From Tetradesmus obliquus (lineage: Eukaryota > Chlorophyta > Chlorophyceae > Sphaeropleales > Scenedesmaceae): DNA of 64,000 bases. Below, one piece after another: positions 1-64,000 of this stretch. The first letter of the stretch is position 1; each line of letters opens with the position of its first letter. The stretch lies in the NCBI GenBank assembly GCA_030272155.1, contig CP126200.1, forward strand, positions 4,340,001 through 4,404,000. Direction: 5' to 3'. A program made the position numbers and the translations under genes. The notes under the pieces are model-generated. The model was not told the DNA's origin, did no database searches, and saw nothing but the letters and a program-made list of their open reading frames with translations.

Positions 1-30
1 CTGTTACACCTTGCTGCCTTGCTGTTGCAG

Positions 31-1406
31 GGCCAGCTGCTTGGGGTTGGCGGCAAGCAGCTGCAGCGCATCAAGCAAGAGTCCGCAGCGCGTGTGGAAG
101 TGAACAACGCAGAAGGAAACCTTAATGGCTCGCACCCGGACCCACTGGACCCAAACCTCCATGCTCTAATTTCAGCAGACAGCCTGGTGAGTGACTGTTT
201 GTGCTAACCACACCACGAGCAACATGCAGCCTGGTGCAGTTGGCATGCACTTCTTGCATAGGCATGCGTGCAAGCTGATGACGCTGCTACTCGCTTGTGA
301 TGCTGGTAGCATCCTCCTGCCATGTTCTGCATGCCCTGGCTGGATGTTTGCCTGCTTGTCTGATTCCCATGCGCTGCTTTGTCACCTTGCCTTGTCCTGC
401 AGAGCAAGGTGCACAAAGCAGCCATGATGGTGTGGGAGCTGCTGGCACCTGTGAATGGCAAGTTCCTGCCGATTGATGTAGTGCCAGGTGGCAGCGTGCG
501 GCTGACTGTGGCCCAGCCAGGGAAAGCAGCGGCTGCAGCGGCAAAGGCAGTTCCGCAGCTCAAACAGGTGCGAGGCTCTGCTGGGTGTGCCGCTGGGCCA
601 GCCTGCTTCAGCTGTTGCATGGTGCTGGTTTCCTGCAAGCCTATGGCTGAGCAGGCATGCATGGGCCCATAGTTAGCCTGCTGTTTTCTGATTTGATTGG
701 GCTGTCCTGCAAGTCAGGCTGTTCTGCTGCCAAGCCAGCAGTGCCGTACATAGTAGGTACTTAGTACTTTGCTGCCAAAAGGTGCGTTGGTGGTTACGCA
801 TGCAGCGCTGCCAGCGTAGACGATACAGCGGGGTTTAAGCAGCAACCAAACAATGCCGCTCTTGCTGTTCATGTTGTTGTTTCAGGGCTTCAAGGCCGGC
901 AGGGCAGATGCTGCACCGTCCGGCAGCGACAACAGCAGCAACAGCAGCAGCAAACAAGACTTGAGCGCAGAGAGCAGGCCAGTGTCAGTGTCGCCCTTGC
1001 TCACACCTGTCACGCCAGCCGCTGCAGCTGGCCAGCGGCCAAGCTGCAGCAGCATAGAGGTGACACCGGACAGCAGCTGCAGCAGCATGCACAGTGTCGG
1101 CAGCGAAAGCAGCAGGTGTGTGTTGTGCCTGTTCAGCAACCTTGATGGCTTTTCGTTACCCCCAGCGGCCATCCCTCCTGCAGCTCAGACCTCAGCTGGA
1201 TGTGCTGGCCATGCTGCTGCGCATGCAACACAAGAACAGCAGCAGCAGCAGCAGCAGCAGCAGGGGCAAGTGGTGGATGAAGCAGTCGCTGGGAGCAGTG
1301 GCTTGCAGGAAGACCAGCTACTGCAGCCAGCCACACCTGGCAGTGGGGCTGGTGCTGCAGCAGCATGCAGCAGTGAATCCAGCAGCATATATATGAGTGA
1401 GCAGCC

Positions 1407-1456
<50 letters not shown>

Positions 1457-1729
1457 GCCCACTTCCTGCAGGACACCAATTAGGCGACAGCCTGAGGTGC
1501 CGGGCCTTTCCTGCACCTTCAGAGCAAACGCCAGGCACAGCAACCAGTCAGCTCAGCCAGGAAACCCACTGCCAATCATCTGGCACAGCAGGCAGTGCAG
1601 CATGGCCAGCACCCACTCCAGCACTGACAGCACCCAGTGAAACAGTGTTGACCGGAGCAGCAGGCGCAGCTGCTGCGCAGGCATGCCTGCTGCCGCCGGG
1701 TGCAATGCTGCAGAAGCCAGACTGGCACG

Positions 1730-1780
<51 letters not shown>

Positions 1781-2943
1781 TGGATAGCCCGGCATTGAGG
1801 TTGGACCTCTCTGAGGACAGCAGCCTTACCAGCTGCTTTCACTATGGCCTTGGGCTCAGCAGCAGCAGCTTGGACAGCAGCAGCAGCTTCACTGCCAAGG
1901 ATAGCCCCGCATTGCAGGCGCTCATTGTAGACCACCAGCGGCAGCAGCAGCAGCAGCAGATGGCGGAGCAGCAGATGCAGCTGGCCATGCACATGATGCA
2001 CATGCAGCAGCAGGCCCAGGGCGGCTCGCTAGGGTCTTCTCAGAGCACGTTTGGCAGCAGCGCGAGCTTGTTTGGCGGCCCCAGCCCTCTGCTGGGTCCC
2101 CGCACAGGCTCCTGTGTGGGCTCTTTTGAGGGTGATGGCTTGCAGCTGGGCCCTAGCGCGCTTGGAGGCATGGCAAGCAGCATGCAGCCGCAGCTGGGAG
2201 TGACTGGGCTGCCTGGGTGCATGCCGCCTGCAGGAATTGGCAGCCTGGGGCTTGCAACAGGGCAGCCGTGCTGCCATGTGCCTGGCTCCCTGGCATGCAC
2301 TGCGGGATTGATGAATCCGGAGTCTCCCGGTGGTGCAGGAGGCGCGGTGTATGGGTCTGTGCCTCTTCAGGAGCAGCAGCGCCTGCTGGCAGCAGATGCT
2401 GCTGCTGCTGCTGCTTGTGCAGGCCTGAGGAGCTGCCTTGAGGGACCAGCGCCTCAGAGCAGCAGCATGGGCCTTCAATATCCAGGGCCAGGCATGGTAG
2501 CTGACACTTTGCATGCAGGCAGTGTGCTGGGTGGCTTGCACTTGCCTGGCAGCAGGGTTAGCTGCTGGGCAGCGGGGCCGAATGAGCTCGCGGGCGGCTC
2601 TGTGCTGCTTGGCATGACGCCACCACCTGCCAGTGCGGCTGACTCCGGCATGTTGAGCAATAGCTGCTTGGGTGGTGAGTCAGCGCGTGCGTCTGGTAGC
2701 AGTGATGCAATGCATCATCATCTATGCCCAGTGACGCCTGGCAGCCAGGGGAGGACGCTGCCACCTGCATGGCAGCAGGCACAGCACGATAATGAGCAGC
2801 AGCAGCAGCAGCAGGAGATGCTGATGATGTTGCATGCGGTGCAGCAGGGGCACTCCGTGCAGCATCAGCAGCAGCTGGCATTGCCGCTCAATGTGTATGC
2901 TGGGCCCAGCGTGGCGCAGCCAGGCAGGGTGAGCATTTGGTGA
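31..2943 (+). CDS. KH-domain RNA-binding protein, polyGln-rich (5' partial)
   Basis: Three exons are visible: 31-186, 403-567 and 886-2943, all joined in phase 0 (donors GTGAGT and GTGCGA, acceptors after TGCAG and TTTCAG). Earlier exons lie outside the window. The first exon carries LLGVGGKQLQRIKQESAARV, a KH-type GxxG loop with the helix and strand that follow; the helix continues across the junction into exon 2 (SKVHKAAMMVWELL). KH domains bind single-stranded RNA or DNA, so a role in RNA handling is inferred. The rest, about 680 residues, is low complexity: Gln runs coded by (CAG)9 to (CAG)16, Ser and Ala runs, Met-Gln-rich stretches and no other recognisable domain. The visible part codes for 792 residues. 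A possible donor (AGG then GTGAGC) lies 14 bases before the stop, so a further 3' exon cannot be excluded. The KH assignment is fairly sure; orthology is not. Confidence 0.72.
1408..1455 (+). repeat. (CAG)16 run coding polyGln
   Basis: Uninterrupted CAG repeat of 48 bp inside the last exon of the KH-domain gene, read as Gln. A (CAG)9 run lies at 1237-1263 and a second (CAG)16 at 1732-1779 in the same exon. Confidence 0.95.
1732..1779 (+). repeat. (CAG)16 run coding polyGln
   Basis: Second pure 48-bp CAG tract of the KH-domain gene, again read as Gln. Pure trinucleotide runs of this length are expected to be length-polymorphic between strains. Confidence 0.95.
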
Positions 2944-4249
2944 TGTACTATTCCGCAGTGCACTCACCAGCCCTGTGCGGTCAGCTCGTTTGTGCGGATG
3001 CAGTCAGGTGATTGTGCCATTCAGACAATGGCACTGCCCAAAGTCTCAGGGCTTGGTACGCCCATTATATGCATCATGCTGAAAGTCGTCCGTGCCAGGC
3101 TGGCAAGTACGATGTTTGTATGCACATGTGCAGTGCATAGCTGCGCAACTGCAGCCTTGACGTGAACTTAAGCCACAATGCTGCACGTCTGACTTGTGGC
3201 ACTTGGCATACAGGCCAGCAATTGGTGCACGTGCTGTTTCACATTGAACAGCCTGTGTCATTGCTGATCAAGTATGGAGGCGAGCCCTCCCAACTTGTAG
3301 CATGCTATTGGGTGCTGATCACCCTGCGGTGACGCTGAAATGCCAGCAAATGGATAGTTTGTGGCATGCCGAACGTCTCTTGTCCAGAGTTGCTGGCTGG
3401 GGCATGGACTGCTTGCGGATACCAAGTGCTGCATGCAGACAATCACGTCAAGTGCACGTGGAATTCACCGAGCTGCGGCAGTGCTGTGAGTCTTAGGCGT
3501 CGCTGCTTTCAAGATAGAGCGAAACGCCCTGGGGGCCCCTGTGGGGCGGAAGAGCTTGCAGTGCGGCCGTCCGTTCAGTCTTTTTGCAATCATAGCGTAT
3601 GTAAATCTGAGAAACTCAAGTGTTGCAAGCACACAGGCAAATCCAAAACGCGTAACGTGTTAGAGACGTCTGGCGCCTGACTTTGTTGAGTGCGTGATAC
3701 GTCAAGAACAATTTTTGTTGTTGGTTTTGTCACTGGTCGACGAAGATCGAACGGGCAGAGGCAGTTGTTGAGTCAGGCGAACGAGACCACGTCCACTTAC
3801 ACGTAGAGAACAGTCGTGTATCTTGTTCAAAGCAGCTCAAGCTGTTGATAGCGTAACCTAGGCACAGGGCTCGGCCACTTGAGGAAGATCGCTGGTGTCA
3901 AGAGTCTTTGCTTGTTGAAAGGTGGTTTCGGTGAGCTTCCAGTTGCGTGCATGAACATCCCTTGACATGCATTGGGTTTCCGTGCTGCCAGCGGCTGCAA
4001 GGGGCGTCTGGGGCCGTGTCCTACCTAGAGTGTGCAGGGGTACCCCCTGCAGCGAACTCCTTTGCTTGCCTGCCCCGCGCCTTCACCATCGCTTCATGCA
4101 TAAAGCAGCCGTTTAACCCACTGTTACTGTGACTTGGCTGTCCATCACAGGCTAGGCGACGTACTCAGGCGGGCATGGGTACAGTGTCAACACAGTAAAC
4201 AACCCCAGTCAGGCTCTGCGCCCCTTGAGTAGCAGCCGCTCTCCATTGC
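2944..4249. other. Gap between KH gene and TMEM19-like gene
   Basis: No gene is supported here. A TGTAA motif at 3600-3604 could be the poly(A) signal of the KH-domain gene, which would give a 3' UTR of roughly 650 bases. The part from about 3700 is less CAG-rich and probably holds the promoter and 5' UTR of the next gene. Confidence 0.5.
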
Positions 4250-4625
4250 ATGCAGCAGCTGCAGTGCAAAGGACTGCAGCTGCAGGCATGGCGGCAACAG
4301 CATGCAGCAGCGCCGCCCAGCAGCAACAGACACGCCAGCAGGAGCACACGCCGCGTGCTGCTGCGGCAGCACGGGCGTGGCTGCGCGCCCCACCCCGACT
4401 TGCTGCTGCTACCTGCTAGCAGCAGCTGTCTGCGTAGCAGGATGTGCAGCAGCAGCGTGTGCTGCAGCGCGGCAGCTGATTCTGGCGCAGGTGATGCTGT
4501 GCGGCCCAGTGCGCAAGCAGCAACCCCAGCAGCAGCGGTGGACATGACAGGCGCAGTGGGCGCTACCAGCAGCAGCTCCACAGCAGGCCCTGGCAGCAGC
4601 AGCGACAGTGGCGTCAGCAGCACTG

Positions 4626-4658
<33 letters not shown>

Positions 4659-7374
4659 GCACACGGGGTGGCTACAGCTCCTACTCCGACATGTACAAAT
4701 CGCTGCATAATACGTTTGGCACGACTGTAGCTGCTGCTGAGGGAGCTTCCCCTGCCAGCAGCCGTAGCAGCCAACCGCAGGAGCTACAGCTGCACACAGC
4801 TGCTGCTGCAAGCAGCAGCAGCAGCAGTGGTGGCAGCGGCTTGGGTGTGGACAGCAGCAACGGCAACGGCCATCAAGCGAGCAGCAGCCCGCCTGCTGCA
4901 GCGCCAACCAAAGCTGCCGAAGCTGCTGCAGCACCATCAGAAGCTGCTGCTGCTGCTGCGCCGTCTGCTGCAGCTGCTGCTGGTGTGGAAGATGCCCTCA
5001 AAAAGGCACAGCAGGCGCTGGCTGCTGCAGAGAGCAGCCTGGACTCCATCCACAAGCTGCGCAGCGCACAGCCACCCAACAAGTGGGCCGAGCTGCTGCA
5101 GGTGCTGCGCAGCGCGGCTGTTGTGGCAGCAGCTGGCTCCGCACTGGTTGCCTCGCATGCTTTTGGGCTGGGCTGGCAGTGGGCGGGTGCTACGCTTGGC
5201 GCCTTGGGGCTTGCAGGTGGGTGGGGTGAGGGTTCAGTGTGTGGCGCCAGGCGCGATGTTGCCATGTGGCATGCCAGCTTGCTGCGCACCGCAGGCATGC
5301 GCAGCCATGCACTCAATAAGAGGGCAACGCTACATACACTCTAATGACCTGCCGCTGGCGCTATTCTCGCGCTAACTTTGCAGCAGTGATAGCGCCACAG
5401 TAGCGCTTGCGCACCCCACCATGGTGTCACACTCAGCTGGTCACTCCTGCAGTGGATGTGATAGTGCTACATCCCACTGCAACTCTCTGCACCGCTGTGC
5501 ATGTGTTTTGCGGTGGCCATCTCTGTTGTGTTTCTTGCAAACTATATATGCAATGTGTTCGCGCCGCTTAGTTGGTCTGACGCCGCTTTTCCTGCCACTG
5601 GCCGAACAACACACCTACCACCACTGCCTGTATACAGCGCGCGCGTACCAGCGCAACGCAGTCACACCAGCCGGTGCCTTTGCAGTGGCAGCAGCATGCC
5701 TCGCAACGCTGGGCTGCAGCTTGCGCTTCGGCGTTGTGATGCTGGCGTATGCTTACACCAGCCACAAGCTGCGGCAGTACAAAGAGGCAAGGCAAGCAGT
5801 GGACTTTGGGGTTGTCTTGAAGCCGCAGCAGCTGCTGCCGCGGGATTGGCCTGAGGTGGGTGGTGCGGCACAACAGCGGGGTGTAGACCCCGCCTGTCTA
5901 GGATTCTGTGGGCCGCGCCAGCTGCATTGCCATCCTGCTTGCATGCATCCACATGCACTATCTCTGTCCAGCAGTGATTGCCAGTCGTTGCCGGCAGCAG
6001 TGGCTGCTTGTAGGTGTCGATGTCTGTCGATGTCTGCCGGAGCTTGCTGGCGCCGCCACCAGCATCAGTGCCTGGTAACGACAGTTCCGTGGTGTCTGCT
6101 ACCCCGCCGGCGCCTGTGTCACAGATGACGCATTCACGCTTCAGCTCTGTCTGCCATGACAGTTCCAATTGTATGTTGAGCTGACGGCTACCTCTGCAAG
6201 TCACCCTCTACACACCTACACCACCTACCAACCACTTTGCTTGCACGCTCATCTGCAAATGCGCCCATTTTTGTCTTTCTTTCAACACCTGCTGCAGGTG
6301 CTGTCCATCGCAGCAGTTCCCACAGTGCTTGCTGTCGCATACGGCGCCATGGCAGGCTGCTTGGACCTACCCTTGGGCACGCTTCCAGCCGTAGAAACCT
6401 GGCGTGCAGACCTGCTCACGCTGTTCCAAGGCGCTGTTCTAGGCTGGTATGCCTGCTGCTGTGGTGATGCCTGGTCCCGGGAACTCGGGGAGCTGTCCGG
6501 TGACATGCCTCGGCTGCTCACCACGCTGCAGCCGGTGCGCAAAGGCACGCATGGTGCGGTTACACTGCTGGGGCTATCTGGCGCTGCTGCTGGTGGGCTG
6601 CTGGTGGGCCTGCTGTTCCATTGTGCCGCGGTGCTGTCGCCTACGCTGTGGGTGTTTGAAGTCCAGGTGAGGCTGCTGCTTGTGTTGCTAGTAGTGAGGT
6701 TGCATTTGCATGCAAGCAGTAGAAGTGGCAGCAGCAGCTGCAGCAACCGGTGTTGTGTTGTCAGGCGGTGGGTGTTGGTGCTGCTTGGCTGCTGTATACA
6801 TAGAGGTTACATAAGTTGTCATGGCTGTGCTATCTGGGTGGGGGCTGTCAGCTGCACCATGCCTGGCCAGTGCTGGCCGGGGCGTGGACGTGAATGCAAT
6901 GGAGTAGATGCCATTGTCTTCCTGCTTCTGCATGGTTTCCCTGCTTGTTGTTGCTTGTGTGCCTGCGCATCGCCTCAAAACCATTAAGCTGCCTACTTAC
7001 CATTATGCCCTCTTGTCCTGCTGCATTGCTTGCACATACTGGCCACGGCGCTGCCATCACCGACGGCCACACGTTTGAATTCAAAACTTGAATCCAAATC
7101 TCAGCGCATGGCGGCCATGAGCCAGTGGCGCATCATCCCCCTGGGTCTCATCGCAGGCGTCTTTGGGTCTCTGGTTGACTCGCTGCTGGGGGCTCTGCTG
7201 CAGTTCACTGGCTTTGACAGCAGCACCTCATCTTTAACTAACACCCCCGGCCCCAAAGTCAGCCGGATTTCAGGCTTTGCATACCCCTGGCTGAACGATC
7301 ACCTGGTGAATGTGCTGGCGGCATCACTCACAGCGGTGCTCACTGCGCTGGCTGCCCTGCGCATGTTTGGGTAG
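4250..7374 (+). CDS. TMEM19/DUF92 family membrane protein, transit-like N-terminus
   Basis: Four exons: 4250-5216, 5638-5855, 6298-6666 and 7105-7374; phases close and give 607 residues. The last ~290 residues are a DUF92 domain of TMEM19 type: RAYQRNAVTPAGAF after a hydrophobic start, then GDAWSRELGELS, PRLLTTLQPVRKGTHGAVTL, and GSLVDSLLGALLQFTGF near the end, with several transmembrane segments. The family includes the plastid phytyl-phosphate kinase VTE6 and animal/plant TMEM19, whose role is poorly known; motif spelling is closer to TMEM19. The first ~90 residues are rich in Arg, Ser, Ala and Gln and nearly free of acidic residues, like an algal plastid transit peptide; a Ser/Ala-rich linker of ~170 residues and a hydrophobic pair follow. 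ATG 4250 is the first in-frame start; a later in-frame ATG (residue MCSSS) is an alternative. Family assignment is firm, location and substrate are inference. Confidence 0.82.
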
Positions 7375-7657
7375 CCAGGTTGTGATGTGGCCGCAGCAGG
7401 TGCCTCAGCACGGGCATGTTTGGACAGCTGGCTCGGCTAGTGGCGCAGCACCTGCTGAGCAGCAGCAGCAGCACCCTGCAGGTGGCGCAGCATGCACAGC
7501 TTGGCTGCTGCCCTCAGCAGGTGCCTCAGCACGGGCATGTTTGGGCAGCTGGCTTTGTTGGTGGCCGGAGCAGGTGCATGAGCATGTGCACAGTTGCGCC
7601 GTGCACAGCAGTACAGCAGTGCTCACTGCGCTGGCTGCCCTGCGCATGTTTGGGTAG
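7331..7657 (+). repeat. Copy of the TMEM19-like gene's terminal 44 bp in its 3' flank
   Basis: Bases 7331-7374, the end of the last exon including the TAG stop, recur at 7614-7657 with a single mismatch, 283 bp downstream. Between them a second pair, at 7396-7433 and 7518-7555, is also nearly identical (offset about 122 bp). The 3' flank was therefore built by nested tandem duplication that included the coding end. Confidence 0.9.
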
Positions 7658-10068
7658 CGCATTGTTGTTGTTGCTGCGGCTGCGCCATTGCAGTGCAACG
7701 GCGATGTCGCGTTCCGTTGACCCGGCTACGTGCGTCACTTGGTCATTGCAGCAGTGCGCACAACGTGCATCGCAGCCAGCTGTGTTGGTGGTCTGCCACG
7801 TTGCAGTTTATGTGTGCGTGTGTCGTGGTGGTGTGTGCTGACACTGTTGCCATGGTTGTGCTGCTGTATCCAGGTGTGCAGTGCTGTGCTGCAACCGTGT
7901 TGGCACCTGAAGCAGTGGGCAGCTGCAGGCTGCTGATCTGGCCTTTGAATAGCTTCCACTTGTTCAATTGCTTTGTGTGCGCAGGTGGCAATGCGCCCTC
8001 TGCATACTGGTATATCTGGCGCTTCAGCACTGCAGACATTAGAAGCTTGCAGCTGGGTTGTACCGGTGTTCTGGTTGCACTCGGGTGTGTGTGTCTAGAA
8101 AAGCCCGGAACTGTGGTTGCTCGTCGTTGTGGTTGAGAGAAGGGTGTGGTTGTGCAGCGTGCCTGCTTGCATGCATGTCGTCTCAGCAGCAAACAAAGCA
8201 GCATTTCATGTCTGTTCTATCAGGTGGATGGGATGCGCAAGAGCAGCATAGCTTGGTTGGTAGCTGTCCCAGGAACATTGTAGGACCTGCACACACCTTT
8301 TCATGTTTGTGCAGTGGAGCTGTTGCTCAGTGGCTTGCCCGCACAGGCCTCCTGGCTGCCAGCACACCTGCTGCTGCTGCTGCTGCTGCAGTTGCCAGCA
8401 ACCAGTCTGCAGAGAGTTATGCATGCGGGTGTGCACAACAGCATGCCTGTCAAACCTATGGCATGAAGACTGGAGGTCGAAACGTGCATTAATGCAGCTG
8501 AGTACATGTTCAGGTGCACCAGGTGATGTGTGTGGAGCACAGCTGCTGTGAGCATGTAGTGTTGAAATCAGAAGGACCAGGGCTCACATGTTGCACTGCG
8601 TGAAGGCCACAGAGCAGCAGCAGCGGTGTGCACCCTTGCGTGTACCTGCTGCTGCATCCTCCCTGGCTCGTCCGTGCTGTGCCTGCTTAGCCACAGCATG
8701 CGGGGCAGTGCTTGCACTGCATGCATGCGCAGTTGCAGACGCACATGCATGTGGCGAGTTGGTTCTGTACAACAGCCAAGTGCTGGACATTGCTGATTGC
8801 TGATTGCTGGAATGGAACACCTAGCAGCATGTGCTGTGTTGCACTGCATGGCTTGCATTTGCGCCCGCGCATTGCGCGTTGCTGGCAGGCATTGTGCATC
8901 TATGAGTGCATATGGTGTGCCTGCAAGGGAATGCTGTTTGATCTGCGTGTGTGCATGCAGGTCCTGCTGCGTCCTGCAGCGCCTGTGGTGTTGACTGAGC
9001 AGAGCAGCGCATGCATCAAGTAAGGAGCGGAGTTGTGGAGCATGTTGACAACCCTGCATGCTGTATGCGACGGTGTTTGGTGCTGTTCTGCGCTGTTCTG
9101 CGCTGTTTGAACAACAGCAGCCCAGTAGGTGTGTGTCGACCCGTGTTGTGTAGAACATGTAGTGCTGCCTCGAGTGAGCAACACTCCTGCGAGGCATGTT
9201 TGCGCAGGCGCAGCTCATGGCTGGATCCAGTTCACCTGTTGTCACGTTGTCATACTGATTTGTCGGTTGCTCTGCACGGCAGCAGGATAAGTAAAATGAC
9301 GAATTCTAGACAAAGCCATAAGTACTGCTGCAAGTCACTTGCTGAAGTGCAGCCCTACCGCTGACTCAGCGAGGTACTCGGAGTGCCTCTGGTATCAACC
9401 TGTGGCCATGGCGTAGCAGCCAGCATGCGCTTGTTGAAAAGTCACAGCGGCTGGTCTTTGCCTGTGGCATGCAGCAGAAGGTGCCTGATGCATGCCGTTG
9501 TCAGTAAAGACTGTACTCTTGCAGGAGCAGTGGCAGGGCGCCGCAGGAGGCTTGCTGAGATTACACCCTGCTCCTGCTGGTTTGAAGTAGCAGTCTTGTG
9601 CATGCACTGACTGATGGTTCTTGCTTGGAAATATGATGTTACTTCCGCGGGCTCAAGCTGTACATCAGCTGCAACATGCAACATCAGTAACACACCACTT
9701 GGGCGGGGGTCTTCTGCTCCAGCATTGCTTGAAGGTGCGCAGCTATGCATTTACCAAGTTTGTTTTCCTTCTGGATCCTGGATCCCAGTTATCGTGCTTT
9801 TACACCACACAGTTGTGCCATTCTCCCTTCACAGCAATTTGAAAGTCGTGTTACAGTGTCATGCCACCTGGGGTTGATGTCTGAGTAGCCTGCCATACTC
9901 TTTTAACAGTGGCGCTCCGCTGGTTCGTAACGAAAAGATTTCCGCGCGGATTGTGGACCACCTAAGCGGGGCCGACTGTGCAATCACAATGACCAGCACA
10001 CCAGCTGCGTGAATTTGCTCTGACAGGGCGGATATCGCCACTTTCGCAATAACATCAAACCAGTGCCT
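7658..10068. other. Long gap without a supported gene
   Basis: Both strands have only scattered open frames with no exon pairs whose phases close, no domain and no clear start. It probably holds the 3' UTR of the TMEM19-like gene and, nearest 10069, the promoter of the TFIIIC gene, where CAG density falls. Confidence 0.4.
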
Positions 10069-11037
10069 ATGAGCGAAACGCAAGATGTTACCTTGACTGA
10101 GGGTGAGGTCCTAGCACTCGCACCAGCATCAGCACCAGCACCAGTAGCGGAAGCAGCAGCAGCAGCAGCAGCAGCAACGTGCATCAGGCCCTGAAGCAGA
10201 TACGTGTTTGTGCAGGAGACGAGGAGGTGCAATACGTCTTTGTGGCTCTGCCCAAGGATGCAGACGCTGCAAGCTTTGGTGCGGGCACTGTTGTGCAATT
10301 TGAGGTGAGTCGCTGGACCTTACACGGCCTGAACACTGCAGGACAGAGATGGCGTCGCCACACTGCAGCATACGTAGACACATGCATCTGTACAGGCGAA
10401 TTACATGACTAAATGTCTACTGCTAGCCGCCGGGCACGCTGCACTGCTTGGCCTGTGAATGAAAGTGTCACTGGAACATCTGTGCCTGCTGAGCAATCCG
10501 CTCAAGCTGCCTTGCAGGCAGCAGTGCTACAGTAGTGCAGCTGCTGCCTTGCTTCCAACAATGATATTCCATCACCAGCAGGCTTCCTTATGGCTGTAGC
10601 ACACTGCCGTAGCGCCACTCAGTACAGACTCCTGTACCACCTGCTTCGGTGAACCCTGTTTCAAGCATCGTGCACACATGCAATTGCATTCTGACACGTG
10701 TTGCGTGTTGTGTCCTGTTGGCAGAGATCTTGCAGAGTTCTTAGCATGTAAAGCAGATGGCAGCGCTCGACCGAAGTAGGCGTTGCAAGAGTTATCTTAC
10801 TAGGATCGTGATGAACATAAGAAGTGCTGTATCTGTTTTGCCCTGCAGGGCCTAGGCACTGAGAGGCCGCTGCTGCGCAGCCAGCAGGGGGACAGCGCGC
10901 TTGTTGGAGCGTACCAGGACACCTTGGGTTCGCTGCTGCTGGTGAAGGAGCAACCTGGTGCTGCTTTCAACTCCAAGAACACATACAGCGTGATCGGCCA
11001 CACAGAAAAGCAGCTGGCAATGGCGCGTTCAGACTAG
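10069..11037 (+). CDS. TFIIIC subunit 6-like protein (tau55-related, GTF3C6 type)
   Basis: Three exons: 10069-10102, 10216-10304 and 10849-11037, joined in phases 1 and 0, giving 103 residues. The start is fixed by the small first exon (MSETQDVTLTEG), whose GTGAGG donor leaves exactly the one base exon 2 needs. The product reads DEEVQYVFVALPKDADAASF, a short strand ending VVQFEGLGTERPLL, then ALVGAYQDTLGSLLLVKEQ. This matches the TFIIIC_sub6 domain: a Val/Phe-rich strand, a leucine turn and the Gly-x-Tyr-x-(D/E)-T-x-G signature. In other eukaryotes this subunit belongs to the RNA polymerase III factor TFIIIC, which binds the internal promoters of tRNA genes. The protein is little more than the domain; the acidic or basic tails of animal GTF3C6 are missing. 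Intron 1 contains a GCA/CAG run. Confidence 0.75.
10721..10776 (+). repeat. Short coding-like fossil shared with an SDC intron
   Basis: In the second intron of the TFIIIC gene. It matches 21075-21127, in the last intron of serine decarboxylase, over about 50 bp. Translated in the same frame the two read LAEFLACKADGSARPK and [16 protein letters not shown], so similarity is stronger as protein than as DNA. This suggests a dispersed element that once encoded protein; its family is unknown. Confidence 0.65.
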
Positions 11038-13443
11038 CAGCGGCTGCTGAACCAGCAGCGGCAGCACTAGTCGGCACCAGCAGTAGCATGTGGACTAGGC
11101 TATTAACGCGGCAGCCGCTGTTGCTGCCAGCGCTGCGTGTGTGCTCGCACAGCTGCTGGTGCGGATTGAAAGGTTCGCTGCAGTTGCAAAAGCATGTTGT
11201 GGGTTTTGCATGCAGCGGCGGCAGCAGCAAAGCCAACAAGGTCAGTTGCCGCTGCATTTTGTACAGTGTAGGGTTGGCTTGGATAAGTTTTGAGCAGATG
11301 AGTGTGTGCATGTGTGCAATGCTACGCATCAGACGGTGCTTGGCCTCTTCGGCAAGGTCAGAGTATCTCTTTACCAGCAGTTGCAGGCTGGCGCCAACAG
11401 CAGTGCTACTAGCCGGTGAAGTTACACACGGGTAACCTCGCCCATTTGGGAAGCCAATGCACAGCTGGTTGTGCCAGTTGAATCGCAAAGGGATGAAGCC
11501 TGTGCTGTGCTCCCCCCTGGTAACAAAAAAGGCTGGCGGGTCCATGGATCATTGGACAGCCTCCAGAGGCTGTACCACACTGTGATGCATTCAACTTGGC
11601 TGTAGCCTCGAGCATCTGTCTGCACGTGACAGCCACCACCCAACACACGTACCATATGTCAGTTTGCGCCAGCGATAGATCAATCAGCCTCATGAAAAGC
11701 CTTGAACAGGCGGTGCTTTGAGGTGAGCATCAACCTCGCACCAAGCACGGGCTGCAAGGCCTGCAACTACCATCCGAGCAGGGCATAGTGACAGGCCAAA
11801 GCAGTGTGTATGGATCATTGTTGCAGTGCAGCACCAAGAGCACCAACACATACTGCATTAGCATCTCTGTATGCAAAGCAGTGCTGCCACCCTGAACCCA
11901 ACGATGCATGCGTGCAGCTAGCCAGTCGCTGAACTTTATCCAAACAAGCATCACAGGAGACAGGATGCAGATTGACACACACCCTGCAACACACGCACGA
12001 CTAAGGTGTAACGCAGACGCATGCTTTTGAGGATGCAGCGCCGTTAACCACCCAATATCGTGTGCGTGACATGCTGATATCGGCAGTAAATCAGGCGATG
12101 AGTCAGGTACTGCTGGTGTACTACGCCTGATACACAATGAAAATAGCACAGTCCTCTGCACAGTGTTTTGCAACTCGACACAGTCATTTGCATGCCGCCT
12201 CAACTTGCAGCAGGTTGCAGCAGCAGAGGAACTGCTGACATTAAGCAATACCCTCCGTGCACTGCAGTCAGCTGACGACCGAACAAGTGTTCTACTGCCA
12301 CACGCTGAGGTCACCCGCAAGACAGCAACCAGACATCAACAACAAGCAGCAACCAGGGGAATGCGTCATGCGATGCCGATAGCAACATCACACGCACAGC
12401 CAGCAGCACACAAACCACATCAGCCATCAAATCAGTATCACCCAGTGTCACCCGAACACACTGTCTTAACTGGGGCAGCAGGGCGTGGGCCACGAAGAAA
12501 AGAAAAACAAGAAGTGAGCCACAGGCTTTGCGGCGCCAATGCTGTTTGTTTTGACCCCCACATGTCCAGCCACCATTCCGCAACAGCTGGAAGGCGTGTT
12601 TGTCGGCTAGCATGCATAAGCACTCAAAGTAAAAACTCATTTGAAGTTGCAGCGTGCTCTCTAACGGTTTGATAGATGCCACTGATGCGTGCCTCATGCT
12701 GCTTGGCGCCTGCCGCAGGCCACATGCACGTGCGCCTGATAATGCACCTGAGCGGAAAACAAAGCACACCCAGTTCCACATCATGGCAACATCACCATGC
12801 GTGTGCATCTTCAGTAATGACAACAACATGTTGCGCCAGAGTAACCCCAGGGTACAGGCTGCTCCCACTGTTTGTTTCTGCGCATCCCCTCTTTGAACAT
12901 TCTCAAAGCGAGGCCTCAATCCAGGTGACTAGGCCTCCACATCATTAGAAGTCAGCCAGACCTGACAACGTGGCAGAATGCTCCGCTGCGATCTGTGGAA
13001 AGCCATGAATCGCTGCATGTGCAGCTGCCACACAAGAGATGCAGCACAAAGAAGTGCGAGTTGCTGCAGAGCGTTCAGTGCCATGCATACCCCCAAGGCT
13101 CAAGCACAGTCTGGCGCAAACACTGCTGAGCATTGTGCCAGACCTGTCTTGCAGTTGCAGGATGCAATACTTCAGCAAACAGTACACCCCAAAGCAACCG
13201 GTGCTTGCAGCACAGCAGCATGCAGTCTGTAGCAGGAAGGATCCTGGGACAGTGTGATCCCAGAGTGCCGCGGAAGTAGCAGGAATGCTTTCCAGTACTT
13301 TCCAGACTTACTAGTAAGCTGCATGTGATGAAGCTGCCAAACAACAGGACTCTTGTCCAGTCACGCATTTGAAAGGGTTCCAAAGGCCGGTCACCATGGT
13401 AATATCGATGGTAAGGGGCCCGTCATCATGCTGTAAAACAAAC
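11038..13443. other. Convergent intergenic region
   Basis: The interval lies between two convergent stops (TFIIIC subunit + and GAF protein -). I see no exon pair or domain in it. A TGTAA at 12007-12011 could end the TFIIIC subunit transcript, which implies a long 3' UTR. Confidence 0.4.
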
Positions 13444-16400
13444 TCAGACACGGGCGGCGACTTGCCGTAAAACCAGTTGAAGCACGCACACTGCAACGGC
13501 TCGCACCTGGACGACATGTTGTAGCAGCAGGTGGCGGCTTGCACCTACACAGACATTCCGTACCGTGTGTCTGCATGTTCTCCGCACCTCACGTCCACAT
13601 ATCCACCTGAACCTGCTCTCTACGACTCTGGATTTCCCCTCCTCTGGTCTTGGCCTCACTGCATTAGGCCTGCAAGTCATCATGCAGGTTCCACGCCATC
13701 AGGCCTGCTTTTCATGGAGCAGGCGACAAATGACCAGCAGCAACACCCCACGCACAACAAGCTGACGCGGCGCCACACGCATGCCCTTGCCTCCTCGAAC
13801 TTCAAAGTACGCATGTAGAAGCCACAACTGGATAAGCAAGCTCGGACGCATACCTGGAAAGGCGCAGCGACAACCGCTGTGCCACTGCAGCTGCCACCCG
13901 CAGCTGCCGCCGCTTACAGATCCAGGCCTCTCCCCAATCAATCCACGCTTCTCCCCAATCAAGCTGAGTGATTTGCGCACATCCACGGCAGCTGCTGCAA
14001 GTAACCTGCCTCCACACCAGGCTCACGCCCACACAATGCTGCTGTACTGGCGATCTTCACCTAGGCTGCAGCCAGGCAAGAGAAGATGTGGCCAGAAGCA
14101 ACACACCGCCTGAGTACGCCAGCCAAAATGGCAAACAGCTCATGGCATCCGCTACCCCAACTGATCACGTGTGCCGACCAACACAACTCAACCCATGACG
14201 ACAGAAGGAGGAAATTGTACCCCAGAACCAGCAGCGACAACGATCGCGCCATGCAGGCTTTAACCGCAAACAGCAACATGCGAGGCAGTGACCCAGATAC
14301 ATTCAAACCTGCAGCACAACTCATCCGCTCCTGCGCACCCACAATAAACCCCACACCACATGCCGACGCACCCCACCTGCACGTTCATGAGGTGCACACA
14401 CAGCCTTTTACCCAGATCCTCACCACCTAGATGCAGCGGATCCCATCAGATCCTGCACAAGTTCTACCGAGGCCTGCACAGAAGTCACCAAATCATGTGC
14501 AGCATTCACCGTATCCTACGCAGGAATGCCATGCGCATGACATACTCAGTCACAGCCACAACAAGAACAGGCCCCAGCCACCCCACCAGCAGCTGCCCAG
14601 CCACCACAGACACTGGAGCAGCACCTTGCTGTTCACTTGTCATCACCCACAAGCTGCTAAACAATGCAGCGGCTGCAGTAGCTTGCACAGCAGCATGCAG
14701 TGCCAGCGGCAGCTGCCCTGCTAGACCTTGCATGAGCAAAATCCCGCACCCAGCAACCTCAACTTGCGACCACGGCAGCAGCTGCTGCAGCCGGCACTGC
14801 AAAAACAGCAACACTCTGCGTGCTGTTCCACCTGCAACATCACTAGCAGCAGCAGAAGTTCTGCAGGCGGCTGCAGGGCGGCAAAACACCTGTGCAGGTA
14901 GCTTGTGCGCTTCGACACAGAACAGCAGCACCCTCAGCAGCCGCACAGCTGCAATGCAAGGCCCTCGCAGACGCAGGTGCCTTGGCAGCGGCAGCGCCAG
15001 CAGCTGCTGCAGCAGCGCCCACAGCACCACAGCACCAACCAGCAACAGCGACAGGGCAACGACTGGGCTGCCAACTGCATTGCTGACGCTGCTCAGCCTG
15101 CCCCCTACTGCTGACAGCAGCGAGAGCACAAGGAACAGCACGTCTAGCCACTGCTGCCACTGCCGGCAAGCAGACATACGATAAGCATACTCCAGCTGTG
15201 GCTGCCTAAATTGCAGCAGCGGCCAAAGTGCACTGCCGGACTCAAGCTCTGCCTGCTGCTGTGACTGATCTTGAAGAGACTGCTGCTGCTGCTGCTGCTG
15301 CTGCTGTCGCTGCTGCTGCTGCATGGCTTGATCAGCCGGCTGCGCCTGCTGCTGCTGTTGTTGCTGCAGCTGCTGCTGCAGCAGCGGGTTGCGCGAGCGC
15401 AGCTGCCGCTGTCGCTGCCACCTGGGAGGTTGTGCTGACCAAGAGCTGTCCGGCACAGCACCATCAGCAACAGCAGCACCTTGATGTTGTGGCTGCTGCT
15501 GCTGTGTTGCAGCTGCACCTGCAGCTACTGCAGAGGAGCCGGCGCCGCCGCTGCTGCTGCTGCCTGCGCCCTGCGCGGGCTGTCCAGCGGCTGCTGGCTG
15601 CCTGCTGCTGCCTGCCTCTGGCAGCAGGTGTGCCTGCTGCTGCTGCTGCTGTGCTGCTGAATCACGCAGCTGCAGGGCCACTCTCGCTGGCAGCACCTGC
15701 TTCAACAAGCCCTCCAGCGCCTGGAAAGCATCCAAGTTCAAGCAGAGTGGCAGCAGCAGCAGCAGCAGTAGTTAAAAAGGAACTGGAGCACGAGGATGCA
15801 AGCATGGCCAGACGCCATGAATGTCATGTGGCAGCATGACACCACTTGCTGTCGGCCTTGCGCTGTGTGACTGATACCAACTGTATGTAGCCTACGCTTG
15901 TGCAGTTGTTACTAACACATAAATGTTTCAGCCGCACCGTCCGCGGCACTCACTGGCAGGTTTGATGTCAGCAAGGTGAGGTAGGGCGCACACATAGCCG
16001 CCACCACTTGCAGGAAATCCTCTCGCCTGCAGGAATCAAACACAGCGAAAAGACAAAACAGGTCTGCTCATATGATGTCTGACTAAATGGTTCATGTATG
16101 TGCATGTATGTGCTGGTTCAACCGCATGGAGAGGTTTGTCCAGTTGTATGACACCATCCGTCAAGTGCAAGTAGGCAAAACATGCTGCTCTGCGGCTGGA
16201 GAGGGCAGCAACAGGTGGCGTGCTGGGCCGCAAGGTTCCTGCAAGCAGCCTGGCAAAATTCGGTTGCAGGACAAGCTCAACCTTCCTCCTGCTGCACTAT
16301 CATGCTGTAACCTGCCGCTGGCACTACTGCTGAGTGTCCTGCAAGCGAGGTGTGCATTCATAGGGTGCAACAGCAGGTATCGTCTCTGCGCGTTGTGCAC

Positions 16401-18024
16401 TGCGGACAATGCGGCTGCTGCTAGTGCAACAGCAGGTTGCTAGCTGCTGCTTACCCTGCAAAAGCATGCGGCTCAGCAGAAGCAACACACAGCGCGGCCT
16501 GTGCGGTTTGCGAGACGATCAGAGGCGCGGCAAAGAAGGATTGCGCGTTGTGCATGTGCCACAGATACTGCAAATCGTCCATACCTAGGTCCCTGCACAA
16601 ACAGTGCAGAATGAGAAACAGGACAGCAAGCCATGAAAGCATCAGTGTGCATGAGCACTGCAGCAGGATGGGCCTCAGGTGCTGCTGGTATTGCTGCTGC
16701 ATGCCTGAAGCTCTGTGATGCACAAACAGCACACATCACACAGCAGAAGCATTGTAGCAATGTGCACAAAACCTGCACAGCACAGCACAGCACAGCACAG
16801 CACAGCACAGCACAGCACAGCATAGCACAGCACAGCACAGCACAGCATGCAGGAACGGTGTCACCATCTGCAACATGCTGCAGCACTGTTGTTGCTGCAA
16901 GGCGCCAAAGGCTGAGCACTCCCCTGCCAAAGCATATGCTGCAATTAGGCTTCTGCTGCTAAGAATGTCAGATGCTTCCTGCAAGCAGCAACTTCACAAT
17001 ACACGCAGCTAGCCAATACATGAAGTGAGCCTCAAACAGTGCTTACCCTGTGTTGATGTCTCGCACGTGTACTGGCTGCTTTGTGAGGATGGCAACACCT
17101 GCTGCTGCGCTAGAAGGGGACACAGCGCCCAACTGCTCATTTGCTCGTTGGCGTGTGAGCAGCGCAGCATAGCGCAGACCCTGCTTGTCCTGGGACAGCA
17201 CTGCTAGCCTGCAGGAACATACATACACATCCACGTATCACAGCAACGAAATGCATGGCTGTCTTGGGTGTAATAGATGGCACATGTGGCAGCAGCAGCA
17301 TGCATGCTTCAACGCCCAGTAGACACAGTGAGCTGCTGCTTTGCCCAACACGATTGACGGTGTGCTACTCTGCTGAACTGCTGCCGTTGATGTGCATGAA
17401 CCACAAGTAACAAACTGAACGCGCATTGTATCACACCAAAGCAGCCCTGGTGCTGACGCGTCTTACCCAACAAATGCCACTGCTTGCAAATTGCCGCTGC
17501 AGGCCTTGGCGGCCTCTGAAAGTGCCATAGCCGGCCCTTGTGCACGACACATGGCAGCGGCCAACTCTTTGATCTGCAATGGCAAGTATCACATCCATCA
17601 GCAGTGTCAGAAGCTGCTGCTGTAACCCTGGCGTGACTGGACGTGATGACTGTTGGAAGCAGAGCTGCAAATGTGCCACCACACTGTGACAGTGACACAG
17701 CCATGCACAAGCACAGAGGAGGTGCAAATCTCACAACAGCTGCTGTGTACAACTTACCAGCAGAGTATCTGCTTCTTGCATGTCGTGCAGGGGTGTTGTC
17801 AGATGAAACTCCTCTGCCACCTGTCAAGATGCTGCACCAAACCATCCAGCTGTGGCAGTGCTTGTGTTCTGTAATTCTGCTGTGTCTGCACTCAAAGTTA
17901 CTCTGGAACGTTTAGCATTCAAACGGTGCTTAAGATTGACTGTGACAGCAGAGAGACAGTACACCGGGAGGAGATCAATAAGCTTTGCGTCCTGTTGTGC
18001 TGTGCCAGTTGTTGTGCAGCACAT
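13444..18024 (-). CDS. GAF-domain multi-pass membrane protein
   Basis: Ten exons, in transcript order 17965-18024, 17758-17820, 17467-17573, 17047-17208, 16455-16592, 15954-16026, 14520-15720, 14107-14308, 13811-13853 and 13444-13506; phases close to 703 residues. Residues ~45-200 look like a GAF domain: LAAAMCRAQGPAMALSEAAK, then LAVLSQDKQGLRYAALLT, GVAILTKQPVHVRDI, SFFAAPLIVSQTAQAALCVA and a closing helix REDFLQVVAAMCAPYLTLL. GAF domains bind small ligands or chromophores, or mediate dimers. A Gln/Ala/Ser linker follows, then about seven hydrophobic segments from ~390 to the C-terminus. I see no kinase, cyclase or phosphodiesterase domain. The first exon is the least certain part; it was chosen because its ATG and GTGTAC donor fit exon 2 in phase. 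A sensory role in a membrane is inference. It shares a promoter region with the divergent serine decarboxylase gene. Confidence 0.68.
16776..16845 (+). repeat. (CACAG)14 pentanucleotide microsatellite
   Basis: Fourteen units with one variant (CATAG at unit 10), inside the intron between the fourth and fifth exons of the GAF-domain gene. Confidence 0.95.
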
Positions 18025-18271
18025 GTGAAGGGGCTGCTGGTGTTCCAGTCGCAGCAGTACTTGTATACATGCGGGGGCATCAGTAGTGGTCGTTGGCGGC
18101 CTGGCAACAGATAGCGAGCAGATGTGTCGGGGTTCCGAAGGACGCTAGGTTTGACAGCAAAAGTAACTACCCCTCTCTTCACTCTTAGGAAACACCAAGC
18201 ATCGTCTAATCTGTGCTGTTTAAGAACGTTTAGCTTGATCCACTGAGCAACGCCTGACAAGCAGGCACACG
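18025..18271. promoter_or_regulatory. Bidirectional promoter region, GAF gene / serine decarboxylase
   Basis: Only 247 bp separate the proposed ATG codons of two divergent genes, so both 5' UTRs and core promoters must lie here unless the GAF gene starts further upstream. The segment is depleted of CAG repeats compared with its surroundings. No TATA box is obvious. Confidence 0.45.
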
Positions 18272-21200
18272 ATGACTACTCCAGTGCAGCTCGTGTCTTC
18301 TATCCAGCTTCCTGCTCCCGTTGCGGAGAGTGCAACAACACATGCAGCGCAAATGAAGCAAGATAAGGTGTTGCGCAGCCAGCGCATCAAGGACAACAGC
18401 AACGCTGTGGCCATCGCCCCATACCAGGCCCTCGGTGTATGCGGGCCTATCATCACGCACCACCGTGCTGCCGCGCTGGATGTGCTGGAACCATGCCCCA
18501 ACATGTCTGAGGAAGTAAGCAACGTAGCTCGTCTGGCGGCCCGGTGCACTTGCTGACCCTCTGCGCTGTCAGTGCTGACCGCAGCAAACTCACCTACGCT
18601 TGCAGGACCGCCTCTCGGCCATCCACGAGGTGCTGCAGAAGTACCAGAAGAAGCTGGCAGAGCGCACCAACCACCACATGGGGTAGGTCGCCTTTAATTG
18701 AGCAGCAGCAGCAGCAGCAACAGTTGAGCTACGCCAGCTACCAGCAGCTGAACATGACTGTACCAGGGCACGCCTGAGCTAGGCTGCATGCATGGTCTGC
18801 AGGTACCCTTACAACCTGGACTTTGACTTTGGTGCTCTGGAGGGCCTGAACAAGTTCAGCATCAACAACTTGGGCGACCCATTCATTGAGAGCAACTATG
18901 GCGTGCACTCGCGCGAGTTCGAGGTGCGCTGGGCGTTGGCAGCAGCAACAGCAGCAGCAATGGAAGCAGCTGCAGCTGTTCGTACCTCATGTGGGGGCGT
19001 GGTTAGCAGCAAGCTCCAGAGGGTGTGGTGGGTGTGGTGATGTGAGCCGCTCAGCTTTCCTTTCCGCTCGGGCAACACAGCAGCAGCACATCAGCGAAGG
19101 AGCCAGCATGTGTGCTGCATCATCAGTGTGTTTGCTCTGCATGCGCATTTTCCAGAGTCATCTGCACAGTTGTCTTTCCATATGTAAACAGAGTTCCTGC
19201 CAACCTGCAAGGCACCACAGCGCAAAGAGCGTGGTGCTCATCCCAAACAGCAATTATTATGTCTCAAAACACCAACCGCTGACACACACGGCGTCGCACA
19301 CCGTGATCTTACGCAGGTGGGCGTGCTCAACTGGTTTGCGCGGCTGTGGGAGATTGAGCAGGAGGAGTACTGGGGCTACATCACCAACTGCGGCACAGAG
19401 GGCAACCTGCACGGCATCCTGGTCGGCCGCGAAAACCACCCTGATGGCATCCTGTACGCCAGCCGGGAGACTCACTACAGCGTGTTCAAGGCGGCACGCA
19501 TGTACCGCATGGACGCAGAGAAGGTGCGTGCAGCAGCTGCTGTGCTATGTGATGTGCACGAGCGCTGCTCTGTGCAGCTTGGGGCGTGGCGTAGGCTGAT
19601 GTACATGTACTGCAGGGACGCAGCGAAGGTGCGTGCAGCTGCTTCGCTTTGTCAAGCGAGTGGTGTCGCATGGACTGGAGTGCATGCACTGCATGCCAGC
19701 AGAGCACAGGTGGCAAGAGTATATGTGTTACTCTGCTGCTGCTGCTGAGAGCCAGGGGTATCTGCTCAGTGCTGGGGTGTGTGGATTAGTCAGCAACTGG
19801 CGGGTGGGCTGTGTCATGCGCTGACACAAGCAGCAGCAGCAGCAAGAGCACCTGGAGCACCTGGAGCAGTGTGCAGTGTGCTTCCTCAGCAGTTGCCTTA
19901 CAGCATGCCTTGTCGTCCATTTATATATCTATGTGTCCTACCTTCCAGGCGGATACGCTGCGGCATCACCCACTGGCATCAGCCACCCAACAGCGTTTAC
20001 TACACTACATGTGCTCGGCACTCGTTTGTCTGACAGCACGGCACTCGTTTGTCTGACATCATGTCGCTTGTCGTGCCAAATCACCTTCGCCGTAGGTGAA
20101 CACGCTGGAGAGCGGCGACATTACCCAGCGGCAGCAGCAACAGCATCTACTACACTACGCGTGCTCGGCATCTGTTTGGCTGACAGCATTCTGCTTGTCA
20201 TGTGCCTAATTCCCCGCTGCCTTAGGTGGACACGCTGGAGAGTGGCGAGATTGATTATGAGGACCTCAAGGCCCGCCTGGCCGCCAACAGCGCGCGTCCC
20301 GCCATCATTAACGTGAACATCGGCACCACAGTGAAGGGCGCTGTTGATGACCTGGACCGCGTGCTGGACATCCTCACAGAGACAGGCTACACCGAGGACA
20401 GGTGGGCAAACCTGGATTACTAAGGGGGTGCTGGCATGCATTTGTATGTTGCGCATCATGACTCGATGGATGAACAGGCGACACCGAGGGCGGTTGTGCT
20501 TGCGTGCACATGCGTGTATGGGACACACCTTGCATGCCAGCTTGCCAGCAGCTGGTGGTGTTTGGTGCAGCAGAGTTTGGCATGCAAGGCTGCTGGGCTT
20601 GCGCAGGACGCACAAGCGCGCTCGCCACCAGCACTCCATCTTCATCTGTTGTTGCCGTGGCATGTGTTGCAACTGACGCCGCACCGTGCTGCTGCAGGTT
20701 CTACATCCACTGCGACGGCGCGCTGTTTGGCATGATGATGCCCTTCATCAAAGAAGCCCCCATGGTCTCATTCAAGAAGCCTATCGGCAGCGTGAGCGTC
20801 TCCGGCCACAAGTTTGTGGGCGCGCCGGTGCCGTGTGGTGTCACCATCACGCGCATGCGCTACGTGATGGCGCTCAGCAGCGACGTGGAGTACCTCAACA
20901 GCAGGGATGCGACGATCATGGGCAGCCGCAACGGCCACGCGCCGATCTACCTGTGGTACACGCTTACGCTGAAAGGATACGAGGGCATCAGGCAGGACGT
21001 GGAGCGCTGCATGCGCAACGCACATATCCTCAAGGTGGGTCTGCGCTGGTGGTGCTTGCTTGATGTTTGCTGTAACAGGGAGTTTGCGGAGTTCTTAGCA
21101 TGCATAGCAGATGGAAGCGTCCGCCCTGTGTTGCGGGGGTCATGCTGTATCATGGTGGCGCGGGAGCCGTGTCGTATGACGCTTCATGCGGTAGTTGTGA

Positions 21201-21693
21201 TGGGGAGCTGTGATGTGAGGAGTCAGGCAGCTGATGCCGTGAGCAGAATTTGTGCCACATCTACACGTTGCAGATGCGGCTCTGCTGCTAAACTGTGTGC
21301 TTGACTACTGCTGACACCCGATTCCGTCAGCCTCGTCTCTTCTACTCACGCATCTGCCTCTCGCCTGCTGTCACTGCTGCTTTCTTTGCTGTTCCCGCCC
21401 ACCATCAGGTGATGCTGGAGCAGTGCGGCATCAAGACCATGCTCAACGACCTGTCCAACACGGTTGTTTTCGAGCGGCCGCGTGAGGAGGCATTCGTGCG
21501 CAAGTGGCAGCTGGCCTGCGAGGGTGACATTGCACACGTGGTGGTGATGCCCAACATCACAATCGACAAGCTCGAGGAGTTTGTGCAGGACTATGTAAAC
21601 AGCCGCGCTCGCGTGAGCATCGCGGCAGCCAAGCGCATCGCGAGCGAGGCGCGCGCGGCAGAAGCCAGCGAGGGCAGCGATGCGGAGTGCTGA
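18272..21693 (+). CDS. SDC1: Serine decarboxylase (PLP-dependent, group II)
   Basis: Seven exons: 18272-18514, 18606-18682, 18803-18923, 19317-19523, 20226-20401, 20698-21034 and 21409-21693; phases close to 481 residues, the usual length of plant serine decarboxylase. The enzyme converts L-serine to ethanolamine and CO2, supplying choline and phosphatidylethanolamine synthesis in the cytosol. Evidence includes [37 protein letters not shown], the [10 protein letters not shown] motif that contacts the cofactor, HCDGALFG with the aspartate that pairs with the pyridine nitrogen, and SVSGHKF, whose lysine (about residue 313) should form the Schiff base. [18 protein letters not shown] follows as in the family. 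Histidine-decarboxylase-like is the alternative label, but in green plants this clade is serine decarboxylase. Intron 4 carries copies of both flanking exon edges. A TGTAA at 22728-22732 may be the poly(A) signal. Confidence 0.93.
19598..19645 (+). repeat. Echo of exon 4 donor edge in SDC intron 4
   Basis: Bases 19598-19645 repeat, with substitutions, the end of exon 4 and its donor (19500-19545): ATGTAC..GGACGCAG.GAAGGTGCGTGCAG. Codons for the end of exon 4 and a usable GTGCGT are retained about 100 bp inside the intron. Confidence 0.8.
20088..20121 (+). repeat. Echo of exon 5 acceptor edge in SDC intron 4
   Basis: The first 26 bases of exon 5 (20226-20251) recur at 20096-20121 with four changes, after a good acceptor (CGCCGTAG). 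The sequence upstream of both acceptors is also alike (20000-20095 against 20145-20225), so about 130 bp was duplicated in tandem. Confidence 0.85.
21075..21127 (+). repeat. Coding-like fossil shared with the TFIIIC gene intron
   Basis: Second member of the pair described at 10721-10776, here in the last intron of serine decarboxylase, same orientation relative to the host gene. The open frame continues some way beyond the shared part. Confidence 0.65.
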
Positions 21694-24058
21694 ATGCTGC
21701 TGCAATGGCAGTGGTAGTAGCAGGGGCGTCTTGAGGAGCAATGGTCTTGATTTCTGGAAGGAGCTGTGCATGATGCGTGGTCTGCGCATTCGTGGGAGTG
21801 TGCATGTGCGCGGGATACGCGCTGTGATTGTGTGCTGTACGTTGTCTTGTGTCCGGCATTGGAAACAGAGCTGGAGCGTGTTGTGTGTTGCGCTGATGTT
21901 GTTTGCATGGCCGTGCCTGCTCAGCTAATTTGCCCTAGGGGGCTGCCTAGTGTGTCCTGCACAATGAGGGGCGGTGCCCTGAGACTTTTAGTCAAAGACT
22001 TTTAGCCGACTTTTAGCACTTTTACCACACGTCCGGAGGGTAGCGCAATAGCGCAATATATGCTGTTATGCCATGATTTTTTGTGTGGCGTAAGAAGCGC
22101 AGCAAGTGGCAGTTGCGTGGCTGCATCTGTTTATGGTGTGCATGATGTGTTCACGTTGCTTGTGTGCAAGTAACAGTAACATTTACTTTCTTTTGCCGCC
22201 TGCATGCAGGCAGCAGTCATAGCGTGGTGCTGGCGCCTGTGCACCAGCATAGCTATATCTGTGTGACCTGTCAATGCAGTGCATGGTGTGTGCATGGCCA
22301 ATAGCTTGAGCCGCTGCTGAGGGGCGCCGTTGCAGCGCATGCGGTAGCATGGTGTTCCTGTTCCGCGCCTTGACTGTGCATTTTTCTCTACTTCATGTGG
22401 GCTGTCAGAGTCCTCAGGTGTGCTGCCAGGTGATGACAGTGTTGCACCGCAACGGCTGGCTACACAACACAGCCAGGTGTACGTGCAGAAAGCATTTGTG
22501 GGCCATGGGTAGGTGTGGCTCCAATCGATGTGCACATGGCGTGGTTGCGTTGACTTGAAGCTAGCAGCGCCACCAATCTAGGGCTGCACCTGCAAGAGGC
22601 AATGGTCCTTAGTATACTAACAGTAGGTCTGGGCGAGGTGGGTAGGTAGCTGCTGCGCTGCAATGGCGCGTGTTGCTTGTGTGACTGCAAGAGGGAGATA
22701 GAGTGGCTGAAACCTGCCACTTCGTTGTGTAAGGCTGACACATGAAAAACGGGCTGCTCGGTGCATGTGAGGGTGCTATGCTTTGGCTGACTTGCGTGTG
22801 GTGCAGTTCTTAGGGCGCACTGAATGCCCTGCTGTACCTTTCTTGACTTGTTCTGCAACAACAAATATAGTGTGCACGCTGCTGTGCCTCAGCACACTTA
22901 GCGTGCTCTCCTGGATATGTGTGTATAAACAAGTGTAACGTTATGACCGTTTGAATGTCGTCTCTCACGTGCTTGCCTGCCACATGGACGTATTATATAT
23001 GAGGCGTAGCATAGCGGCCTGCCAGCTTGACATCATGCAATTGTTGCAACTGTGTTCAGGTCATGTGTTATATCAAGCCATGGTGGGACGGTCCCACCTA
23101 CCTCTGTGCAGTGTTAGTTCTGCACATTTCTTTGCTGATGCGCGGCATATTCATATGAAATGGGCAACACAAACACATGATGTGTTAATGAGGTCATTAA
23201 ATCGCATGCCTGGTTGCCCATGAGCAGCTGATGATCATGTGTGATGATCACACTCAAGGGTTTGCTAATGCTGTCCAGGTGCGACAGACGGTCCACGCCG
23301 TGGACTTCACGGTGCAAAATGACTCCATCGCTGCTAAACATATAACATAGTTAGCATAGGCAACGCTATAACCACGTCCTGAGGGGATTATGCAAACGTA
23401 CTGCAATCAATGCCACCAGTGAATATCAGGGTTGTGCCATGGTCTGTCTCGCGTGTAAAAAACTAGATCTGACACAGTTTTTATTGTGTGATAGTTGAAC
23501 ACGGGCAGTGTGCTCAATCGTGGTAGCATAACCGTGTGCGTAATAATCAGGTCGGGCGTCGGTGGTTATACCGTAGTGCCAGGAGGGGCTCGTGCATACA
23601 ATAACCTTGCTAGTCAAGACGTGGATTCACGCCAGAGATAGATGATCAGTCGTCTGCCCATGGGTGCGGGCTTCCAGCGTTGTGCTAATGCTCGGTGAAA
23701 CAACAATAGTGAGAGACAGCACGTATATGCAAGCGTTTAGCGTCACCCGACTGCAGAAACGCGTTGTTACGTGAGCAGGTCTGGATAACACGCAAAACTA
23801 CACCAAGGGTGAAGCTTGCACGTGGGACCCACGGGCGCCATAAGGTGCCAGTCCGTCAAAGCCCTGTTAGCTGTGTGCCTGATTTGAGCGTCGGAGCGAC
23901 CTCTGGTACTCACAAACTAGCGCTTATTGTTCATTTGAACGTCACATTTGTTTATCTGCGCCATCAGGTAGGGCTCCGGAAACATCCCGCGAGCTGAGCG
24001 ACCAATCTTGTCACGACAGACCTCAAAACCTGGTACCTCAAAGCAACTCTTTTCAACA
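21694..24058. other. Gap between SDC and first SBP gene
   Basis: From about 22860 the composition becomes poorer in CAG and GC. The minus strand holds protein-like segments: an ATG-started 75-codon frame at 23114-23341 (MFSSDGVILHREVHGVDRLS at its start) and 23426-23617 (KVIVCTSPSWHYGITTDARP). I could not join them into a gene or recognise a family. They could be exons of a divergent gene or remains of one. Confidence 0.3.
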
Positions 24059-26422
24059 ATGTTTTCCAATGGCTGTACCCTGGAGGAGGAGAGCGGTGAG
24101 TGGTCGCACTTCTACGAACATTTCTCACTGCGGGTGCAGCGTGCTGCCTTAGCCAAATCAAATATCAAATAACGGTGCGGAATCCATGTAGTAGTAACCT
24201 TTACCGGCCTCAATGTCCGCGGCTGGTAAGAGTTGATCGTGTTGCCTGAAGGCAGTCAACCCATGCACCCACCGGCCGCTCCTTGGTTGCCCCCAAACGT
24301 ACGCGACGTCCAACACGGCTTAACAAGACCGATTTCAACAGAGTGGCGACGCAGAATAATCTGATCCTTGGTGGTGGCGCAGCTATCCTAGTGTTTGTGT
24401 TCCTTGTCCCTTCCCTGCTTTTGGGGTTGCCGTTTGCGTTGTCCAGGTGCCATCAGTCGAGCCAAGCTACCCAACTCACCCTTCTGCAACATGCGCACCG
24501 CAGGGGAATCTGGCAGCTGCATGGAAGGTCCAGACATGCAGGATAATGAACATGAAGCAGCAGCAGCAGCAGCAGCATCTGACCAAGAAGAGCCCCACAA
24601 TGGCAGTGATGACCAAGTAACAGCCAGCGGGGCCCCTAGGAAGAGGATGCAATGTCAGGTAAGGCAACTACCAGGCAGTTTGTAATGACCAGCAACCAAT
24701 ACCTCCTCCGCGAGAAGCGACATTGCGAACAGCAGCGCATGCGCCGCACTGCAATCTGCAGAGACACATGTAGTCCCTGACAGTTGCTGCCAAACGTTGC
24801 TCCTGGCCGATCCAATGCTTTTGTGCTGTACTGCAAGTGAGCCGCTGACAAGCCCTGCGCTTATCTATGCTGCTCTTACCTGTGCTGTCGTGCAATTGCA
24901 GGTCCCAGGGTGTACCGCAGACCTGCAGGCAGAGGGCAAACCGTACTGCATGAAGAAGCGTGAGTGCTGGTGGCAGGAAGTGGTGAATGTGCAACAATAT
25001 TCTGCATGTATTTGATGAAATGGGATCAATTAATGAGTGCCAGTGAGCAATAGAGGCAGAGAGGGTCGGCTGAACGGAGCAGAGGCAACAGCACTTTCTG
25101 GCGCAGCTACCATACTGTGGAAGTACTGCCGGCAACCATGACACACCAACACATAACCCTACTGGTTTCGTGCTGATGCTCAACAGGCTGTGATGTGGTG
25201 TGCTGTGTGCAGGCCTCTGCCCTGAGCACATGCGTGCTGATGCTGTGCTGCGCAAGAACCACAGCCCCGAGGTGCAATGGCGCTTCTGCTTCCAGTGCGG
25301 CAAGCTGGAAACACTGGACAACTTTGACGGCTCAAAGAGGTACAGCGTGTGCATGCCATGCAGCCATCGCTTGCAACAATCTGCTACAGCAAAGGCGTAC
25401 TATGATAGTAGCCAGAAGAAAAGTTTGAATGAACGGAGCCCCAGTCAGCACCTTGGTTGTGGCCACACCTCATACCACATATCGCTTGCTGCCGCCCTGC
25501 ATCTGCTTGCAGGAGCTGCCGGCTGCGGCTGCAGAAGCGCCGCCAAGTGCCCAAGCGCAGCAGCACTTGGAGCGCCAGCAGCTTTGCCGAATTACAGGCG
25601 CACATGCAGCACCTGTGCATGCAGCAGGGCTTGCAGCAGGGTCTAGGGTTCGACCCAGCCTGGCCGGCATGTGCTGGGCCAGCAGCAGCAGCAGCAGCAG
25701 CAGCAATGGCTGCATCAGCAGCCTGCAGCACGTGGCCAGGGAAAGCTGAGAACTATGGAGATTATGCTGTGCAGTTTCAGCAGCAGCAGCAGCAGGAGCA
25801 GCAGCAGCAGCACAGCCTGCAGAGTGCCTGGGCAGTGGTGACACAGGCCAAGCAGCAGCAGATGTCGGCAGCGGCAGCTGATGGCACCAGCAGGCGCAGG
25901 CTGGCACCTCAGAAATCAGCAACCATGTCATGCCTGATGGCCCAGCAGCAGCAGCAGCAGCGGCAGCAGCAGCAGCAGCAGCAGGCGCCCTGGGGTGAGG
26001 CCTTTGCCAGGCCTGGCTTTACTGGTGCAGCTGTGCCAGACCTCCCCTGCTTCTCAGCATCAATGGCAGCGGAGGCGCCAGGGTTTGCTGGCAGTTTCCC
26101 TGCAGCAGCTGCAGCAATGCCTGCTGTTTCAGCAGCAGCAGCAGCACCAGCAGCCTTAGTTGGCCCAAGTGCTGCGTGGCCTCTCATTGGCACGCAGCAG
26201 CAGGCAGCTGGCAACAGCCAGGCCTTACAGGAGGCTGCTGCAGCTGCTGCTGCTGCGCTGGTGGCAGCAGACTGCACAGAGGACAAGCTCGACGAGTACA
26301 TTGATCAGATGATTCTGGAAATACATGCTACAGATGGCATGGATGTGGATGGCAGGGGTTTGGAAAGTGTGCTTGACCGGGGGCTGCGGGCTGTTGCTGC
26401 AGCAAGCGCAGGGCTGGCACCT

Positions 26423-26454
<32 letters not shown>

Positions 26455-26523
26455 GACTGCAGCGCTGCCGCGGACAATCAGCTGGCAGACACAAGCTGCC
26501 GCAGCTGATGGCCACGCAGTGAT

Positions 26524-26555
<32 letters not shown>

Positions 26556-27134
26556 CGGGCGCTGCGCAACTTCAGGGACCTAGCATGCCACTGCCCGCTG
26601 TGTTTGCAGCAGCCGCCGCAGCAAGCAGCAGCAACACTGCAGCGCACACTGCACTGCTTCAGCAACAGCTGCAGCAGGGGGTTGGCAGCCTCTCAGAGCT
26701 TAGCTTGATGCAGCACCGCCAGCAGCTGCTGCAGCAGCTGCGCCACGAGCAGCAGCAGCTGCCGTCACTGCAGGCACCAAATGCAGCCAATCTGCTGGGC
26801 CACCCTTCTGCTAGTGCTCCTGCAGCTGCTGCTTCCACCAGCAACGGCTTTGCAGGTGCTACCAACCGCCTGCCAGGCACCGCGTATGCTGCAGCAGCAG
26901 CAGGCGCAGCAGGTGCAGCGGGTGAGCCAATTGACGGCCGCATGGGGTCATTGGTGCAGCACCTGGGTGCTGTGCAGTCGCTGCTTACTGAGGCCCGCAG
27001 CCTCCTCACTAGTGTGCATGAAGCTGACCCTGCTGCAGCAGCAGCGATGGTGCGCCACATCAAAGCAACCCTCAAGGGGACAACAGGTATTGAAGGAGCT
27101 TTGGCAGCAGCTGGCTACGCGCCGGCACCAGTGC

Positions 27135-27189
<55 letters not shown>

Positions 27190-27325
27190 CATGGGAGGTG
27201 CACCCGTGTTCCAGCAGCAGCCAGCGTTTGGTGTGGCAACGCCGGCAGCATCTTTGGTGCAGCAGCAGCAGCAGCAGCAGCAGCAGGTTGCAGCTACTGG
27301 GCGTGTGCGTTTTGGATTTCCTTGA
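24059..27325 (+). CDS. SBP-box transcription factor (first of two)
   Basis: Five exons: 24059-24095, 24447-24658, 24902-24959, 25213-25339 and 25513-27325; phases close to 748 residues. The SBP domain (residues ~82-165) is split over exons 2-5: CQVPGCTADLQAEGKPYC, RLCPEHMRADAV, WRFCFQCGKLETLDNFDGSK and RSCRLRLQKRRQ, the last also the expected bipartite nuclear signal. SBP proteins are plant/green-algal DNA-binding factors recognising GTAC cores; the Chlamydomonas member CRR1 governs copper and hypoxia responses. The first zinc site (Cys, Cys, Cys, His) is intact. In the second, the usual His four residues after CxxC is Glu. The remainder is Gln/Ala-rich with possible activation function, including a (GCA)17 polyAla run. 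The start is supported by the phase-1 first intron, placed as in the second SBP gene (ESG/A here, EDG/A there). Confidence 0.85.
27138..27188 (+). repeat. (CAG)17 tract read as polyAla
   Basis: Pure 51-bp CAG repeat in the last SBP exon, but in the GCA frame, so it codes Ala. Other tracts in the same exon are read as Gln. Confidence 0.95.
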
Positions 27326-27957
27326 GCACTCGATTACATGCATTGGCGTGCCTAATGGGCCCGGCACAGACTGTGATGACTCGCCTCTGCAGGCCTTGCA
27401 CGGCTACGTTTTGTCTGGTGCCTTGCCTCTGCAGGCTGGGTGAATGATCGCCGCTGCTGCAGCCACACGCATGCTCAGCGGCAGCACTCTTTGCGCTAAA
27501 GGGCGCTCGGCTTGCGCTGTTTGTTGCACACACGGCTGACCATCCTATGTGGCAGAGGCACTTGCATCAGTTTTGTGGTGGAACATACAGCATCACAGCA
27601 TACTTATTGTACCACATAAACGGCATAGTTACTGATGCAGCGGCACTGTGCAAGCACTAATAATAGTTTGGCTGGTGTGTTGCTTGGCAGACCAGCTGTT
27701 ACAGAGCATGCTTGCAGCTGCTGCAGATTGTGATTGTTGCCACGCTGCTCAGCTGCGGGGCCAAGCAGCAGTCCGGGCTTTGAACGGAATGTACGTGGTT
27801 CTCACCATAATGTAGTGCACTACACGTACGTGTATGTTGCCTTGCGGCATCAGAGGCTCTAGCCTGGTCAGCATTGCTTTCTGTACACCATGCCGCCGCA
27901 TATAAGGAGTGCTTGCATGTACCTGCTCTTCGGGCGCTGCTGTCATTTGCCCGGCAG

Positions 27958-30149
27958 CAGTGGAAGAGGTGCATGGGTTGGGGGACAGGGGCTGGGCTGT
28001 ACGCCAGCAGCATACTGACAGCAGGTCCAGACTTGTGAAGGGACCTCTGATGAGTCATCATATTGCATGAAAAGAGGGGGACAGCCATCAGCTACTGCTG
28101 GCTGCTGTAGCCTTATCTTATGTTCTGTTACGTGGTTTGTGGTTTATTTTCTGAACTGGGCAGGCGGCGGCTGGAGCAGAGATCCAGGAGTGTGGAGGTG
28201 TGTGGGAGTGGGCAGCAGTAAAATCAGCAGCCCTGCAGCGTGTGTCATCACTTAGCGGTTGGGTGGTGCTTCAGCCTTGAGACTGGGTGGAAAGGGTGGC
28301 GGCTATCAGTCCTGTCTGCAGGACACCCGTGCCTTCTAGTGCACCTCTTCAGTGTGTTTCTGTGTGCATGCAAGCAAGCTGGTTCGCTGCATCCTATGCA
28401 TGTGCAAAATTGCGGCCGTTGTCATGTGGCGTGCAACTACCGCCTGCTTGGCGCAATGCAGCTAATGAGGCCAACGGGAGCGACAAAGGTGGTGTCGGCT
28501 GTATAATTGTGTTGTATTCCGAATGCGAGTGCAATGTGAGCGGGTGGATGGCACACCAGAGGTGTTATATACTGAGGCCTCCCCAAGGCAGCCTTAACAG
28601 CCAGCACCAACCATTCTGCAACTTTCTAGGCAACTGTCATAATAGCCGCATGTTATATATGCAGTGGCACGGCATGCAGGGTATCCAGGGCCTTGGTGAT
28701 CTTTGTATCAATGGAGGCTTGTCATGCTGTATGTTACAGGTGTGTGGTCTGCTGTAGCACCCGGTGCTACCTCCAGGCAAAATGTGCGCTGTGTGACAGG
28801 TTGACCGCGGTTTGAAAAATCTCTTGCGCAGCTTGCAGCAGCTGGCAGTCAGTCTGGCGCTGTCAGCGGAAGTGAGGTGTGTGTGCATGTGCCGGTTGCA
28901 GCAGCAGCGGCACAGTGCTGCACACCACACGGCATGATGAGCAGTGCTCGGCAGTTCTGGGTGGTGTCTGTACACTGCAGCAGCCTCAACATTGGCAGAG
29001 CTGTGTGCATCGTGCGCGTGACGCGCCAGCATGTAGCAGCAGGGTATTGCTGCGAGCGGCAGGCATGGTCAGCGTCACATGGCAGACACACAGACAGTAT
29101 GTTGCACAGCATTAGCTGCATACTGTGTTTGCAGACGAGCAGGGCGGCCGCGCCTTGTGTTTTGGCGGCGCCGCGCAGTGCGCACTGCGGCGAGCTCTGT
29201 ACTGTCAGGGGTTCAGCAAACACAGCTGTTAGCGGAAAGCGCGCCCTCTTGCTTGGCTGATATTGGGCAGCACATTGTTTACGCTGGCCATAGCACAGAG
29301 GGTGTATCAGGGGCTGCCTTTTTTCTTTGAATGCAGGCGGTTGCAGCAGGCAGCTGAGACTGTTGAGCTCGGACACGGCAGCTACATGCTCAAAAGGCAG
29401 ACTGCTTTCATCATTGGTGGTTGCCGGTGCACACCAAGTTATCAGTGAAAAGCTGCAGTCGCATGTTTGTGTCTGACAGTTTGGGCAGCTCTGTTTGCCT
29501 GGGTGGATGCTGTGCAAGAGGTTGTTACTTAGCGGTTATTGCTACACCACACTTACGGCTGATGTTAGCGGTTATTGCTACTTCATATGTACGGCTGTTA
29601 CACCATACGCAACCTGGTTGTTACGCCATATGCATATGTATCTGTCTGAGGTCCATATCATAAACATCACAATTGCTGGTGTGGTCCTCTCGGGGCACTC
29701 ACGGTGAGGGCCTCGGCTTTGTGCTGCTGAGAATGACGCCAGAGAGGGAATAATGTGAGACGTCTGGCCATACTTGCTGTACTCGGAAGTCAGCCAGCAG
29801 CTGCTATTATCTGCCGTACAGTACCAAGGCCCCTGGTGCGCATGGGCTCGCCTAAGTGTTAGCAGGCAGGACTCTTCCTTGCATATGTACGCACAGCGCG
29901 CAACTGCACACAGCAGCATGTGTGGCTGCCATTGCACTGCTTAAGTCACTGGATGCAGCACTTGTGAATGTACAGCAACAACAAAGTGTTGATGTGCGAC
30001 TCCTGGCAGAAGCACCGTCCAGGGTGAGGGTGATTGTGCGCCGCATGTCTGTGGGTGCAAGCACAGTGCACCGTGCTCTGCAGCATCTGATGCAAGTTGC
30101 GTGTGTCTCGTGGACTCATGCCGCATGTTGGCATGTTACGTGTGTGTGA
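27958..30149 (+). CDS. Unidentified helical protein, exon set (5' end unresolved)
   Basis: Seven exon-like segments chain in phase on the plus strand: 27958-28022, 28164-28197, 28800-28871, 28981-29017, 29135-29198, 29337-29416 and 29914-30023, the last with an alternative read-through to a stop at 30149. Spliced, they read HTDSRRRLEQRSRSVEVDRG, LKNLLRSLQQLAVSLALSAE, then CALRRALLRLQQAAETVELG, RQTAFIIAACVAAIALLKSL and DAALVNVQ, a mostly helical, leucine-rich protein. I recognise no family. A further possible exon at 27691-27790 (QLLQSMLAAAADC) does not connect in phase, and no start codon is assigned. Three TGTAA motifs at 30542-30611 would suit its 3' end. Single small exons could be chance; the matching phases over six junctions are the argument for a gene. 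Confidence 0.4.
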
Positions 30150-30513
30150 CAGCGGCATAACTTGGGTTCCAGGGTAATACACTGTGTCTTGGTGGACTTG
30201 TGAGCAGCCCAGCAGTGTCCACCTGTACAGGTGTGCACATGTGAGCAAGCCTGAGTGGGCTTATGAAAAAACTGCATGCTGCCGGCTGCTTCGCAGCGGC
30301 ATGGCACCATAATCACCAAAAGCAGCAGAAGCAGCTCGTGTCTTGCTGCTGCAGATCTCCCGTCTGCATTGTCTCTTGCGTTTGTTGTGCCTGCAGTGCA
30401 AAAGGACAAGGTTATGTATTGGGTGTGTGTTTGCAGTGTATAAGGTGTGTGTTTGCTGTTGTTTGTTGTTGTGCTGTCTTGCCTATGGATACTTAAAGGC
30501 ACTGCCTGGCACT

Positions 30514-30593
30514 GCTGTTGACATACAGATTGACTTTTGTATGTAAGCCTGCGAGTACAGCTGTTGACATACAGATTGACTTTTGTATGTAAG
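30514..30593 (+). repeat. Tandem 46-bp repeat carrying TGTAA signals
   Basis: A 34-bp core (30514-30547 and 30560-30593) is duplicated exactly, each copy ending in ATGTAAG. A third TGTAA follows at 30607-30611. In chlorophytes TGTAA is the poly(A) signal, so this looks like a duplicated transcript end for the gene upstream. Confidence 0.7.
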
Positions 30594-30611
30594 TGGTCTG
30601 TGAGCATGTAA

Positions 30612-32742
30612 GTCAGGGTGGCTGCAACTTGCCTTCGCTGCAAGAGGTGGTCTCCCTGCAGCCCTTTCACTGCCACAAAAGAGGCATTGTGCTGTCACAT
30701 GCTGCCATGTGTTTGTAAGACTGTATAAGCGTTATTAGCCGACTGGTGCGAGCACAAGGGGCTGCATGCACGCCTTGCATTTGCCGGATGGTTTTTGCTG
30801 TGCAGCTGTGTGCTCAACCTGTGTTCATGCAGTGCCTGTTGAGTATAGGAAGTGTCATTGACAGCATTATTGCCAAAGAAAGGTCCCAAACAATGGTTGA
30901 TGCACCATGCCGACCAACGTTTGTTGCTGGCTGCCATCGCCATGGTGAGGTCCTATCACTGCTCCGGCCATCTGTGCTGTCTTTCTTTTGCTGGTGATCA
31001 GGAAGTATTGGGCAGCATGGTTGTCAGAAAATTGTATTGCCCAAGCAGCAGCCAGGAAACCTGCTGTTCTCTTCACAACAAATTCTCTTCTGGAGAATGT
31101 GCGCACACTAAGGAGAATGATGTTGCCATGTATTTGCCTGCACCAGTAGCAGCAGGCTATCATCTGGCGTTGATGGGTGTGCCTCTCTGCATCAGCGGCA
31201 GGGACAGGGTGTATGGTGTCACAGGTGCGGCTGCCAACAGCACGGCTTGCTGCAATGCAGCCGGTGCTGCAGCCTGCTTCAGGCATTTATGACCAGCGCA
31301 TGCTGCAGCCTGCTATCCGGCATGCACGGCCAATGACCTGCTGCTGTGACCTGCTGCTTGAAGGCGCAGCTGGGCAACCCCCATCACAGGTATTTGTTAA
31401 CATGGTAATACCATAGTAAGTGACTGTATCACCATACTACTAACTAGCGAGTAGTACCAACAGTTACGCATCCACTGTCGCCCCTGCCTGTAGACCCTGT
31501 CTGGCTCGCAAGGTGGCAATTTTGCAGACAGCCTGAGGCAGTGTTGGCGGCTGTTGCCTGTCCTGCCAGGACATGATGTCACACCCAATACCGAAACGTA
31601 TCGAGACAGAGGCCGCGGCCAGCCTCTCAAAGCCTCGCACTGCTGCTGCCTCATTGGCTGCAGCTGACTCGTCAATCTCCATCGGCCGCCACCTGCCGTT
31701 GCTGTCGCTGCTGCTGGCGGCTGCAGCAGTCAGTGCTGTGTCAGACTTGCACTGAAGCAGAGTGCCACCATCTATGGCATCGACATGCAAATTTGCTTTT
31801 TTCATGCTGAGTTAACTCAGGTCAAACACTCACGAGCTTGAGCTGAAGTAGCTTGCAGCTGTTTGAGTGGTGCTGGAGAAGAGCAGGAAGTTGCTGCCTG
31901 GCAACGAGCTGTGCTCGAGCTCAGCAGAGGGCTGATTCAGGAAGTCACGTTGATCTGTTCCGGTGGGTTCAGATTCAACAGTTAAGTTGTTGGTATGAGA
32001 GCAGTGGTTGGCCCAGCCAGCTTGGTGGTGCACCACGTCCTTTGGGTCAGCAACTTGAGCTTCATATCTTGACAGTGCGCATTGTTTTGGTGTCAAGCCT
32101 GCTGGCATGCAGCTCAGGCACAGTGAAGTTGCTCGAAGTTGGTGTAGCACTGTTAGCTGCTCCTGAGGTGAAATGCAGAGAACCCAGATTTATAATGCTG
32201 CTGATTCCAGCGGCATTTATCTACAAGCTGTCAAGCGTGTCAAAGCGAAGACGTGACAGGTGGATATCCAGCTGCGGATTCTCGGATCGTCAACTTCACT
32301 GTGCTTTTCTGAGAAGTGTGCGCACGCGGCAGGCTGCAACCTGACACACAAAGCAGCTACCAACCTGATAGACTTTAAACTCTGACGTAAGCAACATATG
32401 AGATGGTAGCTGCACAGCTAATCACCACAAAACCGGTCACACCTCCCCTCCCACTCTGACACATGTCAGAAGAGCGGCTGCAACCTTGGTTCCTGCGATC
32501 CTGCAAGTAGCCTGCATGGTTTGTGGTGAGAATCTAATGAGTTGACTAGTCTGTGGGGGCGACAAACACACAACATTGCGCCTGCCAATTATCACCCGTG
32601 AAGCATGCTCCCGTACATGCGTGTGCCCGCCAAATGCTAGTTTCTAAGCTCAAGTAAACCGACAATAGCTTCTGAGTCAAGAGTGCCCAGACAACCAACG
32701 AGCACGGTAGCAAAGTGGCATCGCTGTCCAGCACGGCTTGAA
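30612..32742. other. Gap before second SBP gene, with unassigned open segments
   Basis: Protein-like open stretches occur on the minus strand at 31464-31805 (ATG start, MKKANLHVDAIDGGTLLQCK), 31830-32150 (YEAQVADPKDVVHHQAGWAN) and about 32225-32290 (LDIHLSRLRFDTLDSL). They lie in different frames and I could not connect them with good splice sites. A plus-strand frame at 31003-31292 also stays open. No family is recognised. The last ~400 bp should hold the SBP promoter. Confidence 0.3.
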
Positions 32743-35700
32743 ATGGACGGCGAGGACATCATATCTGAATCAAAATCATATCAAGCAGCCGGCGGATCTG
32801 AAGATGGTAAGTTTTGGCCAGACTAGGTCCCCACCCTGAGCGGTCTTTGCGCGGCTGCCACAGGTCTCACCACCTTCAGAAGGTCTGTTAAAGCTGTTCA
32901 CCGCTCAACTTTCTGCGCAGGCGCAGTGCCCAGCCCCAGCCAGTCTGCTGCACCAAGTGCAAAGCAGCAGGACTCAGGCGGTGGTGCAGACGGGGATGCC
33001 AGCTCCAACGCCAAGGCTAAGGGCCGTGGCAACTTTCGGAAGGATCAATGTCAGGTATGCATTGCTCTCCCTGGCCGTGGCTTCAATCATCTTGACAGTG
33101 TTCCCCAACCGCTGTGTGCTGCCTAGGGCAGCTGGGCTTGTGGTGTCCCATGTTGCGCAGCTAACGGGTCACAGTTCAGCTGAGCATTGCATGGAGCTAA
33201 CAGGCTGACTGTTATGCTTGAACGGAATTTCCGCCATGGCTCGAGGTCCAGGACACACGGGCCTGCCTATCATTGTAGCAGCGCTGGGCAGTTTGCGGCC
33301 AAGGTGGTTTTGACTTGTTGCATCGTCCCCAATGTGCAGCAGAAAGGCGCAGTGCATGTTCAAACCATTGACGCTGTGGTCAAAGACAGCTTAGACAACC
33401 TGCCAGCTACGAGCGCCAACGCACTCCTGCGTGCCTCCTTTTGTCAACCCTGTTGACTGTTTTGCATGCACATCCTGCAGGTCGAAGGATGCAGTACGGA
33501 CCTCCTGCAAGAGGGCAAAGCTTACTGCGTGAAGCGCCGGCTCTGCAATGCGCACATGCGTGCAGACCAAGTGACTTGCAGGGACAGGGAGGGTCTGTGG
33601 CGCTTCTGCTTCCAGGTTTGCTTCTCTTATGCTTGCTGTTGCTGTTGCCTTGCAGCAGCAGTGCACCTGAGCGGCAGCGCGATTCAGCAGCATCAATTGC
33701 AGCAACCAGCAGCGCCTTGGTAGTTACTTTGGTGATAATGGGCTTGCAGGAAACCCGCAATTGTCAGCATTAGTGCACCGCCTGGCCTTGAGGTCTCCTC
33801 TGTACAGCAGTCAACTCTTGTCAATGTTGGCTGTCAGTCAATTGGACGTCAGTTGCAATGCTCTGGCATGACATCTTCTGCTGATGCCGTGCCTGACGTT
33901 GAGTGCTGCTCTGCTGTGCTGCTGTCCTGCAGTGTGGCAAGCTAGAGCCCCTCAGCAGGTGGGTTCCTGCAAGCTGCTGCTGCTGGCCTCTCTGTAGACT
34001 GTCAGCTGTATAGGGCATGATGCAGACTACTCTACACAGCAGGCTCCCTCTCAAAAGTTGTCTCAAGCAGGACGTTGTGAACTGCATGGTGATGCACGAC
34101 AGGCACGTGGTGCTATGCTGTTGAGCTTCATGAGGACGTAAGGAACCGAAGCAGCCACATCACAGCCTGCGACAATAGTGACGCTAAGGCATCCCAGTAC
34201 AACGGCGCCTGTGCCTGATGATCAGCATGTTGTGTCCCGCTGCCGCTGCCCTGCCAGGTTTGAGGGCAATAAGCGTTCCTGCAAGCTGCGCCTGGCGCAG
34301 CGCAAGCAGCGCGAGACGCGACGCTGCAGCTCTGACCTGGCCTATAAGTTCAATCGCCCGCAGCAGGGTAGCACAGCACGCGGCCAGCAGGCCACTGAGT
34401 GGCGAACTTCATCTGGGGGCAACAGCGGCCGCGGCAGGCTTGCAGGACTGATGGAGGACATGCCGCAGGAGCTGCTGCCTCTGGAGCTGCAGCAGCAGCA
34501 GACCCTGCTGCTGCAGCAGCTGCAGGAGTACAGCAGCGCGCAGCAGCACCAGGGCGAGGCGTACTGCGGCGTGCTGCAGGAGCCAGAGCAGCAATGTAAC
34601 CAGCAGGCGCAGCAGCACAGCATGCCGCTGCCGCAGCTGACCATGCACCACTCGCTCGCCAGCGCTGCGACAGGCTTTGGCAGCGTGCTTGCACCTGTTG
34701 CAGAAGAGCGGCCGGGTCAGCCGGCCTACCAGAGCCAAAGCATGCCGCTGCCTGTGCTGCGCATGGACAGCATCACCAGCACAGCTGCTGCCGCTGCTAC
34801 TGCAGCAGCTGCTGGGGCGATGTCCTTCACTGCTGGGGCGCCTAGCACAGCAGGCCTGCTGGCGCGGCACAGCAGCAACCTCAGCTATCACAGCCACTCT
34901 GCTGCACTGCCTGCAGCCAGCTTTGGCGCCGCTGCCGCAGCAGCTGCCAGCTGCGGCTGCAGCCATCCGAGCCAGGCGCAGCAGCTGTCTGAGCGGCAGC
35001 TGCAGCAGCTGCAGGTGCAGCAGCAGATGCAGCAGCTCAAGTCGCTGCAGCAGCAGATGCAAGCCATGGTCAGCTCCTGGCCCGCAGCAGCTGCAGCAGC
35101 AGAGGCTTCAGAGGCAGCTCTGCTGATGCAGCAACAGCAGCAGCACTTCAGCCAGGCTGGAGGCTCACTGTCAGGGCCGCTGCCAGCAGCACCAGTGCTG
35201 CATCAAGGCATGGCAGCAGCGATGCAGGGGCGAGCAGCGCCCGTGTCGGGCCCTCTGCCCACCCTCTCTGGCCAAGGCTTGGGTCTCTCCGGACCCCTGC
35301 CAACACTCTCGGGCCTGTCGGCACCCGGCCAAAGCGGCTGTCACGTGTCGGCGCCGCTGCCGGCGGTGTCGCTGGGCGCTGCCGATGCAGCCTCTGGGCA
35401 GCTGAGCACGGTGGGCGGCAGCACAGCATCAGCGCTTGCTGGCGGCATCGAGCACCTGCTGGAGTTGATAGATGAGGGTGATGAGGATGAGGAGGAGCAC
35501 CATGACCAGGCACTGCCCTTTACTGACACTGACCTGCGCAGCATGCTCGAGGTGGCACTAGAGTCGGCATCGGTGCCGCCAGCTTCGCAGCAGCAGGTTG
35601 CGCAAGCGCAGCAACAGCAGCAGCTCGTGCAGCTGCAGCAGCTGCAGCTGCACGCCCAGCAGCAACAGCAGCAGCAGCAGCAGACTCTGCAAGCTCAGCA

Positions 35701-36322
35701 GCAGCAGGCCCTGCAGCAGCAGCTGCTGCAGGAGCTGCAGGAGCTCCGGCCCAGCGCATGCAGCAGCCAAACGTGGCACGCCAGTGGTGCGCAAGGAGCA
35801 GCACATGCGCAGGCGCAACTGCAGATGCAGCTGCAGGTGCAGCAGCAGCAGCAGCAGCAGCAGTCGCCCACAGCGCTGCTGGATGCAGGCCCTGCGGCAG
35901 CTATCCGCGCTGCGCTGCAGCAGAAGCTGCAGCGTATACATCAGCTGCAGCGCATGCTGCTGCAGCAGGATGATGCAGAGTTTGGAGTTGATGACATCGG
36001 CGGCTTCCTCAAGAGTGGCTTGGCCAATGGCCTGAACAGCAACCACAGCAGCGGCAACTGGCTAGAGATGGCTGCTGCTGCGAAGCCTTGTGCTGCTGCG
36101 GCTTTGGGGCCTCAGGTGATGCCGCAAGCGCTTCAATCGCAGCAGACACCCCAGCTTCAGGCTGCTCAGGCAAAGCAGCCCGAGGATTCCTTGATGCTGG
36201 ATGCTGAGGTGTTGCAGGCGCAGCTGCAGCAGCTGCAGCAGCAGTGCGCGAGTTTGAAGGAGGAAATCAACCGCACCAAGCAGCGCGGTAGCCAGGACCC
36301 TGCGTCTGTCTCTTGCTGCTGA
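32743..36322 (+). CDS. SBP-box transcription factor (second of two)
   Basis: Five exons: 32743-32806, 32921-33054, 33481-33615, 33933-33958 (26 nt) and 34258-36322; phases close to 807 residues. The SBP domain (~65-145) reads CQVEGCSTDLLQEGKAYCVK, RRLCNAHMRADQV, LWRFCFQCGKLEPLSRFEGN and KRSCKLRLAQRKQRE. It is a paralogue of the SBP gene 5.4 kb upstream: same first intron position, same CFQCGKLE spelling, same Gln/Ala-rich tail. As there, the first zinc site is complete and the second has Glu for the usual His. Two internal introns differ: this gene is cut within CFQ/CGK and at SR/FEG, the other at KKR/LC and SKR/SC. The tail has repeated SGPLP..LSG blocks around residues 370-420 and an acidic stretch (DEGDEDEEEH). 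A short coiled-coil-like helix ends the protein (QLQQLQQQCASLKEEINRTK). DNA binding and nuclear location are inferred from family. Confidence 0.87.
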
Positions 36323-37610
36323 TCCAGCAATAGCTCAGTTTTCTGTGAGCGGGTTGCCGAGTGCACATTTGAATATGCAAGCGGGTGGATCCATGCTACC
36401 TGCTGATGGAATGCGAGTCGGTGCCTCACCAGCAGTGGCAAGCTCAGTCTGCAAACTTTTTGGCACCATCGGCAGCAACAGCGGCAGGCGGCGCATGCAA
36501 GAGCGGTGTTGGCAGTGCTGTCAGCGCTTATCGCTTAATGAACAGCTGCTTTGTGAGCTGTGTGGTGTATGTTGCGGCGCACCACATGAGCGCCGCAGCG
36601 CAGTCGCACCTGCTGCTGCATATGGTTGGCAGTAGTGCCTTCCGCAGCAGCGACAATAACCCAAAGAGCGAAGGATGTGCGTAGGGTGGCATGTCCACTC
36701 CAGAGCAATCTTTTCAGAGCAGCGGCAGTGACGTGCTGCATGTGGCCAGGGGCGCTTTGAAAACGCTGTGTCGCCTGCTCCAGTCACTCGGGGCGTGCAT
36801 GCAGAGCATGTGCTGTGCCTTGTGTGTCAGCAGGCACACTCGCAGGACTAGGCTGCGTGTATGTGCATCAACACTGGCTGCCCAGGCTTTGCTCGGCTGT
36901 GGTGGCTTTGCGGTGTCCTGCCCCTTGGCGCCTGTGCATGCGCAGGGTGAAAGACGCCTGGCTATGCACACGAGGGCAGCCTCTGCAGCCGGCATCTCTG
37001 CCAGTAGTAGATGCGCATCTATGTTTTGTTTGTGTTAGACTTTCGGCCTCTCTCACTGGTTGCGCAGCGGCATCTTGTTGGGAGATGGTTGCTTAGTGGA
37101 GCGGCCAGGGTCATGCAGCCACGCATGGAAAGGTGCCTGCCAGGTGGAGCCTCTGCGCCTGCCTGTTAACGTATGTTTTGGCATATTGCATAATGCAGCG
37201 GCCGCCAGGCACCTGCGCTGTCTGCCGTTGCTCAGAGCTCTGCAGGACATGCCAGAGGCGAGGGCGGAGCATATGCGGAAGTAGTGTTGGGCTCTAACAT
37301 GCGCAGCAATAGGATCGGGTTTGGCACGGGACTGGGCTCAGCTGTTGGTGGAATATGTTGGCTGGGCTGGTGCGGTGCGGGTTCCGGGCCGTGTGTGTGT
37401 CTGTGTGTTGTAAGCGCATAGTCGTGGCTGACTGCTGCGCTAGTGGCTTAGGTCTGTGAGGTGTTGCGCAGTGTGAGGTTTGTGCAATTTCTTGGGTTGC
37501 TGTGCTCACATAACTTTAGTAAGACACTTGGTACCAGCAGTGCAAAAGCAGCGAGTTGCAGGTTGAGGCTTGCTGACTCAGCATAAAATCGGTCGGTTCG
37601 TTTGCGACTT

Positions 37611-37675
37611 GCTACATGTCAGCTGCAACCTGCATATTGGCATGCTACATGTAAGCTGCAACCCGCATATTGGCA
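37611..37675 (+). repeat. 33-bp tandem duplication
   Basis: Two copies (37611-37642 and 37644-37675) of a 32-bp unit beginning GCTACATGT, with two differences. The second copy contains TGTAA. Confidence 0.9.
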
Positions 37676-38052
37676 AGGATGGGCACTACATGCTGCGGGA
37701 TGTAGCTGCCCTGGTGCCCAATTCAAGGGTTGTGGGAGGTGCCAGCAGGCGACGCATTGCAAAAGAGGAGGCCCATGTGTGTTGCAATTTCAATTTTCTT
37801 GAAGGTTTCTGCAGTCTGCTGAGTGTGCTGCTTCAGTATCTGGGATACGGCGCCCGGTGCGTCGTGCTGTTGCAGCAGCAAGGCGATTGGCATGAGCTGC
37901 GCACTGCAGCTCTCGCCTCGGCTGCTGAGTTTCGTTGGCGCCAACACACGGTGGTGCATGGCCAGCAAGTGTCGGCTGTGCCAGGCAGGCGGCACAGGGC
38001 CCTGCCGTTGAAAGCACACTGCTTTGCTGCAGTGCTGCTAGTGGCTCTGTAG
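37642..38052 (+). CDS. Hypothetical ORF, 136 codons
   Basis: ATG-started open frame of 136 residues containing HYMLRDVAALVPNSRVVGGA and LLSVLLQYLGYGARCVVLLQ followed by QQGDWHELRTAALASAAEFR. It reads like a protein more than its neighbours do, but no domain is recognised, splice sites were not resolved, and the beginning overlaps a tandem repeat. An internal acceptor (TTTCTGCAG before 37820) would allow a shorter exon. Confidence 0.25.
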   Translation: MLHVSCNPHIGKDGHYMLRDVAALVPNSRVVGGASRRRIAKEEAHVCCNFNFLEGFCSLLSVLLQYLGYGARCVVLLQQQGDWHELRTAALASAAEFRWRQHTVVHGQQVSAVPGRRHRALPLKAHCFAAVLLVAL

Positions 38053-38708
38053 TGCGCTGCAATGCGATGTGAGATGAAATGCTTTGGGTAGGTGGCACGT
38101 GCTGTGCGCATACCCACCCTGTTGTGAACATGGCTGCAACCGCAACAACAAACTTGAACCTTGTTTTGTGAAGTCTTTGTGCTGCGCTGCCACCAGGCAA
38201 CAAGTTGCCTGGCAGGCAGCCGGCTAGTTTACGCATATTTGTATACACATATATTGTTCTGTCGTGCCGCAATACGCGTCTGTAGATGCAGCAGGCGTGC
38301 TGCTTTAACAACCCTGCATTTTGCTGAAGGCGCCACCCGGCAGCTGTTCAGCTGCTTGGGCCCTTGCAGCGCATGCGCACTGCCCACCACATGTGATGCT
38401 GTTACGCAATACTGCCAAAGCTAGGTGCTCAGCATGTCCAGACGAATAGCTTATATAGGTTGAGCGTTCAGCACTATCTGTCACACATGCTAGTGGCTTG
38501 CTGTTGCTTGCTTCTTGCACGCTTGTTGCGTGTGGTGCTGTCGCGGCGAACGCAGCGCGGCCAGGGTGTGTGAATCGCCGTAAATAATGCATCCTGGCGC
38601 GGGTCTGCTTGGTATATTCCAGCTGCAGCAGATCAGCATGCTGGCTGGCTATGCTGTTGCTGTACATAACAGGTTCACCACCCGCAGCAAGCACCGCCTA
38701 CACATTGA

Positions 38709-38799
38709 GGTGCTGCTTCTGCTGTTGCAGGCTGCGAATGGTGCTGCTTCTGCTGTTGCAGCTCCGAATGGTGCTGCTTCTGCTGTTGCGGCTCCGAAT
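38709..38799 (+). repeat. Three 30-bp tandem units
   Basis: Units at 38709-38739, 38740-38769 and 38770-38799 share GGTGCTGCTTCTGCTGTTGC and end in CGAAT; the first has one extra base. Confidence 0.92.
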
Positions 38800-41700
38800 G
38801 GGATTTGGCACCTGCGGCTTGCATGCTGTCAAGCCCTCACATGCCTGTCAACATGCTCAGCACATCACTGGGGCGAGTCTGACAGGCATGTGGTGCATGG
38901 ATTGCTATAACAATGCAATGGTGCCTGTCTCTTATGATGCCTTCATCCATATTTATGCGGACGTACCCTTGCAGTTTGCACTTGAGCTTGAGAGTTGCAC
39001 AGCCGTGACCTGTTACTTTTGCCGTGACCTGTTGTTGGGTACGTGGCTGCTTCTGCTGTGAGTGTGCATGGCGCGTCCTGCATGTGAGCGCTAGGCCGCG
39101 CCGCGCACATGTGCATGATGCATGCACACGGGCGCAGCAGCGCACATCTAGTCGCTGCGCTGTGATGTTCTGTGCAGTGTGTACCGGCACTCATAAGGGA
39201 AGCCTGACGCTGAAACTGCGACTGATAGTGCTGGCGGCAGCACTCTCAGAGCATGGACAGCATGCATCACAACTGCATTTTGGGTGACCTTGCAGCACCT
39301 TCAAACTGGGGTGATGAAGGGGTTGTGAGGCGAGCTGTTTGGTCGGCTTCTGAGTTGAGTTGCCATGCTGTTGCTGGCTTGTCACCTTGCCCTACCTCTG
39401 CTCAACATTAACACGTTGACGTGGGTGGGTGTTAGGGCTGAGCCGCGCCTTCTTCTCAGGGTCTTCCCTGCTGTTGCAGCAGCTCTCTGGTCTGAGAGGA
39501 AAGGCTGCATGCATAGATAGAAGGTAGCCATGTGGCCTGACTTCTATTGTGCATCAGCCAGCGGCTTGCTATGGCTGCTACCTCAGCAGATTCAAGTGCC
39601 AAGGACTGTTGGTGCCGACTGCTTGGTGTTGTAGGGTGATGCGTCGCCAGTGACCTTTCCCTGCTTCTTGTCGTAAGCACTGCCGTGCAGCACGTTTGCT
39701 GCGTATGCACACTGCCCACATCGATCTGTGGCGCTTGCACAGCCCTTGCGGCGTGCTTTTTTGCTACCCTGCTCATTTGCCATGTGTGTATGTGCTGCTT
39801 GTTGGTCCCAGTTGCCATGCTAAATCGCAGGGATCTGTGGCATACATGCACATGCAGTAGTTCGCATACTTGCATGCATGCGCAGGCTTGGTTTCTGGTC
39901 TCTTGATTGCCAACCGAAGCCCCCAGATATGTGCGGTTGGTGCTGGCAATGCTACGCCACATGTCTTGGCTGCCTAGTGGTGGCAGTCACAGCCAGCTCT
40001 TCTGCAAGGCACCTTGCTTGTGCAATAGCTTAGGCGGGGGTCAGACCTGTGAGTGTGCTGGCCGCTTGCCGCCTCAGGCAGTACTGCCAAAGCAGCTGGA
40101 GGGAGGCATTGCTGGCTGTGAACGGCTTCTGCTGCAAGCTTGAACCAGCTGACTTATTACTAGGCTGGTGAGACTGCTGAAGGGGATGTGATGTTGTGTT
40201 TCTAGCAGCTGGTAGTGTAATGCCACGTCCAGGCGTCGTGTCCAGCAGTTGTGTTGGTGTTGGCAGCGTGTCCTGGTTACACCGCATCGTGCAGTGACAC
40301 CGTGAGCTCAGCATTTGTATTATGTACTTGGTGTCACTCTTGTTTGTGTGTGCTGTCTGCTGTGTGTGCTGGTCGTGACAAACCACAGCAGATGCTTTCT
40401 GTGGCCGCAGACAGTGGTTGTTTTTGGTGTGCTGGCCCCAGCTTGGCAGCACACCTCAACTCACCCTGCTGATGTTTGGGAAGCTGTGTGTACGCTTCTA
40501 ACATTGTGTGCAGCGTGTCCTGCACCTGCAGCTGTCTGTAGTGGCTGCAAGGTGTGGTGTGCTTGGGCTGCCTGTGGTTCTAGGTGCATGTGGCATGGCC
40601 TTGTTCGTTTGTGTTGGCTGGTGGTGGCACGACTCGTGAGGGCTTGCTTTCACTCTTACGCTGCCTCCAGTGTCTTATGCCACAGTTGCCTTGCTGTAGT
40701 ACACTTGTATGGTGTCGCGTGATCTCACTTGGCTATTATCAGAGCATTTCGCATGTGCAAAGCGCGCCTAGACCTGACAGCAGCTGCACGCTTCCCTGTA
40801 GGGCGGCAGGCGTGCAGACATGTGCCCAGTGAGAACAAGGCTTGCCGGTCTGCAGCTCTCACATCAAGTGTGCCTGAATGTTCACACAGCATGAAGCAAT
40901 ATGTATGGTTGGCTGGAGCAGTTGATCCTGTTGGTCCTGGCTAGTAGGCAATCTGACTTGCAGATCCACGAGTTGTGCACCATGCATGTTGCCGTGCACA
41001 GTACTGTGCACCATTGCAACATGTGATGTGATCTGTGTGGTGAAAATGACTTACTTGTATCCAGGTTGAGCCATCATGGTACTAGTGCCTGACGTTGCCC
41101 AGCCTGTGAAATCGTACTGAACCGTCTGCCATTTTTTTGTTGGGCCTTGAGGCTTATTGGGTGTTGGGGTTAGTTCTTATGTGTGAGACAGCAAGTGCTT
41201 GTAACTGGGTTCCTTCAATAACAGTACATGGTCCCGCGTCAACAGCAAATACGTAAGACAATCTAGCTGGATTCTGCAAGATGGATATATGCCACCAACG
41301 AGTTTCTGGCACATCCAGCAAGCAGTACAGGAATAATAATAACAGTACTGTGGCCAAGAACACGTTAGACTGACATAGACAACATTACACCAATGACGTT
41401 TCTAGACTGTGTATGTTTTGGCTACCAGGGTTGTGCTATGTTGCGTGTAATGCTAGAATAGTTCACACAGTGAGTCAGCCCCAGAGCACATCTGCTGACC
41501 ACCATGCACTAAGTTAACCAACCAAGCTGGCGTGCAAGCTGTAATATGCGCAGCAATAGATTGCTTGCCAGTCAATCAGAGTCTCTGCATGCTGCACCGT
41601 TTTAATGCAGCAGCTGCCGCACACCATAAGCGCTGCTGCAGCATACATCATGTTCTGCAAACAGGAGACAGCATCATACACAACTGCAGTGCTGCAAGCT

Positions 41701-42228
41701 AGCTGGACCGCGGCACACCATTGACATGAACCCTGCTTCAAATGCGTGTGCCAAGCACACTCCTTTACCACAGCGTGGTCAAAATAATTAGTCTACATCC
41801 TGAGCAACACCACAAGCTACCAGCTAGTCTACCTTGCAAATTTGCTGCCTAACGCAGCTGCAGCAGGCACAATCATTTAGGTGCTTGTACAGCATCATTT
41901 GAAGGAATTGCAAAAATGAGATACGCAGCTGCATACTGACAGCACACCGCTATGCCACCCTATTCCCCACCAAACATAGGCAGCAGCAGCTGGAAAGAAT
42001 CAAGTAACTTGGTACACATGTTTCCCCAAGTAGCTCATAGTACAGTACATATGATACGTAGTAGCAGAGGAACATGCTTTTGTTGAATCAAGGACCATAT
42101 GGCCATAGTGGGATATGACGATTGTTGCGGCACGCGACACACGTGACGCATCCCTCTTGCCACAGCTAGAGGCAGGCGGCACATTATAGCAGCGCCAGGC
42201 ATACAAGCCTGCTGTGCACGCTACACTC

Positions 42229-44579
42229 CTACACCCCCACTGCTGGCACCACAACACGCTGTGGGCTGCTGCTAGGACTGCCCAGCAGGAACAGTGGATT
42301 GTGCATGACAGGAGCCTCGGCGCTGCTCTGCCAGCCCTGGTCAACATACACGCAGCCGTGCTGCAGCTCCTCATCCTCTGACAGCTCACCATCATCAGAT
42401 GCAGCAGCAGCAGCAGCAGCAGCAGCAGCACCAGCAGCAGCGCTGCTGGTAGCACTTCTTGCCTGCTTGCTGGCGCTGCTGCAGCAGCTGCCTGACGAGC
42501 GGCACCAGCGGCTGCCACATGCGCAGCGGCTGCCTGAGCTCCCTGCTGAGCTTGCCTTGCTACCGCTTGCCCGCACTGCTGCTGCTGCTGGTGCTTCATG
42601 CGCTGCTGCTGGTGCCGCAGGCTCTGAAAGATCAGCTGGGGAAGAGCACCGGCTGCTGGAGCTGCAGCGCTGTGCTTCTGCAGCGAGTGGAGTGTGGGTG
42701 CCCTCTTCTGCACTGTTCACACCTGACAGGCGCCGCAGCAGGCACAGAGGTGCCAGGTCAGGGGAGGTGGCAGTGACCCTGCTGCCCTGCTGGCTGCTGC
42801 TGGATACTACCCTGCTGCTGCTGATGCTGCTGCAGCCGGTGCTGGGCATGCGTCGTGGGGCACACTGGTAAGCTGCAGGTGTGTGGCTCGCAAGGGCATC
42901 TGACTGGTCTGATGCTACAAAGGGCAGCACATCACAGCCCTGCAAGCACAGATGATCAAGGTAGGGGCAGCAGCAGTGATGACTCATCCATGAACGGCAC
43001 GCGCGACATGCTGCTCAGAAGGCAAGCAGCCTACAGAAGCTGAAGCATAATGACTAGCTTTCTCTCAAGCCTAGTAAATAAAATATGCAGTAGGTGCTAT
43101 GAACCTGGATGGCTGCATGCGGGCCTTCTATTGCACATGGCGCAGTGGCAAAATACAGTGTCCTGCAAGCTGCCCTGTTACCTCTGTCCTGCAGGCAGCA
43201 CTGCCGCAACCTCGTAGCATCTGCTGTCTACATGTATGTTTAGAATTCTGCTGTTCCGCTTGATTAGGCTCTCACCTCATCCTGCAGTAGATCGCTGGTG
43301 GCGGCCACTGGCATCATGCCTGCTGCTGTGAGCCGCATGTTGGCTACAGTGAGCGCCTTGCGCAGCATCGCCACCTGCATCATATGCCATGTGGGCGTCT
43401 GCTGCTGCAGGTCGTAGCGGCCGTGTGGCTGAGGTGTGCTGCTGGTGCTGCTGTGGGCTGCTGAGATGTGCTGCAGCTTCTGCAGAAGCTGCGCGTTCTG
43501 CTGCAGCGCCTGCAAGCACGTAGGTGGCAGCATGTCAAGTTGTCGGCGTGCAGCAACCACAAAGGTGAACACAAAAAATCATGTGCTACCATGCTAAGAT
43601 GCGAGGCAGATGAATTGAAAGAGCTGCTTCACGCTGCTCTTGAGTGCACTTGCAGGAGACATCTGGTGGTGTGGTAGGACCCGTGGTAGTGATGTTTGTG
43701 CTGCGCAGGCCCGCTGAGCAACTGTTGCTGCTCACCTCTGCCAGTTGCTGCTGCAGGACTGCTGTGTCTTCTGAGTCTTGTATGATGGACTTGAGCATGG
43801 CAACTTGCAGTTCCTTCTCAGCCAGCTGCAATTTGCAGGACAGCAGTTGGTGTGTGACAGCAGCACGAGGTCCTGTGAGCAGAACTTCAGCCACACCGTG
43901 CTTGCAGGAAACATGTCCATGCAGTTGTATATGCACAAACAGTTGCCGCTGCTTGTTATGGTGGCAGTTTGGATTTTGGTGCTCTTTGGAGTGAATGTTG
44001 GCACACACACCTTCTGTGCAAGCAGGTTGCTGCTGCACAGGTGAGGAGCACGCATGTTGCTGCCTGCTCCTTACCTGCATCTCCAGCTCCTGCAGGGCAC
44101 GCTGAAAGCCATCCAGCTTGCAGGCATAGCCTTCCAGCTCTCCCTGTAACCGGCATGAACAGTAGAAGTACACGGCATCAGCTGGGTGGTTGTACTGCTC
44201 TTTGCGCAAGTGGCCGCTGAGTCCAGGAGCTGCTTCAGTGATCAGGCAAAGGTACAATTGTGCCCCATCGCTTACCTGGACTACAGCAAGCTTTTTGCTG
44301 TACACCCTCTCAGCCTGCGGGCACAGTAATAGCACAGGATCGGGGCAGTAAACCAAAAGCCAACAACAGCAGTCTGCTGCTGCTGTTTACGACTGCAACT
44401 GCGCTCGTCATGTTTAAAGCAGACTGAGTTCCCGGGAAACTTGCAAGCATTTGCTGGCATTATGAGATAGACGTGATCTCTGTGCAGATGGGTACAGTTC
44501 GCAACGGTCAGCAACAGCGAACAAACAAAGTGAAACTCACCACGTTGTCCACAACCTGCTGCTTTATCGTTGATAACAT
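42229..44579 (-). CDS. Coiled-coil protein of unknown function
   Basis: Six exons in transcript order 44541-44579, 44276-44314, 44075-44143, 43736-43825, 43276-43509 and 42229-42939, every intron in phase 0, giving 393 residues. The ATG at 44579 starts MLSTIKQQVVDNV. The first ~110 residues form a heptad-rich helix (VYSKKLAVVQGELEGYACKL, FQRALQELEMQ, LAEKELQVAMLKSIIQDSED, ALQQNAQLLQKLQ). A second short helix, WHMMQVAMLRKALTVANMRL, is followed by a Ser/Ala-rich, Cys- and Arg-containing tail with an acidic patch (SDDGELSEDEELQ). No catalytic motif is seen. Coiled-coil proteins of this size in algae are often cytoskeletal or basal-body associated, but that is only a guess. All-phase-0 tiny exons are regular enough to make the model credible. 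Confidence 0.65.
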
Positions 44580-46330
44580 TATTATTATTGTTCTCAATTC
44601 TTTACATGCAAGTTGAATTCGAGGAGCACGTGCCGTGCCGGCTGATGGAACAATAGCGGGAAGAGAGCGACAGCAAGACGTATGCCACTGGCAAAGCCCA
44701 TTGACAGCCAACAATAGCCCTGGTAAGGTGAGGGGCGGTTTATGGTGGGGCAGTGTAGGTTGCCGCGTCGAGGTTCAAGCAAACCTTGGCAACACTTGTT
44801 GAACTCACATGCTCTCAAGGCTTTATCGAAGATGGAGTTCAGACCCTGCAACTAGAATTCGTTATGTCACGCTGCAATAGCCCTACGCAGGCGTGCATCA
44901 TGGTCAGGGGCGGGAAAGCCAGCACCATGCCCTGTATGACAGGTGTGAACACCTGTTCACCTCTCACAGTGCCACTGGGCCCAGTGGGCCATGCAGGCAT
45001 GTTGCAGGCTGTGCATGGTGTTGCGTGGGGCATGGTGCAACAGCAGCTAGGGCATGCGAATCTTGTCTTTATGCTTTGGCACTGACAGAATGGCGCAGCA
45101 CATGCCATGCAGTGCCGCTGTAAGTGTACTGCAGAAACAGCATGAGTCAGCACATGAGGACGTTCGTATGCGCTACATGCGGCTACTGTGCTGCTGCTGC
45201 TGCTCTTGCTGTGACCCAGCACCTTGTGCCCTGCGGAAGTATTGGGCCATGGCTGATGTATGGCGTTGCAACTGTATTACCTGTCCAAGCAACAAATTAA
45301 AACAGTACAGACACCTGATCTTACAAGCACACGTGCATATACCCAAACGCTCCACAATGACGGCAAACTGTGAACCCTGCACAATCTGGCATGCATGGCT
45401 GAGCAAGTGCAACCGGGCAAGACAGGCAAGCATGACAGCACACATAACATCAATCCAAAATCATCCATGCTCAGCAGGACAGCCAATGCTTCTGCTGGGC
45501 GCCACACAGCAACTGCAACAGCACTATCTTCAGCATCACAAATTTATGTGCCGGTTCCAACTTATTACAACTGATGGTATGCGCGCATGCATAGGTGAAC
45601 AAGCAGCATTTTGGTGTACTTGGCACTGCGACCAACTGCAAGCTGCTTGCAGGAGGTGCTTGGCAGCAGTCCAACCACATTCGCCATACAAGCACACGCA
45701 GAACACGCCACATGCGAAATCAATACACGCATTGGTGGGTCCTTCACTGCTGTCTCGCACATACCGCGACAGCGCAGCTGTACTGCTTCGAAGCACGCCG
45801 GGGGCCACGTAATGCTTCTACGCTGTGGCGCAGTGCACACTCAACTGCCCTGCATATGCATGTGCCTTGTCATGTGCCATGTTCACTGTGTAATGGCAGG
45901 GAAGGAGGGGAACCACAGGAGAACACAGGGTCACATACTGTCTACTCCGCAGCATCATGGGGTTCCAACCCGCAACATACACAGCAGCCAGCACAGGTCA
46001 AACACCTGGCTGCAGCGCTGCAGCTAGCTGTACTGCTGTCCAGCACCATGCCGCTTGCCGAGCGACTGATGCTCAACAAACTGTGCTACACAACTGTGAT
46101 AGTACCCCTGAACACTGCCTGCAGCGCATGATCATCGCACTACGCACCGCACAACAAGGCGGGGCACGCAGATCCCCCTGGGTAGTTAAAGGCAAACTTC
46201 TGCCATGGCTGCTGCATCTTGATAAGTGCAAGCAGCACGCTCCACCACGCAACACGTGGCAAAAACCAGTCCCTGATCAACTCAACGGCAACTTGCAACT
46301 TGCAGGAAAGGCAACTTCCTGACGCCTTCC

Positions 46331-46574
46331 CTTGACAAGGCATGCATGCAGGCACACGATCCTCACGCCTTCCCTTGACAAGGCATGCATGCAGGCACAC
46401 GATGCCTTGACAAGGCATGCATGCAGGCACACGATGCCTTGACAAGGCATGCATGCAGGCACACGATCCTCACGCCTTCCCTTGACAAGGCATGCATGCA
46501 GGCACACGATGCCTTGACAAGGCATGCATGCAGGCACACGATGCCTTGACAAGGCATGCATGCAGGCACACGAT
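46331..46574 (+). repeat. Seven-copy satellite with higher-order 107-bp period
   Basis: A 30-bp core starting CTTGACAAGGCATGCATGCA occurs seven times (46331, 46374, 46406, 46438, 46481, 46513, 46545). Spacings run 43, 32, 32, 43, 32, 32, so three cores form a 107-bp unit repeated twice, plus one core. The long spacer is CCTCACGCCTTCC, the short one GC. Each core contains the self-complementary GCATGCATGC. Confidence 0.97.
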
Positions 46575-48158
46575 CGGGGAAGATCAGGGACGCAGGATAG
46601 TCTACAACGCAACATACCCTCCAAAGCTCACCCCGGTGACCACAGCTCCACAAGTCCTGCAGGCAACAACTTGGTTTGCATTTCACACTAACTCCACTGT
46701 AACTGCCAACAGACACCATCGCATGCAAGGCCCAGCCTGACCTGGGCTGCTTGATACAACAGATCTAGTGTCTGTTATCACAGCATATTCCACGCAATGA
46801 TGCGACTGTGACACTGCTGCTGCTGCGAGGTTCAACAGCTTTGCAGCTTTGCAAGCTTTTAACACACGCAGAAGCAGCAGTGCTGCAGAGTGCTGGTGCC
46901 CACGGACCCCCCCACACACAATCACATCACCTGACATACTGCTGCAACCCTGGGGCAGCTGTGGCAAATGCAGTGAGCTGCTGTCAGGTGCACAAGCAGC
47001 ACATTCAACTGTGCACAACAGCAGGCAGCGGTGCTTCAACTCTTCCTCGGCCACACGCTATGCTCGCAGCAGCACAGCAAGAAGGCAGGTTGGAGCTCTG
47101 CAAGCAATGCATGGCGACACACTGCCAGCTTGCCCGCCACAGCAGCATTCACTCAGCACATGCGTGCTGGTGAAGGTGCAGGAGCAGGTCTGCTTGCAGC
47201 AGTGCGGAATCCGTGCTGAGCAGATCACACCGCAATGACAACAACATGTAATGCACTGGACAGCAGGAGGAACAGAGCATGATCCAGCACATCTGCAGGA
47301 CTGGCTGCTCATGGATGCTGCGAAAGCACCAACACCAACACACGGGTATCACCAGCTGCTGCAGTCCAGCAGCAGCAATGCAGGTGCTGCACATCACACA
47401 TGTACACACCAGTCCTGGTTGCAGTCTGTGCATGGCATGAGCATGTGACGTCCGCATTATGGCGGCCGGATACAACAGTACATGCACACATATGAGCAGG
47501 AGGCGTAGCCCTCAAGCAGCACCTACAACACAGCATGCATGGTCAAGCCGGGCTGATACGCCTGATGAAGCCCCGGGTCACATCATATTCACTGTCGGCT
47601 GATGAACAACTCACCAACAGGGTGCCTGAGAATGCGAACGGCACGCTCGTGCTGTACTACCATGCAAGTGGTTCCAATAGTGCCGTGGGACGACTAGGCC
47701 CCCGGCTGTGCACAGGCTCACAGCATGCAAACGGTGCTGCCTGCTGCAGATGCTCAATCGGCCCACCTTCCTGCAGCAAGTTTCAAGCAAAGCAACACCC
47801 GAAGCACCACACGTCCCACATGCCCACTGCCTGCCAAGACCACAGTGTGCCTGCTCAACAAACACCTCACCGCTGAACGCCACCCCAAATCACACCAAGC
47901 AGCCACAGTTTGATCCTATGACTCAAACGCTGTGCAGCTCTGCCTGCAAGCTTTCAAGCTGGCGTAAGCAAGAACAGGGTGTGCACATGCAAAGTACATC
48001 AGCCAGCAAGGGCTGCACCCACTGAACACACACTCTCGAGCCGACTCAATCACACGCCAGCATGCAGACCTATTGATGGTAGGAAGGCACCCTCATGTGC
48101 CAGCACTGTGCTCTACGCCCACTGCTGCCTTGCTGGCAGGAGAGTAGATGCTGCCAGT

Positions 48159-48595
48159 GCAGTGCACCGTTAGCTTCCTGGACGCATGGCCAGTACACAT
48201 GCTTGACACACACCGCTTCATCATGAACAACCATCACTGGGTGTTCCACTGTTTGGACATTTGCGGCGTGCAAAGCAGATATTATTGTTGCCGGTGCCTA
48301 GCAAGACAAGCAAGACATGTGCACTGCCTAGCGCTCTGACGCATGCATGAACAACACAGCACCTGGTTTGATTCTCATGCAGCTTTGCAGGCATTCCATT
48401 CATCCGGGCCTTTGGCATCACAGAAGCGGCAACTGACAAGACTGCCGACCTTCTGCCTCCACTCAAGTGCAAACGGTACGCCTTTCTGATGTTGACGCTG
48501 CGCCGCCACAAGCAAACTAGTGTAGTACTACCCTGTGAATCCACCTGCAGCTCCCCACTTCGATGCGTCCTATATCCCGTTGACGCACGTTACTA
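48159..48595 (+). CDS. Possible 3' exons of an unidentified plus-strand gene
   Basis: Two segments follow good acceptors. After CAGTGCAG (48151-48158) the frame reads FLDAWPVHMLDTHRFIMNNH; after TTTGCAG (about 48390) it reads IPFIRAFGITEAATDKTADL then LPPLKCKRYAFLMLTLRRHK and runs to a stop at 48595. A GTACGC at 48476 could instead be a donor. No family is recognised. If real, this gene converges on the PPR gene, whose stop is only about 30 bp away. Confidence 0.28.
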
Positions 48596-48626
48596 GCTGT
48601 CTAACCAGCTGTTGTGCCAAGGAGTG

Positions 48627-51600
48627 CTATGTCCTGGACGCATCCAGGGCTCCTGCAACTGCAGCCTGCAGCTCCTGCCCAGACAGCAGCACCCCGCCTC
48701 CCTGCTGCTCATCAGGCAGCAGCACAGGCACCGCAGAGCAGCACAGCAGGCCGAGCGCAAGCTTCCCGCCGCTTGAAAACGGCACCAGCAGCTCCATAAA
48801 GCTGCTGCAGCCAAGCATTGGGCCCAGCTGCCCTCCAAGCGCAGCCAGTACTGCTGCATGTGCAGAGATGCTGCTTAGTGCCGCATCATCCACAGGGAGA
48901 GCCACAGGCGCTGCAGCTGCTGGTGATGCTGCAGATGCAGGTGCTGGGGCCGCAGCTGCAGCGTCGCTGCCTGCTTCTTCTGTTCCTGCAGGGGACGGCG
49001 CCGCTCCTGCTGCTGGCGCTGAATCTTCTGATGCAGCTGCGCCTGAGCCTGCGCTGCCAGCAGACTCTGATGCTGCTGCTGCTGGGGCTGGCTGTCCTGC
49101 AGGCTGCGGCGCAGGCACGTGCAGCACGATTGCCGCAAGCTCTTCTGCGCTAACGCCACCCCAATCGCCAGTGTAGATGCGCACAGCATCACACTGCAGC
49201 TGCAGCCCAGATGCATGCAGCTGCACCACCTGCCCCAGCCAACTCAGCAGTATCGCAACTGCCTCTGCTGCAGAGCATCCGCGGACATCCACAAACGTCA
49301 GAGGCTGCGGCATTCCCTGGTCCTGCATGCCTATGTTGCTTGCAGGACTTCCTGCAAACTGCTGCTCCTGCCCTGGCAACCCCAGCTGTCCTGCAAAGCT
49401 GCTCGCAGTGCCACCCAGAGCAAACAGGCTGCCTGCAGCAGCAGATGATCCTGGCTGGGGGCTGTTCTCGCCGAGCGATGCGGACTCGAGCTGCAGGATT
49501 AGCTGCTGCTGCGGGGACAGCAGCGCCGAGGATGTTGCAGCACCCAGATCTGCCGTTGGAGTGGTGCCGGTGCTGCTGCGTGCAGGGCCTTGCCCGAGCG
49601 TGCCAGGGTGCAGCAGGTAGTGTCCCATTGTGCCTGAAGAAGGGTGCCGCGCAGAACAATCAGGCAGAGTACTACTCAGCACAGGACATGGTGTGTGGTC
49701 CAGGCAGGTTTTGAGAAAGAGCAGCATCCCCTCATCTTTGATCCAGCACTCAGCAGCTAACCTCTTGACAAGCAACAGAGCAGAGCAACACAAGTCATGC
49801 TACAGGGCAGCATAATTAACCGACAGCACAGACCAACATATCTGAAACACGGTTCACCACGCAACACCCACCTGCAGCATGCGCAGAGTCCACCAGATGC
49901 ACTGCAGCAAGCAGCCCCTCAGTTCCGCCGCAGCACACCAGCAGCTCCAGCAGAGCAGCTGTCACGCCAGCAATACCAGCAGCAAACGCTGCACCCCTGT
50001 CGCTCTTCATCACATTGTACAGATCCAGTGCCTGCACCCAGCCGCGTGTTGCAAACTGGCCTTGCAGGAAAACCAGGAACAGCAGCTCGTCGAGGGTCTC
50101 ATTAGGCAGCAGGCCCTGGGCAGCGCTGCTGCCAAACTGCAGGCTTCCTGCAGAGGCGTGTGCTGCCTGCAGCTGGCTGCGGTACTGCTGCAGCAGCTGC
50201 GCAATGCCCTCCTGCTGCCCTGCTGCTGCGGACACCTGCAGGGAGGGCAGCACAGGCAGAAGACAACAGCAAGGCATCAGCAGAGAGGAAGGAACAATGA
50301 CGTCGATTGGTGTGAATCCACAGCTGCTGTGAGCAGCGCGTTGAGCAAGGCTGCAGCGCCGAGCATTGACAGCAGCACTAGCTGTGAGCTCGCACTGTCG
50401 CTTGCCTGGGCTGTGTGCCTGTCTGTACAGAGCAGCCAGCAAGGTCCCACATATTGCGGTTGAAACAACACTGCGCTCAACAATCATCATGCAGAGTGCC
50501 ACCTACCTGTAGGACCTCCCGCGCAGCCTTCCAGCAGCCCTCCTGCACACACGCCAGCAGCAGCCGCTGCACCACCAGCTGGCTGACCACCGTGCCGACA
50601 CCATAGCAAGCACGCAGCAGCTGCCCCGCATGCTGCCACGCATGCTGTGCCTGCAGCGCATCCAGGGCTGCTGCTGCAGTGGCTGGGTCCAGGGAGTGCC
50701 CCTGCTGGGCCATCAGCAGAGACAGCTGCAGCACTACTGCATGCGCTTGGCAGGCAGCAAAGGTTGAGACCATGTTGCGGTACAGGGTGGAGTCTGGGGT
50801 CACTCCTGGCTGGTCCAGCATGAGGCCATACACCTCCAGAGCCCTGTGACAGCAGCATTAGCAGCAACAGCCAGGCAAAGGAAGCGTAAGCGTGCAGCGT
50901 TGAGGCGCAGCTGCATGTGTCATTGGCATAGCCAAGGCAAGAAGAGCATGCATCTCCAGGCATAACATTGTGTGTGTATGTGTCAGCAAGACCGGCTCGT
51001 GACAGGACGGCACAATGCTGTGTTGCTGGGTACTAGATGGTGAGGCAGCCAGCTAGTGTGAGTGTGGTACAAGCGGTTTGCATGTGCTGCTTTGCATGTG
51101 CTTGTGCTGCCGCACCTGGAGCAGATGGCTGGCCTGTCCATGTCCCCCACTGCTGCTGCCACGTTGCTCAGGGTGCAGAACACGGTGTTGAAGGAGGTGG
51201 TGGATGGCCGCACCGCAGCGCTGCAAGAAGCACAGACACAGAAGCAGCATGCAGAAGCACACACAGCACACAGGGACAATAAGATCAGCACGTATCAGCA
51301 GTTGGGGCGGCACTGGCAACATTGCTAGGCATGGATCGATTGGAGTCTAAATGTTAGTACGCATCCAACGTGTGGTACAATGGAGAACAATGGAGTACTC
51401 AATTTGCAGCCCAACACCATGCACCATGCATGTGCTGCTGCACCCTGCTAGCTGCTTTTGTTTCCCACTACTGCTGCCATGTCACCATTCTATCATATTA
51501 ATCTGCGTGATTGCTGCTGCGCAGCGGGCTCACCTGGTGCACATGTGCTGCAGCAGACCCAGACTCTCCTGCCACGCCCCCATCTTCGCATATGCATGCA

Positions 51601-53475
51601 GCAGCGTGTTGTAGGAGATGAGGCTGGGGCTAAGGCTGCAGGAGAGCATCTCGTCAAACAGCACCTTCACCTGCAGTCACAACAAGACGCACGTAAAATG
51701 CCACAAACATGAAGTTGGAAAATGGAAGTGCATATGGAAAGGGCACATAGACAGGGTTTGTGTGTAGAGAAGCAATCAGACAGCATCTCGTCAAACAGCA
51801 CCTTGACCTGCAGTCACACAGCACATGCCACAAGCATGGCACAACGGTGAGGTTGAGTTAAAATGGAGTAGACACCAAAGGGAGCATCTATGAGGGTGCG
51901 GCAAGAGAAGCAATCAAAGATGCAGGTGGTGGCTAGTCAGCCTGCACAAGCTTCTGTTTTTGCCTTGGACTGTCCCCGCCCTGCTGCATGTGCCAAAGCA
52001 GCTGCAGTATGCACTGCACTGCCCGCGCGCACGGGAGCTGAAAACAAACAGGCGTGCCTTCGTCTCCTGCTAGTGTGCTCACCGTCTGCGGCTTGTCGCA
52101 CGCCAGGCACGCGCTCATGAGGATGTTGTAAGTCACGCTGTTGGGCCGCACACCCAGCCGATTGGCCTTCAGCTCCTGGAACAGCTCCACCGCACAGTCC
52201 CAGTTGTCCTGCAAGCAGCGGTGTGCAGTAATGAGCACAAGTGATGCAGCACAGCTTGTCCACCAGCTCTACTGGCAAAGTCTGTGCTCAAGATCTACTG
52301 TAGCTTCAAGCCAGTAGGAGCTGGCAGTTGCAAGGCAACTGTTTTGTTTCGTCCTGCAAGCAGCGGTGTGCAGTAATGAGCACAAGTGATGCAGCAGAGC
52401 ATGTCCACCAGCTCTACTGGAAATCTGGGTGCTTGAGATCTGCTGTAGCTTGGAGCCAGCAGGAGCTGGCAGCGGCAAGGCATCTATTTTGTTTGCAATG
52501 CCTGCAGCACGACTGGATAGCACGTTATCTGCAAGCCCTACGAGATAGCAGCTGCTGCTGGCGGGCTCTGTGTTACAGGTCTCGTGTTCCCTACACAACA
52601 GGGAACATGCTTCCAAGCAGCCAGCGCCAAAGCAATAATACAACAAACAACAACAGTCCACACAACAACAGCTCCAAGCTCACCTCTTTGATGAGCGCTG
52701 TGAGGTATGAGTTGACGCAGGTGATGTGCACAGGCAGGCCTGAGGCCTGCAGCCAGCCCCAGGACTCCTTCACGCGGCCGTATGCCTGCGCCTCGCTGGC
52801 AATGGTGATGAGCGTGCCATAGGTGGCCACTGTTGGCTGGATCCCGCGCTGCTGCATGTGGTGGTACAGCTGCAAAGGCACAAACAGCAGCAGCAGCAGC
52901 ACAAGCAATGGTTTTCAGAGCGATGCTAAGCACAGGAGGAAGCTCAAGTGGCCGCTGTGGGCTGGATGCCACGCTGCTGCATGTGGTGGTACAGCTGCAG
53001 AGGCACAAACAGCAGCAGCAGCCGCAGTAGTTCAAGAGATGGTTAGCCACAGCAGCCCGAAACATAGGCGGAGGCGTAGGTGGCCACGGGTGGGCTGGGT
53101 GCCGCGCTGCTGCATGTGGTGGTGCAGCTGCAAAGGGACGAACAGCGGCAGCAGCAGCAGCAGCAGACAATCAGCCACAGCAGAGCGCATTCCAACCCGC
53201 CTGTTCGCAGCAGGTAATAACACGGAGCCACACGCAACGCCCAGGTGAGTGCTGACAACTACACACCCAGCACGCGCAGCATGCAGGAGCCAGGTGTGGC
53301 TCACCTGAAAGGCCGTGTCTGTCTGCTGTGCGTTGCCGCAGGCCTTCATGACTGTGTTGTAGCTCACAATGTCGGGCGCCAGCTCGCCCCCACACTGCCA
53401 CATCACCTCCAGCAGCTTCAGCGCCTGCTTCCACCTGTGGATGCAGCAGCAGCAGCAGGTTTGTGCAGAAAGGTG

Positions 53476-53506
<31 letters not shown>

Positions 53507-53650
53507 GGTTGTCAACGCGATGGTGCCAAAGAAGCATCGCTGGTGCCACATCACCTGGCAGCTGCAGCGCCTGCTTCCACCTGGTGTTGATGTGTTGCAC
53601 GCATACAACAGTGTGGCAGCGGCTGCAGCAGCATCAGCGGCAGCAGCCCC

Positions 53651-53693
<43 letters not shown>

Positions 53694-56600
53694 CAGTAGC
53701 CGTTGTATACAGCACGTTGAAGCAGATGACATGACAGACAAGTTGATCGACATGGTGCATGTGAGGCTTCAGCGCAATCCAATCTTCCAGGCGCCAGATC
53801 AGCAGCTGAAGCGGTTGAAAAGCAGCGCACCAACATGGGCATGTCCACATACCTGGGTGGCACCGCGCGAGCATACGCAGCCAGCAGCGCATTGCAGCAC
53901 ACCCTGTTTGGGGAGCTCTTCTTGCTGTTCAGGCTGCCGGCGCGGCCCAGCCGCAGCCCTATGCCGCCACTCAGAGAAGCCAAGCCAATACTGCCGGACC
54001 TCTGCAGCTGCAGCGAGCCCTGCCGCAGAGGAGACTGGGAGAGCTGCCCCAGGCCGCTGCCGCTGCGCATTGGGTGGATGGGAGGCCTGTTCGGTGAACC
54101 TGCAGCTGCTGCTGCTGCTGCTGCTGGTGTGTCGGCTGAGGCTTCTGCAGCAAAAGCGGATTGGCTGGCGGGTGCTGCTGCTGCATCCTTGCCGGGTGGC
54201 GGCTGTGTGGCGGCGGTGCTGCTGCTGCTGCTGCTGCTGGCGTCTGTTGTAGGGGCTGGGCCGAGGCCCATATCTGCCAGCTGCGCTGACAGGGAGCGCA
54301 CCAGCACTGAATTTGGGGAGCTGTGGGTGGCTTGCTGCTGCTGCTGCTGCTGAGTAGTGCAGGCGCCATCTGCTGCTGTAGCGTCACTGGGCTTGGCTGC
54401 AGCTCCTGCAGCGTCAGGAGAGGATGCGCCGTGCACAGTGCGCACATCAAGGTGTGAGTGGGGAGCCGCATGCCAATGCTTATGAGAGTGCATGAGAAGC
54501 AGGCGCCTGCCTGGATACATCATGCCATGGCATTGTCGTAACATCAAAGTGCGGTTGTCGCTAGCCACCTCAAAGGCACCGCACCGCTGTTTGTCGGTTC
54601 AAATCACACGCTTACCAGAACAAAGACAGCATGATCCGCTGACAAGCTTACCAGGCAAGAACACGACAGCGTCAGAGGTTGCCAGCAACTCGCTGCTGCC
54701 AGGCAGGATCACAGAGACGCTGCATACACCGCTCATGCTGCTGCTGCCAGTGCTGCTGCGCGGCCAAAGCGACCCAGCAGCAGCAACTGGAGCAGCAGCA
54801 GCAGCAGCGGTGACGCCAGCGTCCTCTGCAGTATCTGCGGCGGCAGCAGCAGCAGCTGCGGCTGCCTTTGCAGCGGCCCTGTTGGCGCCCACAACTCTGC
54901 TCCATGCACCCGAAAGCGTCCTGACAATGCCCCCAGAATCCTTGCTGCTGTCATCAGGCTCACAGCCTGATGCACCAGCCTGCAGGCCTGACAGCTCAGG
55001 CCATGGGCCGGCTACATCAGGCTGTGGTTTTGACAGCTCAGCTTCAGGTTTAGGGCTCAGCACGCTCAGCACGCCAGCTTGCAGGACAGACACATCAGGC
55101 CTGGCCTGCATGGCTACTGCACCAGCCTGCGAGCCTGGTGTGGTGAGAGCACCAGCAAGCTTGGCTGGTGCAGAAGCATGCAGGAAAGCTGGTGTGTCAA
55201 CCTGCAGGCCTGGAGCACTGGCCTGCTGCTGACCTGGCACGCTGCTGCTGCTGCTGCTGCTGCTGCCAGGCTGGCATGGCAGCTGCTTTGCACTGCCAGC
55301 CAGGCCTGGCACAGCTGCCAGGCTGCCAGGTATACAGCTACTAGATGTAATCCGGCTGCCTGCTGCTGGCACTGCCAGTGACTCTATGCATGCATGCAAT
55401 GCAGCTGATGGCAGCTGTGCAACACCGCCAACTGGAACAGCTGCGGCAGCCCTGCTGTACTTGGCAACGGCTGCTGCACTGAACAAATGCGGCCGCTTAC
55501 CGGCGCCTGCTGCACCTGCCGCACCCTCCTCTCCTGCTGCTGCTGCTGCTGCTGCTGCAGGGTCATTGCTCTGCATCAGGCCAGGGGGTGCCAGGCTCTG
55601 CAGCTGCTCTGCAGGGGGCAGCTGCTCCTCTTGGATGCTCAGCGCGCTGAGGGCTTCTGCTGTGAATGTTCCTGCAACCAGTGAGGGGCTTGCCAGGGTG
55701 CTGCCTCCAGGGGGCTCCTGCTGCATGCCCTCCAGCAGAACATGGAACTGGCCATGGGACTGGTACATTTGGATGAACACCTGTGCAGCGATGTGATTGA
55801 AGGAGATCACAGGGGCAAAGAGTGAAGCAGCATCAGCACATGTGCAGTGCCCGAACCAGCACATCTGGATGAACACCTGTGGCGCGATGTGCCGGGGGGT
55901 GACACATGGACAGATGAAGAGGCGCCATGTAAAGCGGACGTGGTTGAATAAGAACAAACTTATAGGTTGTGTTGGCAGCGATTTTGCTTGTAGAGCTTCT
56001 GAACTAGGGCTAGCACATGAGAGGGAGATGTGCAGGTTGCACTTGCAGCGAGAGCACAAATCTAAATTTGCAAAGACGGCACAAGCACTCAGCAGCACAC
56101 AGAAAGCCAGCAGCACACCAGCAGGGCCAGCTGCCAGTGCGCACACCAGCAAAGCGGCCGTTGCCCCAAACAACGCACACGACACGGTCCGCTTCATTCC
56201 AGAACGACCCGGCAACAAGCCAGCAGGCTTATTAATGCATGACTTGCCCACCTGCTCCGCCAGCTGCCACTGCGATCCCTTGTCCAGTGCGGTGATGAGG
56301 CTGCAGCAGGTCACCGCGCGTCGCACTCCACGCCCTCTCCTCATTCTCCGAAGAAATACAACGTTGCCAGCCATGATTCCAGCACGCAGCAGTGCGCGGA
56401 GGAACAACAAGCACACCAACAGGACCAGCCGCCAGTGCTCGCACACGCACAACAGCCATCACCCACAACAACGCACACGATAAGTCTGCCTCAACCCATC
56501 ATAATCAAGCAGCAAGCCCACCTGCTCCGCCAGCTGCCACTGCCCTCCCTCGTCCAGTGCGGCGATGAGAGAACAGCAGGTCACCGCGTCGCACTCCACG

Positions 56601-59180
56601 CCCTCTCCTCATTCTCCAAAGCAACATAACGTTGCCAGCCATGATTCCAGCACACGGCAGTGCGCGGAGGAACGACAAGCACACCAACAGCACCCGCCGC
56701 CGGTGCTCGCACACGCAGAACAGCCATCGCCCACAACACTGCACACGATAAGTCTGCCTCAACCCATCAGTATCAAGCAGCAAGCCCACCTGCTCGGCTA
56801 GCTGCCACTGGCCTCCCTTGTCTAGTGCGGTGATGAGGCTGCAGCAGGTCACCGCGTCACACTCCACGCCCTCGGCCACCATGTGGTTGAACACATCGAT
56901 GGCCATGCCCCACTGGCGGCCCTTGGACAGCGCTGAGATGAGGGCGGAGTAGGTGATGGCGTCACGCTCCATGCCCATGTCCGGCATCGCCCTGCAGGGT
57001 GGTTGCAGTGCAATACAGCCAAAATACAGCCGCAGGCAGCAGCATGGTGAAGATGGTGGTGAATAAGACACAGGCACACGGCTGGCCTGTGCGTTCCTTG
57101 GTTGAACAGATGTGCTGTTTGGAATGAACAGGGACGAAGAGTGCTGCAGCAGCGTGTAAACCTTTACACTGTCAGCCACATTCGATCATCAGCAGCTAGC
57201 AGCAGACTGTCTGCTGCTGCAGCTGGCGCTGCGACGTGTCCCCCACACAACCACAGTCACAGCGACGCTGAGCAACCGAAGCCAACAGCCGTGCTCAAAG
57301 CAACACATGGCAGAGAACAGATTTGCCCGCGCCACCCTCCCCAGATCCAGCCACTCACTTGAAAAGCTGCAGCGCCTTCTCCCACTGCCCGCCCTTGTCA
57401 CAAGCGGAGATGGCCGCATTGGTGATGGTGGTGTCGGGGCGCACCCCCACGGCAGCCAGGCTCTCGTACAGCTCAAGAGACTTGGCCCAATGGCCCTCGC
57501 GACTCATCTGGCTCACCAGCTTGGTCAGGCCTGCAGTTTAGAAGAGGCAGTAAGGATGACAGCAGCACAAGGGTTGGTGTGTGCATCATACAGTGGCCCT
57601 TGCGACTCATCTGGCTCACCAGCTGGCTCAGGCCTGCATGGTTGCACACACAGCAGCGCGGCAAACTGTGGTGAGGCAGCAGCACAGCAGCCAGGTTCCC
57701 ATAGAGCTCAAGAGACTTGGCCCAGTGGCCCTCACGACTCATCTGGCTCACCAGCTTGGTCAGACCTGCATTGGATTTTTACAAGCGAAGGGGCAGTGCA
57801 GTAGTTGAGTGAAGGGCTCAGAACATGCTGCGTACAGTGGCCCTTGCGACTCATCTGGCTCACCAGCTTGGTCAGGCCTGCCACGCAGTGCACAAGGCAA
57901 TCAACCGCACCATGGCCGGACAGCAGCAGCAGCAGTGCAGGGCTCCAGTGCGTGCACGACTGTGTCTTTACCAATGCCATTTATCTGGGCTGCATGCCTG
58001 TTGCATTGACCGCCATTGACCGCAGGACAGACGACATGTATCATGTTCCTTGCGGAGCTTCACATGCACCACAAACATGTGCATGCATGCTGTGCATGCA
58101 ACTTCATCAGCTGTTATGTAGTGAGCACCAGGCAGACGTGACCGGAAGGTGCACGAGGCCAGCATGCACCATACGCATGTGGCGCGCCTGCAACTGCCAC
58201 AGCTGACATTTCGTACCAAAGTTCGTACTAGGCACTATAGTGCATACGCACCAGGCAGGCGTGGCCGGAAGGTGCAGGAGGCCAGCATGCGGCGCACATC
58301 GCCAGTGCCAGCCTGCACATGCGCCAGCGCTGCTGTGAGGCTGCAGCAGCAAGCAAGTGGGCAGGCAGGCAGGCAGCAGGTGAGCAGCAGTCGTGTGATC
58401 TCGACACAAACATGCCTGGGCTGCTTGGAGCGGCTCAGCACTGCCGCCTTGCGGGACACACAAACATGCCTGGGTGTACATGAGCGCAAGTTGCAGTCAC
58501 CCGGGCATCAGTCAAGCGCAGTGGTGCTGCACAACTCTGCCGATTTGTCCAATGCACCAGCTCTTCAGTAGGTGGAGCGGCACAAATTGGCCACTCCCAG
58601 CTTCATGTCGACCGGCCTTACTGCAATTCCGTGCTGTGTCCACAGCATGCATGCAAGCACAAGTGTAATCGGCGCATCCCTAATCAAGCACCCACCTCTT
58701 CATGTCATACACAGCTCCAAACAGCCGCCCCTGATCTGCTCCATATCCCCCAGCATCCATCTGCTGCTGCTGCATCCTCCCCCTAGACCACCTGCCACCT
58801 GATGCAGCACCCCCTTGCATCATCCCACCACCGCCATAACCACCCATGGTCATGCCTACTCCTCTATGGCCGGCAGCAGCAGCATGCTGTGCTGCATGTG
58901 CTGCTGCCATGATATCGCCGTCCAGCGAGAAGCTTCGCGCCATCGCCTGCTGCTGCTGCTGCTGCTGCTGGTGCTGCAGCAGCTGCTGCATGTTGATGGT
59001 GGCAGCACATGGCAGAGGGCTGCCAGCATGGTAAGACCCAGGCATTCCGGTAGGGCTTAGGGTTTCAGCCGGCAGCGTAACAAAACCGCCCCAACCACCC
59101 GAGTCCAAGTGGCCAAACCCCCCACCACCCTGCTGCATGCCAGACATCTGCCGGGCAATAGGTGCACTGCCGCCCCTGTA

Positions 59181-59211
<31 letters not shown>

Positions 59212-59705
59212 TGCTGCTGGTCGCCGAATGCGCTGCCGGCGGCTGCCGCTGCTGCTGCTTGGATCGCAGCGCTGCTGCCGCCCTGCAGCAGCTCTGCTGC
59301 AGCCAGAGCAGCAGATAACGGCGCAGGGGAGGCCGGTGCAAGGCTTCCAGAAGGCCCTGTGCCTGCTGCGCTGCTGTAGCCGCCACCATATGCGCTGCTG
59401 CCTGCTCTGCTAAGCCCGCCGTAGCCCCCTGCACCCGGTGATGCTCCCGCTGCCCCTGCACCGTAGTGGAACATACCGGCGGCTGCATCACTCTGGTGCA
59501 TCTGCTGCTGCTGCTGCTGCTGGGTGCCGAGGCGGCTCAGGGAGTGTGCAGCTTGAGGGGTGCCTGCTTGGTGGGGCCGTGGGGGAGTAGGGGCCAGGAA
59601 GCTACTGCTGTGGCTGCTTCCTGCAAAGGGTGAGTAGCCAGCAGGTCCTGCTGGTGCTGCTGCTGCCGATGACCCAAAACCATGCAGCTGCTGTTGCTGC
59701 TGCAT
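48627..59705 (-). CDS. Large PPR protein with Smr-like C-terminal region
   Basis: Fifteen exons in transcript order: 58696-59705, 58252-58340, 57359-57530, 56790-56991, 54652-55780, 54616-54638 (23 nt), 53853-54586, 53305-53434, 52684-52869, 52083-52208, 51534-51670, 51116-51220, 50507-50843, 49872-50235, 48627-49756. Phases close to 1957 residues. Residues ~340-515 hold about four PPR motifs (RDAITYSALISALSKGRQWG, CDAVTCCSLITALDKGGQWQ) and ~1095-1460 about seven or eight (PDIVSYNTVMKACGNAQQTD, PNSVTYNILMSACLACDKPQ, PSLISYNTLLHAYAKMGAWQ). Between them is a Ser/Ala/Pro-rich linker of ~580 residues; the first 336 residues are Gly/Gln/Ser-rich. Near residue 1730, LTFVDVRGCSAAEAVAILLS then AVRIYTGDWG resembles a degenerate Smr domain. 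PPR proteins bind organelle RNA and guide its maturation, stability or translation, so a plastid or mitochondrial role is inferred. Introns contain about twelve diverged copies of adjacent exon edges. The start is the first in-frame ATG. Confidence 0.85.
51780..51815 (-). repeat. Echo of PPR exon 11 acceptor edge
   Basis: Repeats the first ~27 bases of exon 11 and its acceptor (51644-51680) about 140 bp upstream in the intron, with two changes; the CTGCAG acceptor is intact. Confidence 0.85.
52207..52490 (-). repeat. 145-bp tandem duplication at PPR exon 10 acceptor
   Basis: The sequence from 52207 (edge of exon 10 and its acceptor) into the intron is repeated from 52352, offset 145 bp and close to 90% identical by eye. 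Each copy carries a CTTGCAG acceptor. Confidence 0.92.
52822..53155 (-). repeat. Three tandem copies of PPR exon 9 acceptor edge
   Basis: The true exon start (upper edge 52869) is followed by copies whose equivalent edges lie at 52994 and 53127, offsets 125 and 133 bp. All three encode a version of YHHMQQRG and keep a pyrimidine tract with GCAG. Confidence 0.92.
53543..53590 (-). repeat. Echo of PPR exon 8 acceptor edge
   Basis: Resembles 53387-53434 plus the acceptor (the WKQALKLLEVMW coding start), placed about 150 bp upstream in intron 7. The acceptor in the copy is weakened. Confidence 0.75.
53652..53690 (+). repeat. (CAG)13 tract in PPR intron 7
   Basis: Pure CAG run in an intron, showing that the trinucleotide runs of this region are not confined to coding sequence. 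Confidence 0.95.
55862..55893 (-). repeat. Echo of PPR exon 5 acceptor edge
   Basis: Copies the start of exon 5 (VFIQM codons) with its CACAG acceptor, about 92 bp upstream in intron 4. Confidence 0.8.
56246..56875 (-). repeat. 270-bp tandem triplication spanning PPR exon 4 donor
   Basis: The donor-side ~90 bp of exon 4 plus ~180 bp of intron occurs three times, with donors at 56784-56789 (real), 56516-56521 and 56246-56251; periods 268 and 270. The two inner copies still encode versions of the AVTCCSLI..LDKG segment followed by GTGGGC. Confidence 0.93.
57592..57886 (-). repeat. Three echoes of PPR exon 3 acceptor half
   Basis: Copies at 57592-57640, 57676-57774 and 57834-57886 repeat the first part of exon 3 (real acceptor edge 57530). 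The middle copy keeps more than 20 codons in frame (LTKLVSQMSREGHWAKSLEL) after an AATGCAG acceptor. Confidence 0.92.
58125..58171 (-). repeat. Echo of PPR exon 2 donor edge
   Basis: Repeats the end of exon 2 (58247-58291; ASCTFRPRLPG codons) about 120 bp downstream in intron 2, with a weakened donor. Confidence 0.88.
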
Positions 59706-61227
59706 GTTTTGGAGGTTGGAATTGAACGAATGCACTTCAGACACAACCTTGCACGCACGAACGGTGTTGCGTTGTCAACCGGACGTCACACAGCTGGCTG
59801 CTGACTTTGTGAATCACGCGACTTGCTAGCAGCCGTTCACCAAAACACAACGTGCCGAGGTGCTGCACGCGTTAAATCAGGCGACAGCACTCAGTCCTGC
59901 CACATTCGCTGGCACAACTTCACAAAGAAGGTCACACGCTGCTCTGCCTTGTCACGGTTCCAATGGGGTAGAATCCAATAATCTAGACAATCACGATTGC
60001 TGCTGCTGCTGCAACTTGCAAATGAAGCAGCACTTGGCCAGCAGTAGATAGAAGGAGATACGCTACAATGCCTTGACCAAACTACAATGCGCTGCTCTGA
60101 CCCAAACTGCTACGTGGCTACCGCTGCTGCTGCTCAGGCTGCCTGACTGTGGCATGCTGTGCAGCTGTCTGTCACTGCCCCAAGCTGCTGCACATCGCAT
60201 GAATCCTGCATAGCTGCTACTGATAGGCCCTGGGGCGTTGTGTGGAAGACAGGGCCTAGGCAACCTTGGAATGTTGAGGACTGACTTCAGCCCGACGGCG
60301 CCCTGCAGCGCACGCGGATCAGCGACAACAGCACGCAGATCTTGAACGTTAAGCCTAAACTTGAAGCCAAAGATGTAGCGCTGTACGCATAAGAGACGAG
60401 TTGTGCATGTCGCAGAGGAGCAAGCAGATAGCAGACTTCTTTGCACTTACCCAGTATTGAGGCGCTCAGCTTTGCTACGGTAACGCCTTATCGGTGCTAC
60501 GAAACTCTTGTTACACACACATGCAGTGTTCCCGTAGTCTTCTGCGCCAAACAACCGGCGAGCAAGACTCGAACTAGAATGATGCGAGGCGTGTGTTCAA
60601 CACCAGCAACGCCCGATCATCAAAGCTGTACGAAAAAAGTTGAACAACAACATTTGGCACAAGATTGGGTTGAAGAACACAGCAGGCGAGCAACCTTGGA
60701 GGCGCGTAACCGTCGGCGCCGGTTCTGCAGGTGCCATCGTATTCCTAAGTACAAAGCCGGAACGCCAGTATTTGCAGGCCTGAACAGCATTATGCATGTA
60801 GCATCTCACCTGGTGGGGAACGCTATGCCTTGCCTGCGCGGAGCAGGGTTGTCAAGCGTCCCAGATGATGACTTCAAAATGGGCTCTGGATTACCCCTTA
60901 AAGGCGGGACACACATGAAAAGGTTCAGCCTGGAAAGCACGTGTGAGCAGAGCAGAAGCGTCTTCCAGCGGGACTGGCAAGTAGTGCACATTCAGCAGTG
61001 ACTGGTGTCTCCTGTGCGGTACATGCTACAACATGGTATATTGTGTGTCTACAGCATCATTGGGTGAGGCCACCAGGCGCTGCCTCAACCTGCCCAAACC
61101 CAAGTGCAACTGCTATCAAGCTGTTGCTTGGATCCAGCGCGCAACACAGAGCTGTGCAGGGCAAGGCACATGAGAAGCTGGCCTCACGGCACAGTCATAT
61201 TGAGTGGCAGCACTCTGCGCACCTTGT
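59706..61227. other. Gap with short exon-like pieces
   Basis: On the minus strand an ATG-started segment near 60919-60810 (MCVPPLRGNPEPILKSSSGT) ends at AG/GTGAGA, and RYIFGFKFRLNVQDLRAVVA near 60380-60270 follows a TACAG acceptor. A GTAAGT donor lies at about 60452. These may belong to a small gene, but frames did not join. A plus-strand frame at 60441-61001 is open with no ATG at its start. Nothing is recognised. Confidence 0.3.
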
Positions 61228-62153
61228 TCAAATCTGCCGGTACATGTATAGCTTGGACACTCCCGACACATCTGGCCTGCCAGGTAAGCCAGATGTAACA
61301 GGCAGGGTGGCCTGCAGGTGCTGCTCCCAGCCAGGCACTTTGAACATGTAAGAGAGCAGAGTGCAGCCAGGTGGTGCCTCAGCTGACAACTTGGATGCAA
61401 GAAGTGACAAGCCTGCAGTACAACAGCAGCAGTAGCAGCCGCAGCTATGAAACAAACCAGTGCAGCGAGCAGTGAACGGACCGCCGCACTGCATGCATGC
61501 AAGCTGTGTTGTTACGTGTCAAGAGGCTAGCAAAGCAGCCTGTGTACACAACTAGACAAGCACATGGCTGTAAGGAGCGGCGCTGGCTATGTCTCTGCAG
61601 CAGCAGACTGGCTGCTGTTGCTGTACAGTTGTGCAGCAGCTGATTTCACTGCTGCACCACCTCTGACAGCAGCTCATGGCATAAGATTGCAAACATCCCA
61701 CCTTGTGGCAGCAGGTAAGCATAGACCACAGTGGCATCCCGCAGGGGCACTTGCAGGAGGTCTCCCTCAACGATGCTGATGCTGGCTGCCAGCTCGGCTG
61801 CAGGAACACATGCCACAAACATGTGACGCAAGCCGATGCACAGGTGTACAGGCACACAAGCAGCGGCTGTAAGCGGGGAGGCATAGGTGACAGGTGAACA
61901 ACATTACGAGAACATATGCTGATTTGCCCTGCGCACGGCATCTTGCTTGGGTATGTAACACGTACTAGTACACCGCCGCTGCCGAAATGCATCACGTGTA
62001 CAAAAGAAGGTGTGTTTTGCAGCCTTACCAGGCAGTGCTGCAACTACTGCCGACGCCTGTGCTGCTGCTGCAGCATCCAGCTCAACCCCAACAAAGTGAG
62101 GGAGCCCAGGTGGGGCCCCGGCAGCAGGAGCAGCTGCCGCTACAAGGCGGTTG

Positions 62154-62197
<44 letters not shown>

Positions 62198-62326
62198 CTC
62201 CTGCAAGAAATGCTGATGAGGTGATCCTGCGTCTGGCCCAGACACAGCTGCTGCCGTGTCTGCTGCTTGCGTTGGAACTGAATGGTGACCGTCCGAGTGG
62301 CCGGATGGTGTGAGCTGCTGTAGCTG

Positions 62327-62387
<61 letters not shown>

Positions 62388-62847
62388 GCATCACTGGCTG
62401 CTGCTTGCGCCATTGCAATGAGAATCCTAGCTGCACGAGAGACAGCACAGCGCAGCAGAGCATGCAGCAATGTTCAACTCTGCATTCACAGCACCTACAG
62501 GTGGATGTTTTCAGTGCTGACAAGTCGTGGCAGCACAGGGAGCAGTACAGCAGGTCGTTTGCGCTGGCAATGCTGCCACTGTCGGCACATGCTAGCGCAG
62601 CGCATACCATGTAGCATCAGCGCACTGCAGCATATGGCAACTGGCCGTTGGGTGGGCGGCTGGGCTACGCATCATGCGGTTTGTGTCCTGCAGCAGCAGC
62701 TGCTGCAAGCGCTGCCGTGCATCTCACAGTTCGCACTTGTACTGATGTGCATGCGCTGTTGCACCCACCATCTGCGCCACACCCGAGATCATAGAAGACA
62801 CTGTTCGGCTGCAGCGTTACTGCCCTCCTGATGACCTCCACCACATA
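61228..62847 (-). CDS. FAM173-type protein-lysine methyltransferase (5' exon unresolved)
   Basis: Four exons in transcript order: 62769-62847, 62029-62430, 61702-61797 and 61228-61412, phases 1, 1, 1. The fold is a class I SAM methyltransferase: YVVEVIRRAVTLQPNSVFYD then LGCGADARILIAMAQAA (motif I), FVGVELDAAAAAQASAVVAA (strand 2), ISIVEGDLLQVPLRDATVVY then AYLLPQGLSLLASKL (strand 4 and helix), GCTLLSYMFKVPGWEQHL and a terminal SKLYMYRQI. The LLP, PGWE and LYxYR features match the FAM173/ATPSCKMT group, which methylates lysines of mitochondrial ATP synthase c-subunit or ADP/ATP carrier. Between motif I and strand 2 sits a ~90-residue insertion, mostly polyGln and polyAla, absent from relatives. 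The upstream exon with the start codon is not assigned; it should lie between 62848 and about 63300. Confidence 0.75.
62155..62196 (-). repeat. (CTG)14, polyAla on the minus strand
   Basis: Codes the Ala run of the methyltransferase insertion (GCA frame on the minus strand). Confidence 0.95.
62336..62386 (-). repeat. (CTG)17, polyGln on the minus strand
   Basis: Codes the Gln run of the methyltransferase insertion; with flanking CAA codons the Gln stretch is about 21 residues. Confidence 0.95.
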
Positions 62848-63554
62848 CTGCACACAGCAGCAGAAAAATGTACACTTGTGCCATCTCAAGGTTGCAGCAT
62901 AATAGCAACAATAGAATGTGCAGCAGGTGCATCTTGCAGCTGGTGAGTATCCTTCGTATTGCACGGTGTCAACGGATCATACGTGCAGGTGCTGCGTTGC
63001 AAAGCTGCATCAGCAAGACAGTACAGAATTGGTGCCAGCAAGAGACTGAAAGCAACGCGTCTGGCCGCAAAGCATGTCGTGCCTGTGGGCTGGCAGAACG
63101 TGGGGCAAGCCGTCTTTCGTCCTGCATGTTTCTTGCGTGTAGCGATGCCAGGCTCGACTGGTGAATGCAGAGACAGAGATGTGCTGCGTGCTGCTGCAAA
63201 ACTGTCGCAGATGTGCGTGGTAGCAAAACAACCGTTCCACCTGTAAACCTATATGTGAGTCCAGCGTGTTCAGCTGCTGTCGTGATCAGAGCGTGCGCGT
63301 GGCCTGTACGTCTGCTCAAGTTTGAACACAGTCACCAGGGTTTTTTCGGTTTATTCTTTGGTCGTGTAATGTGGACAACTTGAGCTTTTTGTTCTTTAAT
63401 AAGCTTTCAAAAATTCAATGGTGTGTTTGCACAGCACAATCAGCACTGGCCTTCTCATGACCACCCGCTTACGCCCGTGACAAGTTCCTCACGCTCTGCA
63501 CCAGTGCTAGGGAATGTCTCGTTGCACGACAGTCAATGTTTTCTGTAGCTCCCT
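62848..63554. promoter_or_regulatory. Divergent promoter region, methyltransferase / RCC1 gene
   Basis: Must contain the missing first exon of the methyltransferase and the promoters of both divergent genes. The part from 63240 to 63450 is T-rich and free of CAG runs, the likely core. Confidence 0.35.
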
Positions 63555-63869
63555 ATGACTCGTCTGGGGCGGTTCCTGGCGGTGTGGGGAAACGGGCAGC
63601 ACGGCAGGTGAGTAGCAGTAGCAGCAGCAGCACCACACAGGCACTAACTTCAACGTGCCTGTTGTGTGTCGATTTCTGGATGACTAGGACTCAAACTTGA
63701 CTCTTTACAACAATTATCTCTCTGTGATTGTGTGTGCTGGTCATCACCCACTACAGGTTAGGCCATGGCACAGAGTCCAGTGAAGTCTTCCCCCGCATAG
63801 TTCAGGCACTAGCAGGCAGCAGGGTAGCACACGTAGCAGCAGGAGGCGCCCACACAGCAGTAGCTACAG
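63555..63869 (+). CDS. RCC1-repeat protein, N-terminal exons (3' partial)
   Basis: Two exons, 63555-63607 and 63757-63869, join in phase 2; the second ends at a GTAGGC donor in phase 1 and the gene continues beyond the window. The product starts MTRLGRFLAVWGNGQHGRLG and goes on with a GHGTESSEVFPRIVQALAG segment and AHVAAGGAHTAVAT. W-G-x-G-x-x-G-(R/Q)-L-G-H-G and V-A-A-G-G-x-H-(T/S) are the two halves of an RCC1 propeller blade. RCC1-like proteins act as exchange factors for Ran or other GTPases, as UVR8 photoreceptors in plants, or as scaffolds; which applies cannot be told from one blade. Confidence 0.75.
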
Positions 63870-64000
63870 GTAGGCCGCAAGCCCACAGCGTGCAGCGTTG
63901 TTGCCTGGCAGCTGCCAAGGGTGTGTATGCATAGACTGGCAGTGCTACTGTCACATGGCTACCACATGCAATGCCAACCGGGTAAAATAGTGGTGGCGTC
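63870..64000 (+). other. Intron of the RCC1-repeat gene, running off the window
   Basis: Begins with the GTAGGC donor; no acceptor followed by an RCC1-like frame is seen before the window ends. Confidence 0.5.

Follow-up and report, generated by a model that had tools for sequence, protein, structure and literature searches.

Copies of exon edges in the introns of a Tetradesmus obliquus PPR gene and of other sampled genes

In Tetradesmus obliquus, a PPR gene on the minus strand has 12 copies of exon edges in six of its introns, nine acceptor-side and three donor-side, as located by self-comparison combined with an ab initio gene model. Such copies occur in many of the genes that we sampled, they are local, and their intron-derived parts have lost similarity. 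They most likely arise as ordinary local tandem duplications that are tolerated by splicing. Tandem duplication, splice tolerance and subsequent homogenisation of the exon part with the live exon together form the best explanation that we can offer, one with about an even chance of being correct.

Results

Edge copies in the PPR gene

The gene lies in a window of 64,000 nucleotides, the whole stretch of DNA analysed, and its exons and copies are listed in Table 1. Gene models were predicted ab initio from sequence, and 'live' denotes a predicted edge. Reversed sequences gave no match scoring at least 50, the threshold for copies in this gene, which rules out chance similarity as their source; the copy at 55861..55891 scored 47, below that threshold. 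All 12 copies have the splice dinucleotide AG or GT, and neighbouring copies are spaced 96 to 270 bp. An earlier note on this DNA had reported about twelve intronic echoes of exon edges, with periods of about 90 to 270 bp and a plausible splice site in most, and these points are borne out. Its statement that the copies carry 20-100 bp of exon fails at the copy with its edge at 52353, which has 3-4 exon bp and is in essence an intronic duplication. Its exon numbering stands for donor exons 2 and 4, while the acceptor exons are here 3, 5, 7, 8, 9 and 10, one lower from the seventh on. Copies 1 and 3 of exon 3 pair up within a 235-bp repeat, and the two candidate live edges of exon 5, 55780 and 55876, both begin VFIQM.

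Table 1. Exons of the PPR gene and their intronic edge copies (positions in the window)
Feature	Position	Strand	Edge	Remarks
Exon 2 (live)	58252..58340	-	donor 58252	gene finder
Donor-side copy, exon 2 end	58125..58167	-	58129	GT present; 93% over 43 bp; flank dissimilar
Exon 3 (live)	57359..57530	-	acceptor 57530	PPR-like coding
Acceptor-side copy 1, exon 3	57591..57638	-	57633	43 exon bp + TGCAG; offset 103
Acceptor-side copy 2, exon 3	57683..57771	-	57765	83 exon bp; offset 235
Acceptor-side copy 3, exon 3	57835..57881	-	57877	43 exon bp; offset 347
Exon 4 (live)	56790..56991	-	donor 56790	PPR repeats
Donor-side copy 1, exon 4	56522..56605	-	56522	84 exon bp; in 268-bp contiguous unit
Donor-side copy 2, exon 4	56252..56337	-	56252	84 exon bp
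Exon 5	54652..55780	-	acceptor 55780 as read here	gene finder took 55876
Second acceptor-edge copy, exon 5	55861..55891	-	55876	16 exon bp + 15 intron bp; offset 96
Exon 7 (live)	53305..53434	-	acceptor 53434	gene finder
Acceptor-side copy, exon 7	53544..53583	-	53580	~37 exon bp; offset 146-148
Exon 8 (live)	52684..52869	-	acceptor 52869	PPR
Acceptor-side copy 1, exon 8	52948..53030	-	52994	47 exon bp; homologous intron flank; offset 125
Acceptor-side copy 2, exon 8	53077..53165	-	53127	~50 exon bp; offset 257-258
Exon 9 (live)	52083..52208	-	acceptor 52208	PPR
145-bp tandem copy adjoining exon 9	52351..52494	-	52353	3-4 exon bp, almost wholly intronic
Exon 10 (live)	51534..51670	-	acceptor 51670	PPR
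Acceptor-side copy, exon 10	51779..51818	-	51807	29 exon bp + 11 intron bp; offset 137

Splicing at the copied edge would change the reading frame or run into a stop in 11 of the 12 copies, the 55876 edge being the only one in frame and open, and the copies are therefore unlikely alternative coding splice sites in this gene. Likewise, in-frame inclusion, as expected of a tandem exon duplication serving as an alternative exon, is offered by the 55876 edge alone.

Tandem loci across the genome sample

Elsewhere in the genome, 23 stretches of 10 kb (230 kb in total) contained 39 tandem loci, 28 of which straddle predicted splice junctions; with the window added there were 51 loci in 294 kb, 33 of them with a period of 90-155 bp. 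In the decarboxylase gene of the same window, too, an exon end is copied. The suspicion of a habit of this genome, raised in the earlier note, is supported. In the gene models the copies lie inside introns, between exons that are not duplicated, and the Pfam matches to PPR, FGGY_N and L17 continue across without them. When the copies were removed and all else was kept equal, L17 gained 6-7 bits (103.4 to 109.6; 91.4 to 98.5); two FGGY_N stretches at 124.2 bits became one at 129.1, and FGGY_C was unchanged. The PPR gene, whose 8 kb hold 7 loci, is dense in exon-edge copies compared with the sample (39 loci in 230 kb; Poisson P 5e-4). It is not unique: locus numbers per 10 kb are overdispersed (variance 3.2 against a mean of 1.7), and one of the 23 sampled stretches, L032, likewise has 7 loci.

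A predicted splice junction is straddled by 36 of the 45 junction or intronic tandem loci, compared with a proportion of 0.48-0.50 in a simulation of random placement and neutral decay. Removing loci judged doubtful (7 of the 30 junction loci outside the PPR gene) left 23 of 31 (P 0.005). Contiguous duplications with 80% identity or more numbered 8 at junctions (two of them doubtful), 3 in introns and 1 between genes. Thus, the claim that the copies exceed chance stands for junction loci overall and not clearly for these contiguous duplications, where 8 stand against 3; a process targeted to exon-intron borders, one of the two options of the earlier note, is therefore not demonstrated. The junction excess could stem from exon parts that persist for longer.

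Searches against the own genome, which skip very common words, returned only the own locus for four stretches of the PPR gene, except for two short matches elsewhere for one of them, and only the own locus for four spacer-bearing stretches from other loci. A dispersed repeat or introner element is thus rejected as the source of the eight stretches searched. Local copies are rarely inverted (4 matches, against 95 direct), and templated insertion in either orientation was rejected on this count. Rfam at gathering thresholds gave no structured RNA match over the window.

Conservation of the exon part

Flank homology was called at q <= 0.05 and taken as absent at q > 0.1; among 55 copies, the intron flank was homologous in 29 and without detectable homology in 25, with one in between. 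Contiguous units with homologous flanks are found at 56.2-56.9 kb and at loci L018, L027 and L030. Even in the 25 copies with an unrelated flank, the exon part and splice consensus are ~90% identical, synonymous sites included, and exon identity did not fall with loss of the flank (27.0/30 where lost, 26.2/30 where kept; Spearman -0.18, P 0.18). Within the same copies, with non-homologous flanks filtered out, private changes occupied 87 of 1933 exon-derived and 110 of 992 intron-derived columns. Between copies, exon-derived parts differed by 0.121 per site and 0.010 indels per bp, against 0.233 and 0.059 in the spacers. In 55 of 57 kept pairs the copy extends to 2 bp or less from the modelled junction, which makes random truncation of the copies by deletions unlikely. 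The splice-score, flank, exon-identity and junction-reach counts leave out 11 of 68 pairs by hand, and similar lists apply to the counts of reading frame, private changes and copy-to-copy differences.

At 11 of 36 junction loci and 3 of 9 intronic loci there were short blocks, 88% identical or more, whose spacers did not align, against 0 of 345 under simulated neutral decay with the same detection, for which the indel and constraint rates were of our choosing. At spacer divergences of 0.20-0.45 the simulation gave median exon divergences of 0.13-0.19 by bin; the 29 observed pairs with a spacer divergence of at least 0.20 had a median of 0.085, and 25 of them fell below 0.13. Simple neutral decay of contiguous duplications fails to yield such short, highly identical blocks.

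Codon differences between members of 60 pairs (154 synonymous, 110 nonsynonymous) looked coding-like, as if the copies were under protein-level selection. Assigning each change to a lineage, with 8 of 68 pairs dropped by hand as coding repeats or unclear models, led us to reject this reading: live exons carried 24 synonymous and 6 nonsynonymous changes, copies 42 and 52, much nearer neutral. The synonymous share in copies was 45%, above the 24-36% expected without constraint, although older copies may carry exon-lineage changes. On the live lineage, 103 of 1123 intron sites had changed, and by rough arithmetic the synonymous rate of the live exon is about that of its intron. Collectively, the lineage counts and the 11 frame-breaking copies give no support, as far as protein isoforms go, to the earlier idea that the copies are retained for splicing choice. 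The exon parts are nonetheless conserved beyond the range of our neutral simulation, and an element of retention or homogenisation still calls for explanation.

Discussion

We infer the following course. Small local tandem duplications, mostly of 90-155 bp, would arise often in this genome, and those inside exons would presumably be purged by selection. A duplication straddling a junction would be tolerated: the spliceosome would stay with the edge still attached to the exon body, leaving the second copy to turn into intron, which would thereby lengthen. The intron part of the unit would then drift, often past recognition, and the exon part and splice consensus would remain near 90% identity. 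The leading interpretation of this excess conservation is that the exon part may be repeatedly homogenised with the live exon, the constrained partner, via unequal exchange or gene conversion in short tracts. Informative site pairs were present in three of the five blocks that have at least four copies. At L030, 4 of 21 pairs misfit a single tree, a point for homogenisation; the two other arrays gave 0 of 1 and 0 of 15, so that misfit in a single array counts against it. At L018 and L028 a farther copy equals the exon and a nearer copy does not. Donor copies match the live edge at +3 in 14 of 17 and at +5 in 15 of 17 cases, and at the free position +4 in 7 of 17; a mismatch between two kept positions argues against a contiguous conversion tract, which is expected not to skip a position. 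The +5 G present in 7 of 8 donors with unrelated flanks counts against it as well. The live exon's intron-like synonymous rate also argues against conversion, which would be expected to erase exon-private changes, and the raised synonymous share of copy-lineage changes is a further point against this interpretation. A length of 40-90 bp is short for gene conversion tracts.

Splicing might instead use or sense the copies, as decoys, regulatory sites or rare isoforms, with purifying selection keeping the exon part and the consensus. This is consistent with the retention of splice dinucleotides in most acceptor copies (34 of 38) and donor copies (15 of 17), of CAG in 14 of 17 acceptors and +5 G in 7 of 8 donors whose flanks are unrelated, with the like median scores of copied and live donors (5.5 and 5.6), and with the lower divergence of exon parts than of spacers in substitutions and indels alike. 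We nevertheless hold it to be unlikely. Beside the frame shifts and stops in the PPR gene, the offsets of the 55 copies are spread over the three remainders modulo 3 (21, 17 and 17), copied acceptors score below live ones (medians 5.5 vs 7.7), GT is lost in 2 of the 8 unrelated-flank donors, 55% of copy-lineage changes are nonsynonymous, and synonymous sites are conserved too, for which protein-level selection does not account.

A second birth mechanism, similarly improbable in our estimation, would copy the exon edge with 3-6 splice-site bases only, for instance by template switching primed at GCAG, and leave young, neutral copies whose flanks had never been similar. In line with it, 25 of the 55 flanks are no closer than the flanks of other genes at an exon identity of 27.0/30, the simulation lacks the short blocks seen at junction loci, and of 443 codons 46 differ synonymously and 48 nonsynonymously, as suits a young neutral copy. 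Against it, flank scores judged by eye form a continuum from homologous to null, with weak similarity in the expected flank of several such cases; inverted copies are rare, though template switching can give both orientations; the +5 G of unrelated donor flanks is unaccounted for; and three intronic loci with short high-identity blocks extend the class beyond exon edges. Least probable, and in our view quite doubtful, is random tandem duplication with neutral decay and longer visibility, the excess conservation being an artefact of alignment, detection or the ab initio models. The contiguous duplications without a clear junction excess, the junction excess that simulation yields at high divergence, and an unfiltered exon/intron contrast that was overstated by counting non-homologous flanks would all fit it; the absence of short high-identity blocks from 345 cases simulated with the same detection and the observed median exon divergence (0.085, against a simulated 0.13-0.19) speak against it.

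Our preferred course, duplication followed by tolerance and homogenisation, can be compared with known systems. The potato RdRp case (PMC4974935; review PMC3443670) is likewise an intragenic local tandem duplication involving splice sites; unlike there, we infer no new intron or altered product; introns already present become longer, and each duplicated unit spans a junction that was there before rather than an exonic AGGT. Frequent intragenic duplications were described across eukaryotes as ubiquitous internal gene duplication (Gao and Lynch, 2009). Duplications from staggered-break repair, reported in plants and humans (PMC8355091, citing Schiml 2016 and Vaughn and Bennetzen 2014), are also short, local and tandem, with insertions under 100 bp there and most periods 90-155 bp here. 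Dual-specific splice site arrays such as UBC (PMC10809524) share tandem repeat units with splice sites, but there a single site acts in both roles, donor and acceptor, within a coding unit, whereas here a donor or an acceptor edge is copied in an intron. Introner elements (PMC9860276) are, as here, intronic sequence multiplying in a genome; in contrast, none of the stretches searched here recurs outside its own locus, bar the two short matches. Literature searches gave, in titles and abstract openings, no account of junction copies in Scenedesmaceae, from which we do not claim absence.

A wider reading, which we put forward tentatively and consider rather unlikely as it stands, is that, across this genome, an exon edge and the copies of it in introns make up a small family whose members keep a common exon sequence and splice consensus while the flanks become unrelated, so that introns hold a stock of spare splice edges, maintained via homogenisation or spliceosome-mediated selection. 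Gene finders may call such copies exons, as happened here. The copies offer a possible route for intron lengthening without harm to the gene, and provide many natural duplicated splice sites for asking how the spliceosome chooses. If the excess conservation is true, it would mean concerted evolution, or selection, acting on exon pieces inside introns.

Exon-edge copies in the PPR gene

Gene models were predicted with a small ab initio gene finder trained on the window and 23 10-kb stretches of the same genome, from which it learned the splice consensus CAG/GTGNG (donor) and CTGCAG/G (acceptor). In its model the PPR gene is read from the minus strand, and PPR matches spanning several of the exon joins support those joins. 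About twelve intronic copies of exon edges had been claimed in this gene; all twelve were found, nine of acceptor and three of donor edges. Neighbouring copies lie at offsets of 96-270 bp and all 12 keep their AG or GT; the exon part of the copy at 52353 amounts to merely 3-4 bases. If spliced in, 11 of the 12 would cause a frame shift or a stop, the edge at 55876 being the only one in frame and open. The gene finder starts exon 5 at 55876, while we read 55780 as the live edge; the domain match is silent on this choice because both edges begin VFIQM. Live and copy edges were assigned, in these ab initio models, by exon continuity and by domain matches for a few genes. Some copy sets have layered histories, e.g. 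copies 2 and 3 of exon 3 are a 235-bp block repeat of the live edge plus copy 1.

Occurrence elsewhere in the genome

The assembly comprises 104.7 Mb in 17 contigs with a G+C of 0.567, and the window spans 4340001-4404000 of contig C10; the published genome description of Tetradesmus obliquus gives the similar values of 108 Mb and 57% G+C, and a mean intron of 462 bp (PMC5966456). The same scan over 294 kb yielded 51 tandem loci (36 across a predicted splice junction, nine intronic, four intergenic and two exonic), and periods of 90-155 bp account for 33 of them (raw counts, as detected). That junction copies may be a habit of this genome, as the earlier note had proposed, is supported by 23 readable 10-kb stretches outside the window (230 kb, 19 of the stretches from contigs 1-4): among their 39 loci, 28 straddle predicted splice junctions, six are intronic, three intergenic and two exonic. 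With seven loci in 8 kb the PPR gene is denser than average (Poisson P 5e-4); locus counts are overdispersed among stretches, one sampled stretch also holds seven, and such copies are not peculiar to the PPR gene. Copies also occur in genes with Pfam matches, namely an FGGY kinase, ribosomal protein L17, an SMC-like, a PQQ-domain and a TPR gene. The L17 match gains 6-7 bits once both predicted copy exons alone are left out; with four predicted copy segments omitted from the FGGY gene, FGGY_N is matched in one piece rather than two (129.1 bits, up from 124.2), and the FGGY_C match does not change.

Tandem copies in the window and in sampled 10-kb stretches (L025, L030, L032) of the same genome
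Location	Feature	Observation
Window 50844-58695	PPR gene	
Window 7330-7658	A plus-strand gene, model tentative	Exon-edge tandem copies
Window 19499-20252	Pyridoxal-dependent decarboxylase gene	Exon-end copy (offset 105) and a second, intronic duplication
Window 46317-46575	Array in predicted intron, units 107 and 32 bp	Copies identical across 139 bp; looks very recent
L025:7844-8399	Coding tandem array, period 114 bp (38 codons)	26/32 differences at third positions
L030:7909-8590	Six acceptor-edge copies, spacing 114-121 bp	Mosaic variants; 4/21 site pairs misfit one tree
L032:558-7223	FGGY kinase gene	Seven tandem loci in 10 kb; density equals that of the PPR gene

Junction excess over random placement

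Loci were compared with a simulation in which duplications were placed at random, decayed neutrally and passed through the same detection step, at rates of our choosing. Junction loci made up 0.50 and 0.48 of simulated loci in two runs, compared with 36 of 45 observed junction and intronic loci (P 3e-5); outside the PPR gene, and with seven doubtful loci removed by hand, the figure was 23/31 (P 0.005). The view that such copies exceed chance is thus supported for junction loci overall, but no clear excess is seen when only contiguous pairs that are 80% or more identical are counted (eight junction, two of them on the doubtful list, to three intronic), so the data do not demonstrate targeted birth at junctions. 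Differential persistence would suffice to account for the excess.

Conservation of exon-derived parts and its cause

Blocks that are short (at most 0.62 of the period) and 88% or more identical were present at 11/36 junction and 3/9 intronic loci, compared with 0/345 and 1/346 in the simulation; detection is biased to conserved exon parts, and the identical filter was applied there. Over 40 live-copy pairs, median divergence was 0.079 in the exon part and 0.246 in the spacer, and where the spacer had diverged by 0.20 or more (29 pairs) the exon median was 0.085 (simulation, 0.13-0.19 by bin). Comparison of copy with copy, neither being the exon, gave 171 differences at 1417 exon-derived sites and 355 at 1523 spacer sites, with indels about six times fewer in the exon-derived part; these pairs overlap and are non-independent, and exclude those with non-homologous spacers.

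Protein-level selection on the copies is unlikely, because private changes were 42 synonymous to 52 nonsynonymous in copy lineages and 24 to 6 in the live lineage; in copies, change appears slowed at synonymous and nonsynonymous sites alike. Selection on splice recognition, which would keep the exon part and consensus, matches the donor copies, in which +5 G is conserved beside a weakly conserved +4, a pattern that homogenisation with the live exon fits poorly. We rank such selection below homogenisation: it does not fit the identity at synonymous sites, and acceptor scores are lower in copies than in live edges. Identity across the junction is ∼0.9 for exon and consensus bases and falls abruptly beyond them, and the 40-bp intron flanks of 25 of 55 copies are no more similar to their counterparts than to flanks of other genes, exon identity being 27.0/30 in these 25 vs 26.2/30 in copies with a homologous flank. 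Copying of the exon edge alone, without intron flank, would match the unrelated flanks; it is at odds with an apparent continuum of flank similarity and also ranks lower. Homogenisation of the copies' exon-derived parts with the live exon, which accommodates slowing at both kinds of site, the occurrence of identical copies that are not neighbours and a single array with mosaic variants, is our lead explanation for their conservation, although we do not claim proof.
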